Assembly (NCBI GenBank): GCA_903859815.1
Contig: CAIOOA010000228.1
Coordinates: forward strand, 1 to 64,000
Length of the DNA stretch: 64,000 nt
Direction: 5' to 3'
DNA from: an uncultured Methylococcaceae bacterium
Lineage (GTDB): Bacteria; Pseudomonadota; Gammaproteobacteria; Methylococcales; Methylococcaceae
Part shown: positions 1-64,000 of the stretch, piece by piece
How positions within the stretch are numbered: the stretch's first letter is position 1
How the letters are laid out: every line of letters starts with the position of its first letter
Made by a program: the position numbers and the translations under genes
The notes under the pieces: generated by a model
What the model was told of the DNA's origin: nothing
Databases searched by the model: none
What the model saw: only the letters and a program-made list of their open reading frames with translations

Positions 1-106
1 CGTCCGCCGCTCGCCGCCAGGCCGAAGCCCGCGCTGCCGCCCGACTTGCATGTGTTAGGCATGCCGCCAGCGTTCAATCTGAGCCATGATCAAACTCTTA
101 TGTTTG
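1..106 (-). rRNA. rrs: 16S ribosomal RNA, 5' end (partial)
   Basis: Read on the minus strand, this stretch contains the universal 16S 5' motif AGAGTTTGATCATGGCTCAG. The ATTGAACGCTGGCGGCATG block, the CACATGCAAGTCG block and the GC-rich V1 helix follow, and the gene continues off the left edge. The 5' end at about 106 is set by analogy with E. coli, where the mature RNA begins 7-8 bases before AGAGTTTG. The sequence type is proteobacterial, most like Gammaproteobacteria. A strong promoter and a boxA lie upstream in the right order. Confidence 0.97.
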
Positions 107-119
107 AACACTCTTCGCC

Positions 120-262
120 TCCAGGGCAAGCCCCTTCGGCAGGGCCTCGCGGCCCCTTAACTACTTTTCGCATTCCTGCGACTTTACTCTTCGCATTGCT
201 GCATTCTTCCGGCGGGCGCGGCCCCGAAGGGCCGCGACCGCCGCCGGGCACAGCCCGCCGGC
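120..262 (-). other. rRNA leader with GC-rich stem-loops
   Basis: Between boxA and the 16S 5' end lies a very GC-rich segment with several perfect or near-perfect inverted repeats. Examples are CGCGGCCCC/GGGGCCGCG around 217-238 and GCCGCCGGGC/GCCCGCCGGC around 241-261. Such stems are expected in the transcribed leader, where the 5' part pairs with the spacer after 16S to form the RNase III processing stem. The pairing partner is outside the window. No coding sequence is credible here. Confidence 0.6.
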
Positions 263-297
263 GGCGCAAGCGCCCGCCTCAAATTGTCCGACCAAAC

Positions 298-310
298 TGT
301 TAAAGAATCC
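298..310 (-). promoter_or_regulatory. rrn boxA antitermination site
   Basis: On the minus strand the sequence reads GGATTCTTTAACA and continues AGTTTGG. It matches the gammaproteobacterial rRNA boxA core (CTTTAACA), which binds NusB/NusE and prevents premature Rho termination. It lies about 190 bases upstream of the 16S 5' end and downstream of the rrn promoter, as in other rrn operons. Confidence 0.75.
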
Positions 311-501
311 GGCGCCCGGCGTCAGCCGAAAGCACCCAAGACCGACCATTCTACAGCATCCCGCCCGAATGTCAACCCCCCTTCTCGCAGGCCAGGCCAA
401 ACCGGCCCGACCGCCCCCCCCTCCCGGGGGACTCCTGCCCCGCTTCCCCAGGGCCGCCCCGCCGCAACCGAACCAAAGCCCGACCACCGCAAGAGCCGTG
501 C

Positions 502-530
502 ATTATGACGGTTCAATGACAGGCTGTCAA
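502..530 (-). promoter_or_regulatory. rrn P1-type sigma-70 promoter
   Basis: On the minus strand a consensus -35 box TTGACA (525-530) is followed after 17 bases by CATAAT (502-507) as the -10 box. The discriminator is G/C-rich (GCACGG), as is usual for stringently controlled rRNA promoters. Transcription would start near 495, giving a leader of about 390 nt before 16S that includes boxA. Confidence 0.8.
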
Positions 531-1060
531 GCGGAAACATCCAAAAAGTCCGCGGCAGTCCACGGCTCAACGAAACGGAGGCGTAATCGAAAACGAGGTG
601 GTGTGCGGTCAGCGGCGAGGCCGGAGTGCAAGTCCTGCCTTGCGTCCGCACCCAACCGCCCACGAACCCCGGCAAGGCAAGCCTCGCACCCCAACAGCAG
701 CAAGCCCCGATACTTGGCATCCCTAAGCCCCCTCCGCAGCCATTTAGTTGAGAAAAACCCCGTCGCCCGGCATGAACCGCCAGAACCCAAGCCCCATGGA
801 CGGGAAGAGACTGGGCTTCCATGCAATCTGGATTGACCATCTCATCCTGAGATTCAGGCTTCGCCCCGCACTCATTGCGTCATAAGTGAAGAACGGGAAC
901 TCTGGAGATATCCGAAATGACATTGGGAGTGCAAGATTCGGCTTTCATGACCTCGCAAGGCAAGCCTTGCACGCCTGCATTACACCTCAATAAGAGGATC
1001 ATGGCAAACCGGACTGGCTTCGAATAGTGTGTTAGCCTAAAATACCCATCTAAGAGCAAA
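531..1060. other. Non-coding region upstream of the rrn promoter
   Basis: No credible gene is seen. The long open frames here follow from high GC and lack start context and recognisable protein features. Two imperfect copies of a GCAAGGCAAGCC-type motif occur at about 672-693 and 954-975. The segment just upstream of the -35 box may hold UP-element or Fis sites, but none can be pinned down by eye. Confidence 0.5.
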
Positions 1061-1198
1061 GGGGAACCTCGAAAAACCGGTTACGTTCATGGTTCGCCCT
1101 TTGACAGGCTCAGTAGGCTTTCCATGAACGTAACCGATTGATTTTATTAACACTGTTCGCATTGGGCTTGACGAAATGCGAGGCTTTTTGAGGTTCCC
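1061..1198. repeat. Palindromic intergenic repeat, family A, copy 1
   Basis: The outer ends are inverted: GGGAACCTCGAAAAACC on the left and GGCTTTTTGAGGTTCCC on the right. An inner inverted pair GGTTACGTTCATGG (1079-1092) / CCATGAACGTAACC (1122-1135) surrounds a TTGACAGGCTCAGTA segment. A second copy lies at 16956-17070. The bases AAAG occur on both sides (1058-1061 and 1199-1202), a possible 4-bp target duplication. The element overlaps the upstream end of the open frame of the next gene, which argues for a start at 1245. Confidence 0.75.
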
Positions 1199-1244
1199 AA
1201 AGGGGTTTTGCCATTATTCAACGATCAAGGCGGCGGAAAAAGTG

Positions 1245-4019
1245 ATGCGTACAAGTACGCAGGGCATTCGCTTTCGCCTCATGCTACTCGGGGTCTTGCC
1301 AGCCTGTTTTATCGGCTTGGCTCTGACAAGTTATTTCATCCACACCCAAATGGCGAGTTCGTATCAAGCCCTCTCGAACCGGGGCGTACTGATCGTCCGC
1401 CAACTGGCGGTTTCCTCGAGTGCGCCTATTGCATCTGGCAACCTTCATTTACTACAAGAACTCGCAAACTCGACCATCAACGAAATTGATGTTGTCGAAA
1501 TCACAATCGCCGATGCGCAAGGGAATGTGTTAGCCATGCAGAAACGTCAGTCAAACGGCTTGAAAAATCCCCTAGTCTTGACTGCCGCAATCTATCCCCA
1601 GCATTTGAATAATATCGCTTCAGACACCCAGCCTAACACTGCCAAACCTGATGAAAAAAATGGATATATCAGCTTGGTGTTATCGCGACAACGCACGGCC
1701 AAGCAACAAGAAAATATGATATGGATCACCTTGTCCTTGTTCGCAGCAGGTCTGATTTCAGCCATATGGGTCGCTCGCAGCATGATCAAAGTCATCAGCA
1801 ATCCAGTGATGGCATTGACGTTTGCCGTTCATGAGTTGTCCAATGGGAACATGGATGCGAGAGCCGAAGCCGAAGCGGTGACGGAATTGGCTTATTTGCA
1901 AGCGGGTTTCAATGCCATGGCGGCCGAATTAAAGAAAAACCGGGAGTCCTTGGAACGGCAGGTGCAGCAGTCTACCCTGCGTTTGCGTGAAACCTTGGCC
2001 GCACTTGAAAGGCGGAACCTGGAATTGGAAGCGGCACGTGGCTATGCCGAAGTGCAAACCAAATTGAAATCCCAATTTTTGGCGCAGATGAGCCATGAAA
2101 TCCGCACTCCGATGAACGGGATCATCGGTTTCGCCGAACTGCTGGAAAAAACCCCTTTAAATGCCGATCAATCTGAAAAATTGGGGATGATAAGCCGCTC
2201 GTCAAGGAACCTGTTAGCTATCAGCAATGAAATCCTAGACCTGTCCAAATTGGAAGCGGGGAAAATTAGCTTGGACAATAAAATATTCTCGCTACGGCCT
2301 ATTTTGGAGGATGTTATCGCTTTGTTGTGCGTCCCGTTCAAACGGGCATCCGTCATCCTCTGGGTGGACCCTGAGGTTCCATGCATGATCGAGTCCGATC
2401 CTGTCAGAATCCAGCAAATCATCGCCAATTTTCTTAGCAATGCCCTGAAATTTGCCCAAAGTGGCAGGATTGTCATCCGCGTTCGTACCCTGATGCGCAA
2501 GGAGGGTGAACGTTTGTTAGTGTTCGTTTCGGATTCCGGCAGCGGCATTTCCCACACCGACTTTGCCAAATTATTTTCCCCGTTTCAGCAATTGGAAGCA
2601 TCTACCCTTCTTTCCACAGAAAAGGGTTCGGGTTTGGGGCTGAGCATTGCCAAGAATATTGTGGAGAGCATGGGCGGTGAAATCCATTTGGCAAGTCGAC
2701 TAGGCAAAGGAACCACTATATGGTTTGACCTACCTTTGAACCCCATCCCGGCAGATGATTTGAGATCGCAATCCGTATTTCTTAGGGGAGAGACCCCTTG
2801 TCGGCTTAGGGATGCCGTCTTACCTTTGAAATCAGAAATGATTCGACTGATCGGATTAGTCGAGCCTGACCGTCTGCTTGGACAAGCCCTGCGTCAGCAA
2901 CTGGAAGGCATTGGCGCGAGCGTGGTCATGTATGACACCTTGGAAGAATCCTCACGGCAGCTTGACGGCACGGCTCGGCCTAGTCATATCGTCTACTTTC
3001 ACCGGAAAAAGGCCAAATTCGGTGGCATGTCCTTACCACGATGGCTGGAATGGTGTGACAACCAGAAGATTAAACCGATTCTACTCTTTTCTGCCAATGC
3101 GAGACGCTTGGTCAATTTTTTCCAGCAACGAAAGATTAATTGCTTATTTCACCCAACTGCCAGCGTGAGATTGGCTAAAACGCTTGACCTCGTGGACTTG
3201 GGTGCCATGGCCCAACCATTGCCGTTCACCGAATTGCCGGTGGCTATCCATCCTTTGAATGCTGGGAAACGGCTTCGATTTTTGGTGGCTGATGATAATG
3301 AAATCAATCGACTGCTATTACGAGCCCACTTGGAAAGAATCGGGGCTGAGGTAGCCGAAGCGCAGGATGGCAAAGTGGCGCTGGAACGGATTCGGCAAAG
3401 ACGTTTTGATCTTCTATTCTTGGACTTGCAAATGCCACGGATGGACGGGTTGCAAGTACTCAAGAAGATGAGGGAAAAGTCTGGGCCTTGCCAAAATGTC
3501 CCAGTCGTCGCCATCACCGCCTTCTGTGTGCCGGAACAAAAGGAATCTCTTATCAAAGAAGGGTTTACTGGTTGCCTGCTCAAACCCGTCACGGAAGAAC
3601 AAGTCCTTACCCTCATTGGTGAATTGCTTCCATCCACTGAGCAAGGCTTTACGGAGGTGCCCCCTGCTTATGAATATGCCCATGCCATCTTGAGACATAC
3701 GGACGGCAATCGACATTTGGCCGACATGATAGCGGGCAAATTGTTCTTAGAGCTACCGGAATGCCTTGAAAATGCGCAAAAGGCTTTAGATACTGAAGCA
3801 AGGGAAGCAGCGAGACAAGCGGTCCACAAAATCAACGGGTCGGCGGGTTTTTCCGGTTTGCCCGCGATCCAAGCAAGCGCCGCAAGCTTGGAATCCGCAT
3901 TAATCAATGCGCTTGACTTTGGCAAATTGAATCTGCTTTGTGATGAATTGAAGCAGGAGATTGAAAGGTTTTTGTCGTTGCAACAGGAAATACTGAATAT
4001 CCTTGAAGATGAAGAATAA
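1245..4019 (+). CDS. barA: Hybrid sensor histidine kinase, GacS/BarA type
   Basis: This 924-residue protein has the full GacS/BarA layout. A transmembrane segment lies at about 11-32, then a periplasmic region, a second transmembrane segment near 158-178 and a HAMP linker. The HisKA box is MSHEIRTPMNG with phosphorylated His284. A HATPase domain (DSGSGIS and GSGLGLSIAK), a receiver domain with Asp727 in LFLDLQMPRMDG, and a C-terminal HPt domain with His861 follow. In this family the phosphorelay passes H-D-H to the response regulator GacA/UvrY, which drives CsrA-sequestering small RNAs. The ATG at 1245 is chosen because the frame upstream runs into a palindromic repeat. No gacA homologue is in the window. 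Confidence 0.9.
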   Translation: MRTSTQGIRFRLMLLGVLPACFIGLALTSYFIHTQMASSYQALSNRGVLIVRQLAVSSSAPIASGNLHLLQELANSTINEIDVVEITIADAQGNVLAMQKRQSNGLKNPLVLTAAIYPQHLNNIASDTQPNTAKPDEKNGYISLVLSRQRTAKQQENMIWITLSLFAAGLISAIWVARSMIKVISNPVMALTFAVHELSNGNMDARAEAEAVTELAYLQAGFNAMAAELKKNRESLERQVQQSTLRLRETLAALERRNLELEAARGYAEVQTKLKSQFLAQMSHEIRTPMNGIIGFAELLEKTPLNADQSEKLGMISRSSRNLLAISNEILDLSKLEAGKISLDNKIFSLRPILEDVIALLCVPFKRASVILWVDPEVPCMIESDPVRIQQIIANFLSNALKFAQSGRIVIRVRTLMRKEGERLLVFVSDSGSGISHTDFAKLFSPFQQLEASTLLSTEKGSGLGLSIAKNIVESMGGEIHLASRLGKGTTIWFDLPLNPIPADDLRSQSVFLRGETPCRLRDAVLPLKSEMIRLIGLVEPDRLLGQALRQQLEGIGASVVMYDTLEESSRQLDGTARPSHIVYFHRKKAKFGGMSLPRWLEWCDNQKIKPILLFSANARRLVNFFQQRKINCLFHPTASVRLAKTLDLVDLGAMAQPLPFTELPVAIHPLNAGKRLRFLVADDNEINRLLLRAHLERIGAEVAEAQDGKVALERIRQRRFDLLFLDLQMPRMDGLQVLKKMREKSGPCQNVPVVAITAFCVPEQKESLIKEGFTGCLLKPVTEEQVLTLIGELLPSTEQGFTEVPPAYEYAHAILRHTDGNRHLADMIAGKLFLELPECLENAQKALDTEAREAARQAVHKINGSAGFSGLPAIQASAASLESALINALDFGKLNLLCDELKQEIERFLSLQQEILNILEDEE

Positions 4020-4020
4020 A

Positions 4021-5295
4021 TCACCAAATCCACAAACTACCTGCCAAGGTCAAGCTCGATAAAAGGATAAGCACACCACCAGCCCGCCAGCCCGTGCGGC
4101 GAGTACCCAATACCACCGCATAGGCGGCTTTAAGTAGGTTATTGCTGGCCGTCGCCGTGACAATCGCTTGGAGCAATATTGTCTTACCTGCGACGAACTT
4201 GCCTTGCACCAAAGAAAGCACGAACGGGTCGATGTCGGCAAAACCGGCAAAAAATGACATCCAAATTAACCCCTTGTCTGCATAGAGGCCAATACTGTAT
4301 TTGGTCACGGCCGTAATGACGACGAAAAGAAAGGCAAACAACAATGCGGATGTCAATTCCAGAGGGTTCCTTGGGCTGGTCGTTACGCCGATGGCATCGT
4401 TGGAAGGGGCGCTGCCGCGATTCAGCCAAAATGCCAATGCGCCGCTCAGCAGGGCAAGCCCCATGAAAGCGGGCAGAAGTGCCAAGGCAAGGGAAAGCTT
4501 GAAAATCCCCACAACGACTAATAAGCGAGGATACATCATGGCGGTTGCCAAGACGATGCTTGCGGCTGGCGCATTCGATTCTAAGGGATAAATCCTGGAT
4601 TGCCGTGCCAGCACAACCGTGGTTGCCGTACTGGAATAGACTCCGCCGATGGCCCCCGTCAATAATATCCCTTGCCCTTTTAGCAGATACGTCTGCACCA
4701 AATACCCCAAATAGGAGATGCCGCTGATAACCACCACTGCCAACCATGTCTGGTGAAATGAGACCGGAATGAAGTCGGCAATGGGCGTTTGCGGTGTGAG
4801 TGGTAGAATGACCCCGGATAACACCAAAAACTTGCCCAAGCTGATGATTTCCTCGTTGACCAGTTTTTCGGTCAAGCGATGTATTTTCTCTTTGGCATTG
4901 AGTACGAAAAGCGTGGAAATAGTGAACAGGATCAGAAACCATCCCGGCAACACCAAGGCGATTGGACCTATCATGTAGCATAAAAAAGCAATCAATATTC
5001 CGATCATGCCTGGCTGCTGCTTGGCTTCCCTCGCGTGATAATAGACCCCCATTAATACTGTCAAAGGGAGAAGGCCGCCCAGAAAGTACCAACCATTAGG
5101 CTGGAGTTGGTACAACACGAAACCCAAGATGCCAATCAAGGTGCAGGTGCGTGTTGAACCAAAATAATAGGTTTTCTTCGCGACTAGGTAATATTCGCGT
5201 AAACCCAAACCGAGTAGAAAACTCATGGCGAGTGTCAGTAAAAATGCGCTCAGCAAGCTTGGCAGCAACGGCGGGGGAAGAACTACAGTATCCAT
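4021..5295 (-). CDS. MgtC/SapB-family DUF4010 membrane protein
   Basis: This is a 424-residue, very hydrophobic protein with about 11-12 predicted membrane segments. The N-terminal part resembles the MgtC/SapB fold (an LLGLGLREYY segment, then a CTLIGILGFVLYQL helix). The C-terminal part has the DUF4010 pattern, including GAIGGVYSSTATTVVLARQS and a late GFADIDPF motif. The biochemical function of DUF4010 proteins is not established; a role in ion homeostasis is suspected from the MgtC relation. It converges on barA with one base between the stops. Confidence 0.8.
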   Translation of the reverse strand: MDTVVLPPPLLPSLLSAFLLTLAMSFLLGLGLREYYLVAKKTYYFGSTRTCTLIGILGFVLYQLQPNGWYFLGGLLPLTVLMGVYYHAREAKQQPGMIGILIAFLCYMIGPIALVLPGWFLILFTISTLFVLNAKEKIHRLTEKLVNEEIISLGKFLVLSGVILPLTPQTPIADFIPVSFHQTWLAVVVISGISYLGYLVQTYLLKGQGILLTGAIGGVYSSTATTVVLARQSRIYPLESNAPAASIVLATAMMYPRLLVVVGIFKLSLALALLPAFMGLALLSGALAFWLNRGSAPSNDAIGVTTSPRNPLELTSALLFAFLFVVITAVTKYSIGLYADKGLIWMSFFAGFADIDPFVLSLVQGKFVAGKTILLQAIVTATASNNLLKAAYAVVLGTRRTGWRAGGVLILLSSLTLAGSLWIW

Positions 5296-5382
5296 GGCAT
5301 ATTCTCTTGTTCGATAAAAAAATCAGTGCGGAATGTTTCCGCTGTTGTAAATTCCATGCCCGATCCAGGAAATCCGCAGCAC

Positions 5383-6297
5383 ATGCAAGCTGAATCCCAC
5401 ACCCCTATCAACACTTTTTCCCGCTCAACAAAGTTGCGGGGGCTAGTCTGCATGATTTTCGCCAGTCTAATGTTTTCGATGATGAATGTTTGCGTCTACG
5501 CCATTGGTCTTTATGAGCCAGAGTTGTCACCTATCTTCGTCAGCTTTGTTCGCTTGCTGATCAACCTCATTATATTACTCGTCCCCGCCTTACTAGCAGG
5601 CAATAGTCTTAGTTTATTGGGTGATTTTCGTTTGTCGCTATGGCTGCGTGGTCTGTTTGGCAGCTTGGCACTGATGCTATCATTCGCTTCCATCCAAATG
5701 ATAGGACCCGGCGAAAGCGCATTTCTGGCATCCAGTAGCGTTTTTTTTGTGGCCTTGCTCGGACCCTTGGTGTTGCATCAGAAAAACTCAGGCTTAGTCT
5801 GGCTGGCCATCTTGGGGGCAATGGCGGGGCTTGCCTTGCTGTTCGAGCCACGCTTTGGCGGTCACGATTTTCTGGGGAGGGCATTTGCCTTGGGGACAGG
5901 GTTCCTAGCCGCCTTGGCTTATTTGATGGTGGCGAAGGCCGGGAGAAGCAACTCCACGAAATCCATCATATTTTATTTTTGTTTCATCGGAGTGGCCGTA
6001 CACTTGGCATATTTCGGGTATTTCGGCTATCGCCTAACTAACAGTGCTTATGTTTGGGGGTTGATTTTCGCGGGAGGCATATCCGCCAGCATCGCGCAAT
6101 TCTACATGACGCTATCCTACCAGATTGCCCCGGCGGCCTTGGTCAGCGCGGCCGGCTATCTTAGCCCGGTCTTAAGCCTGTTCTGGGGTGTTGTGTTGTT
6201 TTCCCGCACTCCCGACCACAAAGCTCTGGCTGGTTGCGCCTTGGTACTGGCATTTGGGGTGATGTTGCCATTCCTCAATGCGGTAGGGAAAAAGTAA
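5383..6297 (+). CDS. DMT-superfamily (EamA) transporter
   Basis: The protein has about ten transmembrane helices arranged as two EamA repeats of five, the drug/metabolite transporter plan. The pattern 'GPGESAFLASSSVFFVALLGPLVL' is split across helices 3-4. The substrate cannot be told from sequence. The start is uncertain: a GTG at 5326 and an ATG at 5356 are in frame upstream, but none of the three has a convincing ribosome-binding site. The 5383 ATG leaves a normal short cytoplasmic N-terminus. It ends one base before the convergent SDR gene. Confidence 0.8.
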   Translation: MQAESHTPINTFSRSTKLRGLVCMIFASLMFSMMNVCVYAIGLYEPELSPIFVSFVRLLINLIILLVPALLAGNSLSLLGDFRLSLWLRGLFGSLALMLSFASIQMIGPGESAFLASSSVFFVALLGPLVLHQKNSGLVWLAILGAMAGLALLFEPRFGGHDFLGRAFALGTGFLAALAYLMVAKAGRSNSTKSIIFYFCFIGVAVHLAYFGYFGYRLTNSAYVWGLIFAGGISASIAQFYMTLSYQIAPAALVSAAGYLSPVLSLFWGVVLFSRTPDHKALAGCALVLAFGVMLPFLNAVGKK

Positions 6298-6298
6298 G

Positions 6299-7258
6299 CT
6301 ACACAATCAACGCACCATCGGGTTTGCTTCGCCAATACTCCAGCATGTTTTCGATAGTATCATCCAAAGATATGCGGGGCTGCCACCCAGTAACCCTGGA
6401 CAATTTGGTGCTATCGCCCCATATCACGGCCTCGTCTGTCGGTCGAATGAGTTTCGGGTCGACCCTAGGGTTAATGTCCTTCCGGGTTGAACGCGCAAGG
6501 ACACGCCTGAGAATGTCTTCCATGGGATAGGCTGTGGACCCACCCAAGTTGTAAACTTCCCCCGCTACGCCATGCTCTAGCAGCATCATCATGCCACGAT
6601 TCAGATCACGCACATCGACGATGGTGCGCCGGGTATCCAAGTTGCCAACACGAATGCCGTTTTCATTGGGATGACGTTCCAACCAAACCGTGCGGCGCAC
6701 AAAATCGGACGGGGCGTCACCCACTTTACGCGAACCTGTGCAGTTGAAAATCCGCACCGGAATGGACTTCATACCATAGTTTGCCCAGTATTGCAGTGCC
6801 AAAAGTTCAGTGGCAACTTTGGACACGCCGTAGGGATGCAAAGGGAGTAGCGGGCATTCCTCAGTGACTGGGATTTTGTCAGAATTGACTAAACCGTACT
6901 CCGCCGAGGAACCCGCCACAATCACCTTGATTAGGGGATTAATCCGCCGTATGGCTTCGAATACGGTGGCTGTTCCGATGACATTGGTCTCCAGGGTTTC
7001 CACCGGGCGTTGCCACGACACCGCCGGGTAACTTTGCGCGGCAAGATGAAACACGGCATCGGGTTGGAAAGCGTTGATGGAATCATAGACCGAACACCAG
7101 TCCCGGATATCAACCTCCTGAAGCGGCAACCCGGCCAGTTCAGTAAGATCGACAGTGGGTTTGTAATAAGTTGCCGCCACTTCGTGACCTTGTGCCAAGA
7201 GCATTTCGCACAGGTGAGAGCCCATCATGCCGCCACAGCCGGATATCCAGATACGCAT
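6299..7258 (-). CDS. GDP-mannose 4,6-dehydratase-like SDR epimerase
   Basis: This is a 319-residue extended SDR. It has the NAD(P)-binding GCGGMMGSH motif at residues 8-16, a VAGSSAEYG stretch holding the catalytic Ser, and a YGVSK catalytic Tyr/Lys pair. The C-terminal block RPTDEAVIWGDSTKL resembles the 'RPTEVD.L.GDPTKA' signature of GDP-mannose 4,6-dehydratases. The expected activity is on GDP-mannose or a GDP-6-deoxyhexose for surface glycan synthesis. A GDP-4-keto-6-deoxymannose reductase (Rmd) role is also possible. It sits next to a glycosyltransferase on the same strand, about 45 bases downstream of it. Confidence 0.75.
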   Translation of the reverse strand: MRIWISGCGGMMGSHLCEMLLAQGHEVAATYYKPTVDLTELAGLPLQEVDIRDWCSVYDSINAFQPDAVFHLAAQSYPAVSWQRPVETLETNVIGTATVFEAIRRINPLIKVIVAGSSAEYGLVNSDKIPVTEECPLLPLHPYGVSKVATELLALQYWANYGMKSIPVRIFNCTGSRKVGDAPSDFVRRTVWLERHPNENGIRVGNLDTRRTIVDVRDLNRGMMMLLEHGVAGEVYNLGGSTAYPMEDILRRVLARSTRKDINPRVDPKLIRPTDEAVIWGDSTKLSRVTGWQPRISLDDTIENMLEYWRSKPDGALIV

Positions 7259-7302
7259 CGCTAAATTTTTTTTCGTTAATAAGTTAGTGAAAAATGGGTC
7301 GG

Positions 7303-8508
7303 CTACTGATTAGGCTTGCCGTGAGGATGGACCACTGCTTCGATCACTTGGTCAAGGCGTTGCATTTGTGCCTCCCAAGTGTAATAGGTTTCAGCCGATT
7401 GGCGAGCCTTCGATGCCATTTGCTCGCGATAGTCGCGATCGGCAAGCAATCGGATGACCCTATTCGCAAACTCACTGGGCTCGTCAGCCGCGACAATGCC
7501 ATCGCCAGATGGAATCACCGTGCCACTCCAAGCCGCAGTCGAAGACACGCAGGGCAAGCCCATGGCAAGCGCTTCCAACACTTTGTTTTGAATCCCTCGC
7601 GCCATGCGCAAAGGAGCGACAAACACTTGCGCTTCATCCATGTAGGGTCTTGTGTCCGGGACGCGACCCGTCACGGCCACGCCGGGAATTTGGGTAAGTT
7701 GCAACACCGCTGGTACGGGTCGGCTCCCGCAAATGACAAAACTGGCATCGGGAACCTGTTGTTTCACCAATGGAAATATTTCACTGCAAAACCATTGCAC
7801 TGCATCAATGTTGGGCAGATAATCCATGACCCCAGTAAAAACGATGGAACCGGGTTTCTTCTCCAAACCCAAGGGATGGAAGAATTCAAGGTCGACACCA
7901 TTGGCAACCAGCGTGACGGGGCGTCCGGGAATTAGCCGCTCAAAGTCTCGCCGTTCCACATCGGTGCAGACCAAGGAATGGGTGAAGGTATCGGCAATAT
8001 GGCGCTCATAAGCCAGCAACCGCTGTTGCTCCAGCTTATAAACCCAACGTAAGATGAAACCCGACCGCTCTGCATATTGCCCAAATTTTAATGAATCCAA
8101 ATCGGCAAACTGCATAATCCTAGGCACTTCCGCAAAATGGGCCGCATATTGCGCCACATTGCAGCTATAAACAATCATAACATCTGGCTTCGATTCCGCG
8201 AATCGGAGTTTGATCGCATCATGAAGCTTTTTTTTGTTGAATGCCGCCACTGACAATGCCCCACCAAAGAATAGTGCCAACAAAGCACGATATTTGGTTC
8301 CAATGCCCGTGAATGGAACGGCGGTAACGCTTGCGACGTTGTACTCTTTTAATTTGACCGTGTTGGCTAAATCCTGCTCGCCATCCCCCAAACAAAACAC
8401 ATGCACTTCATGGTTTTTAGACAAATGGCGGATTTCATTAAATGTCGTGATTTTATCCCCTCGGTCTGGTGGATAGGGGACGCGCTGGCAAATATAAAAA
8501 ACTCGCAT
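7303..8508 (-). CDS. PEP-CTERM/EpsH-associated glycosyltransferase (TIGR03087-like)
   Basis: This is a 401-residue GT-B (GT4) glycosyltransferase. The N-terminus YICQRVPYPPDRGDK is the hallmark of the sugar transferases found with the PEP-CTERM/exosortase (EpsH) system. The C-terminal half has the nucleotide-sugar site pattern MARGIQNKVLEALAMGLPCVSS. A PEP-CTERM protein is encoded at 48762-49490, which fits. No exosortase, prsK/prsR or other eps genes are in the window. It is probably co-transcribed with the SDR downstream (6299-7258). Confidence 0.8.
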   Translation of the reverse strand: MRVFYICQRVPYPPDRGDKITTFNEIRHLSKNHEVHVFCLGDGEQDLANTVKLKEYNVASVTAVPFTGIGTKYRALLALFFGGALSVAAFNKKKLHDAIKLRFAESKPDVMIVYSCNVAQYAAHFAEVPRIMQFADLDSLKFGQYAERSGFILRWVYKLEQQRLLAYERHIADTFTHSLVCTDVERRDFERLIPGRPVTLVANGVDLEFFHPLGLEKKPGSIVFTGVMDYLPNIDAVQWFCSEIFPLVKQQVPDASFVICGSRPVPAVLQLTQIPGVAVTGRVPDTRPYMDEAQVFVAPLRMARGIQNKVLEALAMGLPCVSSTAAWSGTVIPSGDGIVAADEPSEFANRVIRLLADRDYREQMASKARQSAETYYTWEAQMQRLDQVIEAVVHPHGKPNQ

Positions 8509-8618
8509 TGCAAACCTTTTGGGGTGATGGGCAAGATTGGATTAAACCACGACTATGCTGACCGTTTCAGGTTTGTCACACATTAGCGACAAACATGAGT
8601 GAGACTTTCTTAACTAAC

Positions 8619-9503
8619 TCAAGCACTGCGACGGATGCCGACTAGACGTGTCCATTCTTCCAGAAAAACCGGGGCTTCCATTTCGCAATAAGGTTCATAG
8701 GCAAGCCTTACATCATTGGACTGCTCGCGCAGAATGCCTGAAAGCACAACAACCCCGCCAGGACGGACAAACTTAACCAATTCGCCAACCAAGTCGATCA
8801 GGGGATTGGCAAGAATGTTGGCGAGCAGGATGTCGGCTTGGACCGGGGGCATTCGCGCAGGCAAACAACATTCCACCTTCGCTGCGACACCGTTCTTGCG
8901 CGCATTGTCCAAAGTGGCAGTGAGCGCTTGTGGATCAATGTCGGTGGCAACGGCTTTTTCCGCCCCCAGCAGCAAAGCAGCTATTGCCAAAATTCCAGAA
9001 CCGCAACCATAGTCAACAACCGTCTTGGCCTGTGGCGATTGTCCGTCCAGCCATTGCAGGCACAGCGCTGTGGTGGGGTGAGTGCCCGTCCCAAAAGCCA
9101 AACCGGGGTCGAGGTTGACACACACCGCATCCCCTTGTGTCGGCGGATCAAAGCCTGTCGGTACAATCCAAAGGCGACCACCGAATTGCATGGGTCGAAA
9201 ATGAGCCAGCCAAGCGCGCTCCCATGCTTGATCCTGAATATCTTCCTCACGCCAGTCGGCAATCCCTTCTTCCCCTAAAGCATCGACTACGGCAGAACGG
9301 ACCAAGGAAAGGTCGGAATCCGCCTCAAACAGGGCAATGACCCGGGTGTTGCACCATAGGGGTATTTCCCCCGGCTTTGGTTCAAACAAGGGCTGGTCGC
9401 CTTCGTCTTCAAAGCTAACTGACGTGGCACCCAACTCAAAGAACAAATCAGAAAGCAACTCCGCTTCGGTTTCTCCAGTTGCTGCCGATAACTGCCGCCA
9501 CAT
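8619..9503 (-). CDS. prmA: Ribosomal protein L11 methyltransferase
   Basis: The 294-residue length is normal for PrmA. A specific N-terminal L11-recognition domain is followed by a class I SAM domain with VVDYGCGSGILAIAALLLGA (SAM site) and LLANILANPL (the N-[IL]-[ILV] substrate motif). It trimethylates ribosomal protein L11. The start ATG overlaps the accC stop by one base (TGATG), so the two are translationally coupled. The accC-prmA adjacency is common in gammaproteobacteria. Confidence 0.95.
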   Translation of the reverse strand: MWRQLSAATGETEAELLSDLFFELGATSVSFEDEGDQPLFEPKPGEIPLWCNTRVIALFEADSDLSLVRSAVVDALGEEGIADWREEDIQDQAWERAWLAHFRPMQFGGRLWIVPTGFDPPTQGDAVCVNLDPGLAFGTGTHPTTALCLQWLDGQSPQAKTVVDYGCGSGILAIAALLLGAEKAVATDIDPQALTATLDNARKNGVAAKVECCLPARMPPVQADILLANILANPLIDLVGELVKFVRPGGVVVLSGILREQSNDVRLAYEPYCEMEAPVFLEEWTRLVGIRRSA

Positions 9504-10849
9504 CAGTGCTTGGTTCCTAGTTTCTTCTCCAAGTAATGGATGTTCTGACTGCCTTCCTGGAATGCCTTGTCATTGATTATATCCAACAGTAAAGGAATGT
9601 TGCATTTGATGCCACCGATGACCATTTCATTCAGTGCGGTGCGCATCCTAGCGATGGCGCTTTCGCGCGTATCCCCATGCGCGATCAGCTTGCCAATCAT
9701 CGAATCATAGTAGGGCGGCACACGATACCCATTATAAATGTGCGTCTCCACCCGGATGCCTGGCCCGCCCGGCATGTGGAACTGCTCAATCAAACCCGGC
9801 GAAGGCATGAAATTGGTCGGGTCCTCGGCATTGATACGGCATTCAATGGCATGGCCGGTAATTTTGACGTTTTCTTGGCGTATGGAAAGTGCCTCCCCGC
9901 CGGCAATGCGCAATTGCTCCTTGACGATGTCAAATCCGGTGATCATTTCCGTGACCGGGTGCTCGACTTGGACTCGGGTGTTCATTTCGATGAAGTAAAA
10001 TTCACCGTCCTGATAGAGAAATTCGAAAGTCCCCGCCCCCAGATAACCCAATTCCTTACAAGCTTGGACACAGCGTTTGCCCATCCGCTGGCGCTTCTCC
10101 TCCGAAATGCCAGGGGCCGGGGCCTCTTCGATCACTTTTTGGTGTCTACGCTGGGTGGAGCAGTCGCGCTCAACCAAGTGAACGCAATTGCCGTAAGAGT
10201 CGGCCATCAGTTGGAATTCAATATGGCGCGGATTCTCTAAAAACTTTTCCATGTAGATCATATCGTTGTTAAAGGCAGCCGCCGCCTCGCCCCGTGTCAG
10301 GGTGATGGAACTATGCAAAGCGGCTTCGCTATGCACCACCCTCATACCCCTTCCACCTCCGCCGCCGGCCGCTTTGATGATAATCGGAAAACCAATGCGC
10401 TTGGCAATGCGAAGATTTTCGTCGTAATCATCTCCTAGCGGCCCATCAGAACCCGGCAGGCAGGGTATGCCGGCCTTTTTCATGGCTTCTATGGCCGACA
10501 CTTTGTCCCCCATCAACCGGATGGTTTCGGGCCTGGGGCCAATAAAGATGAAACCGCTTTTATTTACCCTTTCTGCAAAATCAGCATTTTCAGACAGGAA
10601 GCCATATCCGGGGTGGATGGCCACCGCATCGGTGACTTCCGCCGCACTGATAATAGCGGGGACATTGAGATAGCTTTCCTTGGAAGAAGCCGGGCCAATG
10701 CAGACGTGCTCGTCGGCAAGGCGCACATGCATGAGGTCGCGGTCAGCTTCCGAATGGACAGCCACCGCCTTGATGCCGAGTTCACGGCAGGCGCGCAAAA
10801 TGCGCAGGGCGATTTCGCCCCGGTTGGCAATTACGATTTTACCGAGCAT
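9503..10849 (-). CDS. accC: Acetyl-CoA carboxylase, biotin carboxylase subunit
   Basis: This 448-residue protein matches AccC throughout. It has the start [19 protein letters not shown], the ATP-grasp glycine loop [11 protein letters not shown], the biotin-carboxylase signature [16 protein letters not shown], and the C-terminal [13 protein letters not shown] region. It carboxylates biotin on AccB using ATP and bicarbonate, the first step of fatty acid synthesis. It lies 70 bases after accB and overlaps prmA. Confidence 0.97.
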
Positions 10850-10919
10850 GGATGGTTACCTGATTGAGTGGACAGGAAGACTATGGACAACCGAATTAAT
10901 CGCGCTTGATGTGCGAAGC

Positions 10920-11363
10920 CTATTCGATCACGAACAGCGGCTGGTTGTACTCCACAGGTTGGGTGTTTTCCACCAAAATCTTGGAGATGACACCTTCTTT
11001 GTCGGCTTCGATCTGGTTGAGGATTTTCATGGCCTCAATGATACATAAAGTATCGCCTACCTTGACATGCGAGCCGAGTTCGACAAAAGACTTCGCGCCC
11101 GGGGTTGGCGAGCGGTAGAAAGTGCCTACCATGGGCGAACGGAGCAAATGGCCTGACTGTTCCTCGGGAGCTTGATGACTAACACCGGCGGGTGCATGTG
11201 CAGCCGGCTGCGTGGCTGGCTGAACGTGCATTTGCATAGCCGTCGGCTGAGGGGCAGAATATCGGCTAAGCCGCACAGACTCCTCACCCTCATGGATTTC
11301 GATCTCTGCGATATCTGACTCCTCGATCAATTCGATGAGTTTCTTTATTTTTCTAATGTCCAT
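10920..11363 (-). CDS. accB: Acetyl-CoA carboxylase biotin carboxyl carrier protein
   Basis: This is a 147-residue BCCP. It has an N-terminal helical part, an Ala/Pro/Gln-rich flexible linker (about 36-68) and a C-terminal biotinyl domain. The biotin-accepting Lys113 sits in EAMKILNQI; the usual form is EAMKMMNQI, so the position after Lys is Ile rather than Met. The conserved [15 protein letters not shown] segment is present. It overlaps the aroQ 3' end by 11 bases in the conserved aroQ-accB-accC order. Confidence 0.96.
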
Positions 11364-11820
11364 AGTTTAGCGACCCCTTATTATTTTGAAGTTCGTGGAT
11401 GGCAGCTTGCAAAGCGAGTTCGTAGCCTATGGCGCCGAGCCCACAGATGACACCTTTTGCGATGTCGGAAAAATATGACTGTTTGCGGAACGGTTCCCTA
11501 GCATGTACATTCGACAAATGCACCTCAATAAATGGGATATTGGTGGCAAGCAAAGCGTCTCGCAAGGCGACACTAGTATGAGTAAATGCACCGGGGTTGA
11601 TCAAGATGAACTCCACGCCTTCCGAATACCCGAGGTGAATTCGGTCAATGAGGACATGTTCAGCATTGCTCTGCGAGAAGGCGATGGTATAGCCTATTTC
11701 GCTAGCACGGGCAGCCAAGGTCTGCTCAATATCCCACAGCGTTTGGCTTCCATAAATTCTCGGCTCCCGTACTCCCAATAAATTGAGGTTTGGGCCGTTA
11801 AGCACTAAAATGTTTGGCAT
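11353..11820 (-). CDS. aroQ: 3-dehydroquinate dehydratase, type II
   Basis: This 155-residue protein has the type II dehydroquinase motifs: [18 protein letters not shown] with the catalytic Tyr/Arg region, [30 protein letters not shown] and [14 protein letters not shown]. It dehydrates 3-dehydroquinate to 3-dehydroshikimate in the shikimate pathway and is a soluble dodecamer in known relatives. It is the first gene of the aroQ-accB-accC-prmA operon. Confidence 0.96.
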
Positions 11821-11973
11821 TGTTTCTTGTCGACAAATATCCAGTTTCAGAAGTTACTGTAGATTGTGCGCCTATTTTGACGAAATAGCCGTGATTTGTC
11901 CACAAAATGCTTGATATAAGATGAATAAACTGCCGGATTCCATAAACTTCGCCAGCTTGCCACGACTGCCAGC

Positions 11974-13554
11974 CTACTGCACTTGTGAGAAATATTGTGT
12001 CAGAAATTCTTCAAAACTCAGGTTATCGTTTGTCTCTGTCCGTTTTTGCGCAATCAGCGACTCACTGGCTTCCAATTGGAATTCAATAGCCTTTTCTTCT
12101 TCCATGCGGCGCGAACGAAAATATTTAGCATGTTGTTGGGAAACCCTCAAGGCATACGTATGAAAAGATTCTTGATTTTCAATCATTTGTCGAAGAACTT
12201 TAGCCGATGGTGTGTTGTCCGAATCTTTAATTGAGTACAACATCGGTTGCAAGCAATCCGCATAAGGGGTTCCGTCTTCACCATCATCAAGAATATGGGC
12301 CAACTCACTCATGTCATCAGCCAATTCCTTGGCCCATTCCCGCAAATCCACGGCTTTTCCACCCCTGAGCAACTGAAGGCCGGGAGTGCGGCCCCGGCAG
12401 GCGACTTCTAGGGAGTTTCTTCCAATCTCTGCCTTTTCGGCTGCATTCAGTGGGGGGCTTTCCCGCAACAGGCAGCAAAGCAGAAACAGCTCAAGCAACC
12501 GCATTTCACTTAGACCCAGCCCAAGGGGATGGGCGATGCCCAAATCCATCGACCGCAATTCAATGTAGCGGATGCCACGCCTCTTAAGAGCAATCGTGGG
12601 GCTCTCGCAGGACCTGGCAATTTGCTTGGGTCGGATCGGACTGTAATATTCATTCGATATCTGCAAGATGTTGGCGGTCAGTTGGCGATATTCGCCGTCT
12701 ACCTTGACCCCGATGGCTTCATAGTCGGGATAGGGGGTGTTGATCGCCGACACTAAGCTGGAGACATAATCATCAAGGTTGTTTAGAGAAATATCCAAAC
12801 CTGACTGGCTGTCATTACGGTAGCCAATGTCGCTCATTCTTAGAGAGGTCGCATAAGGATTGAACAAAGTCGTCTCGTCAAATTCTACGAATTGTGAGGC
12901 CAAACTTTCCCGGCCAGTCAAAAAAGACTTGGAAAACGCGGGGGAGGCTCCAAACAAATAGAGCACCAACCAACCATTGCGCTGCACATTGCGTATCAAT
13001 CCAAAATATTGGTCGGCGATGAAGTTGCCGATAGCCACGTGGCTACCCAGCAATTCTTGCAAGCACGGCCACAACGCCTCGTTGACTGAATAGTTGAAAT
13101 GTATGCCTGCGATGGATTGCATGGGTCGACCGTAGCGCCAAGCCAACCCTCGCCGGTAAACATGCTTCATCTTGCCGCTATTGGATTCCCCAAAATAGGC
13201 GATGGGGATGCTTTCTTCCCCTTCTATCTCACAAGGCATCGATGCCGCCCACAATGCTTCATCATCAATATGTTGGTACACAAAACGATGAATGGAGTCG
13301 AGAAAATCCAAGGTGTCCGTAGATTCCGGGAAAGGTGGCGTGATCAGTTCTATCAAGGCTTCCGAATAATCGGTGGTGATATAAGGGTGCTTAAGCGCCG
13401 AACCCAAGCCTTTGGGGTGGGGGGTCTGTGCGATGCGTCCGCGCGGCGTGATTCTCAGGCTCTCTTTCTCTAAGCCCTTCAGTCCGCCTTTTAATAGGTT
13501 TTGCCGTCCGGCTTTAACAAGCAAGTTAAGTCGTGACTCGATTCTGGTTTTCAA
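11974..13554 (-). CDS. gshA: Glutamate-cysteine ligase
   Basis: This 526-residue protein matches the proteobacterial type 1 GshA family in length and motifs. These include GLEKESLRITPRG near residue 28, FPESTDTLDFL, and the middle stretch 'MQSIAGIHFNYSV'. It joins glutamate and cysteine with ATP to make gamma-glutamylcysteine, the first step of glutathione synthesis. gshB is not adjacent. It lies 154 bases upstream of aroQ on the same strand and may have its own promoter. Confidence 0.93.
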   Translation of the reverse strand: MKTRIESRLNLLVKAGRQNLLKGGLKGLEKESLRITPRGRIAQTPHPKGLGSALKHPYITTDYSEALIELITPPFPESTDTLDFLDSIHRFVYQHIDDEALWAASMPCEIEGEESIPIAYFGESNSGKMKHVYRRGLAWRYGRPMQSIAGIHFNYSVNEALWPCLQELLGSHVAIGNFIADQYFGLIRNVQRNGWLVLYLFGASPAFSKSFLTGRESLASQFVEFDETTLFNPYATSLRMSDIGYRNDSQSGLDISLNNLDDYVSSLVSAINTPYPDYEAIGVKVDGEYRQLTANILQISNEYYSPIRPKQIARSCESPTIALKRRGIRYIELRSMDLGIAHPLGLGLSEMRLLELFLLCCLLRESPPLNAAEKAEIGRNSLEVACRGRTPGLQLLRGGKAVDLREWAKELADDMSELAHILDDGEDGTPYADCLQPMLYSIKDSDNTPSAKVLRQMIENQESFHTYALRVSQQHAKYFRSRRMEEEKAIEFQLEASESLIAQKRTETNDNLSFEEFLTQYFSQVQ

Positions 13555-13685
13555 GGGGGGCCTTTGCGCTTAATCTTGGAATTCTCGGTAGCTTATTCCC
13601 AGCCACCCACTGCGCCGGAATTATAGCAGATGGTGGAGAAGCAGCAGCATCTCGTTGAAGCAATCCAAGACGGCTTCAAGCTGAT

Positions 13686-14039
13686 TCACCAACTCAGCAA
13701 AACCCACTGGGGAATTTTCATCGTGTTGTCGCCTCTTTGAATGCCACTGCTGCGGGCATCCATTTCACCATCTCCATCAGTGTCCACCAAATAATAGGCG
13801 GGTCCAATGACGGGCGTGATCTTGACCATATAGAGCCTATTGTTGATTCGATATTCTTCAATCGTGTCCTTTTCCCTGCGAATGATAGTCACATCCGGCT
13901 CCATGGGCTGACCACTCTCCACGGGAGGGGGAATGTCGGGCTGTTCGGGGATCGGAATCAAAGTGGGCTGCGGTTCATCATCCGCCGCCCAGGTCGGAAA
14001 AGCCAATACCAGCAAAACGAATGCAAAGAGGCGCGTCAT
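13686..14039 (-). CDS. DUF2782 family exported protein
   Basis: This is a 117-residue protein with a clear signal peptide (TRLFAFVLLVLAFPTWAAD, cleavage near residue 18-19). A proline-rich segment follows, then a conserved domain with DVTIIRREKDTIEEYRINN, a YMVKITPVIGPAYYLVD stretch and an acidic DTDGDGEMD loop. These features match DUF2782, a small periplasmic family of unknown function in gammaproteobacteria. The DGDG loop could bind a metal, but that is a guess. Confidence 0.75.
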   Translation of the reverse strand: MTRLFAFVLLVLAFPTWAADDEPQPTLIPIPEQPDIPPPVESGQPMEPDVTIIRREKDTIEEYRINNRLYMVKITPVIGPAYYLVDTDGDGEMDARSSGIQRGDNTMKIPQWVLLSW

Positions 14040-14366
14040 AACGAATCCTTAAAGATAGCCTAGTTAAAATTTGTAAGCTCCAATGATATTACAAAAATCC
14101 GCTCGATTCTCATCTACATCAAAAAAAGCAACAACTAATTTACCAGCTAACAACGGTCATGATGCTCCTATTGATGGATTCTTGTCTCCGATTACCGTAT
14201 CTTTCACTTATCCCCTGAGGTTACGTAGCGACTTTCAGCCATGTGGCCCTTGGGTGGCCTGGACATTCTGAAGCAGCCAAGCTGAAGGCCGCCCCACACC
14301 CGCCGTCTGCAACCGGTGCGGACTACCTCAGATATTTTGACAAAACTGACTAAGCGGAGCCATAAC
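14040..14366. other. Intergenic region between the DUF2782 gene and gltA
   Basis: The two flanking genes are divergent, so both promoters should be here. The left part is AT-rich (14060-14140) and the right part more GC-rich. No strong promoter hexamer pair or binding site could be assigned by eye. A GCGGAG ribosome-binding motif precedes the gltA ATG. Confidence 0.4.
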
Positions 14367-15656
14367 ATGTCGAAAACTGCCACGCTGCAACTCGACGACA
14401 AATCTATTGAGATACCGGTCATCGTGGGTTCCGAAGGCGAAAAAGCCTTGGACATCACCCGTCTGCGGCAGCAGACCGGTTACATCACACTTGACTCTGG
14501 CTATGGCAATACCGGAGCCTGCCTGTCTTCAATTACCTACATTGATGGAGACGCTGGCATTTTGCGCTACCGGGGCATCGACATTGCCGAGCTGTGTGAA
14601 AAGTCCACGTTCATGGAAGTCTCTTACCTACTTATTTACGGCCATCTGCCAACCGCCGAAGAATTTCTCCATTTCAAAGAGAGGGTGCATCACCACTCCT
14701 TGATTCATGAGGATATGAAAAGCTTCTTCACTTCCTATCCCGGCCATGCCCACCCTATGGCAATATTGTCAGCCATGGTCTGCTCCTTATCGGTATACCA
14801 TCCAAAATTGTTGGAACCCGACCAGACCCCTGAAGACCGTGACGAGACTGTGACCCGGCTTCTTTCCAAATTGAGAGTGTTGGCCGCTTTCGCCTATAAG
14901 CGCTCGGTGGGGGAAGCGTTTGTCTATACCAAGCCGGAATTGGACTATTTGTCCAACTTCTTGCACATGATGTTCACCACACCGATGAACGAATATTTCC
15001 CGGATGAACTGATTCGCAAAACCCTGGATGTCTTATTCATCGTACACGCCGACCACGAACAAAACTGTTCCACGTCCACGGTGCGGATGGTGGGTTCCTC
15101 CAAAGCCAACCTATTTGCTTCTTTGTCCGCTGGCATCTGCGCCTTGTGGGGCCCCTTGCATGGCGGTGCCAACCAAGCGGTGATAGAAATGCTAGAGGCC
15201 ATCCAAGCCGACGGCGGCAATCACAAGAAGTACATTGAATTGGCTAAAGACAAGAGCAGCCCCTTCCGCCTGATGGGCTTCGGTCACCGGGTGTACCGGA
15301 ATTACGACCCACGCGCCCAATTATTAAAAACCTACTGTGATAAAGTGTTGACTCATTTGGGTGTCAGCGATCCCATTTTAGACATTGCCAAGGCATTGGA
15401 AGAAGCCGCGCTGAGTGACAACTATTTCGTCGAAAAAAAGCTCTATCCCAATGTCGATTTTTATTCGGGCATTATCTATCGGGCGTTGAACATACCGACC
15501 AACATGTTTACCGTCATGTTCGCGCTCGGGCGCTTGCCCGGCTGGATTGCGCATTGGAAGGAAATGATCGAAGACCCCGGCATGAAAATAGCCAGACCCC
15601 GCCAAATTTACACGGGGGAAACCCTCCAAGCCTACACACCCATTGAGGAAAGATAA
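14367..15656 (+). CDS. gltA: Citrate synthase
   Basis: This is a 429-residue type II (hexameric, NADH-sensitive type) citrate synthase. It has the signature LHGGANQAV with a catalytic His, GFGHRVYRNYDPRA with the second catalytic His, and PNVDFYSGI containing the catalytic Asp. It condenses acetyl-CoA and oxaloacetate at the entry of the TCA cycle. The open frame extends upstream to 14316, but the ATG at 14367 (MSKTATLQL) with GCGGAG before it fits the family start. It is a single gene between divergent and unrelated neighbours. Confidence 0.95.
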   Translation: MSKTATLQLDDKSIEIPVIVGSEGEKALDITRLRQQTGYITLDSGYGNTGACLSSITYIDGDAGILRYRGIDIAELCEKSTFMEVSYLLIYGHLPTAEEFLHFKERVHHHSLIHEDMKSFFTSYPGHAHPMAILSAMVCSLSVYHPKLLEPDQTPEDRDETVTRLLSKLRVLAAFAYKRSVGEAFVYTKPELDYLSNFLHMMFTTPMNEYFPDELIRKTLDVLFIVHADHEQNCSTSTVRMVGSSKANLFASLSAGICALWGPLHGGANQAVIEMLEAIQADGGNHKKYIELAKDKSSPFRLMGFGHRVYRNYDPRAQLLKTYCDKVLTHLGVSDPILDIAKALEEAALSDNYFVEKKLYPNVDFYSGIIYRALNIPTNMFTVMFALGRLPGWIAHWKEMIEDPGMKIARPRQIYTGETLQAYTPIEER

Positions 15657-15671
15657 ATCAGCAAGAACCAT

Positions 15672-15729
15672 TGTAGGGGCGAATTCATTCGCCAAATGAG
15701 GAGTTTTTCGGCGAACAGTGGCCCCTACA
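15672..15729. repeat. Palindromic intergenic repeat, family B
   Basis: The ends are inverted (TGTAGGGGC at 15672 and GCCCCTACA to 15729), with inner parts GAATTCATTCGCC and GGCGAAC also roughly inverted. It lies 16 bases after the gltA stop. It has no T-run and is therefore more likely a REP-type repeat than a terminator. Confidence 0.65.
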
Positions 15730-16253
15730 TGATTTTATATAGTTCAACAGAAAGGATTTAGGGAAAAATCAACCACCACTGTCGCTATTTAGCGACAGCA
15801 TTACTTAAGATTTAAATTCTTCAATTAATATGCAAAAGGTCTATTCTTAGTTTTATCCTAGGGAAACTACCGTCGTGATAAAACGACGCATTTGCTTGAT
15901 GTTACCACTTCTCATGTACGCGAGGAGCCAAAGAATCAAACCTCACCATCGCAATACAAGATAATAAGCCCAACTTTTTCTCTCTGGTAAGGAACATAAC
16001 GGACTATTTCAGTAATTATTTTGCAATTTACCCGTTCAAATGATTAGATTGTTGAACCCAAGGACTACAATAGAAGAAGAAGCCTGAATTAGAAACGTTA
16101 AGGGCATTTATTCTTTACATCAGGCTCGAATAGTGCTATATATCTGATGCGCAATTAGGCTAAAGGTTTCGACCTAGTCTGCTGGGTTTCGTTCCTTTCT
16201 CCTCCGCGCTCAATCAAGTTGCATTATGACTTTATCCGATACCGCCGAAAGCG
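15730..16253. other. Non-coding region upstream of pilA
   Basis: No protein gene is seen in this AT-rich stretch of about 520 bases. It contains two short perfect hairpins: CTGTCGCT-ATTT-AGCGACAG (15779-15798) and CGTCGT/ACGACG around 15872-15888. It could hold pilA regulation or a small RNA, but nothing in the sequence decides this. A sigma-54 promoter (GG-N10-GC), common at pilA genes, was looked for and not found. Confidence 0.4.
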
Positions 16254-16283
16254 TTGACTCCACAAAATGAGTGTTCGGATAAT
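16254..16283 (+). promoter_or_regulatory. Probable sigma-70 promoter of pilA
   Basis: TTGACT (16254-16259) is followed after 18 bases by GATAAT (16278-16283). A start near 16290 would leave a very short leader containing the AGGAG ribosome-binding site (16296-16300), seven bases before the ATG. The short leader is a little unusual, so the call is moderate. Confidence 0.45.
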
Positions 16284-16307
16284 ACAATCCTACACAGGAG
16301 CACTAAA

Positions 16308-16763
16308 ATGAACACCAAGTTACAACAAGGCTTTACATTAATCGAACTGATGATCGTCATCGCGATCATCGGCATTTTGGCCGCAGTGGCCATTCCCGCA
16401 TACCAAGACTACATCGCCCGTTCGCAAGTGTCTGAGGCATTCACTTCGGTGGAAGGCGCTAAGACCACGATGGCTGAATACGCTCAGAACAATGGCGCCT
16501 ATCCTAGTGCTACAACCAGCCCATCGATTAATGACATGGGTGTCACTGGTAAATATGGCACAGCGGCCGTAACTGATGGCACAATAACATTCACCTTTAA
16601 GGGTGCTGGTTCTGTGGCTGCTGGCATCGCAGGTACAAAAGTCGTATTTAAAGGCCCAAATGCACTTTCGTTGGGTGCCGTTACTGTTTTTAATTGGAAA
16701 TGCAGTCTAGCTGATACGACTACAAGCGTTCCAGCAAAGTATTTACCCAAAGCTTGTCAATAA
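16308..16763 (+). CDS. pilA: Type IV pilin (major pilin PilA)
   Basis: This 151-residue prepilin has the class IVa leader MNTKLQQG, cleaved before Phe by prepilin peptidase PilD. The conserved hydrophobic N-terminal helix follows ([20 protein letters not shown], with Glu5 of the mature protein). Two cysteines near the C-terminus (WKC and KAC) would close the D-region disulfide loop. The Ser/Thr-rich body may be glycosylated, since glycosyltransferase genes lie downstream. The ATG at 16308 is chosen for its AGGAG site and the leader length. A terminator follows, so pilA is monocistronic. Confidence 0.95.
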
Positions 16764-16793
16764 AGCTTAATACGCTTCTCTCGTGAAGCTAGG

Positions 16794-16832
16794 CCGGGCG
16801 GTAGGTTGGAAACAACCTACCGCCCGGTTTTT
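16794..16832 (+). terminator. Rho-independent terminator of pilA
   Basis: A perfect 15-bp stem (CCGGGCGGTAGGTTG / CAACCTACCGCCCGG) with a GAAA tetraloop is followed by TTTTT. It lies 30 bases after the pilA stop and is a textbook intrinsic terminator. Confidence 0.92.
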
Positions 16833-16955
16833 ATGTCAATTTAATTCGTTTGGTATACCAACGGTCACTCTGAGAAAGGCACTGCTCGTCCATTCCCTCT
16901 TTGATTTTCCCCAATACGGACGCAACATCTCAATCCAATCCTATCATCTATATGG

Positions 16956-17070
16956 TCACCTCGAAAAACCTCTTCCGTTCAGGCTTCGACAGGATCAGTA
17001 CGAACGGAACATATTGATTTCATTAGAACCGTTCACACAGAGCTTGTCGAAGTGCGAGGTTTTTCGAGGT
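16956..17070. repeat. Palindromic intergenic repeat, family A, copy 2
   Basis: The left end ACCTCGAAAAACC is inverted as GGTTTTTCGAGGT at the right end. The interior has CCGTTCAGGCTTCGACAGG, GTACGAACGG, GATTTCATTAGAACCGTTC and AGCTTGTCGAAGTGCGAGG. The order and sequence parallel the copy at 1061-1198. No flanking duplication is seen here. Confidence 0.75.
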
Positions 17071-17132
17071 AAGCATATAGGCCGAAAAACCCCTTCTTGT
17101 TCTTCCCCCTTAGTTGTTCGTAATACGCTAAT

Positions 17133-19118
17133 ATGAACCCATTTCGATTACCATCGTCATCATTACTTGCTGGACTATGCCTTTACCTAGTGCTTGGTCT
17201 ATGTGTTTATATCTATTGGCCAGGGCTTTCAGGGCCATTCTTGTTTGACGACTTTGTCAATTTGGAACCGCTGGGGTATCACTACCGAGTCAATGACCTG
17301 CGAAGTTTTTTCCAATTTGTGACCAGTGGCATTGCCGGACCAACCGGCAGGCCGATCTCTCTTCTTAGTTTTCTGCTTAACGATGTCACTTGGCCTTCGG
17401 AACCTTGGTCATTCAAATATACCAATCTATTGATTCATCTGCTGAATGGGGTTTTGGTTTACTGGGTTTCATTGAGAGTTTTACGACTGAATGGCCGACA
17501 CTTTATTCACCACCAAGCGGAATGGCTGGCTTTGGCTTCGGCTAGCCTGTGGCTATTGCATCCAATGCTAGTGTCAACCACACTTTATGTAATCCAACGA
17601 ATGACCCTGTTGGCGACCTTTTTTTCATTGCTAGGCTTGCTGCTCTACCTTCAAGGACGTGAAAAAATGCAGAGCAACTTAAGATTAGGCTATGGCCTGA
17701 TAACCCTTGCGGTTACTGTATTTACCGTGTTGGCAGTGTTGAGCAAGGAAAGTGGTGCTGTCTTGCCCTTGCTTCTGGCGGTGGTGGAATTTACTGTCTT
17801 GCGTCAGCAAAACCGAATAATCAGGCATCCTAACAACATTTGGAATCTAATATTTTTTGGGCTTCCAGCCCTTGCTATCGTCATTTACCTGTCCCGCTAT
17901 TTAATGCCACAGTATGCTAATATTTTTGCGGCACGGAATTACACGGCTTTTCAGCGCGGACTGACTGAGAGCAGGGTAATTATGCATTATCTATATGATT
18001 TGCTTATACCCAAATTATACGAAGGCTCGTTGTTCAATGATGATTTTCCGGTTTCATCTGGATTATTGTCACCGCCAACGACTGCTTTGAGCTTCGCATT
18101 GATAGTGTCTTTGCTGTCAGTCGCTGTTCTGGTTCGCCAATCTTATAACTTGGTAAGTTTGTCCATTCTGTTCTTTCTTGTCGGTCATATTTTAGAATCC
18201 ACGGTGGCACCCTTGGATTTGTATTACGAACACCGCAATTATCTCCCTTCCATTTTTCTATTTCTCCCTTTAGCCTATAGTGCAGAATTTCGCGTTAAGC
18301 AAACCGGCTTCGCAGTCCTTATTGCATTATTGATTTTTTCATTTTTTACAGCCGCCAAAGCCAAACTCTGGAGCAATGAAGCTGATTTATTACTTTTTTG
18401 GGGTAAGCAACATCCCAACTCACCAAGAGCGCAGCGAGACGCTTCCAATATTTATTTTGAACGCGGCGAGATAGGTAAGGCTTTACAGATCTTAGACGAG
18501 GCAACCACCAAACACCCCGAAAACATCAAGCTTAGGCTTCATAGAATGACGTTTGCTTGCACAATTGACAAACCTGACATGGGTTACTGGAACCACACAC
18601 TCAGCCTAATTGAGCATAGCCCCATCTATGTTGATGGTCAAATCTTGGAAAACCTGAACTTACTCGTCAGACTGACAGGAAACAACCAATGCCAATGGTT
18701 GACGTTTGAGCGCTTTAATGAAATGGCTGATAAGATACTCGCCAATAGTTCGGTAAAAAATGACAAGACCGTTGAATCCTCCATTATCCATGTCAAAGGT
18801 TTGATTGCCCTAAATCAGCATGATAAGGCTGCTGGATTAGGCTACTTTGCCCATTCATTGGAACTCAGTAAAGACCCTGAAATGGGTCTTTTACAAACTT
18901 CTTTATTGGCGAGCCGTGGATATTACTACGAGGCACTAACCCAGCTAGAGACTACTGAAAGATTGCTCGCTGAGCACAAACTTGATTACAGCAGTGTGTT
19001 GTACAAGCATGACTACCCTATGGAAATAAAACGTTTAAGACAGCAAATCGAACAAGATATTAAACAATCATCTTTGCCAGCAAAACCAAAGAGTACAGGA
19101 AAAAACATTCCAAAATAA
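17133..19118 (+). CDS. Membrane GT-C-like protein with TPR tail, possible pilin glycosyltransferase
   Basis: This is a 661-residue protein. About 10-11 transmembrane segments fill the first 420 residues, and a soluble region with TPR-like repeats (from about 425, NSPRAQRDASNIYFERGEI) follows. The first loop has GPFLFDDFVNL, a DD motif typical of GT-C and TMTC-like enzymes that use lipid-linked sugars. A GRPISLLSFLLN motif follows. It lies directly after pilA, where TfpW/TfpO-type pilin glycosyltransferases are found in other bacteria, so it may glycosylate PilA. That role is inferred from position and fold only. Confidence 0.6.
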   Translation: MNPFRLPSSSLLAGLCLYLVLGLCVYIYWPGLSGPFLFDDFVNLEPLGYHYRVNDLRSFFQFVTSGIAGPTGRPISLLSFLLNDVTWPSEPWSFKYTNLLIHLLNGVLVYWVSLRVLRLNGRHFIHHQAEWLALASASLWLLHPMLVSTTLYVIQRMTLLATFFSLLGLLLYLQGREKMQSNLRLGYGLITLAVTVFTVLAVLSKESGAVLPLLLAVVEFTVLRQQNRIIRHPNNIWNLIFFGLPALAIVIYLSRYLMPQYANIFAARNYTAFQRGLTESRVIMHYLYDLLIPKLYEGSLFNDDFPVSSGLLSPPTTALSFALIVSLLSVAVLVRQSYNLVSLSILFFLVGHILESTVAPLDLYYEHRNYLPSIFLFLPLAYSAEFRVKQTGFAVLIALLIFSFFTAAKAKLWSNEADLLLFWGKQHPNSPRAQRDASNIYFERGEIGKALQILDEATTKHPENIKLRLHRMTFACTIDKPDMGYWNHTLSLIEHSPIYVDGQILENLNLLVRLTGNNQCQWLTFERFNEMADKILANSSVKNDKTVESSIIHVKGLIALNQHDKAAGLGYFAHSLELSKDPEMGLLQTSLLASRGYYYEALTQLETTERLLAEHKLDYSSVLYKHDYPMEIKRLRQQIEQDIKQSSLPAKPKSTGKNIPK

Positions 19119-19247
19119 AATTAGGTCATATTTTTCTTCCACATTTGTAAATTCACTGAAATTATGTTAGGGGCTCACCATTTGATGTAAGATATTGGGT
19201 TCTAGCTCACCCAATGCATCACTAATCAACCACCCAGTACAAACCGA

Positions 19248-20141
19248 TTGAAGACCCAATCCCCGCTACGAAAACTGTCTATCGTCCTACCCGCCCGGAA
19301 TGAAGCGGAAAACTTAAGCATATTGCTGCCCAAATTACGCCAGACTTACGAAAAAGCTGAGATTCTGGTCATAGACGATGGTTCGACCGACAACACTCAA
19401 GAAATTTGCAAAACCAATCGGGTGAGGGCAATCCGCCATCCATTCAGCATGGGAAACGGAGCGGCAATCAAGACTGGGGCAAGAAAAGCAACTGGCGATA
19501 TCATAGTTTTCATGGATGCCGACGGACAACATGACCCCGCTGACATACCCCGGTTGTTGGCGAAAATTGACGAAGGCTATTACCTTGTTGTGGGTGCAAG
19601 GACACCATCCTCCCATGCCTCTTGGGCCCGCCGACTTGCCAACGGCTTCTACAACCGATTTGCCAGTTTGATGACTGGCTATCGAATAAAGGACTTGACC
19701 TCAGGATTCAGGGCGGTACGCGCACAACGTTTCCGCAAGTTTATTTATTTATTGCCGAATGGTTTTTCTTATCCAACCACTAGCACCATGGCTTTCTTCC
19801 GTGCCGGCTTCCCGGTCACCTATGTCCCCATACAAGCCGGCAAAAGAAAAGGCAAAAGTAAAATCAAATTAATGCGGGACGGGGCGAGGTTTTTTATGAT
19901 AATCCTAAAAATTGGCGCTTTGTTTTCGCCTATGCGCTTGTTTATTCCGCTAAGTTTTTTTCTGTTTAGTTCGGGCATGGGGCTGTATGCCTACAACTAT
20001 TATACGCAAGGCCGGTTTACCAATATGAGCCTGTTTTTGTTGATGTCAGCCCTGTTTACGCTGCTCATCGGGTTGTTGTCCGAGCAAATTTCATCTTTGC
20101 ATTATAGGGGCATTGAAGGCAGCGGGGAAGACCATTCATGA
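19248..20141 (+). CDS. Polyprenyl-phosphate glycosyltransferase (DPM1/GT2-like)
   Basis: This is a 297-residue GT2 enzyme. It has LSIVLPARNEAENL, the UDP/GDP-sugar motif VIDDGSTDNT, the metal-binding FMDADGQHDP, and a QAGKRKGKSK loop typical of dolichyl-phosphate mannose synthase relatives. Two membrane helices lie near the C-terminus (about 220-285). It should load a sugar onto undecaprenyl phosphate, which could feed the GT-C protein upstream. The start is a TTG at 19248, because no ATG or GTG lies in frame nearby. Its stop overlaps the start of the next gene (ATGA). Confidence 0.8.
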   Translation: MKTQSPLRKLSIVLPARNEAENLSILLPKLRQTYEKAEILVIDDGSTDNTQEICKTNRVRAIRHPFSMGNGAAIKTGARKATGDIIVFMDADGQHDPADIPRLLAKIDEGYYLVVGARTPSSHASWARRLANGFYNRFASLMTGYRIKDLTSGFRAVRAQRFRKFIYLLPNGFSYPTTSTMAFFRAGFPVTYVPIQAGKRKGKSKIKLMRDGARFFMIILKIGALFSPMRLFIPLSFFLFSSGMGLYAYNYYTQGRFTNMSLFLLMSALFTLLIGLLSEQISSLHYRGIEGSGEDHS

Positions 20142-21223
20142 TCCATGTCGTGATCGGAACCAAAGCCCAACTTATCAAAATGGCCCCGGTATTGAAGGCG
20201 TTACAAAATAATGGATTACCCTATCGATTTGTCTCTACCGGACAGCACAGGGAAACCATGGACGACATACTCGACAATTTCAAACTAGATGGGCCAGATT
20301 ACCGACTTTATTCCGGTAGAGACATAACCTCCATAATGGCTATGGCAGTATGGTCAATTCGCATCCTTTGGAAAACGCTAACCCGTCGCCATGAAATATT
20401 TGGCGACGACCATAATGGGATTGTACTGGTTCACGGTGATACTTTTTCAACACTATTGGGCGCTTTGATGGCTAGGTTTGCAGGGCTTAAGCTGGGGCAT
20501 GTGGAATCGGGACTGCGTTCATTCAATTTATGCCATCCTTTCCCTGAAGAAATCATTCGGTTACTGACTTTTCGTCTCGCCCATTATTTTTTTTGCCCAG
20601 GGCCATGGGCGCTCTCCAATCTAGTCACCTACCCCGGCATCAAAATCGACACAGGTGGCAATACTTTAGCCGATGCGATAAAGTACGCATTGGACGCTAA
20701 TGGGATTGAGCCAGTGGCTTTCCCTGATAGGCCATTTGGTGTTGTCACCCTCCACCGATTCGAAAACATATTTTCCCACTCAACCCTGGAAAAAGTCGTT
20801 GACATTGTTGAGCGCATCAGTCAAAACCATTATCTTTTATTTATACTGCACAAACCCACTGAAAATAAATTACGGGAGTTTGGACTTTACCAACGTTTAG
20901 CCCAACTCGAAAATGTCGAGTTGCGTCAGCGTTATGATTTCTTTCGCTTCATTCGCTTGATTGGATCGGCTGCTTTTATCGTCAGCGATGGCGGCAGCAA
21001 TCAAGAAGAATGTTATTACTTAGGAAAACCGGTCATTTTACTGAGAAAGGCCACAGAACGACGAGAAGGACTTGGGGAGAACTGTTTGTTAAGTTCTTAC
21101 AATTATGAATTATTTGACCAATTTTTGGCAAACATTAGCAGCTATAACCGCTCCCCCCAAGCCTGGCAAAATTCCCCCTCTCAAATTATCGCTGAGACAT
21201 GCCGTCAATTTGCTCAAAGCTGA
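20138..21223 (+). CDS. UDP-N-acetylglucosamine 2-epimerase-like protein
   Basis: This 361-residue protein is of the WecB/NeuC fold. It has IGTKAQLIKMAPVLKAL at the N-terminus, STGQHRE near residue 34, LVHGDTFSTLLGAL, GHVESGLRSF and the C-terminal DGGSNQEECYYLGKPVILLR. The conserved HGDT/HVESGLR and DGG..QEE residues are kept. The fit to WecB is weaker than for the gene at 33408, and the central region (IMAMAVWSIRILWKTLTRRHE) is unusual, so the substrate may differ. It is coupled to the GT2 gene before it. Confidence 0.7.
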   Translation: MIHVVIGTKAQLIKMAPVLKALQNNGLPYRFVSTGQHRETMDDILDNFKLDGPDYRLYSGRDITSIMAMAVWSIRILWKTLTRRHEIFGDDHNGIVLVHGDTFSTLLGALMARFAGLKLGHVESGLRSFNLCHPFPEEIIRLLTFRLAHYFFCPGPWALSNLVTYPGIKIDTGGNTLADAIKYALDANGIEPVAFPDRPFGVVTLHRFENIFSHSTLEKVVDIVERISQNHYLLFILHKPTENKLREFGLYQRLAQLENVELRQRYDFFRFIRLIGSAAFIVSDGGSNQEECYYLGKPVILLRKATERREGLGENCLLSSYNYELFDQFLANISSYNRSPQAWQNSPSQIIAETCRQFAQS

Positions 21224-21273
21224 AGCCGTTTTGAGCTTTTCATTCTTCGTGTTAGGCAAATAGTTTTAGCTCT

Positions 21274-21567
21274 GTGATATTCTTCACCAATGAAACTATT
21301 TTAGTTTATAAATATCCCCGTTTGAGTCGGGAGGAGATGCAGAAAATGTTGAACTTTACCTATGGCGATCTCAAACAAACACGATTCTATCAAGACGTTT
21401 TTGGCGAAGGCAAACTGGAGGAAGCTCGTGCTTTGGTTACGCGCCAATTGACTCGGCGCTTCGGGCCACTATCCGCAGACCAAGCCCTTCGTCTCCACGC
21501 CCTCAACTTGGAACAGGTCGAAATTTTGGCAGAAGCTTTGTTGGATTTCACCTGTGTTGAAGATTAG
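21274..21567 (+). pseudogene. C-terminal remnant of an Rpn/DUF2887-like nuclease gene
   Basis: The 97-residue frame reads ETILVYKYPRLSREEMQ, then LKQTRFYQDVFGEG and a DUF4351-like tail RRFGPLSADQALRLHAL. It matches the last third of the intact gene at 26453-27322. The N-terminal PD-(D/E)XK nuclease part is missing and the frame opens with a GTG in non-family sequence. It is best read as the leftover of an older Rpn-type insertion at the left border of the O-antigen locus. Confidence 0.7.
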
Positions 21568-21572
21568 GAAAA

Positions 21573-21956
21573 ATGGCTAGTCAGCCAGCAACATTAAAGC
21601 TCAAGGCCATGCAAAAACAGTTCAGCCAAATCAGCGTCCCACCGGGACACCAAGTCATCCTGCGAGGCATTGATTGGCAGCATTTTGAATCGCTGCTGGA
21701 AGAGTCTGGCGAACACCGCACAACCCGGTTTGCCTACCACGTTGGAAATTTGGAAATCATGTCGCCGCTCGCCGCACACGAAGATTACAAATCAATTATT
21801 CGAAACATCATAGAGATTCTACTTGAAGAGCTAAATTTGGAATTTAGAGCCTTAGGTTCCACTACGCTCAAGAATGACCTCGTTTCACAAGCGGTGGAAC
21901 CCGACGAATGCTTTTACATACAAATTGAAGCGAATGAGAGAATCGACAAAACGTGA
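21573..21956 (+). pseudogene. Truncated Uma2-family (DUF820) endonuclease
   Basis: The 127-residue frame matches the first two thirds of Uma2 proteins (GHQVILRGIDWQHFESLLEE, RFAYHVGNLEIMSP, HEDYKSIIRNIIEIL and EPDECFYIQ). It stops at RIDKT, just before the region with the catalytic acidic residues and Lys of the PD-(D/E)XK fold. The stop overlaps the GTG start of wzm. A full-length member would need about 60-70 more residues, so this copy was probably cut off when wzm was joined to it and should be inactive. Confidence 0.7.
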
Positions 21957-22783
21957 ACACCCAACACGAAATCATAATCACCAGTGAAAAATCGGCCCGT
22001 GTCTTCTGGGGCGAGCTTTGGGAATACCGCGACCTCTTCTATTTTTTAGCTTGGCGCGACTTCAAGGTACGCTACAAACAAACCGTCATTGGGGTGGCCT
22101 GGGCTGTCATACGCCCTCTTATCACTATGATTGTATTTACAATTCTGTTCAGCCGCATAGCCAAGCTTCCCACAGAAGGCGGCGCGCCCTACCCAATACT
22201 CGTCTTTGCGGCTATGCTGCCTTGGTATTTTTTCTCGTCCACACTCCAAGAAAGTAGCCAGTCATTAATCAACAGTGCCAGCATGATTAGCAAAGTGTAT
22301 TTCCCCCGGGTTATTATTCCAGTGAGTACAGTTTTTGTGAATGCGGTGGATTTTCTAATTTCCTTGCTTATTTTATTTTTATTAATGGCATTCTTGAAAT
22401 TTACTCCAACCTCCAAATTGATATGGCTGCCATTATTTTTTTTCCAAGCCACTTTAATTTCGATTGGCACAGGGCTATGGTTGTCCGCATTGAATGTCAG
22501 TTACCGGGATTTTCGCTATGTCGTTCCGTTTATTCTTCAACTTGGCCTATACATTTCCCCAGTGGGTTTTAGCAGCAACTTAGTCCCCGAAGAGTGGCGT
22601 CTTGCCTATGCATTGAACCCGATGGTAGGAGTCATTGATGGCTTCCGTTGGAGCTTATTGGACGATACCGTGATAATCCACTGGCCTAGTTTCAGGATTT
22701 CTTTGGCAGTCACCTTCTTGTTTTTTGTCAGCGGCTTGTGGTATTTTCAAAAGGTGGAGCAACGCTTTGCCGACGTAATTTAA
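21953..22783 (+). CDS. wzm: O-antigen ABC transporter permease
   Basis: This 276-residue ABC-2 type permease has about six membrane helices. It shows the Wzm/TagG pattern LFYFLAWRDFKVRYKQTVIG at the N-terminus and LNPMVGVIDGFRW near the C-terminus. With Wzt (27370-28659) it should export lipid-linked O-polysaccharide across the inner membrane. wzm and wzt are normally adjacent; here about 4.6 kb of toxin-antitoxin and nuclease modules and broken wzt copies separate them. The start is a GTG overlapping the preceding truncated gene. Confidence 0.92.
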   Translation: MNTQHEIIITSEKSARVFWGELWEYRDLFYFLAWRDFKVRYKQTVIGVAWAVIRPLITMIVFTILFSRIAKLPTEGGAPYPILVFAAMLPWYFFSSTLQESSQSLINSASMISKVYFPRVIIPVSTVFVNAVDFLISLLILFLLMAFLKFTPTSKLIWLPLFFFQATLISIGTGLWLSALNVSYRDFRYVVPFILQLGLYISPVGFSSNLVPEEWRLAYALNPMVGVIDGFRWSLLDDTVIIHWPSFRISLAVTFLFFVSGLWYFQKVEQRFADVI

Positions 22784-22837
22784 GGCATCTAAAATCCCCG
22801 ATTCATTCCGGTCATTACTCAATAAGTGAGATACCCC

Positions 22838-23122
22838 ATGAGACTTTCCGATCAGGAACTAACAACCATCCGCAAGGAACTCAGAGAAGCCGACTCTAAC
22901 GGGAAAATTTTTTTATTTGGCTCACGCACCGACGACACAAGAAAAGGGGGTGACATCGATATATTTTTTGAAACCTCAGTACCCATGGATTTGAAGTCAC
23001 AATTATTGCTGCAATATAAAATCAGCCATCTATGCGAGACTAAAGTAGATATGATTATCAAAGCATGGCAACAACCTGAGAAATCAATTTATGCCATTGC
23101 GAGACAGGGTCTACGACTTTGA
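22838..23122 (+). CDS. MNT-domain nucleotidyltransferase (solo)
   Basis: This is a 94-residue minimal nucleotidyltransferase. It has FLFGSRTDDTRKGGDIDIFF, containing the GSR and the D-x-D metal-binding pair, followed by VDMIIKAW. In MNT-HEPN systems such proteins act as antitoxins that AMPylate the HEPN toxin. No HEPN partner gene is next to it: the next gene is the PglD-like acetyltransferase. It may be an orphan left over from a module, or it may act on a HEPN encoded elsewhere. The start at the ATG 22838 is preferred to the GTG at 22826. Confidence 0.75.
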   Translation: MRLSDQELTTIRKELREADSNGKIFLFGSRTDDTRKGGDIDIFFETSVPMDLKSQLLLQYKISHLCETKVDMIIKAWQQPEKSIYAIARQGLRL

Positions 23123-23195
23123 AAATGGAAATTAGTATATTATCGTCTTCCCTTTTGGCTTGCTCCAAAAGGTTTCCTTCAAGAAAGTTGAATTT

Positions 23196-23870
23196 ATGAG
23201 TAAAAAATTAGTCATCATTGGTGATAGCGCTTTTGCGGAAATTGCCTATGAATATTTCACCTATGATTCAGAATACACTGTGGTGGGTTTTAGCGTAGAA
23301 TCGGCTTATCTCAAGAAAGAGTCTTTGTTCAATCTTCCAGTCGTTGCTTTTGAAACAATAGAACACCATTTCCCCCCCTCCGAAGTGGATTTCTACGCGG
23401 CACTGGTTTACACCCAACTGAATGGCTTACGCACCCGTCTTTATCTTGCTGCTAAAGCTAAGGGCTATCGCCCCGCCAGCTATATCAGCAGTCGCGCTTT
23501 TGTTTGGAAAAATGTCATGCTGGGGGAACATTGCTTTATTTTTGAAGACAATACAGTCCAACCCTTCGTTGCTATTGGAAACAATGTCGTGCTTTGGAGT
23601 GGAAATCATATCGGACACCACAGTATCATCGCTGACAATTGCTTTATCTCATCCCATGTGGTCATTTCCGGCTTCTGTAATATTGGACACAACACGTTCT
23701 TGGGCGTAAACTCTACCGTGTCCAACAACGTGAGAATCGGTGAAGATAACTGGATTGGTTTAGGGGTTACCATTGTTCATGATACTGAACCAAATACCTT
23801 ATATAAAGGGGTTCAACCGGAACCGGCAAAAGTGTCCGCACGTCGTTTTTTCAAACTTCTTGATGAATGA
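23196..23870 (+). CDS. PglD/NeuD-like sugar O- or N-acyltransferase
   Basis: This 224-residue protein has an N-terminal Rossmann-like part (KLVIIGDSAFAEIAYEYF). A left-handed beta-helix of hexapeptide repeats follows from about residue 95 to 215 (IGNNVVLWSGNHIGHHSII, ISGFCNIGHNTFLGVNST), and the catalytic-type His in GHHS is visible. Relatives acetylate UDP-amino sugars or surface sugars. It could decorate a sugar of this O-antigen. It is the last gene before the block of wzt duplications; its stop lies inside the GATGAATGATTGGCTCA motif that also precedes the intact Rpn gene. Confidence 0.75.
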   Translation: MSKKLVIIGDSAFAEIAYEYFTYDSEYTVVGFSVESAYLKKESLFNLPVVAFETIEHHFPPSEVDFYAALVYTQLNGLRTRLYLAAKAKGYRPASYISSRAFVWKNVMLGEHCFIFEDNTVQPFVAIGNNVVLWSGNHIGHHSIIADNCFISSHVVISGFCNIGHNTFLGVNSTVSNNVRIGEDNWIGLGVTIVHDTEPNTLYKGVQPEPAKVSARRFFKLLDE

Positions 23871-24201
23871 TTGGCTCAATGCCCCTCACACCAAGCAACC
23901 ATGAAAACCGACAGCCTGTTTTATCGCTTGTTTCAGCGCATACCCGGCTTGCCTCTGGAGTTGGCGGGATTAAATTATTCGGCTGAAGGCTATGTCTTCC
24001 GCTCCGAAGAGATTAAGCAGACCGCCCTTCGTTTGGATGGCGTTCAGATTCCTCCAAAGAAGAGCAATGAGCGCCCCTATGTATTCATCGAAGCGCAGAT
24101 ACAACCCGACGAAGGGTTTTATTCGCGGTTCTTCAGCGAGATATTTCTGTATCGAAACGATTTTAGTATACAAGCTGCCTAGACTGACCAGAGAGGAGAT
24201 T
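23871..24201 (+). pseudogene. Rpn/DUF2887-like nuclease gene with large internal deletion
   Basis: The frame opening at the ATG 23901 (MKTDSLFYRLFQRIPGLP) matches the intact copy at 26453 through FYSRFFSEIFLY. It then jumps over about 280 bases to the part coding for ETILVYKLPRLTREEIK, in a different frame. It therefore stops early at 24182. The 3' end is fused at AAGGCATTC to a wzt fragment. The PD-(D/E)XK core is partly lost, so the protein should be non-functional. Confidence 0.8.
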
Positions 24202-24460
24202 AAGGCATTCTGCAATCGGCTATTGCATCCTTTCTCGGCTAGGCTCAAAATGAACACCAAGGAGGAATTTTGGGCGTTGAAGGACATCGACTTTGAAATC
24301 CAGCAAGGCGACCGAGTTGGGATCATAGGCCGCAATGGTGCTGGTAAATCAACGCTGCTGAAAATCTTAAGCCGTATCATCAAATCCACCACTGGCAAAG
24401 TCCACTAAAAGGCTAGGTGGCGAGTTTGCTGGAAGTGGTCACTGGTTTTCATTCGAAAAT
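24202..24460 (+). pseudogene. wzt 5' fragment, copy 1
   Basis: This stretch matches intact wzt from about 27484 to 27745 at high identity, including the Walker A coding segment, but lacks the wzt start. A two-base deletion creates a stop right after KVH (GTCCACTAAA, where intact wzt has GTCCACATTAAA). The match fades near 24450-24460, just before the YefM/YoeB module. The same two-base deletion is present in copy 2, so the two copies share a damaged ancestor. Confidence 0.85.
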
Positions 24461-24502
24461 GGTCTGATATATTACTTATCCGATATTAAAAGGTATGTGA
24501 CA

Positions 24503-24784
24503 ATGCAATTTTACACATCGAAACAGGCTTCCGCTGACTTAGATCGAGTAATTGCCCGTGCGGTATATGACCAAGAAGAAGCCGCGATTGTATCGGATAT
24601 AGGAACTGTTTTCCTAGTTCCGCAAGAGGAATTTGACTCTATGCGTGAGTCACTGCGGTTAATGAGTGATCGGCGTTCTTTCAATGCCCTGTTAGAAGGG
24701 CATAGCCAGCGTGATGCGGGAGGGGTATCCGATTATCCAACCGTAGAACAGATATTTTATGATTTACAAGATACGCATTCTTGA
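24503..24784 (+). CDS. YefM/Phd-type antitoxin
   Basis: This is a 93-residue antitoxin (MQFYTSKQASADLDRVIARAV, then AAIVSDIGTVFLVPQEEFDSM) with the Phd/YefM fold pattern. The acidic C-terminal tail would bind and block the toxin. The ATG at 24503 has AAAGG nine bases upstream; a GTG at 24497 is also possible. It overlaps the toxin gene by 26 bases, as is common for coupled pairs. Such antitoxins usually repress their own operon. Confidence 0.75.
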   Translation: MQFYTSKQASADLDRVIARAVYDQEEAAIVSDIGTVFLVPQEEFDSMRESLRLMSDRRSFNALLEGHSQRDAGGVSDYPTVEQIFYDLQDTHS

Positions 24785-25028
24785 AAATGCTCAGGAGGAT
24801 TTGGATTGGTTACGCAAAAATGACAAGACCAGTTATTTAAAATGCTTCGATCTTGTTAGGGAAATCATGAATAATCCCCGGAGCGGAACGGGAAAACCGG
24901 AGCGGTTGCGTTACTTTGAGAAAGAAGTTTATTCCAGAAGAGTGAACCATAAAGATCGGCTAATTTACACGATATATGAATCATTACAAGAAATTGATAT
25001 TTCCTCTTTTAGAGGACATTACGACTAA
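24759..25028 (+). CDS. YoeB/Txe-family mRNA interferase toxin
   Basis: This 89-residue RelE-superfamily toxin has the YoeB pattern NPRSGTGKPERLRYFEKEVYSRRVNHKDRLIYTI, with a C-terminal FRGHYD. YoeB toxins cleave mRNA at the ribosome. The conserved GKPE, SRR, HKDRLIY and HY residues are present, so it is probably active and needs its YefM partner. Its stop is three bases before the ATG of the second wzt fragment. Confidence 0.8.
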   Translation: MIYKIRILENAQEDLDWLRKNDKTSYLKCFDLVREIMNNPRSGTGKPERLRYFEKEVYSRRVNHKDRLIYTIYESLQEIDISSFRGHYD

Positions 25029-25031
25029 ACA

Positions 25032-25428
25032 ATGACCACCGTCATCCGCGTTGAAAACCTAGGCAAGAAATACCTGATCCGGCACGAACAGCAGGGGCAT
25101 CGATTTCGTTTTGACAGCTTAAGCGAGTCGCTTGCCAACGGCGGTAAGGCATTCTGCAATCGGCTATTGCATCCTTTCTCGGCTAGGCCCAAAATGAACG
25201 CCAAAAGGGGTTTTGGGCGTTGAAGGACATCGACTTTGAAATCCAGCAAGGCGACCGAGTTGGGATCATAGGCCGCAATGGTGCTGGTAAATCAACGCTA
25301 CTGAAAATATTAAGCCGTATCACCAAACCTACCACTGGCAAAGTCCACTAAATGGCCAGGTGGCGAGCTTGTTGGAAGTTGGCACAGGATTTCACCCCGA
25401 ATTGACCGGGCTGGAGAATTTTTTCTGA
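25032..25428 (+). pseudogene. wzt 5' fragment, copy 2
   Basis: This copy starts at the wzt ATG and matches intact wzt (27370 to about 27765), including the N-terminus MTTVIRVENLGKKYLIRHEQ. One base is lost in the segment ATGAACGCCAAAAGGGG, shifting the frame after residue 55. The two-base deletion seen in copy 1 is also present. It ends at GGAGAATTTTTTCTGA, just before the MNT-HEPN module. No functional ATPase can be made. Confidence 0.88.
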
Positions 25429-25438
25429 GATCATTAAG

Positions 25439-25726
25439 ATGCGTTTAACCGAACAGCAAAGAAACATTATTCGCGAGGCGGGACTTTACCACTTTGGTGT
25501 AGTGCCGTATCTTTTTGGTTCGCGTTTGAACGACGCAGAGCGAGGCGGCGATATTGACCTTTTCATTCCGGGGGCTTGGTCTGCTAAAGAAGCTGTTCCT
25601 AGACGTTTGCTCTTTTGCTTGGAACTGCGTCGTCGCTTGGGAGACCAAAAAATTGATGTAGTGGTTGAACATAAAACGCCTTCCTCTATCCATGTTTGGG
25701 CAAGGCAGAACGGAGTGCCTGTGTGA
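25439..25726 (+). CDS. MNT-domain antitoxin of an MNT-HEPN pair
   Basis: This 95-residue protein has YLFGSRLNDAERGGDIDLFI, the GSR...GGDIDL nucleotidyltransferase core, and a later DQKIDVVVEH with a third acidic residue. In studied systems (MntA/HepT) this enzyme transfers AMP groups onto a Tyr of the HEPN toxin and so neutralises it. Its stop overlaps the GTG start of the HEPN gene, a translational coupling typical of these pairs. Confidence 0.85.
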   Translation: MRLTEQQRNIIREAGLYHFGVVPYLFGSRLNDAERGGDIDLFIPGAWSAKEAVPRRLLFCLELRRRLGDQKIDVVVEHKTPSSIHVWARQNGVPV

Positions 25727-26190
25727 GACCCTTGGATGACCTATTTAAGGAATGCGACCTGCATCTATTGGCTCTTCGAGAAGCCATGCAGCGCTGCCCT
25801 CATCCTATGACGGTAGGCCACTTTGCCACGAGAAACCCTGATTTGATTGGAGCACTAGATCAATTCGCCTACCGCTTCGCCAAGCTTCAGGACACCATGA
25901 GTGTTAAGTTGTTTCGTCGATTTGCGCTTGATGTACTGCATGAACCCGTTGAGTCGCTCCCCGTCATTGACATTCTGAATCTACTGGAGAAATACCGCTA
26001 CCTACCGTCTGCCTTGCGTTGGCAGGAAATAAGGGAAGTCCGCAATCAGATAACCCACGAATACTGCCTTGAACCCGACGAATTAATCGAGACGCTTGAA
26101 TTTGCTTTTGGCATGGTTACCGAAATGTCCGAAATAGTTGACGTGCTGAAACATGGCTTATCAGCCTCGCACCATAAACATAAGCAATGA
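25723..26190 (+). CDS. HEPN-domain toxin of an MNT-HEPN pair
   Basis: This 155-residue all-helical protein has the HEPN catalytic motif in IREVRNQITHEY: the R-x4-6-H RNase signature followed by the Tyr that MntA-type partners AMPylate. The region before it (FAYRFAKLQDTMSVKLFRRFAL) is typical of this family. It probably degrades RNA when not modified. The GTG at 25723 is chosen as start because it overlaps the MNT stop. Its own stop overlaps the ATG of the third wzt fragment. Confidence 0.85.
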   Translation: MRPLDDLFKECDLHLLALREAMQRCPHPMTVGHFATRNPDLIGALDQFAYRFAKLQDTMSVKLFRRFALDVLHEPVESLPVIDILNLLEKYRYLPSALRWQEIREVRNQITHEYCLEPDELIETLEFAFGMVTEMSEIVDVLKHGLSASHHKHKQ

Positions 26191-26412
26191 CCACCGTTAT
26201 CCGCGCTGAAAACCTAGGCAAGAAATACCTGATCCGGCACGAGCAACAAGGTCAGCGGTTTCGTTATAACAGCTTAAGCGAATCGCTTGCTAACAGCGGC
26301 AAGGCATTTTGCAAACGGCTATTGCATCCTTTCTCGGCTAAGTCCACAATGGATGCCAAGGAGGAATTTTGGCTTTGAAGGACATCACCATGAAATCCAG
26401 CAAGGCGAGCGG
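26187..26412 (+). pseudogene. wzt 5' fragment, copy 3
   Basis: This copy starts at the wzt ATG (MTTVIRAENLGKKYLIRHEQ) and matches intact wzt from 27370 to about 27594. A small deletion after GAATTTTGG shifts the frame, and the match ends at CAGCAAGGCGA, before the Walker A segment. The junction continues with GATGAATGATTGGCTCA, the same motif that precedes the broken Rpn gene at 23871. Unlike copies 1 and 2 it ends upstream of the shared two-base deletion. Confidence 0.85.
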
Positions 26413-26452
26413 TGATGAATGATTGGCTCAAAACCCTTGGCATCACGCCAGC

Positions 26453-27322
26453 ATGAAAACCGACAGTCTATTTTACCGCTTGTTTCAGCGCATACCCGGT
26501 TTGCCCCTAGAATTGGCTGGTTTGGACTATGCGGCGGAAGGCTATGTGTTTCGTTCAGAAGAAATCAAGCAGACCGCCTTCCGGTTGGATGGCGTTCTGA
26601 TTCCTCCAAAGAAGAGCAATGATCGCCCCTATGTATTCATTGAAGCTCAGATACAACCCGACGAAGGGTTTTATTCACGGTTCTTCAGCGAGATATTTCT
26701 GTACTTGCGGCAGTACAACCCTCCGCACCCGTGGCAAGCGGTGGTCATCTACCCGGATCGCACGGCGGAAAAACCCGCAGGGCATTTCGCTGACCTCCTG
26801 CAATTGCCGGGAGTTCACCGGGTTTATTTGGAAGACTTGGCAGGGGTTGACCGATGCTCACCCTCCTTAAACCTAATCATGCTGGCGATTTGCCCACCCA
26901 TACAGGCACCTGAACTAGTCCGACAAACGCTAGCGCGGACAGACCCATTACCCGTTGCCAGGGACGAATGGCTGGATTTTATCGAAACCATATTGGTCTA
27001 CAAATTTCCCCAACTGAGCAGAGAGGAGATCAAACAGATGATCGGCTTGCAAGACATCGAACTCAAACAAACCCGCTTTTACCGCGATGTGTTTAGCGAA
27101 GGAGAGCAGGAAGGCTTGGAGAAAGGCTTGGTAAAAGGCCTGGAGCAAGGCGAGTTGGCCATAGTGCTTAGAGTGCTGCAACGCCGCCTCGGCCCACTGC
27201 CTGAAACCTTGCGGGAGCGGCTAGGCCAACTCGAACGTCCACGAATCGAAGCCCTAAGCGATATTATGCTTGATTTGCCCAGTGTGGTTGAATTAAGTGC
27301 ATGGCTGGAAAGGATGGGGTAA
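26453..27322 (+). CDS. Rpn/DUF2887-like PD-(D/E)XK nuclease family protein
   Basis: This 289-residue protein has the N-terminal MKTDSLFYRLFQRIPGLPLELAG, a YVFIEAQIQPDEGFYSRFF segment with the E-x-Q and upstream acidic residues of a PD-(D/E)XK core, and a C-terminal coiled and DUF4351-like tail. It belongs to the Rpn (recombination-promoting nuclease/transposase-like) group, often found in many copies per genome. E. coli RpnA proteins cut DNA and increase RecA-independent recombination. It is the only intact one of three related copies in this locus and lies just before intact wzt. Confidence 0.8.
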   Translation: MKTDSLFYRLFQRIPGLPLELAGLDYAAEGYVFRSEEIKQTAFRLDGVLIPPKKSNDRPYVFIEAQIQPDEGFYSRFFSEIFLYLRQYNPPHPWQAVVIYPDRTAEKPAGHFADLLQLPGVHRVYLEDLAGVDRCSPSLNLIMLAICPPIQAPELVRQTLARTDPLPVARDEWLDFIETILVYKFPQLSREEIKQMIGLQDIELKQTRFYRDVFSEGEQEGLEKGLVKGLEQGELAIVLRVLQRRLGPLPETLRERLGQLERPRIEALSDIMLDLPSVVELSAWLERMG

Positions 27323-27369
27323 TATGCCCCGATTAAAGATTCCCCCTCTTTTTGATTTTTGCATAGCCC

Positions 27370-28659
27370 ATGACCGCCGTCATCCGCGCTGAAAACCTAG
27401 GGAAGAAATACCTGATCCGCCACGAGCAACAGGGGCAGCGGTTTCGTTACGACAGCTTAAGCGAGTCGCTTGCCAACGTCGGCAAGGCATTCTGCAATCG
27501 GCTATTGCATCCTTTCTCGGCTAGGCCCAAAATGAACGGCAAGGAGGAATTTTGGGCGTTGAAGGACATCGACTTTGAAATCCAGCAAGGCGACCGGGTG
27601 GGTATCATTGGCCGCAATGGGGCAGGCAAATCCACACTGTTAAAAATATTAAGCCGTATCACAAAACCCACCACCGGCAAAGTCCACATTAAAGGCCGGG
27701 TGGCGAGCTTGTTGGAAGTCGGCACAGGATTTCACCCCGAATTGACCGGGCGGGAGAATATTTTCCTGAATGGTGCGATTCTTGGAATGCGCAAAGCCGA
27801 GATCAAGCGCAAGTTTGACGAAATCGTCGATTTTGCCGAGGTCGAGAAATTTCTGGACACCCCAGTCAAGCATTATTCTTCGGGAATGTATGTCAGATTG
27901 GCTTTTGCCGTGGCGGCGCATTTGGAACCGGAAATATTGATTGTGGATGAGGTATTGGCGGTGGGGGATTTTAGCTTCCAAAATAAATGCATTGGAAAAA
28001 TGAATGATGTTGCTAGAGATGGAAAAACAATTGTTTTTGTAAGTCACAACATGGGGGCAATAAAGAACTTATGTTTAACAACAATTTTACTAAACAACGG
28101 CAATCTTTATTATAATGGTGAAACAAATAACGCCATAAGTATATTTCTTAAGGGTATCGAATCATGTAATGTCACTGAAACTAAATTAATTTATCGATCA
28201 GATAGATCAGGAAACGGAAAAATACGTTTGACAAATTTTTGGATGGAAGATACAGATGGCCATAAGATTAATACTTTACAAACAGGCCAAAATGTAGTAT
28301 TTATATTCGAGTATGAGTCCACAACAAATGACTTATTAACTAATGTGGATATCGGATTTAGCTTTGACACAGATAACAAAGAAAGTGTTTTTGGTTTATA
28401 TGCTTCATATATGGGGAAAACATTCACGAATATTCCAGTTAAGGGATACTTTAGTTGTATTGTATATGATTTAGCTATCGCCCCTGGTCGATATTGTGTA
28501 GGTGCAAGAATAACTGTGCTTGGAGAAGAGGCTGATTGGCCTATAGATGGTATAGCTTACGTTGACGTTATACCTGGTGATTTCTATGGGACCGGTAGCA
28601 GAGGCTTTACTGGAATATCTTATCTTCTTGTTAAAGGTAAGTGGAGTTGTTCAGTATAA
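27370..28659 (+). CDS. wzt: O-antigen ABC transporter ATP-binding protein with C-terminal carbohydrate-binding domain
   Basis: This 429-residue protein has an ABC ATPase at about 1-250 (Walker [10 protein letters not shown] at 81-89, signature YSSGM, Walker B ILIVDEVLAVGD). A Wzt-C-type beta-sandwich follows at about 280-425 and would read the terminal modification of its own O-polysaccharide. With Wzm it drives export. Base composition changes sharply inside the gene near 27990: the ATPase half is GC-rich like the host, the C-terminal half AT-rich like the downstream island. It is the intact relative of the three fragments upstream. Confidence 0.93.
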   Translation: MTAVIRAENLGKKYLIRHEQQGQRFRYDSLSESLANVGKAFCNRLLHPFSARPKMNGKEEFWALKDIDFEIQQGDRVGIIGRNGAGKSTLLKILSRITKPTTGKVHIKGRVASLLEVGTGFHPELTGRENIFLNGAILGMRKAEIKRKFDEIVDFAEVEKFLDTPVKHYSSGMYVRLAFAVAAHLEPEILIVDEVLAVGDFSFQNKCIGKMNDVARDGKTIVFVSHNMGAIKNLCLTTILLNNGNLYYNGETNNAISIFLKGIESCNVTETKLIYRSDRSGNGKIRLTNFWMEDTDGHKINTLQTGQNVVFIFEYESTTNDLLTNVDIGFSFDTDNKESVFGLYASYMGKTFTNIPVKGYFSCIVYDLAIAPGRYCVGARITVLGEEADWPIDGIAYVDVIPGDFYGTGSRGFTGISYLLVKGKWSCSV

Positions 28660-28728
28660 ATCATGGTTTAATCGAACATTTATACAAAAGAACAGATAAC
28701 TATTAAATAAACTTAATGAATATATTTT

Positions 28729-29355
28729 ATGAGCATTTCATTTTCTGCCATAGTGAATTTATATAAAATATTTTACAACTCAATATCCCCTTATCCTTTT
28801 AATTTATACCCTGATATTGGTGCAGACAGGTGGCATCGTGCATTTATTGAGCACTTAGCAATTTTATTGAAACCAAAAGTTTATTTGGAACTAGGAATAA
28901 GAGATTGCAGCGTTTTAAATCGTATAATACCTCATGCTGATAAAATAATCGGGGTAGATATTGACCGCAAAGCTGGGGAGTTCATGATAAAGTCCCCCAA
29001 AGCTGAGTTTATCTGCTCTAGCACACAAGAATATATAAAACTGCTTCAGACCAAACCGATAAGCATTGACATGTTATTTATTGATGCAGATCATGCACAT
29101 GATGCTCTTATTAAAGACTTTTGGGCTTATTTCCAAATGATTACTCCTCATGGAATAATACTTTTACATGATACGCACCCTAAGGATGATGCGGCTATGT
29201 CACCAATATTTTGCAATGATGCATATAAAGCTATTGAAGAGTTTGCTAAAGCTTCAGATCAACTAGAGCTTATGACTTTACCTCTGCACCCAGGGCTGAC
29301 TTTGTGCAGAAAAAGGCAAAAACAGTTGTCATGGCATGAACAAAGTTTAAGCTAG
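28729..29355 (+). CDS. Class I SAM-dependent methyltransferase
   Basis: This 208-residue protein has VYLELGIRDCSVLNRI as SAM motif I, IIGVDIDRKAG as motif II and MLFIDADHAHDALIKDF with GIILLHDTHP further on. This is the pattern of the methyltransferase 24 / CmcI-like group. It may methylate a sugar of the O-polysaccharide; in ABC-exported O-antigens a terminal methyl group often stops chain growth. It lies directly after wzt in the AT-rich island. Confidence 0.7.
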   Translation: MSISFSAIVNLYKIFYNSISPYPFNLYPDIGADRWHRAFIEHLAILLKPKVYLELGIRDCSVLNRIIPHADKIIGVDIDRKAGEFMIKSPKAEFICSSTQEYIKLLQTKPISIDMLFIDADHAHDALIKDFWAYFQMITPHGIILLHDTHPKDDAAMSPIFCNDAYKAIEEFAKASDQLELMTLPLHPGLTLCRKRQKQLSWHEQSLS

Positions 29356-29501
29356 GAATAGTAATTAAATATCTAGCATATTTACTTCTTCGTTCACTCT
29401 AAAAATGCCCAACTAAAAATGCTTGTAACTATATGAATCACTGAATAAAATCTCTTTTTTCATTTGTCTTTTCTTGAATTCATAAGTGAGTAAACACTTA
29501 A

Positions 29502-30221
29502 ATGAAAAATATCGTACTAATTAATTCAAAAATTGAAACATCACCAAGCCGTTTTACTTATGCCCAAAAGCGAAGCATATATTCATCTGAAGAACGTTTT
29601 GAGCAAACAAAAAACACCATATTATCCATAAAGAAATATATACCAAATTGCCATATTATTCTGATTGATAATTCAGTTTTAGAAAAATATATGCATTGTT
29701 ATTTTGAAAATGAAGTTGATTTATTTATTAACCCTATTGATGATTTGGTTTTGAATCATGATACTAACATCAACCCAACTAAAGCTGTAGGCGAGCTTGC
29801 ACATATTAAATGTGCTTTAGAATATATAGATAATTTAGATTTTGAATGGGGTAATTTATACAAGATTTGTGGTAGGTATATATTAAATCCTAGTTTTAAT
29901 TATCAATATTTTAATAATGACAAAAATATATTTAGAAGAAATCACGCATTAACCGATTTCAAACAAAGAGAAATAAACCAGAAAGCTTTATATGATTCTA
30001 TGGTCTGCTTTTTTACGAGTTTTTATAAAATATCCAGACGTAATTATGACCAGTTTAAATCTGCAATTATTAATTCTTACTACCTTTTTAAATCGGATCG
30101 TCGCTATGCTAATGAACCAATAGAACTTGTTCTTTGCAATATGATTAACGATAAAGTAGAAGTAAAAGCTATTGGCGTAACAATAAACTGTGCTGTTGAG
30201 AGTTGGATTGAAGACATTTAG
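29502..30221 (+). CDS. Hypothetical protein, glycosyltransferase-like, of AT-rich island
   Basis: The 239-residue product is not assigned to a named family. The N-terminus (KNIVLINSKIETS...SSEERFEQTKNTILSIKKYIPNCHIILIDNS) has a sugar-transferase-like start with a beta strand ending in IDNS. The region GELAHIKCALEYI and NLYKICGRYILN also recalls GT-A folds. No DxD motif is obvious. There is no signal peptide and no membrane segment. Codon use is extremely AT-rich, even compared with neighbours. It probably acts on the O-polysaccharide. Confidence 0.5.
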   Translation: MKNIVLINSKIETSPSRFTYAQKRSIYSSEERFEQTKNTILSIKKYIPNCHIILIDNSVLEKYMHCYFENEVDLFINPIDDLVLNHDTNINPTKAVGELAHIKCALEYIDNLDFEWGNLYKICGRYILNPSFNYQYFNNDKNIFRRNHALTDFKQREINQKALYDSMVCFFTSFYKISRRNYDQFKSAIINSYYLFKSDRRYANEPIELVLCNMINDKVEVKAIGVTINCAVESWIEDI

Positions 30222-30259
30222 CTTACTAATTAATTTGAAAAATCTCAATTTTAGAATAA

Positions 30260-31501
30260 ATGAATATTCTTCATTTAAGTAGTACGGACAACATTGGTGG
30301 TCGTTTCACTGGCTACTCAATGCAAGAAGCATTATCGCCTAAACATAAGGTGGAAATGGCTGTATGGAATCGGACAACAAGTAATCCATGGATTCATTCT
30401 TTAAAACCAAATAGGTTATTCCGAATTTTAATAAACTTAATAAGAAAGCTGGATCATAATCTTGGGTTTGAAGGTCTCATGGGTATATCTGGATGGATTT
30501 TACCTGAGCAGGATTTTTTCAAACGATCTGATATATTGCATCTGCATCTAATTCATAATGATGCATTTTTTAGTGTATTATCTTTACCCATGCTTTCCCG
30601 ATTGAAGCCTATAGTGTGGACTATTCACGACCCTTGGGCCATGACTGGTGGATGTGTATACTCTTTCGACTGTGAACGTTGGCAAAACGGATGCGCTGCT
30701 CCATGTCCACATCCTAGGCATTCTTCTGTATTCCAGCAGAAGATACCTGCGTTTCATTGGAAAATTAAAAAGTATATTTATCAAAAATCAAATATTAATC
30801 TTATTGTAGCTTCAAATTGGATGAAAAAAAGGGTAGAAAAAAGCCCTCTTTTGGCTGGCTTACCATGCCACTTAATCCCATTTGGGGTAGATTTGGATAT
30901 TTTTAAACCTTACTCTAAGGTAGAATCTCGTAGAAAGTTGGGCATTGATCCTAATCATAAGATCATTGCATTCCGTGATGTGGGTTTGGAAGGGGATCAA
31001 TTTAAAGGGATGAAATGGCTCAAGGAAAGCCTAGAATTATTGGAACCAAAAACCCCAACTTGCCTGATTGCTCTGCAAGATGGGCGTTCATTTCAATCAC
31101 TACGGTCAAAATACACAGTTTTAACGCCCGGTTGGATTGATGGAGAGCAATTAGCTCTTACCTTGTCAGCAGCCGATATTTTTGTCATGCCTTCAATTCA
31201 AGAAGCATTTGGTCTAATGGCTGTTGAAGCAATGGCAACAGGCACTCCCGTAATTGTATTTGAGGGGACTGCCTTACCGGATGTTATTGGTATAAATCAA
31301 GGTGGGATTGTAGTGCCGGCAAAAGACAGTTCGGCACTGGCAGCAGCAATTAAACTTTTATTGGAAAATAACGACCTATGTAACAAGCTGGGCAAACAAG
31401 CGCGTTACCTAGCCGAACAACAATATGGACTTCCCCTCTACATTGAAAGGCATATTCGTTTGTATGAACAGGTAATGAAAGACTATAACCGTAGAATATG
31501 A
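30260..31501 (+). CDS. Glycosyltransferase family 4
   Basis: This 413-residue GT-B protein has the N-terminal STDNIGGRFTGYSMQEAL and the WcaC-like segment TIHDPWAMTGGCVYSFDCERWQ with a cluster of cysteines. The C-terminal half has the retaining GT4 pattern PSIQEAFGLMAVEAMATGTPVIVF, where the E-x7-E contacts the nucleotide sugar. It adds a sugar to the growing O-antigen; donor and linkage are unknown. Confidence 0.85.
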   Translation: MNILHLSSTDNIGGRFTGYSMQEALSPKHKVEMAVWNRTTSNPWIHSLKPNRLFRILINLIRKLDHNLGFEGLMGISGWILPEQDFFKRSDILHLHLIHNDAFFSVLSLPMLSRLKPIVWTIHDPWAMTGGCVYSFDCERWQNGCAAPCPHPRHSSVFQQKIPAFHWKIKKYIYQKSNINLIVASNWMKKRVEKSPLLAGLPCHLIPFGVDLDIFKPYSKVESRRKLGIDPNHKIIAFRDVGLEGDQFKGMKWLKESLELLEPKTPTCLIALQDGRSFQSLRSKYTVLTPGWIDGEQLALTLSAADIFVMPSIQEAFGLMAVEAMATGTPVIVFEGTALPDVIGINQGGIVVPAKDSSALAAAIKLLLENNDLCNKLGKQARYLAEQQYGLPLYIERHIRLYEQVMKDYNRRI

Positions 31502-31549
31502 TGAGAGAATAGATAAAAAAATCAACTATCTGAGTAACTGAATACTATA

Positions 31550-32410
31550 ATGCGAATAATTATCTTAGGTGCTAGTGGCATGCTTGGAAGCGTAATGATT
31601 CGTGTACTTTATGAAAACCCGAAATTGGAAGTTTTTGGTACGATTCGATCAGGTATCGTGGCAAGCTTTTTTAACAAAGATTTGTCTAAGCGTCTGATTG
31701 CGGGTATTGATGTTGAAAATCACGATGCATTGCTAAGTATTTTCACTAAAATCAAACCAGACGTGGTGGTAAACTGTGTTGGCCTAATCAAACAAATTAC
31801 AGGCGCGGATTTTCCGTTAACTGCCATCCCGATCAATTCGCTGTTGCCTCACCGTCTTTCAGCACTTTGCAAACTGACTGGTGCTGGGCTAATTCATATC
31901 AGCACAGATTGTGTTTTCTCGGGTGATCGCGGCAATTATCGGGAAGATGATTTGTCCGATGCCAAGGATATTTATGGAAAAACTAAGTTTTTAGGAGAGG
32001 TGTCGGACGGACATACAATCACCTTGCGCACATCAATCATAGGCCACGAATTACAAAGCGCACATGGGTTGCTTGAATGGTTTCTCTCTCAAAAGGAAAG
32101 TTGTTATGGTTACACAAGAGCTATATTTTCCGGGCTACCTACCGTGGAATTGGCACAGATAGTCCGTGATATAGTAATACCAAGACCCAATTTGTTCGGG
32201 GTTTATCATGTCGCTTCGCATCCCATCTCAAAATACGAACTGCTAAAATTGATCGCCAAGGTCTATCGCAAACAGATTGAAATCATTCCAAGCGACCAAC
32301 TGGTGGTTGATCGTTCTCTTAATGCAGATCGCTTTAGGCTTGCAACAGGCTATGTTGCGCCTGATTGGACAACCTTGATTAAATTGTTACATAAGTCAAA
32401 ATACAGATAG
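31550..32410 (+). CDS. RmlD-like SDR reductase for a UDP-L-amino sugar (WbvR-like)
   Basis: This 286-residue protein has the NAD(P) motif GASGMLGS at 6-13, NCVGLIKQ, ISTDCVFSGDRG and the catalytic YGKTK. It is RmlD-like. Because it directly precedes a CapE/FnlA-like dehydratase and a WecB-like epimerase, it should be the C4 reductase of an L-amino-sugar pathway. The FucNAc-type reductase FnlB/WbjC is longer and has a cupin tail, which is absent here. The short form fits WbvR-type enzymes that lead to UDP-L-RhaNAc and UDP-L-QuiNAc. This choice is inferred. Confidence 0.7.
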   Translation: MRIIILGASGMLGSVMIRVLYENPKLEVFGTIRSGIVASFFNKDLSKRLIAGIDVENHDALLSIFTKIKPDVVVNCVGLIKQITGADFPLTAIPINSLLPHRLSALCKLTGAGLIHISTDCVFSGDRGNYREDDLSDAKDIYGKTKFLGEVSDGHTITLRTSIIGHELQSAHGLLEWFLSQKESCYGYTRAIFSGLPTVELAQIVRDIVIPRPNLFGVYHVASHPISKYELLKLIAKVYRKQIEIIPSDQLVVDRSLNADRFRLATGYVAPDWTTLIKLLHKSKYR

Positions 32411-32413
32411 CAC

Positions 32414-33424
32414 ATGTTCAGAGAAAAGGTTTTGATGATAACGGGTGGTACAGGCTCATTTGGAAACACTGTGCTCAAGCGTTTTCTTTCCACAGATGTT
32501 GGTGAAATTCGTATCTTCAGTCGCGACGAAAAGAAGCAAGAAGAAATGCGGATTGCATTTAATGAACACAAATTGAAATTTTACATAGGGGATGTTCGGG
32601 AATACGACAGCATCCGCCAAGCAATGAAGGGTGTCGATTTCGTTTTTCATGCCGCGGCACTTAAACAGGTTCCCTCGTGCGAGTTCTATCCAATGGAGGC
32701 AGTTCGCACCAACATCCTCGGGACGGAAAACGTGATGAACGCGGCAGATTATAACGGTGTGAAGCGAGTAATAGTTTTGAGTACCGATAAGGCCGTGTAC
32801 CCTATTAACGCTATGGGTTTGTCCAAGGCGATGGCAGAAAAACTCATGGTCGCCAAAGCTTGCAGACAACATGACGGGGAAACCGTGTTCTGTGCGACAC
32901 GCTATGGCAACGTCATGGCTTCACGCGGTTCCGTCATTCCGTTATTTGTAGAGCAACTCAAAGAAGGCAAACCACTTACCGTTACCGACCCTAATATGAC
33001 TCGCTTTTTGATGTCATTGGAGGACTCGGTTGATTTGGTTTTGTATGCTTTTCAATACGCGGAACAAGGCGACATATTTGTTCAAAAAGCTCCGGCCTCG
33101 ACGATAGCGGACCTTGCCCAAGCCCTCAAAGAATTGTTCGGAGAAGACAAACCAGTTCGAGTAATTGGAACGCGCCACGGTGAAAAATTATACGAATCTC
33201 TCATATCACGCGAAGAAATATCTAAAGCAATCGATCTTGGCAATTATTACCGAATTCCTGCGGATAAACGCGATCTTAATTATGCGCAATATTTTAGTGA
33301 AGGCGTAGAAAGAATATCGAAGTTGGAAGATTACACTTCCCACAATACTGAACGGTTGAACGTCGAGCAAGTTAAAAAACTGTTGTTGACACTGGATTAT
33401 ATTCAGGATGAACTCCGTGCTTAA
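32414..33424 (+). CDS. UDP-GlcNAc 4,6-dehydratase/5-epimerase (CapE/FnlA/WbvB-like)
   Basis: This 336-residue extended SDR has MITGGTGSFGNTVLKRF with the GxxGxxG NAD(P) site, FSRDEKKQEEMR and FHAAALKQVPSCEFYPMEA. It also has STDKAVYPINAMGLSKAMAEK; the catalytic Tyr position is replaced by Met in the MGLSK motif, as is normal for this subfamily. The C-terminal part has GTRHGEKLYE. It converts UDP-GlcNAc into a 4-keto-6-deoxy-L-sugar. It is three bases after the reductase and overlaps the epimerase gene by 17 bases. Confidence 0.88.
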   Translation: MFREKVLMITGGTGSFGNTVLKRFLSTDVGEIRIFSRDEKKQEEMRIAFNEHKLKFYIGDVREYDSIRQAMKGVDFVFHAAALKQVPSCEFYPMEAVRTNILGTENVMNAADYNGVKRVIVLSTDKAVYPINAMGLSKAMAEKLMVAKACRQHDGETVFCATRYGNVMASRGSVIPLFVEQLKEGKPLTVTDPNMTRFLMSLEDSVDLVLYAFQYAEQGDIFVQKAPASTIADLAQALKELFGEDKPVRVIGTRHGEKLYESLISREEISKAIDLGNYYRIPADKRDLNYAQYFSEGVERISKLEDYTSHNTERLNVEQVKKLLLTLDYIQDELRA

Positions 33425-34547
33425 GGTAATGACTATCGTAGGGACACGTCCAGAGCTAATTAAGATGTCTAGGGTTATTGCTGAATTCGATCTACATACA
33501 CAGCATATCTTAGTACACACAGGGCAAAACTACGACTACGAACTTAATCAAGTGTTCTTTGATGATTTGGATATCCGCAAGCCGGACTATTTTCTTAACG
33601 CGGTAGGTCACAACGCAGCGCAGACTATCGCTAGGGTGATCGAAAAATCCGATGAAGTGATGGAAATAGTCAATCCCGATGCGGTTTTGCTATATGGTGA
33701 CACCAATTCTTGTCTTGCAGTCATCTCTGCCAAGCGCAGGAAAATTCCCATTTTCCACATGGAGGCGGGAAATCGTTGCTTTGATCAACGTGTACCCGAG
33801 GAATTGAACCGTAAGGTGTTAGATCATCTGAGCGACATAAATTTAGTGCTTACTGAGCATGCCCGACGTTATTTGATCGCCGAAGGTATTCGACCAGAGA
33901 CAATTATCAAGACTGGTTCTCATATGGGTGAGGTGTTGAATTATTATATGCCTAAGATTCACGAATCCAATATATTGACTCGATTAGGTTTAACCACAAA
34001 TCAGTATTTCTTAGTCAGTATGCATCGTGAGGAGAATGTAGATAATCCAAATAATTTGCTTGATATGATCCAATCTCTGAATGCACTTGCAACAACTTAC
34101 TGTCATCCAATAATTGTTTCAACCCATCCACGTACAAAACATCGACTGGATGCCTTGGAATTAGGCAAACTTGATTCGAAAATCCAATTTCGGAAGCCAT
34201 TCAGTTTTTTCGATTTCATAAAATTGCAGATGGAAGCATTATGTGTGATTTCAGACAGTGGTTCAATTACCGAAGAAAGTTCGCTTCTTAATCTGCCAGC
34301 GATCACCATCCGCGATGTTCATGAGCGCCCCGAAGGTATGGATGAAGGTACATTAATCATGAGCGGATTAAAAGAGGGGGGGGTGCTGGATGCAGTACGT
34401 GTCATCATAGGCCAGCATCATAAATCCAAGCGGGCGATGAGGATAGTAAAGGATTACGATTCAATCAATGTTTCCAAGCAAGTGCTTCGTGTTGTATTGA
34501 GTTATACGAATTATATCAATCGCACCGTTTGGTCAAAATTACCTTGA
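33408..34547 (+). CDS. UDP-L-amino-sugar 2-epimerase (WecB-like, FnlC/WbvD type)
   Basis: This 379-residue WecB-family enzyme has VGTRPELIKMSRVI, HTGQNYDYELNQVFF, LYGDTNSCL, HMEAGNRCFDQRVPEE and the C-terminal SDSGSITEESSLLNLPAITIRD. The GNRCFDQRVPEE form is typical of FnlC/WbjD/WbvD rather than WecB, which supports a UDP-2-acetamido-2,6-dideoxy-L-hexose substrate. It completes the three-gene set for UDP-L-QuiNAc or UDP-L-FucNAc. The ATG at 33408 overlaps the dehydratase gene. Confidence 0.85.
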   Translation: MNSVLKVMTIVGTRPELIKMSRVIAEFDLHTQHILVHTGQNYDYELNQVFFDDLDIRKPDYFLNAVGHNAAQTIARVIEKSDEVMEIVNPDAVLLYGDTNSCLAVISAKRRKIPIFHMEAGNRCFDQRVPEELNRKVLDHLSDINLVLTEHARRYLIAEGIRPETIIKTGSHMGEVLNYYMPKIHESNILTRLGLTTNQYFLVSMHREENVDNPNNLLDMIQSLNALATTYCHPIIVSTHPRTKHRLDALELGKLDSKIQFRKPFSFFDFIKLQMEALCVISDSGSITEESSLLNLPAITIRDVHERPEGMDEGTLIMSGLKEGGVLDAVRVIIGQHHKSKRAMRIVKDYDSINVSKQVLRVVLSYTNYINRTVWSKLP

Positions 34548-34580
34548 TTAATATTTAACAACAAAGAATAGACATAAATA

Positions 34581-36302
34581 ATGTCACATAATCCGCCATT
34601 CTTCAGTGTTTTGATACCCACTTATAATCAAGCTCAGTTCTTAGGTGCTGCACTTGACAGCTTGCTCAATCAAACCTTTTCAAATTGGGAGGGCATTATT
34701 ATTAATGATGGATCGACGGATGATACTAAAGCTATCATTGATGCCTATTGCCATAAAGATAAGCGATTTCGGACATTTCACAAGGAAAATGGCGGTACGG
34801 GTTCTGCCTTGAATGTAGGTTTGTCAATGGCTTGGGGAGAATGGATTTGTTGGCTGAGTTCTGACGATCTTTTTGAAAGTTACAAGCTAATTACCCATTT
34901 CCAATGGATTCAGAAAGAACCTGACTGTTCATTTTTTTTTACTCATTTTAGAGATTTAGATGATAAATCGGGAAAAATAATTGATTCTGAGCATTGGCAT
35001 CCTTTGCCAGATAAACCATTTCAAATCATAGAGATGCTGCGGGGAAACTTTGTGTCAGGAAACAGCGTTTGCATTAACCGCATTGCATGGAAAAAAGTTG
35101 GACTATTTAATGAGTCGTTGCGCTATGGTCAAGATTACGATATGTGGCTTCGGCTTATGGTCATATATCCTGCCTCCTATATTCCAGTGCGTACATGCAT
35201 TTCACGCCAGCATCTACATCAAGATGGCAAACGTTTTCCTCAAGCCATGTATTACGATTCGGCTAAAGCAGCGATTCAGTTTTTAAACATACATACCCTA
35301 AGTAATATTTTTCCACTCATAGATTTGAATGATCCTAAATTAACGTGGAATATGTTGAGCCAAGCACTTAACGTAGCTGAGGACAAGAGGGCTTTTATTT
35401 ATGCCTTAGGCGCACACCCTTTATTAGTTTTACGGGTTTTGGAGTGGGTTTGTTTAAATAGTGCAATTATTGAACAAAACATACACCAACAGATTGTTAA
35501 TAGGATGCTAACCTTTTCATATCTTAACCGATATAAAGATTTTTCTTTTATTTGGAATATATCATCTGTCATTGCGTCTTTAGACATATCAATAAAGATA
35601 GATAGTACTGAACCTGTTAATATTGCAGAAGCCTATTATCGACGTAGACATGTATTTCGTAGCCAACCCCATGAAAAAGTTGTTTTAAGAAGGTGGCTTG
35701 AAAAGTTTGAAGAGCTACAACTAGAAGAAATAACAGCAACATCTATAAATACACCGAAAGACATATTATTAGTGGTTCAATCTCAAGACAATAAATTGGA
35801 TATTAATGAAAATGCAATATTCGATAGGATATTTGAATTTGCCAAAACACTTCAATTGTTTGGCAATAATGTTTTGTTACTAGTTTATGGAGTAAATGAC
35901 TCGTTCCTTCTGGTTTATCAGTCGAATGTAATCATGGTCAGCTTGCCAAACAATTCAGAATTAAATAGACTTCTGCCGGAATTTGGGGTATTCGATATTG
36001 CAGTCATTTTAGGTGAAAATAAAGGTTTGAATTTTAGTTGTTTATATCAACAGCAATTAACTATTTCCAAAGCACTGGATAATGTAGAGGATAAGGCTCT
36101 GCGTATTTTTGATACAAAGACATCATATACCCATTTGTTTGCATCATGGCTTTGTGGTAGCTATATTCATTTATCAAAAATAATTAGACTTATACGGAAT
36201 GATTCCCTTGTTATTAGTTTTATTCCTCTATTGCTTTATCATATTGTCAGGCATAGCGTTGTTATAATCTACCGTAAAATTCAAAGTGGGTTTCATGTTT
36301 GA
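34581..36302 (+). CDS. Glycosyltransferase family 2 with long C-terminal extension
   Basis: The protein has 573 residues. The first 250 or so are a GT2 domain (FSVLIPTYNQAQFLGAALDSLLNQT, IINDGSTDDT, LSSDDLFE as the metal-binding DxD-like motif). The remaining 300 residues are mostly helical without a recognised domain. A stretch from about 395 (DILLVVQSQDNKLDINENAIFDRI) looks like the beginning of a GT-B-like N-terminal domain, so this may be a partial two-domain transferase. A weak hydrophobic segment lies near the end. Confidence 0.8.
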   Translation: MSHNPPFFSVLIPTYNQAQFLGAALDSLLNQTFSNWEGIIINDGSTDDTKAIIDAYCHKDKRFRTFHKENGGTGSALNVGLSMAWGEWICWLSSDDLFESYKLITHFQWIQKEPDCSFFFTHFRDLDDKSGKIIDSEHWHPLPDKPFQIIEMLRGNFVSGNSVCINRIAWKKVGLFNESLRYGQDYDMWLRLMVIYPASYIPVRTCISRQHLHQDGKRFPQAMYYDSAKAAIQFLNIHTLSNIFPLIDLNDPKLTWNMLSQALNVAEDKRAFIYALGAHPLLVLRVLEWVCLNSAIIEQNIHQQIVNRMLTFSYLNRYKDFSFIWNISSVIASLDISIKIDSTEPVNIAEAYYRRRHVFRSQPHEKVVLRRWLEKFEELQLEEITATSINTPKDILLVVQSQDNKLDINENAIFDRIFEFAKTLQLFGNNVLLLVYGVNDSFLLVYQSNVIMVSLPNNSELNRLLPEFGVFDIAVILGENKGLNFSCLYQQQLTISKALDNVEDKALRIFDTKTSYTHLFASWLCGSYIHLSKIIRLIRNDSLVISFIPLLLYHIVRHSVVIIYRKIQSGFHV

Positions 36303-36361
36303 TTTAGTAATAATGACTAATGATATTCTGATTATAAATCCCCTAAATTATACAAACTCTC

Positions 36362-37588
36362 ATGAAAATACCAAAAAAGTTGCTTGATATCGCACGTCAT
36401 TTACATATTATTCAAGCTATATATTTTATTCATTACCCAAAATACAGGCAAGCATGCAGGGAATATATACCTAAATTAACCGCAGATGAAGAAAGAAAAA
36501 AAAGAATTTTGATTGTTGCGCCTTACATGTCCATGGGTGGGGCTGAAAAGGTTGTTTTGGATTTAGCCTCAAATATTAATCGAGAAAAATATGTTGTTGA
36601 TATTATATCAGTAACGAATAACCCAGATGGATCTAATATTTGGAAACAACTATACACAGAAGCAGCAGATCATTTATGGCATATCCCTGATATTATCCAT
36701 AGAGCTTATCGGGCAGGATTTTTGTATCACATAGTTCAAGATAGAAAATATGATATTATAATTATGTCTCATGCAAGTGTATACATTAATACGCTTACAC
36801 CCATACTTCGAAAATTTCCATTTTCTAAGAAGTATTGTATAATTCATGGACTTCTACCAGACTGGTCATTCGAAGTGGCAAATTATGATTTTTTTTGGGA
36901 TAAATATATCTGTGTTTGTACCCATGCTGCTGAACTACTTACTAAGCTTAAAGGCATACCCGCAGCTAAAATTGAAGTTATTCATAATGGAGTGGATACA
37001 AACTACTTTAATCCTTCTCTATTTACTATTCAAGTTTATCGAGATAAATTCAAAATAAATAACAATGATAAGCTTGTAGCATTCGTTGGTCGTATGACCT
37101 CGGAGAAACATCCAGAATATGTCATACAAATTGCAAGACTCATGAAGGATTATTCTTTTATACGATTTGCCATTGCGGGAGATGGCCCAATGTTGGGTGA
37201 TATTAAACAAATGGTGAAAACCGAAGGGCTACATGATAATGTGTTTATTTTAGGATATGTAGATAATATTCCTCAGCTTTTAAGTGAAATCGACTTGCTC
37301 TATCTTTGTTCAGAAACGGAAGCTTTTGGTTTATGTATTCTTGAAGCGATGGCTATGGGGAAACCTGCTGTTGTGTCAAATGTTGGGGGAATTTCAGAAT
37401 TTTTTGAGGATGGAATAAATGGACTTATGATTAATTTCGATAATAATTTTGCTGAAAATAGTAAAAAGGCTATTTTGAGTATTTTTTTGGAACAAAATAA
37501 AGATAAATACAAACTAATAAACAGACAAAAAGCTGAAACTTTATCAATAAAAAACCAATTGATTCAATATGAGGCATTATTTAGATAG
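36362..37588 (+). CDS. Glycosyltransferase family 4
   Basis: This 408-residue GT-B enzyme has ILIVAPYMSMGGAEKVVLDLA, the glycine-rich N-terminal acceptor loop. It also has VEVIHNGVDTNYF-like IEVIHNGVDTNYFN, AFVGRMTSEKHPEYVIQ and the donor motif SETEAFGLCILEAMAMGKPAVVSN. It is a typical retaining transferase of O-antigen loci. Donor and acceptor cannot be told. The stop lies 15 bases before the preferred start of the next gene, so the two are likely co-translated. Confidence 0.88.
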   Translation: MKIPKKLLDIARHLHIIQAIYFIHYPKYRQACREYIPKLTADEERKKRILIVAPYMSMGGAEKVVLDLASNINREKYVVDIISVTNNPDGSNIWKQLYTEAADHLWHIPDIIHRAYRAGFLYHIVQDRKYDIIIMSHASVYINTLTPILRKFPFSKKYCIIHGLLPDWSFEVANYDFFWDKYICVCTHAAELLTKLKGIPAAKIEVIHNGVDTNYFNPSLFTIQVYRDKFKINNNDKLVAFVGRMTSEKHPEYVIQIARLMKDYSFIRFAIAGDGPMLGDIKQMVKTEGLHDNVFILGYVDNIPQLLSEIDLLYLCSETEAFGLCILEAMAMGKPAVVSNVGGISEFFEDGINGLMINFDNNFAENSKKAILSIFLEQNKDKYKLINRQKAETLSIKNQLIQYEALFR

Positions 37589-37603
37589 ATGCTAGGTGAT
37601 AAA

Positions 37604-38602
37604 ATGAATGCACTTGTAAGTATTGTAATCCCTACAACTGGTACTCGACCCAGATTATTGTTGCGTTCAATCGAAACTGCTTTAGCTGGTTTTCAACCAA
37701 GCGAAGTGGAGGTTGTTGTCGTACCAAATGGACCAGAATATCGATGGAAAAATGCGGTCTCTAGCCTATATGATATTGAGGGTGTTCGCATTTGCCCTTT
37801 GGAAAAATCTAGTGCCAATGCATCCCGTAACTATGGTTTATCTCTTGCTAGAGGTTTATTAGTCCGTTTTCTTGATGACGATGATTATTTGATCACTGAT
37901 GTTGCAGTTAAGCAATGTTATGAATTATTGGAAGCTGGAGCAGATGTTAGCTCATATGGAATTCGTATTGAAGATGAATTTGGCATACTCTTCCAAACTC
38001 TAAAGCAACCCCTTGTCAGTGATTTTGTTACAGCTCAACTAGGGGCATCCCGTTTGCAATTAATACACGCTCATCTCTATAAAAAATCATCAATTAAACC
38101 CTTGCTATGGAATGAAGATTATATTATTTCAGAAGATATTGCTTGGCTACATACTATTGCTTGTTATAAGGAAATATATTGGATTAAGTCGGATGAAATT
38201 GTTGGTGTTTGGTATCAGCATGGTGGTCCACGTCTATCGTATGCTCGTCCCTCAAATTTGCCGAGTTATATTACTGCGCAATCCATTTTAAAAACAGTGA
38301 CATCGTTAGAAGAGCAAGGCCGTATGAGCATTGAGCGTAGACATGCCGCAGTTTGCGGATTATGGTTATGTGTCCATCGTGGCTTTTATTTTAGTCCGTT
38401 TTATTGGCATAAAGTGGCAATAAACCTGCTGCAACATGCACCTGAAATGCGTCCAAAAACTTTTTTGTTTACACTTCCCGGCGTTGCCACAATAAACCCT
38501 TTATTGCTTGAATGGTTAATACTTCCAATACGTTGGTTTATCTATGCCTTCCAATTTATAAAGGCGATGGTTCTAGGCTGGAATCCTGTACGCAGGCTGT
38601 AA
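37604..38602 (+). CDS. Glycosyltransferase family 2
   Basis: The 332-residue protein has VSIVIPTTGTRPRLLLRSIETAL, VVVVPNGPEYRW in place of the usual DDGS, and VRFLDDDDYL as the metal site. The ATG at 37604 is preferred over that at 37589 because AGGTG precedes it at good spacing. It ends with a hydrophobic segment near the C-terminus (LLLEWLILPIRWFIYAF), so it may sit on the membrane. Confidence 0.82.
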   Translation: MNALVSIVIPTTGTRPRLLLRSIETALAGFQPSEVEVVVVPNGPEYRWKNAVSSLYDIEGVRICPLEKSSANASRNYGLSLARGLLVRFLDDDDYLITDVAVKQCYELLEAGADVSSYGIRIEDEFGILFQTLKQPLVSDFVTAQLGASRLQLIHAHLYKKSSIKPLLWNEDYIISEDIAWLHTIACYKEIYWIKSDEIVGVWYQHGGPRLSYARPSNLPSYITAQSILKTVTSLEEQGRMSIERRHAAVCGLWLCVHRGFYFSPFYWHKVAINLLQHAPEMRPKTFLFTLPGVATINPLLLEWLILPIRWFIYAFQFIKAMVLGWNPVRRL

Positions 38603-38614
38603 AAGTTCAAAAAC

Positions 38615-39550
38615 ATGGTTGCTAACTCCCAAGTTCTTGCGATTGTAGTCACTTACAACCGCCGTATATTGCTAGAAAACTGCATCTCTGCTTTATTACA
38701 TCAAACCTACCCGTTGCGGCATCTTCTTATCATCAACAACGCTTCAACGGATGATACTCATAATTGGATACAGGCCAGTGGATTGTTGCAGCATCCTCAA
38801 CTAACTTACCACCTGACCAAGGAGAATCTTGGTGGCGCGGGGGGGTTTGCAACAGGTCTGCAAATCGCTTTGGAGAGGGGGGCTGACTGGGTTTGGATGA
38901 TGGACGACGATGCGGAACCTGTGAGAAATGCTTTAGCAGAGTTAATTACTATTGCCGCTAAACCCACCAATATCTATGGTTCACTTGCGATTCATGGCAC
39001 TGAAACGGCTTGGAATACAACTTTGTTACTGGATGATGGTAGCCAACGCTTAGTCCGTAATATCAATGAAGTTCCTGATAAGGCGCGGGTGCAATTTTTA
39101 CCCTTTCTTGGTCTTTTGGTTTCCAGAAGCTTGGTCGAAAGGATTGGTTTGCCTGATGCAGATTTTTTTATCGCTGCGGATGATGCGGAATATTGTTTAC
39201 GAGCTAACCGAGCAGGGGCGGAGATTATCGTTGCGGGTAAAAGCCATATCAATCATCCAAAGTCATGCAGCCAGACATTTAAAGTACCATGGGGAACATT
39301 TGTCTATTTGAGCCTGCCTCCATGGAAACGCTATTACGACACACGCAATCGACTATTGATTGCCAGAAAGTATCACGGCTATCGTCTAGTGACGCAGACA
39401 ATACCCGGTTCATTGGTGCGCCTTGTCCTTGCGTTATGGTTCGAGCCACATAAACTAGCCCAACTTTGGGCATTTTCAGCAGGTTTGTTTGATGGTTTGC
39501 TAGGCATCAAAGGTAAACGCCATATTTGGTGGAAGATAGTAAACCACTAA
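38615..39550 (+). CDS. Glycosyltransferase family 2 (GlfT2/rhamnosyltransferase-like)
   Basis: This 311-residue enzyme has LAIVVTYNRRILLENCISALLHQT, IINNASTDDT, the NLGGAGGFATGL motif and WVWMMDDDAEP. The GGAGGF plus MDDDA combination is typical of galactofuranosyl- and rhamnosyl-transferases of the GlfT2-like group. A D-AEYCLRANRAG motif further on belongs to the catalytic base region. GC content rises again compared with the genes before it. Confidence 0.85.
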   Translation: MVANSQVLAIVVTYNRRILLENCISALLHQTYPLRHLLIINNASTDDTHNWIQASGLLQHPQLTYHLTKENLGGAGGFATGLQIALERGADWVWMMDDDAEPVRNALAELITIAAKPTNIYGSLAIHGTETAWNTTLLLDDGSQRLVRNINEVPDKARVQFLPFLGLLVSRSLVERIGLPDADFFIAADDAEYCLRANRAGAEIIVAGKSHINHPKSCSQTFKVPWGTFVYLSLPPWKRYYDTRNRLLIARKYHGYRLVTQTIPGSLVRLVLALWFEPHKLAQLWAFSAGLFDGLLGIKGKRHIWWKIVNH

Positions 39551-39580
39551 ATTCAAACATGCCCTCAAATTTTGATCTAT

Positions 39581-40504
39581 ATGCATAAAATCTTCTCATT
39601 TCTGAACAAATATATTCCATTCTTTCTTTTACGTTTTGCTGAGGATTTTGCCTGTTTACTGATCAGTAAAATCGTCAATACTTATAATATTACTTACCGT
39701 GGATATTCAGTGACTATGCCTATTACCGATAAGTCTGCGGCGCAAATTTATTTTCGATATTTGCTCACTAGATCATGGCGACATGAAATGTATGAGCAAA
39801 TACTTGTCGAAAAATTGTTGTGTGATCCTATGAAAGGTGCTTGGTTCATTGACGGGGGTTCAAGCTATGGAATGTTTAGTTTGCTTGCTGCATCATTACC
39901 GTCCGTTGAAAAATGTATTGCCATTGAAGCTTCCCCAAAAACATTCTCTTATCTAAAAGAAAATATTAGCCGTAATAAGTTAGATGAACGGATAAAATGC
40001 ATCAATGCTGCAATAGCTTGTATTTCTGGTGAACTTCATTATGTAGATGAAGAAGAGCATTCTGAATGGAGCAAAACTACAAGTTCACCCTTAACTTACG
40101 GTCATAAATTAGTCGAGGTAATTAGCATATCTTTAGATGATTTAATTAAAGTTGAAAATATTCCAGATTCGGCGCCTATTTTCATTAAGCTTGATATAGA
40201 AGGAAATGAACCAAATGCATTTCAGGGATTACAACAACTTTTCCATTCCCAACGCAATTATATGATATTATTCGAATTTCATGCCAGTTTACTTAATGGA
40301 ATGGAAGATGGCGCAAAAGGATTTGTTAACAAAATATGGAATCCTGAATTATATGTAATATATCAAATTAAATCACATTTAGGCAGGTTGGATAAAATTA
40401 ACTCTCTCTCTGATTTTGAAAATATTTCTGATAGGTGTAGTGCAAGTGACTTTCCTAACAATTTAACGAATTTATTACTTTCAAATCGTCAATTTGTACT
40501 CTAA
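39581..40504 (+). CDS. FkbM-family methyltransferase
   Basis: This 307-residue protein has WFIDGGSSYGMFSLLAAS as the SAM site, CIAIEASPKTFSYLKENISRN, and the FkbM signature ISLDDLIK...FIKLDIEGNEPNAFQG. FkbM enzymes O-methylate sugars and other hydroxyls; here a terminal or internal O-antigen sugar is the likely target. The TTG at 39572 is also possible; the ATG at 39581 is preferred. It is the last gene of the AT-rich island proper. Confidence 0.85.
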   Translation: MHKIFSFLNKYIPFFLLRFAEDFACLLISKIVNTYNITYRGYSVTMPITDKSAAQIYFRYLLTRSWRHEMYEQILVEKLLCDPMKGAWFIDGGSSYGMFSLLAASLPSVEKCIAIEASPKTFSYLKENISRNKLDERIKCINAAIACISGELHYVDEEEHSEWSKTTSSPLTYGHKLVEVISISLDDLIKVENIPDSAPIFIKLDIEGNEPNAFQGLQQLFHSQRNYMILFEFHASLLNGMEDGAKGFVNKIWNPELYVIYQIKSHLGRLDKINSLSDFENISDRCSASDFPNNLTNLLLSNRQFVL

Positions 40505-40651
40505 ATAAACTTTCGCATGAGTATATAAACAATTTTATGAAAAATCGACTGAATGAAGTAGTGTCAAAAAAAGACTAATTTGTTGGAGTATTTTCAATTA
40601 ATTTATACTTTGAATAGCAAAACAAGAGTTTCTGATAAGAGTTCGCCCACC

Positions 40652-41170
40652 ATGACCGAATCTAGAAAGTATGATACAGAGATCGCCGCCCTTTTCGTGC
40701 AGGGCTTTGGGGAGGCAGTGCGTGCAGCACGCAATGTTTTGGTGTCCATCCGGCGAACAACCCACTTGTTCCCTCTCTCACCTAATACTCTGGAAAATCT
40801 GGATGATGAGTCACTTGAACGTCTGGATGCCTTTCGTGTTCGATATGCACAGCTACAGGACTTATTGGCAAACAAGTTATTTCGCAGCCTTCTTCATTTG
40901 GAAGAGGAAAAAATAGGATCGATGCTTGATGTCCTTAATGCCATGGAAAAACGCGGTATCATTGTTTCATTCGAGGATTGGAAAACTCTCAGAGAATTAT
41001 GCAATACCTTCATGCATGATTATCCAGATCAGGTTGAATTGAGAGCCGAGGCTTTGACCCAAGCCCACAAGAAGGCAGATGAGTTATGCAGTGTATTGAA
41101 ACGCATCCGGGTATTTTCAATTGACCGAATTGGCATTCCTTCACAAAACCTACCCGAGGTGCCGGAATGA
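40652..41170 (+). CDS. HEPN-domain toxin (second MNT-HEPN pair)
   Basis: This 172-residue helical protein has the HEPN motif in LRELCNTFMHDY: an Arg, then Asn and His with the following Tyr, comparable to RNQITHEY of the pair at 25439-26190. The region FRVRYAQLQDLLANKLFRSLL is also conserved between the two. The open frame extends upstream to a TTG at 40580 with no family-like sequence, so the ATG at 40652 is chosen. Gene order is reversed compared with the first pair: toxin first, then MNT. Confidence 0.78.
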   Translation: MTESRKYDTEIAALFVQGFGEAVRAARNVLVSIRRTTHLFPLSPNTLENLDDESLERLDAFRVRYAQLQDLLANKLFRSLLHLEEEKIGSMLDVLNAMEKRGIIVSFEDWKTLRELCNTFMHDYPDQVELRAEALTQAHKKADELCSVLKRIRVFSIDRIGIPSQNLPEVPE

Positions 41171-41475
41171 GGCTAGACCCTGAAATTGTCCCTCGCTTGG
41201 TGGAGCAGATGCGTCAGGTTTACGGGATGGATGCAGATGTTTGGCTATTCGGTTCCCGCACGGATGACAACGCAAAGGGGGGCGACATTGATTTGTATGT
41301 TGAGACAGCGGATGGTTTGAATCCATTGGATCGACTCATTGAATCTCGCAGTCGGCTCTTCAAGCTTTTTGGTGAACAGAAAATCGACTTATTGGTTCGT
41401 GTACGTGGTCGGGAACCTTCTCCCATGGAAAGAATCGCCCGAAATACGGGTATTAAACTGAGTGATATTTCTTAA
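41167..41475 (+). CDS. MNT-domain antitoxin (second MNT-HEPN pair)
   Basis: This is a 102-residue nucleotidyltransferase with VWLFGSRTDDNAKGGDIDLYV and a later EQKIDLLVRV. The start ATG overlaps the HEPN stop (ATGA), so the two are coupled. As in MntA, it should AMPylate the Tyr next to the HEPN active site. It is intact, in contrast to the two decayed nucleotidyltransferase copies just downstream. Confidence 0.82.
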   Translation: MRLDPEIVPRLVEQMRQVYGMDADVWLFGSRTDDNAKGGDIDLYVETADGLNPLDRLIESRSRLFKLFGEQKIDLLVRVRGREPSPMERIARNTGIKLSDIS

Positions 41476-41492
41476 CCAACTATCATTTTATA

Positions 41493-41717
41493 ATGCATGT
41501 TATAACCAATCTTTCCAATCTATTTGTCAATGAGCCAAGTATTCTTTTCATTGCTTTGATTGGCAATCGCGCCTCTGCTAAAGCAAGTTTAGATGGCGAC
41601 TGGGATTTCGCTATACAATCGGATTATTCAATGGATGTCTTCAAACAGGGAGCAATTCATCACCGAATTTCTGCTCATGTCGTTCAACGTAGATTCCAAG
41701 AATTTCTAGGGTTTTGA
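41493..41717 (+). pseudogene. N-terminal fragment of a nucleotidyltransferase-domain gene
   Basis: The 74-residue frame has FIALIGNRASAKASLDGDWDFAIQ. This is the GSRA...DWD core of a larger MntA-like family, with Asn for the usual Ser. It stops soon after, so the C-terminal two thirds are missing. No partner is visible. It is probably an old module remnant. Confidence 0.55.
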
Positions 41718-41848
41718 ATCAAATTGAAGACATTTTGGCAAAAATGTAAAAATGTCCCCACATAAAAATACTGTAAATGCTGTTTTGTATGCCAGAATGT
41801 TGGGCAATACCGAGCTTATGCCCAAACCTCCCTCAAATTTTCGATAAT

Positions 41849-42147
41849 ATGCGCCTTTCATCAATACAAGCTCAGATCATTCGTCAAACCGTCGCTGCCG
41901 TGCTTGGGCAAGAAGCTAAAATTGTACTGTTCGGCTCGCGGGTGGATGACAGCGAACGGGGGGTGATGTGGATTTGTTGATTACTACCGGGCAAAAACTG
42001 TTGAACCCTACCTTCACTGCGGCTTTTCTCCAGATGAAATTGGAACGGGCTTTGGATGATCGCAAGGTGGACGTTGTGCTTTGCACGCCTAGTTCGCCTT
42101 CCCGACCCATCCACGAAATCGCGTTGCGCACGGGTATGGCGTTATGA
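41849..42147 (+). pseudogene. MNT-domain gene broken by a one-base shift in a G tract
   Basis: The first frame reads MRLSSIQAQIIRQTVAAVLG...VLFGSRVDDSERG and then leaves frame at a run of six Gs (41958-41963). With one more G it would continue GGDVDLLITTGQKLL through KVDVVLCTPS to a stop at 42147, giving a complete MNT protein of about 99 residues. The break falls exactly in the catalytic GG-D-x-D motif. It could be a mutation, a sequencing error or a phase-variable tract. Confidence 0.8.
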
Positions 42148-42453
42148 TTGGTCGCCCTACTCCGCAACAACTTGTCCGTTTGCATTTACTACTTCAAGTG
42201 GCAAAGGCAAAGTTGTATTATATTTCTCGCACCAACTCATGGCTTTTTGCCGTGCCATTGACTGTCGATCATGTGGGGCAAATGCCTTATGAATGCATTA
42301 ATAACCGTTCACGAGAATATACCAGCATTGGCAGAAGCGTTGGCAAACATTAAACAGCGGCTTTTTGGGCTATTTCCTGAGCTTGCCGCTCTCGAACCAC
42401 TTCTAAGCAAAACTACTGAAACAGGTGACTTATGCTATTCCTCATTACCCTAG
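42144..42453 (+). pseudogene. Decayed partner gene of the broken MNT module
   Basis: An ATG overlapping the restored MNT stop opens MIGRPTPQQLVRLHLLLQVAKAKLYYIS, which runs to LTVDHVGQM. It then continues in another frame as ALITVHENIPALAEALANIKQRLFGLFPELAALE. Coupled start, helical composition and position suggest a HEPN-like or substrate-binding partner of the MNT gene. No HEPN R-x4-6-H motif can be recognised in either part. The assignment is tentative. Confidence 0.45.
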
Positions 42454-43310
42454 GTATTTCCTCATGGAATCCCAAATTAGACAGTACCCAACCAAAGGAA
42501 TACACTCACGCCCTTGAATCAGGGCGAGTCCCCTTTCTCCCCCATTTAAGCTTTGAAATCGCTGAGGACGAGCGGTACTTGCTTTCACCAAAATGGTCTG
42601 ATCCCAAGGCAAAAAACATTAGTTATGACCCTCAAACCGAGCTAGTCAAACATACCTCGGCAACGGGTACAGACAAAGAAGCCATAGGCCGGATGATGGC
42701 AAGGTATGCAGATTATGCTCACAAATTAGTCGAAAGCCTGTTTCCGGCTTATAGCAGGGGAATAAGGATCGGTAGGACCAGTTACCGGCCAGCCGAAGCC
42801 GATGGGCGTTCAAGCTCGGTTCGCAAAGACGACCGTTTATTGCATGTGGACGCATTTGCGGCCAGTCCCGTGCAAGGCGAGCGGATTTTACGCATTTTCA
42901 GTAACATCAATCCAGACGGCAAACCCCGCGAATGGACGCTAGGGGAACCGTTTGACTTGCTTGCGCCACAGTTTCTGCCGAAAATTCAAAGGCCCATCCC
43001 CGGTTCTGCTTGGTTGCTGAAAACTTTAGGTATAACGAAGGGAAAACGCACCGAGTATGACCATTACATGTTGCAATTGCACGATCAAGAAAAATTGGAC
43101 AGCGATTTTCAACAAACCTGTCCGAAGAGGTTCGTCAGCCTTCCTGCCGGTTCGACTTGGATTGTCTATACCGACTTGGTTCCTCATGCGGTCAAATCCG
43201 GGCAATTTTGCTTGGAGCAGACTTTCTATCTGCCTGTCGAATCCATGCAAGAACCCGATCTTTCCCCTTTGCGCAAGCTGGAAGGATTATTGGGGAGGAA
43301 GTTAGTATAA
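42432..43310 (+). CDS. kdoO: Kdo hydroxylase
   Basis: This 292-residue protein matches the Kdo hydroxylase family (KdoO), Fe(II)/2-oxoglutarate-type dioxygenases that turn the outer Kdo of lipid A into Ko. It has LHVDAFAASPVQGERILRIFSNINP with the H-x-D iron ligands, and DLVPHAVKSGQFCLEQTFYLP with the distal His. It probably acts at the inner membrane or cytosol on Kdo2-lipid precursors. The presence of this LPS-core gene at the end of the O-antigen locus fits. The start at 42432 overlaps the decayed gene before it and could be slightly downstream. Confidence 0.85.
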   Translation: MLFLITLGISSWNPKLDSTQPKEYTHALESGRVPFLPHLSFEIAEDERYLLSPKWSDPKAKNISYDPQTELVKHTSATGTDKEAIGRMMARYADYAHKLVESLFPAYSRGIRIGRTSYRPAEADGRSSSVRKDDRLLHVDAFAASPVQGERILRIFSNINPDGKPREWTLGEPFDLLAPQFLPKIQRPIPGSAWLLKTLGITKGKRTEYDHYMLQLHDQEKLDSDFQQTCPKRFVSLPAGSTWIVYTDLVPHAVKSGQFCLEQTFYLPVESMQEPDLSPLRKLEGLLGRKLV

Positions 43311-43351
43311 GGATTTTCTTGATTAACGGATGTTAGGCAGCTACTAGGATT

Positions 43352-43429
43352 GGAGCGTCAAAGCTTGCTTTGACAGGCGAAATGAGCTTCGCTTATTCAA
43401 ACTCATGTCAAAGCAAGCTTTGACGCTCC
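43352..43429. repeat. Palindromic intergenic repeat, family C, copy 1
   Basis: Inverted ends GGAGCGTCAAAGCTTGCTTT and AAAGCAAGCTTTGACGCTCC flank a centre with GGCGAAATGAGCTTCGC. The arms are themselves rich in the AAGCTTGCTTTGA palindrome. Near-identical copies lie at 59367-59445 and, in part, at 60205-60251 and about 51318-51340. Confidence 0.8.
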
Positions 43430-43467
43430 GCTTTCACATCCTTAGTTTAGCTTCAGCTGATTAATAC

Positions 43468-43496
43468 GGGCGGCAGAGTTGCCGCCCAATTTTTTG
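43468..43496 (+). terminator. Rho-independent terminator after kdoO
   Basis: A GGGCGGCA/TGCCGCCC stem with a four-base loop is followed by AATTTTTT. It ends the kdoO transcription unit and stands close to the rsgA stop on the opposite strand. Confidence 0.8.
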
Positions 43497-43539
43497 ACGT
43501 ATTATGATTGGGTCATCAACCGACAAGTCATTATTATCA

Positions 43540-44502
43540 TCATTCCCATAAGGTATCGGGCTGGGCAAGCTTGTCTAGCAGTTTTAGATAACGCTGATGC
43601 CGGGCAATCGAAATTTCACCTTTCTCAACCGCCTCGCGCACGGCACAGCCCTTGTCGTTGATGTGGCGGCAATCATTAAATCGGCAATGCCCCATGTAGG
43701 CTTGAAATTCGCGGTAACACCATGCCAAATCTTGACCTTTGATGTCGGCCAAACCAAATACCGCAACCCCAGGGCTGTCAATCAAATCCCCCCCTTCCGG
43801 CACATGATAAAGTGTTGCGGCGGTGGTGGTATGTCGGCCTAGTCCGCTACGGAGGGATATTTCGTTGGTGCGCAGATTTTTGTCCGGCAACAATGCATTG
43901 GTCAAAGAGGATTTTCCAACCCCGGATTGACCGGCAAACATGGAACAATGCCCATGCAAGCTTTGTTTTAATTCGGCAATGCCGATTCCTTTGCGGGCAC
44001 TGACTGCATGGGTGGGGTAGCCAATACGGACATAATCGTTTAGCTCGGCTACGGCCTGTTCCTTGTTCTCGGCCAAGTCGATCTTGTTAAAGATGATTTC
44101 GGCGGGAATGTGTCGGTATTCACACACGGCTAGATATTGGTCAACCAATAGCCAATCAGGTTGTGGGTAGGGTGAAATGACCACGAAAACCCTGTCCAGA
44201 TTGGCGGCGACCACCCTATTTTTTCCGGCATAGCCGGGGCGGACAAGAACCGAACTTCGCGCCAGTACCTCCTCCACTCTACCTTGCATTCCATCTTCGC
44301 TGGGAGACCAGCTAATCCTATCACCCACCGCCACATCGCCCAAACGACGGCGAGTTTGGCATAGCATGATGTTTCCGTCCGGCGTTTCCACTGCCAACCC
44401 CTGCCCCAAATGGGAAATCACCAAACCATCCAATAAATGTGAGGGAGGGGCAATGCCAAGGATGGGTTTTTGCGGTGAGTTGCGGCGGCCTTTACCCTTC
44501 AT
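43540..44502 (-). CDS. rsgA: Ribosome small subunit GTPase
   Basis: This 320-residue protein has the circularly permuted GTPase order of RsgA/YjeQ. An N-terminal OB fold comes first, then the G4 motif FNKIDLAENK, G1 GQSGVGKSS and G3 DSPG. A C-terminal zinc-binding domain (CRFNDCRHINDKGCAV) follows. It releases maturation factor RbfA and checks late 30S assembly. Gene order M48 protease-rsgA opposite orn is often seen in gammaproteobacteria. Confidence 0.95.
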   Translation of the reverse strand: MKGKGRRNSPQKPILGIAPPSHLLDGLVISHLGQGLAVETPDGNIMLCQTRRRLGDVAVGDRISWSPSEDGMQGRVEEVLARSSVLVRPGYAGKNRVVAANLDRVFVVISPYPQPDWLLVDQYLAVCEYRHIPAEIIFNKIDLAENKEQAVAELNDYVRIGYPTHAVSARKGIGIAELKQSLHGHCSMFAGQSGVGKSSLTNALLPDKNLRTNEISLRSGLGRHTTTAATLYHVPEGGDLIDSPGVAVFGLADIKGQDLAWCYREFQAYMGHCRFNDCRHINDKGCAVREAVEKGEISIARHQRYLKLLDKLAQPDTLWE

Positions 44503-44505
44503 GGG

Positions 44506-45750
44506 CTAGGTGGCCTTGGTTTCCAAATTGGCGATGCGTATGGCAGCGGGCGGATGGCTATAATGGAAAGCCGAATACAACGGGTCGGGCGTCAAGGTGC
44601 TGGCGTTGTCGCGGTATAGCTTGACCAATGCGCTGATCAGGTCGCGTGGATGTGCATGGGTGGCAGCGAAATCGTCGGCCTCAAACTCGAACTTGCGCTG
44701 GAAATAGGCCATGGTCGGTTGTAGGAACAAAGTAAACGCAGGAAATGCCAACATGAATAATAACAAGGCCGTGGAGTTGGATTGCTGGCTGACCCCCAAG
44801 CCCTCATAAAACCAATTCTGCCCCATCAGCCATCCTAATAAGCCTAGACCTGCAAGGCTGATACACGCGCTGGCAATCAGCATTTTCAATACATGCTTGC
44901 GTTTGAAATGGCCTAATTCATGCGCCAGCACGGCTTCCAATTCTTCATGGTTGAGTGAATTGACCAATGTATCGAAAAACACTATTCGCTTGTTGTTGCC
45001 AATCCCAGTGAAATAGGCATTTCCATGACCCGAGCGACGAGACCCGTCCATAACAAAAATGCCCTTGCTATGAAAACCGCAACGGCCCAGCAAAGCCTCG
45101 ATACGCTCGCGCAAGCTTGCATCTTCCAGAGGTGAAAACTTATTAAACAAAGGAGCTATGAACGTGGGGAAAGCCCAGCTCATCAGAATCGAAAAGCTTT
45201 GCAGAATGGCCCAAGCCCACACCCACCAATACGGGCCGACCGCACCCATGACCCACAAGATTAAAGCCAATATCGGACCGCCTATGGCAAGCGTCAACCC
45301 GAGTTGCATCAACAGGTCAGTCGCAAATTGTTTAGGCGTATTGCGATTAAAGCCAAAACGTTCTTCAAGATCAAACGTTTTATAAATGCTGATGGGTAAA
45401 TCGATCAGTTGTATCAGCATTAAAGTGGACAGAATGATGGCTACGCCAATGAGCGTGGTGGGCCATTCGAAGCCCATCCAAAATTCTGCAATCCAGTCAA
45501 TGCCGCCGCCCAGCGTGAAGAGCAACAAGACCGCCAAGCTAATGACCCGGTCAACCTCCCCTAATTTGCCCTTGGCCAGGGTGTAATCCGCCGCCTTCTG
45601 ATGCGCTTCGAGGGTGATGCTCTCGCGGAAAGCTTCTGGCACTGCGTCCCGATGAGCAAGCACAAAAGCGCATTGCCTCCTTGCCAACCAATACTCCACG
45701 GCATAGGAAATAGCGACAGCGATTAGAAAAATTATGGTAAATGCATTCAT
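44506..45750 (-). CDS. M48-family Ste24-like membrane metalloprotease
   Basis: This 414-residue protein has an N-terminal membrane helix (AFTIIFLIAVAISYAVEYWL), several further helices, the zinc-binding VLAHELGHFKRKH (HExxH) and a later EFEADDFAATH with the third zinc ligand. This is the Ste24/CAAX-protease 1 type, as in many bacteria. Its job is likely quality control of membrane proteins. The frame extends to 45819, but the ATG at 45750 gives the normal family N-terminus. It is followed after three bases by rsgA. Confidence 0.9.
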   Translation of the reverse strand: MNAFTIIFLIAVAISYAVEYWLARRQCAFVLAHRDAVPEAFRESITLEAHQKAADYTLAKGKLGEVDRVISLAVLLLFTLGGGIDWIAEFWMGFEWPTTLIGVAIILSTLMLIQLIDLPISIYKTFDLEERFGFNRNTPKQFATDLLMQLGLTLAIGGPILALILWVMGAVGPYWWVWAWAILQSFSILMSWAFPTFIAPLFNKFSPLEDASLRERIEALLGRCGFHSKGIFVMDGSRRSGHGNAYFTGIGNNKRIVFFDTLVNSLNHEELEAVLAHELGHFKRKHVLKMLIASACISLAGLGLLGWLMGQNWFYEGLGVSQQSNSTALLLFMLAFPAFTLFLQPTMAYFQRKFEFEADDFAATHAHPRDLISALVKLYRDNASTLTPDPLYSAFHYSHPPAAIRIANLETKAT

Positions 45751-45881
45751 CAGTAAACCTTGTTGGTAGGAAACCACCCCTTTCGGGGATTTATAATGTT
45801 GACAGCATAGCTTGGGCATCGTTACCCTTGCTGAAATCCTCCAGCGATAAGAGGTAAAAATAATCCAAAAGGCGATAAAAA

Positions 45882-46427
45882 ATGGCTATTGATTCACAAA
45901 ACATGATTTGGCTCGACCTGGAAATGACCGGGCTAGACCCTCAAAACGACACCGTCATTGAAATTGCCACGGTGGTTACCGACAAAAACCTCAATGTGCT
46001 GGCTGAAGGCCCGATTTTGGCAATTCATCAATCAGAAGCTATTTTATCCCGCATGGACGATTGGAACCAGAAACAGCACGGAGGTTCCGGCCTCATCCAA
46101 CGAGTGAGGGATAGCGCGGTTGATGAAGCCGCCGCCGAGCAAATCACCTTGGAATTTCTCCGTACTTGGGTTCCAAGCAAAACTTCGCCCATGTGCGGCA
46201 ATAGCATATGCCAGGATCGCCGCTTTCTCTACCGTTGCATGCCTAAGCTTGAAGCATTTTTCCATTACCGCAACTTAGATGTATCCACTATCAAGGAATT
46301 AGCCGCCCGCTGGGCGCCTGAACTCAAGGATTCATTTAAAAAATCAAATAATCACTTGGCCTTGGATGATATTTTGGAGTCCATTGCCGAATTGCGGTTT
46401 TATCGGGAACGTTTCTTCAAATTCTGA
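45882..46427 (+). CDS. orn: Oligoribonuclease
   Basis: The 181-residue DEDDh 3'-5' exoribonuclease has [13 protein letters not shown] (exo I), [13 protein letters not shown] (exo II) and a C-terminal HLALDDI with His and Asp (exo III). It degrades di- and short oligonucleotides, including pGpG from c-di-GMP turnover. It is divergent from the M48-rsgA pair, with about 130 bases between for both promoters. Confidence 0.96.
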
Positions 46428-46517
46428 AGTTACCCGGTAAAGAAGGGGTTTCGATTGTCATCTACGAACCAATCGCTTAGTATCCCAACTAATTTAGTCA
46501 ATTTAAGCAACGTTGCA

Positions 46518-47315
46518 ATGTCTGAACATAAAGCCAATAGATCCATTGAAGATGTCCAAAACAGCGAAGACACCCGCCGGATCGGCATAGATCGGGTTGG
46601 CATCAAGTCCATTCGCCATCCTATGCTTTTCCGTCAACGGGACGGTGCTTTGCAAGCGACCGTGGCTGTCTTTGATATGACGGTGAATCTGTCCCATGAG
46701 CAGAAAGGGACTCACATGTCGCGCTTCGTCGAAATCCTGAATGAAGAACTGAGCGAACTGGACATACGCACCTTCCCCCAAGTCATTGCCGACATGACCG
46801 CCCGCTTGGAAGCCGAGCGCGGTTTTATAGAAACCCGCTTCCCGTTTTTTGTGCGTAAAAAAGCGCCGGTGACCAGTGCCTCCAGTTGGCTGGATTACGA
46901 AGTCACCCTGACCGGGGAGTGGATCGAAGGGGTTGCCAAACTTTGGCTCAAAGTGGTGGTTCCGGTCACCAGCCTTTGCCCCTGTTCCAAGAAAATATCA
47001 GATTATGGCGCACATAACCAGCGTTCGCATGTCACTTTGACGGTTCGATCCGAGGAACTGTTTTGGGTGGAGGATTTGATCGAACTAGTCGAGCGTCAAG
47101 CCTCAAGCCAAATTTATGGTTTGTTAAAGCGTGCCGATGAGAAATATGTCACCGAGAGAGCCTACAATAACCCTAAATTTGTAGAAGATATTGTGCGTGA
47201 CATTGCCAACGACCTTAATCAACGGGTGGATATACTTTATTACAAGCTTGAAACGGAAAATTTTGAATCCATCCATAACCATTCTGCCTATGCCGTCATA
47301 GAAAAATCCAGATAG
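46518..47315 (+). CDS. folE2: GTP cyclohydrolase FolE2 (type IB)
   Basis: This protein of about 265 residues has the FolE2 motifs [21 protein letters not shown] with the catalytic Cys, and [20 protein letters not shown]. It makes dihydroneopterin triphosphate for folate and queuosine-type pathways and can use metals other than zinc. An upstream TTG start at 46455 is possible; the ATG at 46518 gives the usual length. Confidence 0.93.
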
Positions 47316-47421
47316 TTAGGGGTAAAATAATCATAACTGACAGGCTAATGAGAAAAATACAGAATCACTGCGCCTAGTGTCTGGATTTCATCGCCTAAGA
47401 ATCATCAATAAGAGGTTATCC

Positions 47422-48417
47422 ATGAAAGCCATACTCATGACTCAGACTGGCGGCGCTGAACTGCTGGAAGCGGCAAATATTCCAGAACCCTCCATCACAG
47501 AGCCGAACCAAATCAAGGTTCGCTTAAAAGCTGCTGGCGTAAACCCCATTGACACCAAACTGCGTAAACGCGGGGTTTTTTATGAAAATGCCCTGCCGGC
47601 GGTTTTGGGTTGTGATGGCGCGGGGGTGGTGGTGGAAACTGGCAGCAGTGTCAGCAAATTTAAAGTCGGCGACAAAGTCTGGTATTGCCATGGGGGCCTG
47701 GGCGGGGACCAGGGCAATTATGCCGAGTTCAATGTCCTTAACGAGCGCTGGGTCGCTCACATGCCCAAGACCCTCAGTTTCGAGCAGGCCGCAGCCGGTC
47801 CTCTGGTGTTGATCACCGCTTGGGGGGCGCTCTATGACCGGGCAAGGCTGCAACAATCCAACACCGTGCTGATTCATGCCGGGGCGGGCGGCGTAGGCCA
47901 TGTCGCCATCCAATTGGCGAGGTTGCATGGTGCAAAAGTCATTACAACCGTCGGGTCAGACAACCATGTCGCCTTGGCAAGATCATGGGGTGCGGACGAT
48001 GTCATCAACTACCGGGCCCAAGATTTCGTGGAAGCCGTCAATCAACTGACCGATGGCAAGGGGGCCGAAGTGGTGCTAGATTCGGTCGGACCGGAAATCT
48101 TTGACCGCAGCATTAATTGCACCGCTTATTTCGGCTCTATTGTCACCCTGCTTGAAATTGGTCAAGCCAACTTGAAGGAGGCTCGCATTAGAAACTTGCG
48201 CATCGGTTTTGAATTGATGCTAACCCCCCAACTGCGCCAACTCTCCGGCGGGCTGGATCTGCAAGTGGACATGCTGAATCAATGCGGTCGCTGGATCGAC
48301 CAAGGCAAACTAAAAATCCATGTTGGCGAGGTTTTGCCGTTGGAACAAGCAGCCCAAGCCCATACGATGATTGAAGGTGGGCATGTCACGGGCAAGATAG
48401 TCTTGAAAATCGACTGA
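47422..48417 (+). CDS. Zinc-independent quinone oxidoreductase/alcohol dehydrogenase-like MDR
   Basis: This 331-residue medium-chain dehydrogenase/reductase starts MKAILMTQTGGAELLE. It has GVNPIDTKLRKRG, the NADPH site VLIHAGAGGVGHVAIQLARLHGA and VINYRAQDF. The catalytic zinc Cys of alcohol dehydrogenases is absent, so it is of the quinone reductase (QOR) type. The real substrate is unknown. The ATG at 47422 has AGAGG upstream. Confidence 0.9.
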   Translation: MKAILMTQTGGAELLEAANIPEPSITEPNQIKVRLKAAGVNPIDTKLRKRGVFYENALPAVLGCDGAGVVVETGSSVSKFKVGDKVWYCHGGLGGDQGNYAEFNVLNERWVAHMPKTLSFEQAAAGPLVLITAWGALYDRARLQQSNTVLIHAGAGGVGHVAIQLARLHGAKVITTVGSDNHVALARSWGADDVINYRAQDFVEAVNQLTDGKGAEVVLDSVGPEIFDRSINCTAYFGSIVTLLEIGQANLKEARIRNLRIGFELMLTPQLRQLSGGLDLQVDMLNQCGRWIDQGKLKIHVGEVLPLEQAAQAHTMIEGGHVTGKIVLKID

Positions 48418-48427
48418 GGGGGTTGCC

Positions 48428-48661
48428 ATGGCTGATAACACAGAAAATCTTGTACTCGAAATTTTACGACAACTACGCGGTGATATAACGAGTCTCCGCA
48501 ATGAAGTGCGCGACGGTTTCAATCGGGTAGAAATTCGACTTGGCTATGTGGGGCAGACTTTAGCCAGTGATTTGGCGGTATCGGCATCCGACCGTGACGA
48601 GATTCGCAACTTAAAGCAGCGCATTAAACGGATTGAGAGACGATTGGAGCTTCAGGGTTGA
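48428..48661 (+). CDS. Small coiled-coil protein of unknown function
   Basis: This 77-residue charged protein (MADNTENLVLEILRQLRGDI...NEVRDGFNRVEIRLGY...DRDEIRNLKQRIKRIERRLEL) has two heptad-rich helices with a glycine-containing turn. Similar small proteins are widespread in proteobacteria and have no assigned function. It lies 10 bases after the oxidoreductase and could be co-transcribed with it. No enzymatic residues are visible. Confidence 0.65.
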   Translation: MADNTENLVLEILRQLRGDITSLRNEVRDGFNRVEIRLGYVGQTLASDLAVSASDRDEIRNLKQRIKRIERRLELQG

Positions 48662-48690
48662 GTGTTGAATCCTTGGGATGTGAATCCACA

Positions 48691-48720
48691 GACCGACTCG
48701 GTTTTGTAACCGAGTCGGTC
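48691..48720. terminator. Strong hairpin between convergent genes
   Basis: A 13-bp perfect stem (GACCGACTCGGTT / AACCGAGTCGGTC) with a four-base loop is followed on the plus strand by TTGGATTT, a weak T-run. It stands between the small coiled-coil gene (plus) and the PEP-CTERM gene (minus) and may end transcription from one or both sides. Confidence 0.6.
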
Positions 48721-48761
48721 TTGGATTTAGTAGTTGGGGCTTGTGAAAGAGTGCCAAGGAA

Positions 48762-49490
48762 TTATTTTTCTTTACGCTGCTTCAACGACTTACTGGTTAG
48801 AACCGTGGAAACTAGGCCAATCAGCATAAGGCTCAGCGAAGAAGGTTCTGGCACGGAGGTAGATGGGCCGGAAACATAATTGACGATTACATTATCTAAA
48901 ATGGGCCCATAGGTTGTTCCTGCTTGCTGGTTGGTAGATAGGAACGTAATCGTTGTTGAAAGACTAGTGGCTGTAAACTGGTAAGAAAATGGATAAAAAG
49001 TTTGGTTTGTTAATGAATTAGTAGGGTTTACTGTAAAGCTTTGACTTATCAAGGACCCTGCTGTTACAAGCCCCGTGTTAATCCCAGTCACATAAGCTGC
49101 TGCACCAAAACTTAAATCATAAACAGCACCGTTAATGGTTGGGATGTTGATGGAGATGGAGCTAGATGTCTGATGAGTGAGATCAACCGAATACAGACCA
49201 TCCATAGCACCGTAAGTGGGGGTTTTGATCCAATCGATACCATCACCTGGCCCACCTGCCGTCCATCCTGAGATTGATGTACCCCCGACGTTAATCCACA
49301 TAGCATCGGCCCCAGCATTTTGAACAAAATTGCCTAATTCAAAACTCCCTGCTCCTGCGCCATAAGTATCATTAATGATATTGGCATTAGCGGCATTCGG
49401 TAATATGCAACAGCAGGTCGCAAAGATAGATGCACCCGTTAGAAATCGCTTAGAATTTCGTGCTAAGATTTTGTGACTTGTGACTTTCAT
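48762..49490 (-). CDS. PEP-CTERM exported protein with DUF642-like domain
   Basis: This 242-residue protein has a signal peptide (about 1-36, hydrophobic GASIFATCCCILPNAANA). A beta-rich, Gly/Ser/Thr-rich body follows with FELGNFVQNAG, ISGWTAGG and YDLSFGAAAY patterns of DUF642/choice-of-anchor proteins. It ends with a PEP-CTERM sorting signal: VPEPSSLSLMLIGLVS, then a helix and a basic tail (KSLKQRKEK). Exosortase would cut at PEP and place it on the surface or in the matrix. Its ATG is preceded by AAGGAAA. The glycosyltransferase at 7303-8508 belongs to the same system by family. Confidence 0.85.
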   Translation of the reverse strand: MKVTSHKILARNSKRFLTGASIFATCCCILPNAANANIINDTYGAGAGSFELGNFVQNAGADAMWINVGGTSISGWTAGGPGDGIDWIKTPTYGAMDGLYSVDLTHQTSSSISINIPTINGAVYDLSFGAAAYVTGINTGLVTAGSLISQSFTVNPTNSLTNQTFYPFSYQFTATSLSTTITFLSTNQQAGTTYGPILDNVIVNYVSGPSTSVPEPSSLSLMLIGLVSTVLTSKSLKQRKEK

Positions 49491-49732
49491 AATCGTTTCC
49501 TTTCCTGAGATGAATAAATTGTTGGCTTATGGGTGTTGATTTGATCGAATATATCAAACTAACGATAAGCAAACCTATTCATTCTTTCAAGTAAAATCAA
49601 TTGCTTTTGTATTATTGTCAGGTTAATTAATCATTTCATTTTTCAGGTACTATCGTAGCTATGACAGCCTGTATGAATCGAAGCGGAATACGAGAATTTC
49701 TAAGCCAATAACCCTATATTCAGCATCCCTAA

Positions 49733-51085
49733 ATGACCAACCAAATCTTCTCCAGCCGCGACCAAGCTGTCCTTTGGCATCCCTGCACCCAAATGAAGGA
49801 CCATGAGTTGCAGCCGGTCATCCCAATTCGGCGAGGGCTAGGCGTTTGGTTGGAAGATTTCGATGGCAAACGTTATCTGGATGCGGTCAGCTCGTGGTGG
49901 GTCAACCTGTTCGGTCACGCCAACCCTTACATCAATGCCGCATTGCGCCATCAGTTGGAGAGCTTGGAGCATGTCATCCTTGCTGGCTTCACCCATGAAC
50001 CTGCAGTTCGTCTTGCGGAAAGGCTAATTGATCTAGCCCCGAAAGGCTTAAGCCGTTGCTTTTATGCCGACAATGGTTCTTCGGCGGTGGAAGTAGCTTT
50101 GAAAATGAGCTTCCATTATTGGCGCAATCGAGGTCAGACTGGCAAAACTCGATTCGTCAGCTTGGAAAACAGTTATCACGGTGAAACCTTGGGGGCGTTG
50201 GCAGTCGGTGACGTGGGCTTGTATAAAGACACCTACGCGCCTTTGCTGATGCAAGTCATCACCGCGCCTTCACCCGATTGCTATCACCGCGAACCGGGCG
50301 AGTCTTGGCAAGATTATTCCATCCGCCGTTTTGCCGATATGGAGCGATTATTGGCAGAACAAGCCGATAAAATTTGTGCCGTCATCGTCGAACCCTTGGT
50401 CCAATGCGCGGGCTCCATGCGCATGTACGATCCGATCTATCTATCCCTGCTACGCGATGCCTGTGACCGCTACGGTGTCCATCTGATCGCCGATGAAGTG
50501 GCGGTAGGCTTTGGCAGAACAGGGACGATGTTTGCCTGTGAGCAAGCGGACATTCGGCCCGATTTCCTATGTTTGTCAAAAGGCATCACCGGAGGGTATC
50601 TCCCGCTTTCCGCAGTGTTGACAACCAATGATGTTTACCAAGCTTTTTACGGCGATTATGTCGCCCAAATCGCCTTTTTGCATTCCCATAGCTATACCGG
50701 CAACGCCCTAGCCTGTGCCGCCGCGCTTGCCAGCCTTGATTTGTTTGAACAAGAAGATGTGCTAAACCGCAATCGAATCCTCGCCCAATCCATGGCTGAA
50801 GCCGCCGCACCGTTGGTGGATCACCCGCATGTGTCCGAAGTGCGTCAAACTGGCATGATCCTAGCCATTGAAATGGTCAAAGATAAATCCAAACGTGAGG
50901 CTTATGACTGGCGGGAACGCCGGGGCTTGATGGTTTACCGCCATGGCTTGAAACGTGGCGTGTTGTTGCGGCCTTTGGGCAATGTCATCTATTTCATGCC
51001 GCCTTATGTCATCAACGCCGACGAAATCGAATTCATGGCAACAGTGGCAAAGGAAGGCATTGCGTTGGCAACAGCCGGTGCTTAG
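49733..51085 (+). CDS. bioA: Adenosylmethionine-8-amino-7-oxononanoate aminotransferase
   Basis: This 450-residue class III PLP aminotransferase has WHPCTQMKDHE at the N-terminus, AVSSWWVNLFGHANP, YADNGSSAVEVALKMSFHYW, IADEVAVGFGRTGTMFACE and the PLP lysine in LCLSKGITGGYLPL. It converts KAPA to DAPA with SAM as the amino donor in biotin synthesis. The WHPCTQM start and SSWWV motif are specific to BioA. No other bio gene is nearby. Confidence 0.95.
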   Translation: MTNQIFSSRDQAVLWHPCTQMKDHELQPVIPIRRGLGVWLEDFDGKRYLDAVSSWWVNLFGHANPYINAALRHQLESLEHVILAGFTHEPAVRLAERLIDLAPKGLSRCFYADNGSSAVEVALKMSFHYWRNRGQTGKTRFVSLENSYHGETLGALAVGDVGLYKDTYAPLLMQVITAPSPDCYHREPGESWQDYSIRRFADMERLLAEQADKICAVIVEPLVQCAGSMRMYDPIYLSLLRDACDRYGVHLIADEVAVGFGRTGTMFACEQADIRPDFLCLSKGITGGYLPLSAVLTTNDVYQAFYGDYVAQIAFLHSHSYTGNALACAAALASLDLFEQEDVLNRNRILAQSMAEAAAPLVDHPHVSEVRQTGMILAIEMVKDKSKREAYDWRERRGLMVYRHGLKRGVLLRPLGNVIYFMPPYVINADEIEFMATVAKEGIALATAGA

Positions 51086-51102
51086 CCTAGAGTATCGGTG
51101 AA

Positions 51103-51308
51103 CAGCAATTCTCATTTTGGCGAGGAAGCCGTCATTCCGGCATGGACTGCCGGAATCCAGTGCCATGGATGGTAACTTGTCGGTGCATAAGTGTCTGATA
51201 AAACATGACTGGCAAATCCTAGTTTCACGTCCCTGTGACTGGATTCCTGCTTCCCGGCAGGAATGACGGGTTATACATCAACGCTTTGCCTCATAATGAG
51301 AATTGCTG
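51103..51308. mobile_element. 206-bp MITE-like non-autonomous element
   Basis: The element is bounded by a 14-bp perfect terminal inverted repeat (CAGCAATTCTCATT at 51103-51116, its inverse at 51295-51308). It is flanked by the 9-bp direct repeat ATCGGTGAA (51094-51102 and 51309-51317), a target-site duplication. Inside, a second inverted pair (GTCATTCCGGCATGG... from 51131 and ...GGCAGGAATGACGG to 51269) lets the whole unit fold. There is no transposase gene; one would have to come from elsewhere in the genome. It sits between bioA and rsmE. Confidence 0.85.
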
Positions 51309-51384
51309 ATCGGTGAAGCAAAGCAAGCTTTGCCGCTCTATTCTTTGTAAAATGGAGCTTAATTGTCATTCACGAGGGTAATCC

Positions 51385-52116
51385 ATGCGCATTTCCCGTT
51401 TCTACCTCCCCCAACCCCTAAGCTCCGGGGCCACTATTCAACTCGAAGATGAAAGCGCCCATTATCTGCGCACGGTGCTGCGCTTGAAAAAGGGGGCGGA
51501 TTTGGTTGTGTTCAACGGCAAAGGGGGTGAATACCCCGCCACCTTGGTCGAGGCGCATAAGGGTGCGGTCAGTGTCGTATTGGGCGATTTCAACCCACGT
51601 GAGGCGGAATCTTTGCTCTTCACGACCTTGGGTTTGGGTATTTCGCGGAGTGAGCGCATGGACATGGCGATCCAAAAGGCAGTCGAACTGGGGGTTGCCA
51701 GCATCACCCCATTGCTGGCGGAGCGTTGCGTCGTACAACTGGACGACGATGCACGCAAGGAACAGCGTCTCCGCCACTGGCGCAAGGTCGCTCAGGGCGC
51801 ATGCGAACAATGCGGACGCAACCGAATTCCTGAAATAGCCGAGCCTTTTGCCTTGGAAGAGTGGGCGGCACAACAAACCGGGTTAAGACTGTTCCTAGAC
51901 CCCAACGGAGTGAAAACCTTACGCGAACTGCCGCAGCCGCAAAGCCCAATCAGCCTTATGATTGGGCCCGAGGGAGGCTTTGCAGAACATGAGCGGGATT
52001 TGGCTGTTAAAGCCGGGTTCACCGCCTTGAAACTAGGTCCGAGGATATTACGCACCGAAACCGCAGCCTTGGCGGCCTTGGGGGCTATCCAAACGCTTTG
52101 GGGGGATTTGGGGTGA
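51385..52116 (+). CDS. rsmE: 16S rRNA (uracil-1498-N3)-methyltransferase
   Basis: This 243-residue SPOUT methyltransferase has LEDESAHYLRTVLRLKKGADL in its PUA-like N-terminus, GISRSERMDMAIQKAVELGVASITPLLAERC, and the knot region MIGPEGGFAEHE with LGPRILRTETAALAAL. It methylates U1498 of 16S rRNA. Confidence 0.95.
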   Translation: MRISRFYLPQPLSSGATIQLEDESAHYLRTVLRLKKGADLVVFNGKGGEYPATLVEAHKGAVSVVLGDFNPREAESLLFTTLGLGISRSERMDMAIQKAVELGVASITPLLAERCVVQLDDDARKEQRLRHWRKVAQGACEQCGRNRIPEIAEPFALEEWAAQQTGLRLFLDPNGVKTLRELPQPQSPISLMIGPEGGFAEHERDLAVKAGFTALKLGPRILRTETAALAALGAIQTLWGDLG

Positions 52117-52182
52117 GGAAGAGGGCATCACTCTCTCCCCTACTCAAAATCAGAGCATAAATAATCAATTCTAGGAAAACTC

Positions 52183-52449
52183 ATGCAAACCATAGAAACA
52201 CTTGCCAATGGTCAAATCGTCATCCCTGCGAATTTGCGCCAACGCTTTGGAATCAAGCAGGGTTCACGTTTGGAAATTCGTCAGGCCAACGATCATCTGG
52301 AACTCTATGTTCTCCCTGATGACCCTATCAGCCTTTTTCGTGGTTCGCTCAAAGCAGAAGACTCAATGGCGGCAGAATTGATAGAAGAGCATCGTCAAGA
52401 AGTAGAGTTTGAGGTTTTAGGTGATGACTTGAGAAGGGAAAGCGTTTGA
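52183..52449 (+). CDS. AbrB/MazE-like (SpoVT-AbrB) antitoxin or regulator
   Basis: This 88-residue protein has ETLANGQIVIPANLRQRFGIKQGSRLEI, the swapped-hairpin DNA-binding domain of AbrB/MazE/VapB proteins. An acidic C-terminal tail (RQEVEFEVLGDDLRRESV), typical of antitoxins, follows. No PIN or MazF toxin follows; the next gene is the TIR-NB-ARC-TPR gene 209 bases downstream. It could be an orphan antitoxin that lost its toxin, or a regulator of its neighbour. Confidence 0.75.
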   Translation: MQTIETLANGQIVIPANLRQRFGIKQGSRLEIRQANDHLELYVLPDDPISLFRGSLKAEDSMAAELIEEHRQEVEFEVLGDDLRRESV

Positions 52450-52542
52450 GTATTGGGCTGCTACCCTTTTCTGACTACAAACGTTAGGTTTTTCGCTAGC
52501 CAGTAATGGGTGGCGAGATAAATAAGATCTGCTGAAACGAGA

Positions 52543-52571
52543 GTGGTGACGGGATTGAAAATCCCGCCACG
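52543..52571. repeat. Palindromic repeat before the TIR gene (family D)
   Basis: GTGGTGACGGGAT and ATCCCGCCAC form an imperfect inverted repeat with a TGAAA loop. A similar palindrome, ACGGGGTTGCAAACCCCGT, occurs inside the following gene at 53157-53180. Both end in TCACG/CCACG-like sequence, suggesting one repeat family. Confidence 0.55.
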
Positions 52572-52658
52572 CTTCGGAATAAGTGATGAGGTCTTTAAAC
52601 TTCCACTCCCAAAGCGCATAATTGGAAAAATTAAAGGCCCACAAGGAATCATACAACC

Positions 52659-55619
52659 ATGGCCACCACAGACTCACAGCCGAAACGAGTTTTCATAAGC
52701 TATAGCCACAAAGACGAAGACTGGAAAGAACGTCTGCATACCCAGCTTAAAGTGCTGGAACTGGAAAACCAGTTGACCGTATGGGAAGACCGCCAAATTG
52801 CCGCCGGAGACAACTGGAATCCGGCCATTGAACAAGCCATCAACTCGGCACAAGTCGCCATTTTGTTGATTAGTGCTGACTTCTTGGCTTCAAGCTTCAT
52901 CCGTGGCGAAGAAGTACCGCGCTTGTTGGAACGTCGGACGAAGGACGGCTTACGGGTCATTCCGTTGATTCTCAAGCCCTGCCCTTGGCAAGCGGTCCCT
53001 TGGCTGAAAGCCATCCAAGGCAGGCCCAAAGACAACAAGCCGCTTTCGGGCTTCAATGCGCATGAACAAGACCAATGCCTAAGCGATTTGGCAATGGAAA
53101 TTCTAGAATTGACGCGAAAGCCAGCGCAAGCTTGCCATCATGTACAAAATGCTAGTAACGGGGTTGCAAACCCCGTCACGCCTTCACACCCCGCAACGCC
53201 CATTCCGCCCAACAACCTCCCCTATCACAGCCTTGGCAGCTTGTTCAAAGGCCGCGACGGGTTTCTTGATGCTTTGCACCGTCAATTCCAGCGCGAACCC
53301 AAGCGCAAGCAAGCCATCGTGCCATGGCAAGCGATACACGGGCTGGGCGGCATCGGCAAATCCCGCGCCGCCGTAGAATATGCCTGGCGCTACGCCGACG
53401 AATACCAAGCCCTATTGTTCTTGAAGGCAGACAACCCGACTATGCTGGTTGGCTCGCTGGCCGGCCTGTGTCCGTATTTGGGCATAGACTTGGACACCAC
53501 CGACGAAACCTTGCGCGCCCAGACAGTAAAGCAATGGTTGCAGCGTCACCCTGGCTGGCTGTTGTTGGTGGACAATGTGGACGACGAAGTGGCGGCGGCG
53601 GCGGTGGACGGCTGGCTGCAAGCCTTGGACGGAGGCCATGTGCTGATTACCAGCCGCATCAAGGCATGGCGGCCCGAGGTGAAAGCCCATCGTCTGGATG
53701 TGCTGGATGTGGCATCCGCCGCCGACTTCCTGTTGGAGCGCACCGAAGACGGGCGGATCGCCAAGTCCGACGATGACAGTCTGGCGAAGGAATTGGCTAA
53801 GGAATTGGATGGCCTGGCCCTGGCCTTGGAGCAAGCGGGGGCATTCATCAACCGGCATAATCTAAGCTTTGCCGATTATCTCAGCCGTTGGCGTAAGGCC
53901 GACCAGAAAACCCGCGCATGGCATGACCCACGGGTGATGCAATACCCTAGGCCGTTGGCGACGACCTGGCAGACCAGTGTCGAAACCCTGAACCCACAAG
54001 CCCGCACCTTGCTGGATGTGCTGGCTTGGCTGGCCCCGGAACCGATACCGCGCTTCCTGTTTGATTATGCTTATGCCCCAGAGGGATTGCCCAAAGCCTT
54101 CTACGAAGACAGTGGGTTCCCGGCGCGGGTGTTGGCAAACATCATCCAAAGTAGGGCGGCAACCCCTTGCCGCCAAACGGATGGGCAGGACCCTAGTCGG
54201 CATGGGGATGCCGACCTACTGGAAGCTGATTGTCGGCATGGGGATGCCGACCTACCCCTTAATCAAAGCGGGGAGGAAGAGGCATTCGACTGTGAAGCCG
54301 CCTTGGCCGACTTGCGCGGCGTGTCATTATTATTGACCGCCAAGGAAGCCGATTACCCGAATGAAGGCAAACTGCACCGGGTATTGGCCTTGATTACCCG
54401 TGAACGGCAGGATGAGGCGGCAAGCCAGCAGAATCTGCAAGCGGCCTTGACCTTGGTGAATGCGGTGGCACCTTTGGATTCTGTTGATGTACGGTCTTGG
54501 CCGGTTTTGGAAGCCATCCAAGAACATGTAAACGCCGTGACCAATTTCGCCGAAGAACTAGGCATAGCCGAACCGACAGCAAGGCTGTTGAACCAATTAG
54601 CCATATTCTTCAAGACCAAAGCCCAATATCAACAAGCCGAGCCGCTGTATCGACGCAGCTTGAAATTGAATGAATCCAGTGAGCGGCCGGATCAAGGCAT
54701 CATTGCCACCTGCATCAACAATCTCGCCACTTTGTTGCAGGCCACTAACCGTTTGGAAGAAGCCGAGCCTTTGATGCGTAGGGCGTTGGATATCGACGAA
54801 GCCAGTTTCGGCAAGACGCATCCGAATGTCGCCCTCCGACTCAACAACCTCGCACTATTATTGCAGGACACTAACCGCTTGGACGAAGCCGAGCCTTTGA
54901 TGCGTAGGGCCTTTGCTATCGACGAAGCCAGTTTCGGCAAGACGCATCCAAATGTCGCCCGTGACCTCAACAACCTCGCCGGTTTGTTACAGACCACTAA
55001 CCGCTTGGACGAAGCCGAGCCTTTGATGCGCAGGGGGGTGGAAATTTTTGAACAAAGTTATGGCAAAACTCATCCCAATGTTGCCACCGCACTCAACAAC
55101 CTCGCTCAATTGTTACAGGCCACTAACCGTTTGGTTGAAGCCGAGCCTTTGATGCGCAGGGCTTTGGAAATCGACGAGGCCAGTTTCGGCAATAATCATC
55201 CCAAAATTGCCACCGATCTCAACAACCTCGCCCAGTTGTTAAAGGACACTATCCGCTTGGATGAGGCCGAGCCTTTGATGCGCAGGGCCTTGGACATCGA
55301 CGAAGCCAGTTTTGGTAAAGATCATCCAGAAGTTGCCACCGATCTCAGCAACCTCGCACTATTGTTAATGGCCACTAACCGTTTGGATGAAGCCGATCCC
55401 TTGATGCGCAGGGCTTTATTAATTTTCTTAAACTTCACCCGCAACACCGACCATCAACACCCGCATCTACAAATCGCATTCGGCAATTATTATGAATTAT
55501 TGCAAGCAATGGGCAAGACCGAAGCCGAGATACTAGAATGCCTATTGTCCCTAGGCCCGGAGGCGGGGTTCACGCCCGAGGCATTTGCGCAATTGTTGAT
55601 GAGTAGCAACACCCTCTAA
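52659..55619 (+). CDS. TIR-NB-ARC-TPR protein (NLR-like, candidate defence effector)
   Basis: This 986-residue protein has three parts. A TIR domain at about 8-150 has VFISYSHKDE at 11-20 and SSFIRGEEV, where Glu84 is in the position of the catalytic Glu of TIR NADases. An NB-ARC STAND NTPase at about 195-500 has P-loop GLGGIGKS at 228-235, Walker B LLLVDNVDD at 301-309, LITSR and a GLALALEQAGAFI motif. Six or seven kinesin-light-chain-type TPRs of 42 residues run from about 650 to 940. By analogy with bacterial STAND defence proteins, the TPRs should sense a trigger, the NTPase oligomerise and TIR deplete NAD+. This function is inferred. The linker at about 165-185 and 498-535 is coded by palindromic repeats. 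Confidence 0.88.
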   Translation: MATTDSQPKRVFISYSHKDEDWKERLHTQLKVLELENQLTVWEDRQIAAGDNWNPAIEQAINSAQVAILLISADFLASSFIRGEEVPRLLERRTKDGLRVIPLILKPCPWQAVPWLKAIQGRPKDNKPLSGFNAHEQDQCLSDLAMEILELTRKPAQACHHVQNASNGVANPVTPSHPATPIPPNNLPYHSLGSLFKGRDGFLDALHRQFQREPKRKQAIVPWQAIHGLGGIGKSRAAVEYAWRYADEYQALLFLKADNPTMLVGSLAGLCPYLGIDLDTTDETLRAQTVKQWLQRHPGWLLLVDNVDDEVAAAAVDGWLQALDGGHVLITSRIKAWRPEVKAHRLDVLDVASAADFLLERTEDGRIAKSDDDSLAKELAKELDGLALALEQAGAFINRHNLSFADYLSRWRKADQKTRAWHDPRVMQYPRPLATTWQTSVETLNPQARTLLDVLAWLAPEPIPRFLFDYAYAPEGLPKAFYEDSGFPARVLANIIQSRAATPCRQTDGQDPSRHGDADLLEADCRHGDADLPLNQSGEEEAFDCEAALADLRGVSLLLTAKEADYPNEGKLHRVLALITRERQDEAASQQNLQAALTLVNAVAPLDSVDVRSWPVLEAIQEHVNAVTNFAEELGIAEPTARLLNQLAIFFKTKAQYQQAEPLYRRSLKLNESSERPDQGIIATCINNLATLLQATNRLEEAEPLMRRALDIDEASFGKTHPNVALRLNNLALLLQDTNRLDEAEPLMRRAFAIDEASFGKTHPNVARDLNNLAGLLQTTNRLDEAEPLMRRGVEIFEQSYGKTHPNVATALNNLAQLLQATNRLVEAEPLMRRALEIDEASFGNNHPKIATDLNNLAQLLKDTIRLDEAEPLMRRALDIDEASFGKDHPEVATDLSNLALLLMATNRLDEADPLMRRALLIFLNFTRNTDHQHPHLQIAFGNYYELLQAMGKTEAEILECLLSLGPEAGFTPEAFAQLLMSSNTL
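53157..53180 (+). repeat. In-frame palindrome inside the TIR gene (linker 1)
   Basis: The inverted repeat ACGGGG/CCCCGT with a TTGCAAA loop codes for part of the linker NASNGVANPVTPS between TIR and NB-ARC. It resembles the palindrome at 52543-52571 upstream of the gene. It preserves the reading frame. Confidence 0.6.
54155..54251 (+). repeat. Cluster of palindromes inside the TIR gene (linker 2)
   Basis: GGCGGCAA/TTGCCGCC (54155-54174) is followed by two identical 20-bp palindromes, GTCGGCATGGGGATGCCGAC, at 54196-54215 and 54232-54251. They encode the repeated peptide RHGDADL. They lie between the NB-ARC and TPR parts, and no protein domain is recognisable there, so this looks like an in-frame insertion of intergenic-type repeats. 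Confidence 0.75.
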
Positions 55620-55630
55620 CAAGCTTATGA

Positions 55631-55929
55631 GAGGTCCCCTACGGGTCAAGGAAAGGCTTCATAAGGCTGATGAACGGTCTTCTATGGGTCTAGGAAAGGC
55701 TTCCATAAGGCATAGGAACGGTTTCATACTGGTTTAGGAATGGCTTCATAAGGTATATGAACGGTCTCCTACGGGTCTAGGAAAGGCTTCATAAGGCATA
55801 GGAACGGTCTCCTATGGGTCTAGGAAAGGCTTCCATAAGGCATCGAACGGTTTCCTACAGGTCTAGGAAAGGCTTCCATAAGGCACAAAACGGTCTCCTA
55901 CGGGTCTAGGAAAGGCTTCATAATGACGG
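55631..55929. repeat. Seven-unit 43-bp tandem repeat
   Basis: Seven direct units of 41-44 bp follow without spacers, starting near 55631, 55672, 55716, 55759, 55802, 55845 and 55888. Each has the core GAACGGTCTCCTACGGGTC, then TAGGAAAGGCTTCATAAGG, with an internal TCCTA-N6-TAGGA dyad (7-bp perfect in unit 6: TTTCCTA/TAGGAAA). The period is not a multiple of three and no frame is kept, so it is non-coding. It fills the gap between the TIR gene and the second YefM/YoeB pair. There are no unique spacers, hence no CRISPR. Confidence 0.88.
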
Positions 55930-55969
55930 ATTTCCAGCTATCGAATCAAAATAACCATCAGAGGCATCC

Positions 55970-56254
55970 ATGTCTATCCAAACCAGTTATTCCCAAGCCA
56001 GTGCGCGGCTGGCTGATTTCCTCGACGAGGCCACGCATAACCGCGAAATTGTCATCATCCAACGCCAAGGTGAGGAGGATGTCGCGCTGATAGCCGCCGA
56101 TGAATTGGCGGGCTTGCTGGAAACGGCTCATCTGCTGCGTTCCCCCGCCAATGCCGAACGGCTGTTGACGACTTTGGCTCGTGTACGCCAAAACCAAGGC
56201 ACACCGCAATCCATAGTGGAATTGCGGCGGGAAGTTGGGCTTGACCCTGCTTAA
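55970..56254 (+). CDS. YefM/Phd-type antitoxin (second pair)
   Basis: This 94-residue protein (MSIQTSYSQASARLADFLDEATHNREIVIIQRQGEEDVALIAADELAGLLET) is a clear YefM. The DNA-binding part is followed by an acidic helical tail for toxin binding. AGAGG precedes the ATG. The toxin gene follows 11 bases later. Antitoxin-toxin complexes of this type repress their own promoter, which would lie in or just after the tandem repeats. Confidence 0.87.
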   Translation: MSIQTSYSQASARLADFLDEATHNREIVIIQRQGEEDVALIAADELAGLLETAHLLRSPANAERLLTTLARVRQNQGTPQSIVELRREVGLDPA

Positions 56255-56265
56255 AGGTGCGGCGA

Positions 56266-56535
56266 ATGGCAAACAAACAACGAGATGCGGTTTTTCAACC
56301 TGAGTTTAGGGATGATCTGCGATACTGGGTTGAAACTGACAAGCGCACAGCTTTGCGTATTTTGAACTTGGTGGAAGCTATCATGCGTGACCCTTTTGAA
56401 GGTGTTGGCAAGCCAGAGCCGCTGAAATATTTGGGGGCTGGCACATGGTCACGGCGAATCACCCAAGAACATCGTTTGGTCTATGTGGTCAGCGATGCCC
56501 GTATCGATTTTGTACAGGCCCGTTACCATTACTGA
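56266..56535 (+). CDS. yoeB: YoeB-family mRNA interferase toxin (second pair)
   Basis: This 89-residue toxin keeps the YoeB signature: FRDDLRYWVETDKRTALRIL, DPFEGVGKPEPLKYLGAGTWSRRITQEHRLVYVV, and the C-terminal ARYHY with the catalytic His/Tyr. Relatives cleave mRNA at the ribosome A site. The start ATG at 56266 has AAAGG eight bases upstream; a GTG at 56257 is also in frame. Its stop is one base before the kdpD ATG, so kdpD may be read from the toxin transcript. Confidence 0.88.
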   Translation: MANKQRDAVFQPEFRDDLRYWVETDKRTALRILNLVEAIMRDPFEGVGKPEPLKYLGAGTWSRRITQEHRLVYVVSDARIDFVQARYHY

Positions 56536-56536
56536 C

Positions 56537-59272
56537 ATGCCCGACCGCCCCAACCCTGACCTATTACTTGCCAAAATCGAGCAGGAACAAGCCAAGGCCC
56601 GACGCGGCAAGCTGAAGATCTTCTTCGGTTCCGCCGCCGGGGTGGGCAAAACTTACGCCATGCTATTGGCGGCGAAGGAGCGGCGGGCCGAAAATATGGA
56701 TGTTGTGGTCGGGCTGATTGAAACCCACAACCGCAAGGAAACGGCAGATTTGTTGGAAGGCTTGGAGGTCTTGCCCCGCAAATCCATTGAATATCGTGGC
56801 ACGACATTGGGCGAGTTCGACTTGGACGCTGCCTTGAAGCGCAAACCCTCAATCATTCTCGTCGATGAAATGGCTCACACTAATGCGCCGGGCTCGCGCC
56901 ATCCAAAACGCTGGCAGGATATAGACGAACTGCTGGAAGCCGGCATAGATGTTTACACCACGCTGAATGTCCAGCATTTGGAAAGCCTGAACGATGACAT
57001 CGGCCAAATTGCCGGTATTCGCGTCTGGGAAACCGTGCCTGATACCGTGTTCGAGGCAGCAGACGAGGTCGAACTGGTGGATTTGCCGCCCGACGAATTA
57101 CTGGTCAGGCTCAAGGAAGGCAAGGTCTATCTGCCGCAACAAGCCGAGGAAGCCATACGCCATTTCTTCCGCAAGGGCAACTTGATCGCCTTGCGCGAAT
57201 TGGCTTTGCGGCAAACCGCCAGCCAAGTCGATTCGCAAATGCTGGATTACCGGGAAGGTCATGCCATCCGGGAAATTTGGCCGGTCGCCGAGCGCATCTT
57301 GGTCTGTGTCGGACCCAATGAGTTGGGCGAGCGTTTGGTGCGGGCAGGCAAGCGTTTTGCGGTCGGTTTGCGCGGCGAATGGATCGTGGCCTATATTGAA
57401 ACGCCTGAGTTGCAACGGCTGCCAGCGGAAAAGCGCGATGGCATACTGCGTGTCCTGCGTCTTGCTGAGCAGTTGGGAGCTGAAACGGTGACCTTAAGTG
57501 CAAATGAGATGAGCGAGGCCATCATTAATTTTTGCAATGATCGAAACATCACCAAAATCGTCATGGGTAAGCCTAGCCGCCGAGGCTGGAAACGCTGGCT
57601 ATTGGGTTCGGTGGTCGATACCCTCATCAGCGAAGCACACAATATCAATCTGTATTTATTAGGCAGCCCCCAACCGGGGACGAGTCGTTACGAAGCGGAG
57701 TTAACTCGCTACCGCAGAGATTCTCAACCCGCATTGAAGGAAATCTTGCGCAAACGGAAGAAAGGGTATTTCTGGGGGTATTTCTGGGCTATTGCCGTGA
57801 CGGTTGCCAGCTCGCTATTGTCTGGCCTGATGGTAGGGCATTTTGAACTAGCCAACCTAGTGATGGTTTTTCTATTGGGCGTGGTATTCACCGCCACACG
57901 CTACGGACGCGGCCCGTCAATAGTGGCTTCCCTGCTAGGCGTGGCGACGCTGGATTATTTCTTCGTAGACCCGTATTACAGTTTTTCAGTGACGGATACT
58001 CAATATTTCGTTACGCTAGCCGCCATGTTGACGGTTGCCATGTTGATTAGTAATTTGATGGCGAATGTCAAATCCCAAGCCAAGATTGCCTCCCATCGGG
58101 AAAGGCGGGCCACGGTGCTCTATGCAATGAGCAAAGAACTTGCCATGAGCCAAAGCGAAGAGGAAATCGTGAGTGCCGCTGTGCGCCATATTCATGCTGA
58201 ATTTGGCAGCTTGAATGTGATTTTATTGCCAGACCCTCATGGCAGCGTATCCTACCCTAAGGACAAAGCATTGGCAGAATCCTTACATGGCAGTGATTTG
58301 AGCGTCGCGCAATGGGTTCTGGATCATAACGAAATGGCCGGCCAAGGCACGAATACCCTGCCGGGTGCCCAGGCCGTTTATTTTCCGCTAAGCTTCCACG
58401 ACAAAGTATTAGGCGTATTGGCTTTATTACCAGTCAATTTACGGAGGGTTTTTCTGCCCGAGCAACAAAAACTTTTGGATACATTCATCCGTCAAATAGC
58501 CCAAGCCATTACCCGTATCAGATTGGCCGAACAGGCGAGAAATACCCAACTTCAAATGGAGGCCGAGCAATTAAGAAACTCGCTACTCAGTTCCATCTCC
58601 CATGATTTGCGCACACCCTTGGCAACCATTGTCGGCTCCGCCAGTGCATTGGCGGAAAATGACGGTTCGCTGACCACAGCGGATCAAGTCGAGTTGAGCG
58701 CTGGCATTTATGAAGAAGCCCAAAGAATGTCGAACTTGGTCAATAATATTCTCGACATGGCAAAACTTGACGCCGGGGTCATACAACTGAACAAACAATG
58801 GCATCCCGTGGAGGAAGTCATTGGAACGGTATTGACGAGGCTGCAAAAGCATTTGCAAGGGCGTAAAGTCAATGTGAAAATCCCCTCTGGCATTCCAATG
58901 ATCTATGCTGATTCGGTGCTGATCGAACAACTATTAATCAATTTGTTGGAAAATGCACTGCGCTACACACCTGCTGGCAGCCCCTTGGAAATAGCCGTGG
59001 ATGTTTCCCCGTCTGCGGTTGAGGTGCATGTTTCTGACCATGGGCAAGGCATTCCCAAAGGCATGGAAAACAAACTATTTGAAAAATTCTACAGGGTACA
59101 TCAGGAGTCGGCACAAAGTGGCGTGGGGCTCGGGCTTGCCATCTGCCGGGCCATTATCGAAGCTCATGGCGGCACGATCAAAGCCCAGAACCGCCCGGAA
59201 GGCGGGGCGAGATTTTCATTCGTCATACCACTTGACCGGGAACCTCCCGTGATGGAACAGGAAAATCTCTAG
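56537..59272 (+). CDS. kdpD: Osmosensitive K+ channel sensor histidine kinase KdpD
   Basis: This 911-residue protein has the full KdpD layout. The N-terminal KdpD domain holds Walker A GSAAGVGKT at 31-39 and VDEMAHTNAPGSRHPKRWQD; a USP-like domain follows to about 375. Then come four close membrane helices (about 410-515), a GAF-like region, HisKA with His689 in SISHDLRTPLATIVGSASAL, and HATPase with NLLENALRYTP and GVGLGLAIC. It senses potassium or turgor and phosphorylates KdpE. Unlike the usual arrangement, kdpFABC does not precede it; a toxin gene does. Confidence 0.94.
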   Translation: MPDRPNPDLLLAKIEQEQAKARRGKLKIFFGSAAGVGKTYAMLLAAKERRAENMDVVVGLIETHNRKETADLLEGLEVLPRKSIEYRGTTLGEFDLDAALKRKPSIILVDEMAHTNAPGSRHPKRWQDIDELLEAGIDVYTTLNVQHLESLNDDIGQIAGIRVWETVPDTVFEAADEVELVDLPPDELLVRLKEGKVYLPQQAEEAIRHFFRKGNLIALRELALRQTASQVDSQMLDYREGHAIREIWPVAERILVCVGPNELGERLVRAGKRFAVGLRGEWIVAYIETPELQRLPAEKRDGILRVLRLAEQLGAETVTLSANEMSEAIINFCNDRNITKIVMGKPSRRGWKRWLLGSVVDTLISEAHNINLYLLGSPQPGTSRYEAELTRYRRDSQPALKEILRKRKKGYFWGYFWAIAVTVASSLLSGLMVGHFELANLVMVFLLGVVFTATRYGRGPSIVASLLGVATLDYFFVDPYYSFSVTDTQYFVTLAAMLTVAMLISNLMANVKSQAKIASHRERRATVLYAMSKELAMSQSEEEIVSAAVRHIHAEFGSLNVILLPDPHGSVSYPKDKALAESLHGSDLSVAQWVLDHNEMAGQGTNTLPGAQAVYFPLSFHDKVLGVLALLPVNLRRVFLPEQQKLLDTFIRQIAQAITRIRLAEQARNTQLQMEAEQLRNSLLSSISHDLRTPLATIVGSASALAENDGSLTTADQVELSAGIYEEAQRMSNLVNNILDMAKLDAGVIQLNKQWHPVEEVIGTVLTRLQKHLQGRKVNVKIPSGIPMIYADSVLIEQLLINLLENALRYTPAGSPLEIAVDVSPSAVEVHVSDHGQGIPKGMENKLFEKFYRVHQESAQSGVGLGLAICRAIIEAHGGTIKAQNRPEGGARFSFVIPLDREPPVMEQENL

Positions 59273-59366
59273 TGTAGACTCAGTTGGAAAAATAGGGGGT
59301 TGATCCTAATATAAACCATTTGCTGTTACGCGAGGACGCGAAAGCTGCTTATTTTCTAACATGACG

Positions 59367-59445
59367 GGAGCATCAAAGCTTGCTTTGATAGGAACATTGG
59401 AAATGCGAAGCTTGCTTCGCCTGTCAAAGCAAGCTTTGACGCTCC
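59367..59445. repeat. Palindromic intergenic repeat, family C, copy 2
   Basis: GGAGCATCAAAGCTTGCTTT at the left and AAAGCAAGCTTTGACGCTCC at the right surround AAATGCGAAGCTTGCTTCGC. It is close to the copy at 43352-43429 and lies between kdpD and kdpE, in the same direction as an intrinsic hairpin but with no T-run. Confidence 0.8.
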
Positions 59446-59496
59446 AATCCCAAACCGCAGGGTACATCAGTTAACTATTAAGACGCATAGACAAAC

Positions 59497-60192
59497 ATGG
59501 CAAATTTAAAACCAACTGTGGTCGTTATCGAAGATGACCCTCCCATACGCCGATTTTTACGAACCGGTCTATCCACCCATGGGTTTACTGTGTATGAGGC
59601 TGATAGCGGTAAACAAGGCATTATCGAGGCAGGAATACGCAAGCCCGATCTTATCATTCTTGATTTGGGCTTGCCCGATGTGGACGGGGTTGAGGTGATT
59701 AAAACCGTGCGTGAATGGTCGGCGATGCCCATCATCATCTTGTCAGCCCGCAGTGCGGAGCAGAGCAAAATCGAGGCTTTGGATGCAGGGGCTGACGATT
59801 ATTTGACCAAACCCTTTGGTTTAGGGGAATTGCTTGCCCGGACACGGGTTGCGCTTCGTCATTGGCTCAGGACACCAGAGCAAAACCCAACCGGGGAATT
59901 CACCACTGGCAATTTAAGGGTGGACTTGATTAATCGCTGGGTGCATGTTGGCGATCAAGAGGTTCATCTCACTCCAATTCAATTTCGCCTACTTTCCATG
60001 TTGGTGCAAAATGCTGGTAAAGTATTGACCCATCATCAAATACTCAAAGATGTCTGGGGTCCGTCGCATACCGAAAGCTCCCATTACCTGAGAATTTACA
60101 TGAGTCAACTCCGGCAAAAACTGGAGGAAGACCCCACTCAGCCAAAATACTTGCTAACTGAATCCGGTGTGGGTTATCGGCTAAAGGTATGA
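59497..60192 (+). CDS. kdpE: Response regulator KdpE
   Basis: This 231-residue OmpR/PhoB-type regulator has the acidic pocket IEDDPPIRRFL, phosphorylated Asp56 in LIILDLGLPDVDG, and Lys in YLTKPFG. A winged-helix domain (LTPIQFRLLSMLVQNAGKVLTHHQILKDVWGP...SHYLRIYMSQLRQKLE) follows. Those motifs and the kdpD neighbour identify KdpE. It is separated from kdpD by 224 bases containing a repeat, so the two may be unequally expressed. Its kdp target operon is not in view. Confidence 0.93.
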   Translation: MANLKPTVVVIEDDPPIRRFLRTGLSTHGFTVYEADSGKQGIIEAGIRKPDLIILDLGLPDVDGVEVIKTVREWSAMPIIILSARSAEQSKIEALDAGADDYLTKPFGLGELLARTRVALRHWLRTPEQNPTGEFTTGNLRVDLINRWVHVGDQEVHLTPIQFRLLSMLVQNAGKVLTHHQILKDVWGPSHTESSHYLRIYMSQLRQKLEEDPTQPKYLLTESGVGYRLKV

Positions 60193-60204
60193 AATGAAAG
60201 GGCC

Positions 60205-60251
60205 GGAGCGTCAAAGCCTGTCCTGAGCGAAGCCGAAGGGCCTGCTTTGAC
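60205..60251. repeat. Palindromic repeat, family C-like partial copy
   Basis: GGAGCGTCAAAGC...GCTTTGAC resembles the ends of family C. The centre is CTGTCCTGAGCGAAGCCGAAGGG, a motif common in other bacterial intergenic repeats. It lies right after kdpE. Confidence 0.6.
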
Positions 60252-60382
60252 TGACCCAGACAATTCACCATTCATCAACATTAAAACCGCTAGAAATCAA
60301 CTGTTTCGAGTGAGTCCAAGGGCATTGGGTGTTAAGATTAAGCAACTTAATCGAAAAACCTCCTGACTCACAAAACAACGCC

Positions 60383-63300
60383 ATGTCCACGGCCCCGCAA
60401 TCAAGCACGACCAACCCTAGCCTAGCCCGCCTACGCGAGATTCCCTATAACTATACCTCCTTTTCCGACCGCGAGATTGTCATCCGTCTGCTCGGCGAGG
60501 ACATGTGGGGCATTTTGGATGCCCTGCGCACCGAGCGTGTCACGGGCCGATCTGCCCGAATGCTTTACGAAGTGTTAGGCGACATTTGGGTGGTTCAGCG
60601 CAATCCTTATCTCGAAGACGATTTGCTCGATAATCGAGGTCGCAGACAGGCTTTGTTGGATGCCTTGCGCCATCGCTTGCGCCAAATGGAAGCCCGACGG
60701 CTCGAAACCGAAGACGGGCACTCGGATCGATCCGCAAAAGTGGCTCTGCTGATCCAAGCCGCCCATCAAGCCGTGGATGCCTTCGAGGCGCATTTTGAGC
60801 GTACCCGCGAATTGCGCCGTCGGGCAATGAACTTGTTGTCGCGCCACACCCGCAAGGACAATATTAGTTTCGACGGATTTGCCCGTGCGGCCCATGTCAC
60901 CGATGCCACCGACTGGCGTGTGGAATATCCTTTCGTAGTGCTTTACCCCAACACCGAGGAAGAGGTGGGGCATTTGGTTCGCGATTGCATTGAACTAGGA
61001 TTGACCATCATCCCAAGGGGGGGCGGCACGGGTTACACCGGCGGTGCGGTTCCGCTATCGCCATTGTCCGCCGTCATCAACACCGAAAAGTTGCTGGAAA
61101 CCGGCAAGATAGAAACCCAAACCCTGCTGCCCGGATTGATTCATCCTTGTGCCACGATATTTACTGGCGCGGGTGTCGTCACCCGTCGCGTCATGGAAGC
61201 GGCTGAGTCGGCTGGATTAGTGTTTGCCTGCGACCCGACTTCGGCGGATGCTTCCTGCATAGGCGGCAATGTTGCGATGAACGCCGGCGGCAAGAAAGCC
61301 GTGTTATGGGGTACGGCATTGGATAATCTAGCCTCTTGGCGCATGGTCACGCCGGACGGCAACTGGCTGGAAGTCGAACGGATCAATCACAACCTTGGCA
61401 AAATTCACGATCAGGCGGATGTGTCTTTCCGACTGATGCGATTTGGCACGGATGGCAAGAAGCTGCTAGGTGAGGAAATCTTGAACCTACCCGGCGAGAT
61501 GTTTCGGAAAACCGGCTTAGGCAAGGACGTGACCAACAAATTCCTAGGGGGATTACCCGGCATTCAAAAGGAAGGCTGCGACGGCATCATCACCTCGGCC
61601 CGCTGGATTTTGCATCAAATGCCCCCGCACACGCGGACTTTTTGCCTGGAGTTTTTTGGACAGGTGCGCGAGGCCGTGCCAGCGATTGTCGAAGTGCGTG
61701 ATTTTCTGGAAAGCTTGCCGAAAACAGGCGAGAAGCGAGTCATGCTGGCTGGATTGGAGCATTTGGACGAACGCTACGTCAAGGCCGTTGGTTATGCCAC
61801 CAAGGCCAAGCGGCATGGCAGACCGAAAATGGTGCTGATCGGCGATGTGGTCGGCGATGATGACAACGCCGTTGCACTCGCTGTCGCTGAAGTGGTGCGC
61901 TTGTGCAATGCGAGGGGAGCGGAGGGATTCATCGCGGTTAGCGCTGAGTCACGCAAGCGCTTTTGGCTGGATCGCGCCCGCACGGCGGCGATTGCCAAGC
62001 ATACCAATGCTTTCAAGATCAACGAAGACGTGGTCATTCCACTGCCAAGAATGGGTGATTATTGCGATGGCATCGAGCGCATCAACATCGAATTATCCTT
62101 GCGCAACAAGTTGCGCCTTTGTGATGCGCTGGAAGCGTTCATCGCCGGTGACTTGCCGACTAGGGATTACGAAGAGAGTGTGGATAAGGCCGAATTGATT
62201 GACGACCGCCGTACTCGCGCCGTAGATACCGTTAACCAAGTCCGCACTCGCTGGCAATGGCTGCTGGATCATTTGGATTTACCCTTGACCCAAGCCGAAA
62301 GTTCGTTTGTCGAACTGGGCATCATGGCAAGCGAATTCGTCAACCGTGCCGACAACCCCACGCTATTCCATCGCTTGCAAGACCACTCGGTACGGGTGTC
62401 TTGGAAACAGGAATTGCAAGCGCCACTTCAGGAAATTTTCGAGGGCGACAATTTCCGCCCGGTTACGGAACGCATCAAAGCCATACACAAGGAAATTTTG
62501 CGCGGGCGGGTGTTCGTGGCCTTGCACATGCATGCGGGCGACGGCAATGTTCACACCAACTTGCCGGTCAATTCCGATCATTACGAGATGCTGCAAGAAG
62601 CCAATGCCGCCGTGGCTCGCATCATGGCCTTGGCCCGTTCTTTGGGCGGGGTCATTTCCGGTGAACATGGTATAGGCATCACCAAATACGAATTCCTAAG
62701 CCCGGATGAAGTCGCGCCTTTTCATGCTTACAAGCGGCAAATCGATCCCGAAGGCCGCTTCAACCAAGGCAAATTGATGCCGGGTTCAGACCTGACGGGT
62801 GCTTATACGCCGTCGTTCAGCCTGATGGGTTTCGAGTCACTCATCATGCAGCAAAGCGACATCGGCGCGATTGCCGATTCGGTCAAGGACTGTCTGCGTT
62901 GCGGCAAATGCAAGCCAGTCTGCTCCACCCATGTGCCTAGGGCCAACCTACCCTACTCCCCACGCAACAAGATACTCGCCACATCGCTGCTGGTTGAGGC
63001 GTTTTTATACGAGGAGCAAACTCGACGGGGTGTCTCAATCACCCATTGGAAAGAGTTCGAGGATGTGGCCGAGCATTGTACGGTTTGCCACCGTTGCTAC
63101 AACCCTTGTCCGGTGGACATCGACTTCGGCATGGTGTCGATGAACATGCGCAACTTGCTACGCAAGATGGGTAAGCAGAGCTTCAATCCGGCGAAAGCTG
63201 CCGCGATGGCTTTCCTAAACTTCAGCGACCCGCGCTCGGTCAAGGCCATGCGCAAGGTGATGATCGATTGGGGTTACAAAGGCCAACGCTTGGGTGTCAG

Positions 63301-64000
63301 CCTGTTGCAACACTGGGGCAAGAAACAAACCGCACAACCCCCGGCTTCTCTGGGCAAACCGCCCATGCGCGAACAAGTCATTCATTTCGTCAACAAGAAA
63401 ATGCCCGGCAAGCTACCGAGCAAGACGGCCCGAGCCTTGCTCGACATTGAAGACAACCAAATCGTGCCGATCATCCGCGATTCCAAGAAAACCCAAGTGG
63501 ATTCCGAAGCGGTGTTTTATTTCCCCGGCTGCGGTTCCGAGCGATTGTTCTCGCAAGTTGGCCTCGCCACTCAAGCCATGCTCTATGAAATTGGCGTGCA
63601 GACGGTGTTGCCGCCGGGTTATTTGTGCTGCGGTTTCCCGCAACGCGCATCCGGTCAGTTCGACAAGGCAGATAAAATCACCACCGACAACCGGGTATTG
63701 TTCCACCGGGTCGCCAACACTCTGAACTATCTCGATATTAAAACCGTCGTGGTCAGTTGCGGCACTTGCTTGGATCAACTGGAAGATTACGAGTTTGGCA
63801 AGATATTCCCCGGATGCCGATTGGTGGACATACACGAGTATCTGTTGGAAAAGGGCGTGAAACTGGAAGGAGTCACCGGCACACGCTACCTCTACCATGA
63901 CCCCTGCCATACCCCGATGAAGCAGCAAGACCCGATGAAAACGGTCAACGCACTGATTGCCACGGCTGACGGAAGCCTAGTGGACAAGACCGAGCGCTGC
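60383..64000 (+). CDS. FAD-linked oxidase/Fe-S oxidoreductase fusion (DUF3683-type), partial
   Basis: The frame stays open for 1,206 codons and leaves the window at the right edge. The N-terminal 200 residues are the DUF3683-like part ([26 protein letters not shown]). Next is a FAD-binding PCMH domain ([19 protein letters not shown]) and a FAD-linked oxidase C-terminal domain ([22 protein letters not shown]). Two 4Fe-4S motifs follow: [11 protein letters not shown] at 837 and [11 protein letters not shown] at 899. A CCG-domain region begins with [13 protein letters not shown]. It is probably a membrane-associated lactate/glycolate-type dehydrogenase; the substrate is unknown. Confidence 0.9.

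What the first reader, a model, noticed from the sequence alone, without database searches (positions are those of the whole stretch)
51094..51317. 206-bp MITE with 14-bp TIRs and a perfect 9-bp target duplication
CAGCAATTCTCATT is inverted at both ends and ATCGGTGAA is directly repeated outside, so this is a recent transposition product. It carries a nested inverted repeat resembling common GTCATTCC-type intergenic repeats, suggesting that this repeat type is spread by a trans-acting transposase.
Basis: seen in the sequence. Interest (0 to 1): 0.62.

Follow-up and report, generated by a model that had tools for sequence, protein, structure and literature searches.

The report
Mobile DNA element carrying palindromic repeats
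A short gene-less piece of mobile DNA, present in dozens of copies in this bacterium, carries a pair of palindromic repeats inside ends recognised by a cut-and-paste enzyme, and in unrelated bacteria the same ends carry other repeats, which suggests one way such repeats spread.

Summary
Window 51103-51308 is a 206-bp element with perfect 14-bp inverted ends and a perfect 9-bp target duplication. The genome has at least 40 similar copies. Of 26 two-ended 205-207-bp copies, 14 have 9/9 and 6 have 8/9 duplications. A sister species lacks the insertion. The ends, about CAGCAATTCTCATTWTGR, recur across phyla, both on mini-elements and on insertion sequences encoding a transposase with a Tn5-like predicted fold. 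That transposase was not found in the window's own assembly; sister species and a Methylomagnum plasmid have it.

The payload is a pair of CGTC-type palindromes, a class for which no transposase was known (PMC3733652). A homologous 139-bp core (78% identical) also sits in a second frame with different ends, shared with a Tn5-type transposase gene in this same genome. In other phyla the first frame carries other palindromes; three tested hosts carry their own high-copy repeat in it.

Best reading: a transposase-dependent mini-element with exchangeable repeat payload. That such frames explain the spread of these repeats is supported in this genome and inferred elsewhere. No transposition was assayed.

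The parts
51094..51102 (.). left 9-bp target duplication ATCGGTGAA
   Evidence: empty allele in sister genome G002
51103..51308 (+). 206-bp non-autonomous element (A frame plus CGTC core), no ORF of its own
51103..51116 (+). left terminal inverted repeat CAGCAATTCTCATT (conserved end extends to about 51120)
51130..51159 (+). CGTC-type REP 1: CGTC tag, stem ATTCCGGCA/TGCCGGAAT, tail CCA
51160..51239 (.). spacer of the 139-bp core, homologous (core 78% identical overall) to the core of B-frame elements
51240..51268 (-). CGTC-type REP 2, opposite orientation, CGTC tag outward
51295..51308 (-). right terminal inverted repeat
51309..51317 (.). right 9-bp target duplication ATCGGTGAA

Best explanation
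The element is a MITE of an insertion-sequence lineage whose ends read about CAGCAATTCTCATTWTGR. Its transposase, a DDE-type enzyme with a Tn5-like predicted fold, acts in trans on these ends, excises the element and inserts it with a 9-bp stagger, which is filled in as the 9-bp duplication. Its cargo is a pair of outward-tagged CGTC REP hairpins with an 80-bp spacer, which is copied along with the frame. Shown: ends, duplications, copy number, empty sister allele, the transposase next to the same ends in other genomes, the shared core in two frames. Inferred: that this enzyme moved this copy, the catalytic steps, and that carriage in frames is the main route by which CGTC REPs multiplied in this genome. 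The enzyme may now be lost here or unassembled, so the family may be dormant.
For: At least 40 copies at 87-100% identity. TSDs: of 26 two-ended 205-207-bp copies, 14 at 9/9, 6 at 8/9, 1 with a 10-bp repeat. Sister genome G002 lacks it. IS with same ends and 9/9 TSD: L124, 1602 bp, and L167, 1886 bp, and a Methylomagnum ishizawai plasmid copy L283. Of loci fetched by transposase similarity alone that contain an N- or C-terminal part of the gene, a correctly oriented end lies within 350 bp in 9 of 15 (genus) and 8 of 14 (other genomes). Tn5 transposase is the only clear match of the model (Foldseek E 7.5e-9 to 2.3e-8; Z 11.7-13.7 against 8.0 for the next). Genome-wide 79 CGTC pairs; the first 15 fetched all lie in a frame: 9 A (one of them with an A end on one side only), 5 B, 1 C.
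Against: No A-type transposase in the window's own assembly by protein (0 candidates) or profile (no match at E<=1), although the assembly is rated 99% complete. Five of 26 two-ended copies have no clear TSD. The G002 empty allele differs by 6 bp at the site, so it is not a letter-perfect pre-insertion sequence. The structural model is poor (mean pLDDT 58). Curated families do not claim the transposase.
Confidence: 0.82

Rival explanations
1. The CGTC core is the real mobile unit: it moves by its own (unknown) enzyme and has inserted repeatedly into resident palindromic frames, which are merely its preferred targets.
For: A homologous core sits in A and B frames (78% identity) and related pairs in C frames; in sister genome G006 a CGTC pair sits inside another palindrome that itself sits in an A frame (L333); REPs inserted in palindromes were reported before (PMC3733652, section 7).
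Against: In this genome the 206-bp copies share the same frame-core junctions and have their duplications outside the frame, so frame and core multiplied as one unit. Duplications at core edges were not looked for systematically. No enzyme for CGTC repeats is known (PMC3733652).
Confidence: 0.3
2. Frames and cores are exchanged by recombination or template switching at the hairpins, not by transposition of the core; transposases then amplify whichever combination carries good ends.
For: Hybrid L279: A end on one side with a B-like core; 97-bp versions in G005 keep the frame and one fused palindrome, as expected from deletion between the two REPs; 277/278-bp versions carry a 71/72-bp insert within one REP.
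Against: Only a single hybrid was seen; direction and mechanism not tested.
Confidence: 0.35
3. The element is kept for a host role, such as a transcript terminator or mRNA stabiliser behind the upstream gene, and its mobility is incidental or past.
For: It lies 3' of the aminotransferase gene ending at 51085 and before the gene at 51385; very stable fold; CGTC stems vary with pairing kept, ATTCCGGC, ATTCCTGC, ATTTCGGC, ATTCTGGC.
Against: Absent at the same place in sister G002, whose two flanking genes are conserved; copy number and duplications are explained by transposition alone. No expression data.
Confidence: 0.1

Closest known systems
QMITE2 of Coxiella burnetii (PMC5896051)
   Same: About 190-bp MITE with inverted ends, 7-11-bp direct repeats and a REP inside; short copies look like bare REPs (abstract passage and section 8 read).
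   Different: Its REP is of the GTAG type; the passages read name no mobilising enzyme; no exchange of payload between frames is described in them.
CGTC REPs (Di Nocera et al. 2013, PMC3733652)
   Same: Inner hairpins have the CGTC tag, an 8-9-bp stem starting AT, a short loop, a CCA tail, and come in pairs (section 6).
   Different: [quoted passage not shown] here they sit in transposon-like frames with identified transposases. It did note CGTC-1 dimers of H. neapolitanus inside 41-bp palindromes (section 7), which may be another such frame (untested).
ISNCY-labelled insertion sequences of cyanobacteria (Gloeothece record NC_014534.1)
   Same: Transposase 48% identical to the query over 95%.
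   Different: Autonomous element; ISNCY is only a label for unclassified ISs (recalled).
Tn5 / IS50
   Same: Predicted fold of the A transposase; 9-bp duplication (recalled for Tn5). The B-frame transposase is a sequence relative of Tn5 transposase (E 6e-26) and the B end shares TTATACACAAGT with the Tn5 outside end (recalled).
   Different: A ends are unrelated to Tn5 ends (recalled); A transposase has no sequence match to it in the PDB set.

Membership tests
MITE | short, non-coding, with terminal inverted repeats | tested here: met
   206 bp, 14-bp perfect ends; no ORF of 150 aa or more overlaps it (206 bp is too short for one)
MITE | target site duplication of fixed length | tested here: met
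   9 bp; 14 of 26 perfect, 6 of 26 at 8/9
MITE | multiple copies | tested here: met
   40 matches reported, a capped list
MITE | autonomous partner with matching ends in the same genome | tested here: not met
   no hit in G000; partner present in sister species and family. Not required by all definitions of a MITE; the draft assembly may lack it
MITE | autonomous partner with matching ends in relatives | tested here: met
CGTC REP | CGTC tag, 8-9-bp stem beginning AT, loop of 4-5, CCA tail | tested here: met
   68 perfect hairpins of the form CGTC-8-bp stem-loop-stem-CCA in 1.05 Mb of fetched own-genome DNA (loci overlap), five control tag/tail pairs gave 0, 1, 0, 0, 0; definition read in PMC3733652. 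REP 2 has a 6-base loop by this count
CGTC REP | mostly head-to-head pairs | tested here: inconclusive
   pairs with tags outward; I could not match this to the paper's HH/TT naming
IS4 family (NCBIfam NF033591) / Pfam DDE_Tnp_1 for the A transposase | score above curated cut-off | tested here: not met
   best 21.5 bits against 152; 21.1 against 23 for PF01609
Tn5-like fold for the A transposase | structural match standing above background | tested here: met
   Foldseek E 7.5e-9, Z 11.7-13.7 against 8.0 for the next chain; model confidence is low
Tn5/IS50 family for the B-frame transposase | Tn5-type DNA-binding domain | tested here: met
   PF14706 80.5 bits, cut-off 24; Tn5 structures E 6e-26
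CGTC REP mobilised by RAYT (Y1 transposase) | RAYT gene flanked by the REP | not tested
   no Y1 search was run in this genome

The most novel reading that the evidence does not exclude
Transposon-end frames act as general carriers of intergenic palindromes: one frame lineage (CAGCAATTCTCATTWTGR ends, Tn5-fold transposase) has in different phyla repeatedly captured the host's own dominant REP (CGTC in Methylococcaceae, GTAG-type in Verrucomicrobia- and Akkermansia-labelled genomes, others in cyanobacteria), and such carriage, by several transposases, is how REPs without an enzyme of their own multiply; bare REPs would be frames that have decayed.
Probability: 0.4. Interest if true: 0.75.

Novelty: new variant of a known kind. 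Interest (0 to 1): 0.55.

Why it matters
How CGTC REPs spread was left open in 2013: they 'apparently lack a dedicated transposase' (PMC3733652). Here they are found inside transposon-like frames, for two of which a transposase with matching ends is identified, one of them in the same genome. This makes the question directly testable with a simple transposition assay, and suggests looking for frames around REPs generally. The MITE by itself would be ordinary.

Tried and rejected
Chance inverted repeat: rejected by copy number, controls and duplications.

PF01609 transposases in the genome as partner (5 hits): none carries the A end; one (L063/L064) turned out to be the B-frame enzyme.

Cargo genes in A frames: L039 (end followed by a reading frame that looks like an antitoxin, recalled resemblance) has no matching right end in the fetched stretch; not pursued.

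Phage or plasmid carriage: CAGCAATTCTCATTWTGGC gave 1 stretch in viral contigs; the 206-bp element gave none in plasmids.

Literature: end sequence as text, 0 papers; MITE plus Methylococc, 1 unrelated listing; MITE/REP/nested/ISNCY, 2 listings, neither opened; CGTC terms, 8 listings, of which PMC3733652, PMC5896051 and PMC12306157 were opened (passages or sections only); Methylumidiphilus, 8 listings, none opened; all six of MITE/REP sequences/transposase/inserted within/palindromic/TIR, 1 listing, PMC3733652; ISAs1 plus MITE plus 9-bp, 0. Review PMC10969869: passages only. In that held library I found no report of this frame; most subscription papers are not held.

PDB sequence search with the A transposase: only two unrelated weak hits.

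Full report
Observation. The sequence shows ATCGGTGAA at 51094-51102, CAGCAATTCTCATT at 51103-51116, its inverse at 51295-51308 and ATCGGTGAA again at 51309-51317. The two exact end copies are the only ones in the window. Between them lie two opposed hairpin repeats, 51130-51159 (+) and 51240-51268 (-). The element lies between an aminotransferase gene (class III, 49733-51085) and an RNA methyltransferase gene (51385-52116).

Copies. The search of the own genome (G000, 5.80 Mb, 315 contigs) returned 40 matches, the number scored out of 238 first-look candidates, at 87-100% identity. Exact ends number 141; with up to two mismatches 268 against 13 for the reversed control. Deduplicated in the fetched DNA, 37 two-ended elements were seen; of 26 in the 205-207-bp class 14 have 9/9 duplications, 6 have 8/9, one has a 10-bp repeat, and five have none of these (one of the five matches at 9 of 10). 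Of seven 277/278-bp elements two have 9/9 and one 8/9. The control, left flank of one element against right flank of another, gave 8/9 or better in 1 of 1332 pairs.

Empty site. The upstream gene was found in all 7 genomes of the genus. In G002, 95% identical there, the downstream gene follows after a short gap, and the element is missing: GAGTATCGG is followed directly by AAAGCAAGC, 6 bp short of the own flanks joined once. In G001 the gap holds an unrelated repeat and no such end. The other four sisters were too diverged at the downstream gene to align and were not judged.

The enzyme. Two loci are intact insertion sequences with perfect 9-bp duplications: L124 (Desulfoferrobacter, 1602 bp, TCCAGCTGA) and L167 (Nostoc mirabile, 1886 bp, GGATTTTAG). 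L163, L142 and L139 have both ends and related reading frames (broken in L142 and L139) but no matching duplication. The family matches curated profiles only below their cut-offs. A relative on a cyanobacterial plasmid is annotated 'ISNCY family transposase'; a relative lies on a Methylomagnum ishizawai plasmid of 133,705 bases, the length of contig C3 of G013, a genome of the window's family; there an element with matching ends and a 9/9 duplication spans 3311 bp with an insert splitting the gene. To avoid circularity I took loci fetched by protein similarity only: of 35 such loci 29 hold an N- or C-terminal part of the gene, and 17 of those 29 have a correctly oriented end within 350 bp (9 of 15 in the genus, 8 of 14 elsewhere; several loci are halves or copies of one element). 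An AlphaFold2 model from five sequences is weak (mean pLDDT 58) but Tn5 transposase is its only clear match. In the own genome neither the protein nor the profile finds a copy. The tool warns that an empty answer shows nothing unless the query is known to work; the same profile does find matches in 6 of 10 other genomes, of which G013 had supplied a row of the profile.

The payload. The hairpins fit the published definition of CGTC REPs (PMC3733652, sections 6 and 7 read). In 1.05 Mb of fetched own DNA (loci overlap) 68 distinct perfect hairpins of that form were found, with stems ATTCCGGC 37, ATTCCTGC 24, ATTTCGGC 5, ATTCTGGC 1 and ATCAATGC 1; five control tag/tail combinations gave 0, 1, 0, 0, 0. 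The differing stems remain paired, but the scan required perfect pairing, so this only suggests that the hairpin itself is kept. Genome-wide there are 79 pairs of the short form. Among 54 distinct pairs in the fetched DNA, which was chosen in part through the A ends, 43 have an A end on at least one side, 7 a B end, 3 a C end and 1 none. The first 15 pairs by contig order, a sample not chosen by ends, are 9 A, 5 B, 1 C. In a 684-kb sample of long contigs, which includes the window, 23 loose REP matches were found, 10 inside complete A elements and 13 not; by my reading most of the 13 lie in B or C frames or at a contig edge, four have no recognised frame, and one, at 52218 in the window, is probably a chance match.

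Second frame. B elements end in about CTCATCGTTATACACAAGT and sit in the middle of GTTCCCAAGC-type palindromes. The same end, in the same kind of surroundings, stands before a Tn5-type transposase gene in this genome (C42, L064, gene cut by the contig edge). The A and B cores align over 139 bp at 78%. So one core lineage rides in two frames with unrelated ends and different transposases. A hybrid exists with an A end on one side and a B-like core (L279). B duplications I judged only by eye (7-8 of 9 in some copies, worse in L270) and the palindromic target makes them weak evidence. C frames (about GCAATCGCATGAAG) have no identified enzyme.

Payload exchange. Of 44 two-ended A-type elements listed from relatives and other phyla (up to 400 bp, duplication at least 7/9), 2 carry the CGTC hairpin by the strict pattern, both from Methylococcaceae; the rest carry other sequences, one of them (L068, same genus or near) a diverged form of the hairpin. 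Interiors, with 20 bp trimmed at each end, fold better than shuffles: of 39 tested, 22 have z below -3 and 29 below -2, median -4.0; ten are above -2. The repeat GTAGTCCCGGCTTTAGCCGG, seen in A elements of G041, G042 and G044, occurs 523, 257 and 52 times in those genomes (up to two mismatches) and 1, 0, 0, 0, 0 and 0 times in the six other genomes of that search. In the loci then fetched from those three hosts 13 distinct A elements were seen, 10 with that repeat. In the sister genome G006 the A frames read carry several payloads, often a GGGCGGGTTTGGAACCCGCCC palindrome; in G005 a CGTC core or a single fused CGTC palindrome. These host-matched payloads suggest repeated capture, though the capture step itself was not tested.

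Judgement. The MITE is secure. That its enzyme is the A transposase is strongly supported by matching ends and 9-bp duplications but not assayed. That carriage in frames multiplied CGTC REPs in this genome is well supported; that it holds for REPs in general is a hypothesis with a known precedent (GTAG REP inside QMITE2, PMC5896051).

Noticed in passing
window 52659-55619 (+): 986-aa protein with an N-terminal TIR domain, a weak NB-ARC/AAA region and many TPRs; best PADLOC match ThsB1 TIR-like. Looks like a TIR-STAND immune-type protein next to the RNA methyltransferase gene.
   Followed up: partly
window 1-105 (-): 5' end of a 16S rRNA gene: the contig starts in an rRNA operon.
   Followed up: no
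L064 (G000:C42, first about 1.1 kb): Tn5-type transposase gene preceded by CTCATCGTTATACACAAGT, the end of a second MITE frame that inserts in GTTCCCAAGC palindromes.
   Followed up: partly
L043, L045, L051 (277/278-bp elements): About 71-72 bp containing CAAATCGGCAGGACAGCCGATTTG sits inside one CGTC REP; another nested palindrome.
   Followed up: no
L283 2055-5365 (Methylomagnum plasmid): The A transposase gene is split by an insert of about 1.8 kb that I take for a group II intron (recalled resemblance, not searched).
   Followed up: no
L333 (G006:C41): Triple nest: CGTC pair within a TGTTGACACA-type inverted flank within a GGGCGGGTT palindrome within an A frame.
   Followed up: no
L290 (G001, same intergenic gap): A different hairpin repeat (GTTCGCCCTGAGCCTGTCGAAGGG...) occupies the gap where the window has the MITE.
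   Followed up: no

Follow-up and report, generated by a model that had tools for sequence, protein, structure and literature searches.

Structure of the Array and Its Surroundings

The window, namely the whole stretch of 64,000 nucleotides analyzed here, contains a tandem repeat with a period of 43 bp lying between the stop of a gene for a TIR - NB-ARC-like - TPR protein (55619) and the start of the antitoxin gene yefM (55970), which is followed by the toxin gene yoeB (table 1). Analysis with TRF confirms the presence of this array, which the earlier note had placed at 55631-55929: it is reported at 55633-55923 with 6.7 copies of period 43, 84% matches and a score of 401, together with an alternative of 130-bp period that starts at 55626. 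The same note correctly described the array as separating the TIR gene from the YefM/YoeB operon and as devoid of coding potential, since the open reading frames of 70 aa or more all lie outside it; among the stop-free runs that touch the array, the longest of those located mostly inside has 35 codons, and another of 44 codons enters from upstream. A 16-mer core of the repeat is matched eight times in the window, versus 0.33 times expected from shuffles, and seven of the eight matches fall inside the array. (Of note, the TPR region of the upstream gene also consists of a tandem repeat, which is coding, has a period of 126 bp and extends over 54715-55414).

The 43-bp period is real, but it does not correspond to the basic unit. 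Other arrays of the same genome have a period of 22 bp and, in register with these, each 43-mer is formed by two monomers, one of 22 bp (type A, e.g. CTCCTACGGGTCTAGGAAAGGC) and the other of 21 bp (type B, e.g. TTCATAAGGCATAGGAACGGT), in which one base of the consensus is missing. The monomer consensus is NNTTCCTACGGGTGTAGGANAG (also written TTCCTACGGGTGTAGGANAGNN); the monomer carries an imperfect dyad (TTCCTACGGGTGTAGGA) and forms intergenic head-to-tail repeats, the second monomer of each 43-mer (TTCATAAGGCATAGGAA) having its own partial dyad. The dyad TCCTA-N6-TAGGA, which had been attributed to every unit, is exact in four of the seven units and contains a mismatch in the other three. With 10.5 bp per helical turn, the period amounts to 4.1 turns; by this arithmetic the dyads drift by approximately 34 degrees per unit, and because this drift accumulates along the array they do not lie strictly on one face of the DNA, as the earlier note had it.

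Table 1. Coordinates of the Array, Its Monomers, and Related Genes (positions refer to the window unless a locus is named)
Feature	Position	Strand	Remarks
TIR - NB-ARC-like - TPR protein gene, upstream neighbor	52659..55619	+	986 aa; TIR ThsB-like by PADLOC; outside repeat
Whole array	55626..55923	+	13 monomers, i.e. about 6.7 copies of the 43-bp dimer; TRF, repeat finder, monomer parse
Type-A monomer 1	55636..55657	+	22 bp, CCCCTACGGGTCAAGGAAAGGC; monomer parse
Further type-A monomers	starts 55679, 55723, 55766, 55809, 55852, 55895	+
Type-B monomer 1	55658..55678	+	21 bp, TTCATAAGGCTGATGAACGGT; one base short vs 22-bp consensus
Further type-B monomers	starts 55701, 55745, 55788, 55831, 55874	+
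First exact TCCTA-N6-TAGGA dyad	55767..55782	.	others at 55810, 55853, 55896
yefM antitoxin gene, downstream neighbor	55970..56254	+	PhdYeFM_antitox; outside repeat
yoeB toxin gene	56257..56535	+	YoeB_toxin; outside repeat
yoeB deletion comparison	window 56257-56535; L016 1130-1180; L061 1780-1890
ParA-like/small-gene loci	L039 4483-4833; L049 2362-2691; L067
MKKHL-type gene loci	L037 213-608; L050 3556-3936; L107 1161-1562; L049 around 2914-2988

Distribution of the Repeat Family

The earlier note had suggested searching for the unit elsewhere in the genome and in relatives. A sequence-only model built from three monomers (R1) was searched in 38 genomes of the family (E <= 0.01). It recovers exactly four arrays in this genome (G000), on contigs C228 (the array of the window), C71, C74, and C198; four in the sister species G005, a freshwater Methylococcaceae MAG, on contigs C447, C500, C141, and C420 (hereafter with the prefix G5); and a single array, which is diverged, on contig C600 of G004 (G4C600), a genome from a third species of the genus. 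The other 35 of the 38 genomes gave no array at this threshold, in a survey of model and pattern searches that may miss highly diverged arrays. All three genomes in which arrays occur are drafts fragmented into 315 to 660 contigs, which may make exact copy counts inaccurate. The array of C228 is also found at the syntenic place in the second genome, and an assembly artifact is thus unlikely.

No relatives of the array were matched in plasmids, phages, or viral contigs, and the repeat was not described in any paper retrieved by our literature searches. Two sets of shorter matches were taken as chance: those of 16-17 bp on contigs C235 and C178, which are isolated and not part of an array, and those to Pseudomonas and Cyclobacteriaceae in the genome collection, which are single and non-tandem (the three Pseudomonas matches lie in near-identical DNA).

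Genes Adjoining the Arrays

The neighbors of the arrays are unrelated between loci. The TIR gene and yefM flank the arrays of C228 and G5C447, and a helix-turn-helix antitoxin-like gene adjoins that of C71; the 3' end of the latter gene also adjoins the array of G5C500, downstream of which lies what we take, from its sequence, to be a gcvP-like gene. The arrays of C74 and G5C141 are flanked by a large TPR-type gene and, on the opposite side, by a ParA-like gene plus a small gene without family, and that of C198 lies near a BrnT-like gene (below the Pfam cut-off) and a gene without Pfam family (MKKHLIIKFESLNQ...), here called the MKKHL-type gene. Four loci per genome with unrelated genes largely correspond to the finding that, according to the earlier note, would refute its proposal, namely the same array at unrelated loci without conserved neighbors.

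The MKKHL-type gene adjoins arrays in three species, and the places concerned are not syntenic: C198, G5C420 (where the array is inverted relative to the gene), and G4C600, with a C-terminal remnant beside G5C141. At approximately 40% identity, it is related to longer proteins that form a multi-copy family. A further copy of the gene, on contig C345 of G004, has no array.

Other features of these regions can be recorded here. The ParA-like ATPase gene followed by the small gene without Pfam family (MAKKTITISRKPT...) is conserved in all three species, and the array lies behind this pair in G000 and G005 only. In both G005 and the congener G001 most of the yoeB gene is deleted, with different breakpoints, and yefM is kept; apparently, the toxin was lost twice independently with retention of the antitoxin. 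Immediately upstream of the array, contig C500 of G005 starts with another tandem repeat, which has a period of 23 bp (AAAGCGGGAGCTTGGGAACCAGC; L017 1-140), and pieces related to this AAAGCGGGAGCTTGGGAACCAGC repeat are present near C198. There are several dispersed repeat families in the intergenic DNA of this genus.

Evolution of the Arrays

Adjacent monomers (lag 1) were compared with every second monomer (lag 2). The identity at lag 1 versus lag 2 is 0.56 versus 0.82 in C228, 0.64 versus 0.82 in G5C141, 0.50 versus 0.76 in G5C420, and 0.48 versus 0.76 in G5C447; the two values differ little in C71, C198, C74, and G5C500, the first three of which are monomeric. Autocorrelation peaks at 43 bp in C228, 44 bp in G5C141, 87 bp in G5C420 (0.80), and 65 bp in G4C600 (0.76). 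Hence, the higher-order repeat is locus-specific at most loci, being of 43, 44, 65, or 87 bp, or absent.

This organization can change at a single locus. The arrays of C74 and G5C141 occupy the same locus, with upstream flanks that are 94.5% identical, yet they are only about 71% identical to each other, have 12 versus 14 monomers, and are organized in dimers in G5C141 only. Similarly, the array of C228 is about 82% alike to that of the syntenic G5C447, versus approximately 95% identity for yefM and the downstream sensor-kinase gene, and in the alignment the two differ by one 43-bp unit, even if counts in short-read MAGs may be inexact. Locus-specific higher-order repeats and a differing organization at a shared locus are the behavior of a satellite that re-amplifies locally.

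Within one genome, the arrays of C198 and C71 share 87% identity over their whole length, and their loci are unrelated. Given that unit order and ends are also alike, the whole array was copied between loci. Between C71 and its ortholog G5C500 the array diverges at 17 of 242 positions, without significant difference between the core and other positions (p 0.31), whereas the core changes somewhat more slowly than the linkers in the comparisons of C198 with C71 (p 0.04) and with C500 (p 0.02), which are not independent of each other.

Possible Functions of the Arrays

In our analysis of possible functions, signs of selection on the array were not convincing, nor did any of them connect the array with its neighbors in the window. 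Among the functional explanations, the one that best survives is that of a multi-site binding array, in which a dimeric protein would read each dyad and the spacing of about two helical turns would allow cooperativity, for example at a nucleoid-organizing or segregation site. The dyad and the spacing of 21-22 bp are indeed kept in nine of nine arrays despite their different higher-order structure, conserved positions that lack pair covariation would be expected if DNA, and not RNA, were recognized, and a ParA-like ATPase gene adjoins the arrays of C74 and G5C141. However, that gene is present at just one pair of orthologous loci and the same locus of G004 has no array, the constraint on the core is not significant between the orthologous C71 and C500, and no candidate binding protein is known. 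Symmetric conservation was discarded as a sign of protein binding, for the information in the monomer profile is concentrated in both dyad arms, but several other axes give a symmetry as good as that about the dyad axis (r 0.55). We consider this explanation unlikely. It is less likely again that the arrays represent a few chromosomal sites for one putative dyad-binding protein, with selected spacing of 21-22 bp and drifting higher-order organization, a situation that would resemble that of eukaryotic satellite arrays keeping a protein-binding box.

Alternatively, hairpins transcribed in 3' or 5' untranslated regions might protect or attenuate transcripts as BIME or BOX repeats do, in keeping with the structured RNA proposed in the earlier note. 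The array has the same strand as the upstream gene at most loci, and three arrays other than that of the window fold somewhat better than their shuffles (z -1.65, -2.33, and -2.74). Against this, the array of the window gives z +0.89 on the plus strand and -1.48, i.e. only slightly better than shuffles, on the minus strand, and no excess of compensatory changes is found within or between units when 23-34 sequences are pooled. Arm pairing considered array by array gave a few scattered p values that were low (0.003 within units for G5C447 and 0.012 between units for G5C420), in opposite registers, and does not count as support. Moreover, the array of the window has no match in Rfam and its region contains no terminator-like site. 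A role in RNA structure or mRNA stability is therefore quite improbable.

It is even more doubtful that the array constitutes a non-autonomous mobile unit, moved alone or with the MKKHL-type gene by a transposase acting in trans, its tandem units being a by-product. Copies of whole arrays at unrelated loci, the presence of that gene, or of its remnant, next to arrays at four places that are not syntenic, in three species, and four matches to Y1-type transposases in the genome would fit such a unit. However, inspection of the ends of C198, C71, and C500 revealed neither terminal inverted repeats nor target duplications, the ends of C228 are different, and the gene on C345 of G004 lacks the array; with regard to MITEs, no empty array site was found, the ends having been compared by inspection only.

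Finally, the possibility that the array is a cluster of YefM-YoeB operators controlling the downstream operon has practically no standing even if it lies upstream of yefM in two sister species, because YefM operators are paired palindromes with a TGTACA core, 12 bp apart and over the promoter (PMC7730913), and this core occurs neither between the TIR gene and yefM nor within 300 bp upstream of the latter (in the 64-kb window it occurs only at 11504, 19000, 53141, and 56511), while six other array loci in the two species have no yefM and the yefM of G001 has no array upstream.

A Probable Dispersed Minisatellite and Its Significance

On balance, the array of the window probably represents one locus of a genus-restricted, dispersed 22-bp minisatellite, with presumably nothing specific for the TIR gene or the yefM-yoeB operon; the array probably has no role specific to these genes at this locus. 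Its units would be gained, lost, and homogenized through slippage or unequal recombination, events that could also yield locus-specific dimers such as the 43-mer of the window, and the rare copying of an array might seed new loci.

Some observations are in contrast with this interpretation. The spacing of monomers is 21-22 bp throughout and could reflect constraint, the core evolves somewhat more slowly than the linkers when C198 is compared with C71 or C500, the copies are few, and two species retain the family at the same loci. In addition, arrays recur beside the MKKHL-type gene in three species, which would not be expected of a purely neutral repeat, except if the gene had moved along with the array, as may have happened.

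The repeat family is new, but ordinary in kind. Its head-to-tail units fall within the range of approximately 10-100 bp, and unit number differs at the same locus between relatives. As in bacterial minisatellites or VNTR, units of tens of bases lie head to tail in intergenic DNA, with locus-specific copy number and local homogenization; what differs here is that one monomer family occupies several loci that are not linked, the majority of which have a higher-order repeat of their own. REP and BIME elements, which have a GTAG tetranucleotide 5' of a palindrome and are associated with RAYT (Y1) transposases, are likewise intergenic palindromic repeats with GTAG, and Y1-type transposases are present in this genome; however, the arrays are long and regular with a period of 22 bp, GTAG is part of the consensus dyad, and the Y1_Tnp matches are on other contigs, with no transposase next to those arrays for which flanks were read. 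Plasmid iterons are direct repeats of about 17-22 bp bound by Rep and share the spacing of roughly two helical turns, whereas the arrays are chromosomal, lie at several loci, and have no plasmid or phage match; no rep gene was recognized near those arrays for which flanks were read, and the test for an iteron was negative. Pneumococcal BOX elements, with the structure boxA-boxB(n)-boxC (PMC3049150), are also dispersed intergenic repeats with a variable number of central tandem units, and some arrays have common short ends (those of C198, C71, and C500, while C228 and C74 have others), but there are no boxA or boxC modules common to all loci, the copy number is very low, the organism is unrelated, and RNA structure is not supported for the array of the window.

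These results carry a caution: an array lying beside a toxin-antitoxin operon is not regulatory by default, and the rest of the genome should be surveyed first. Should a protein that binds the arrays come to light, their small number per genome would make them tractable chromosomal sites for deletion tests. The repeat family offers a compact bacterial case of satellite-like evolution, in which one 22-bp family has given rise to dimeric, trimeric, and tetrameric repeats within a single genus.
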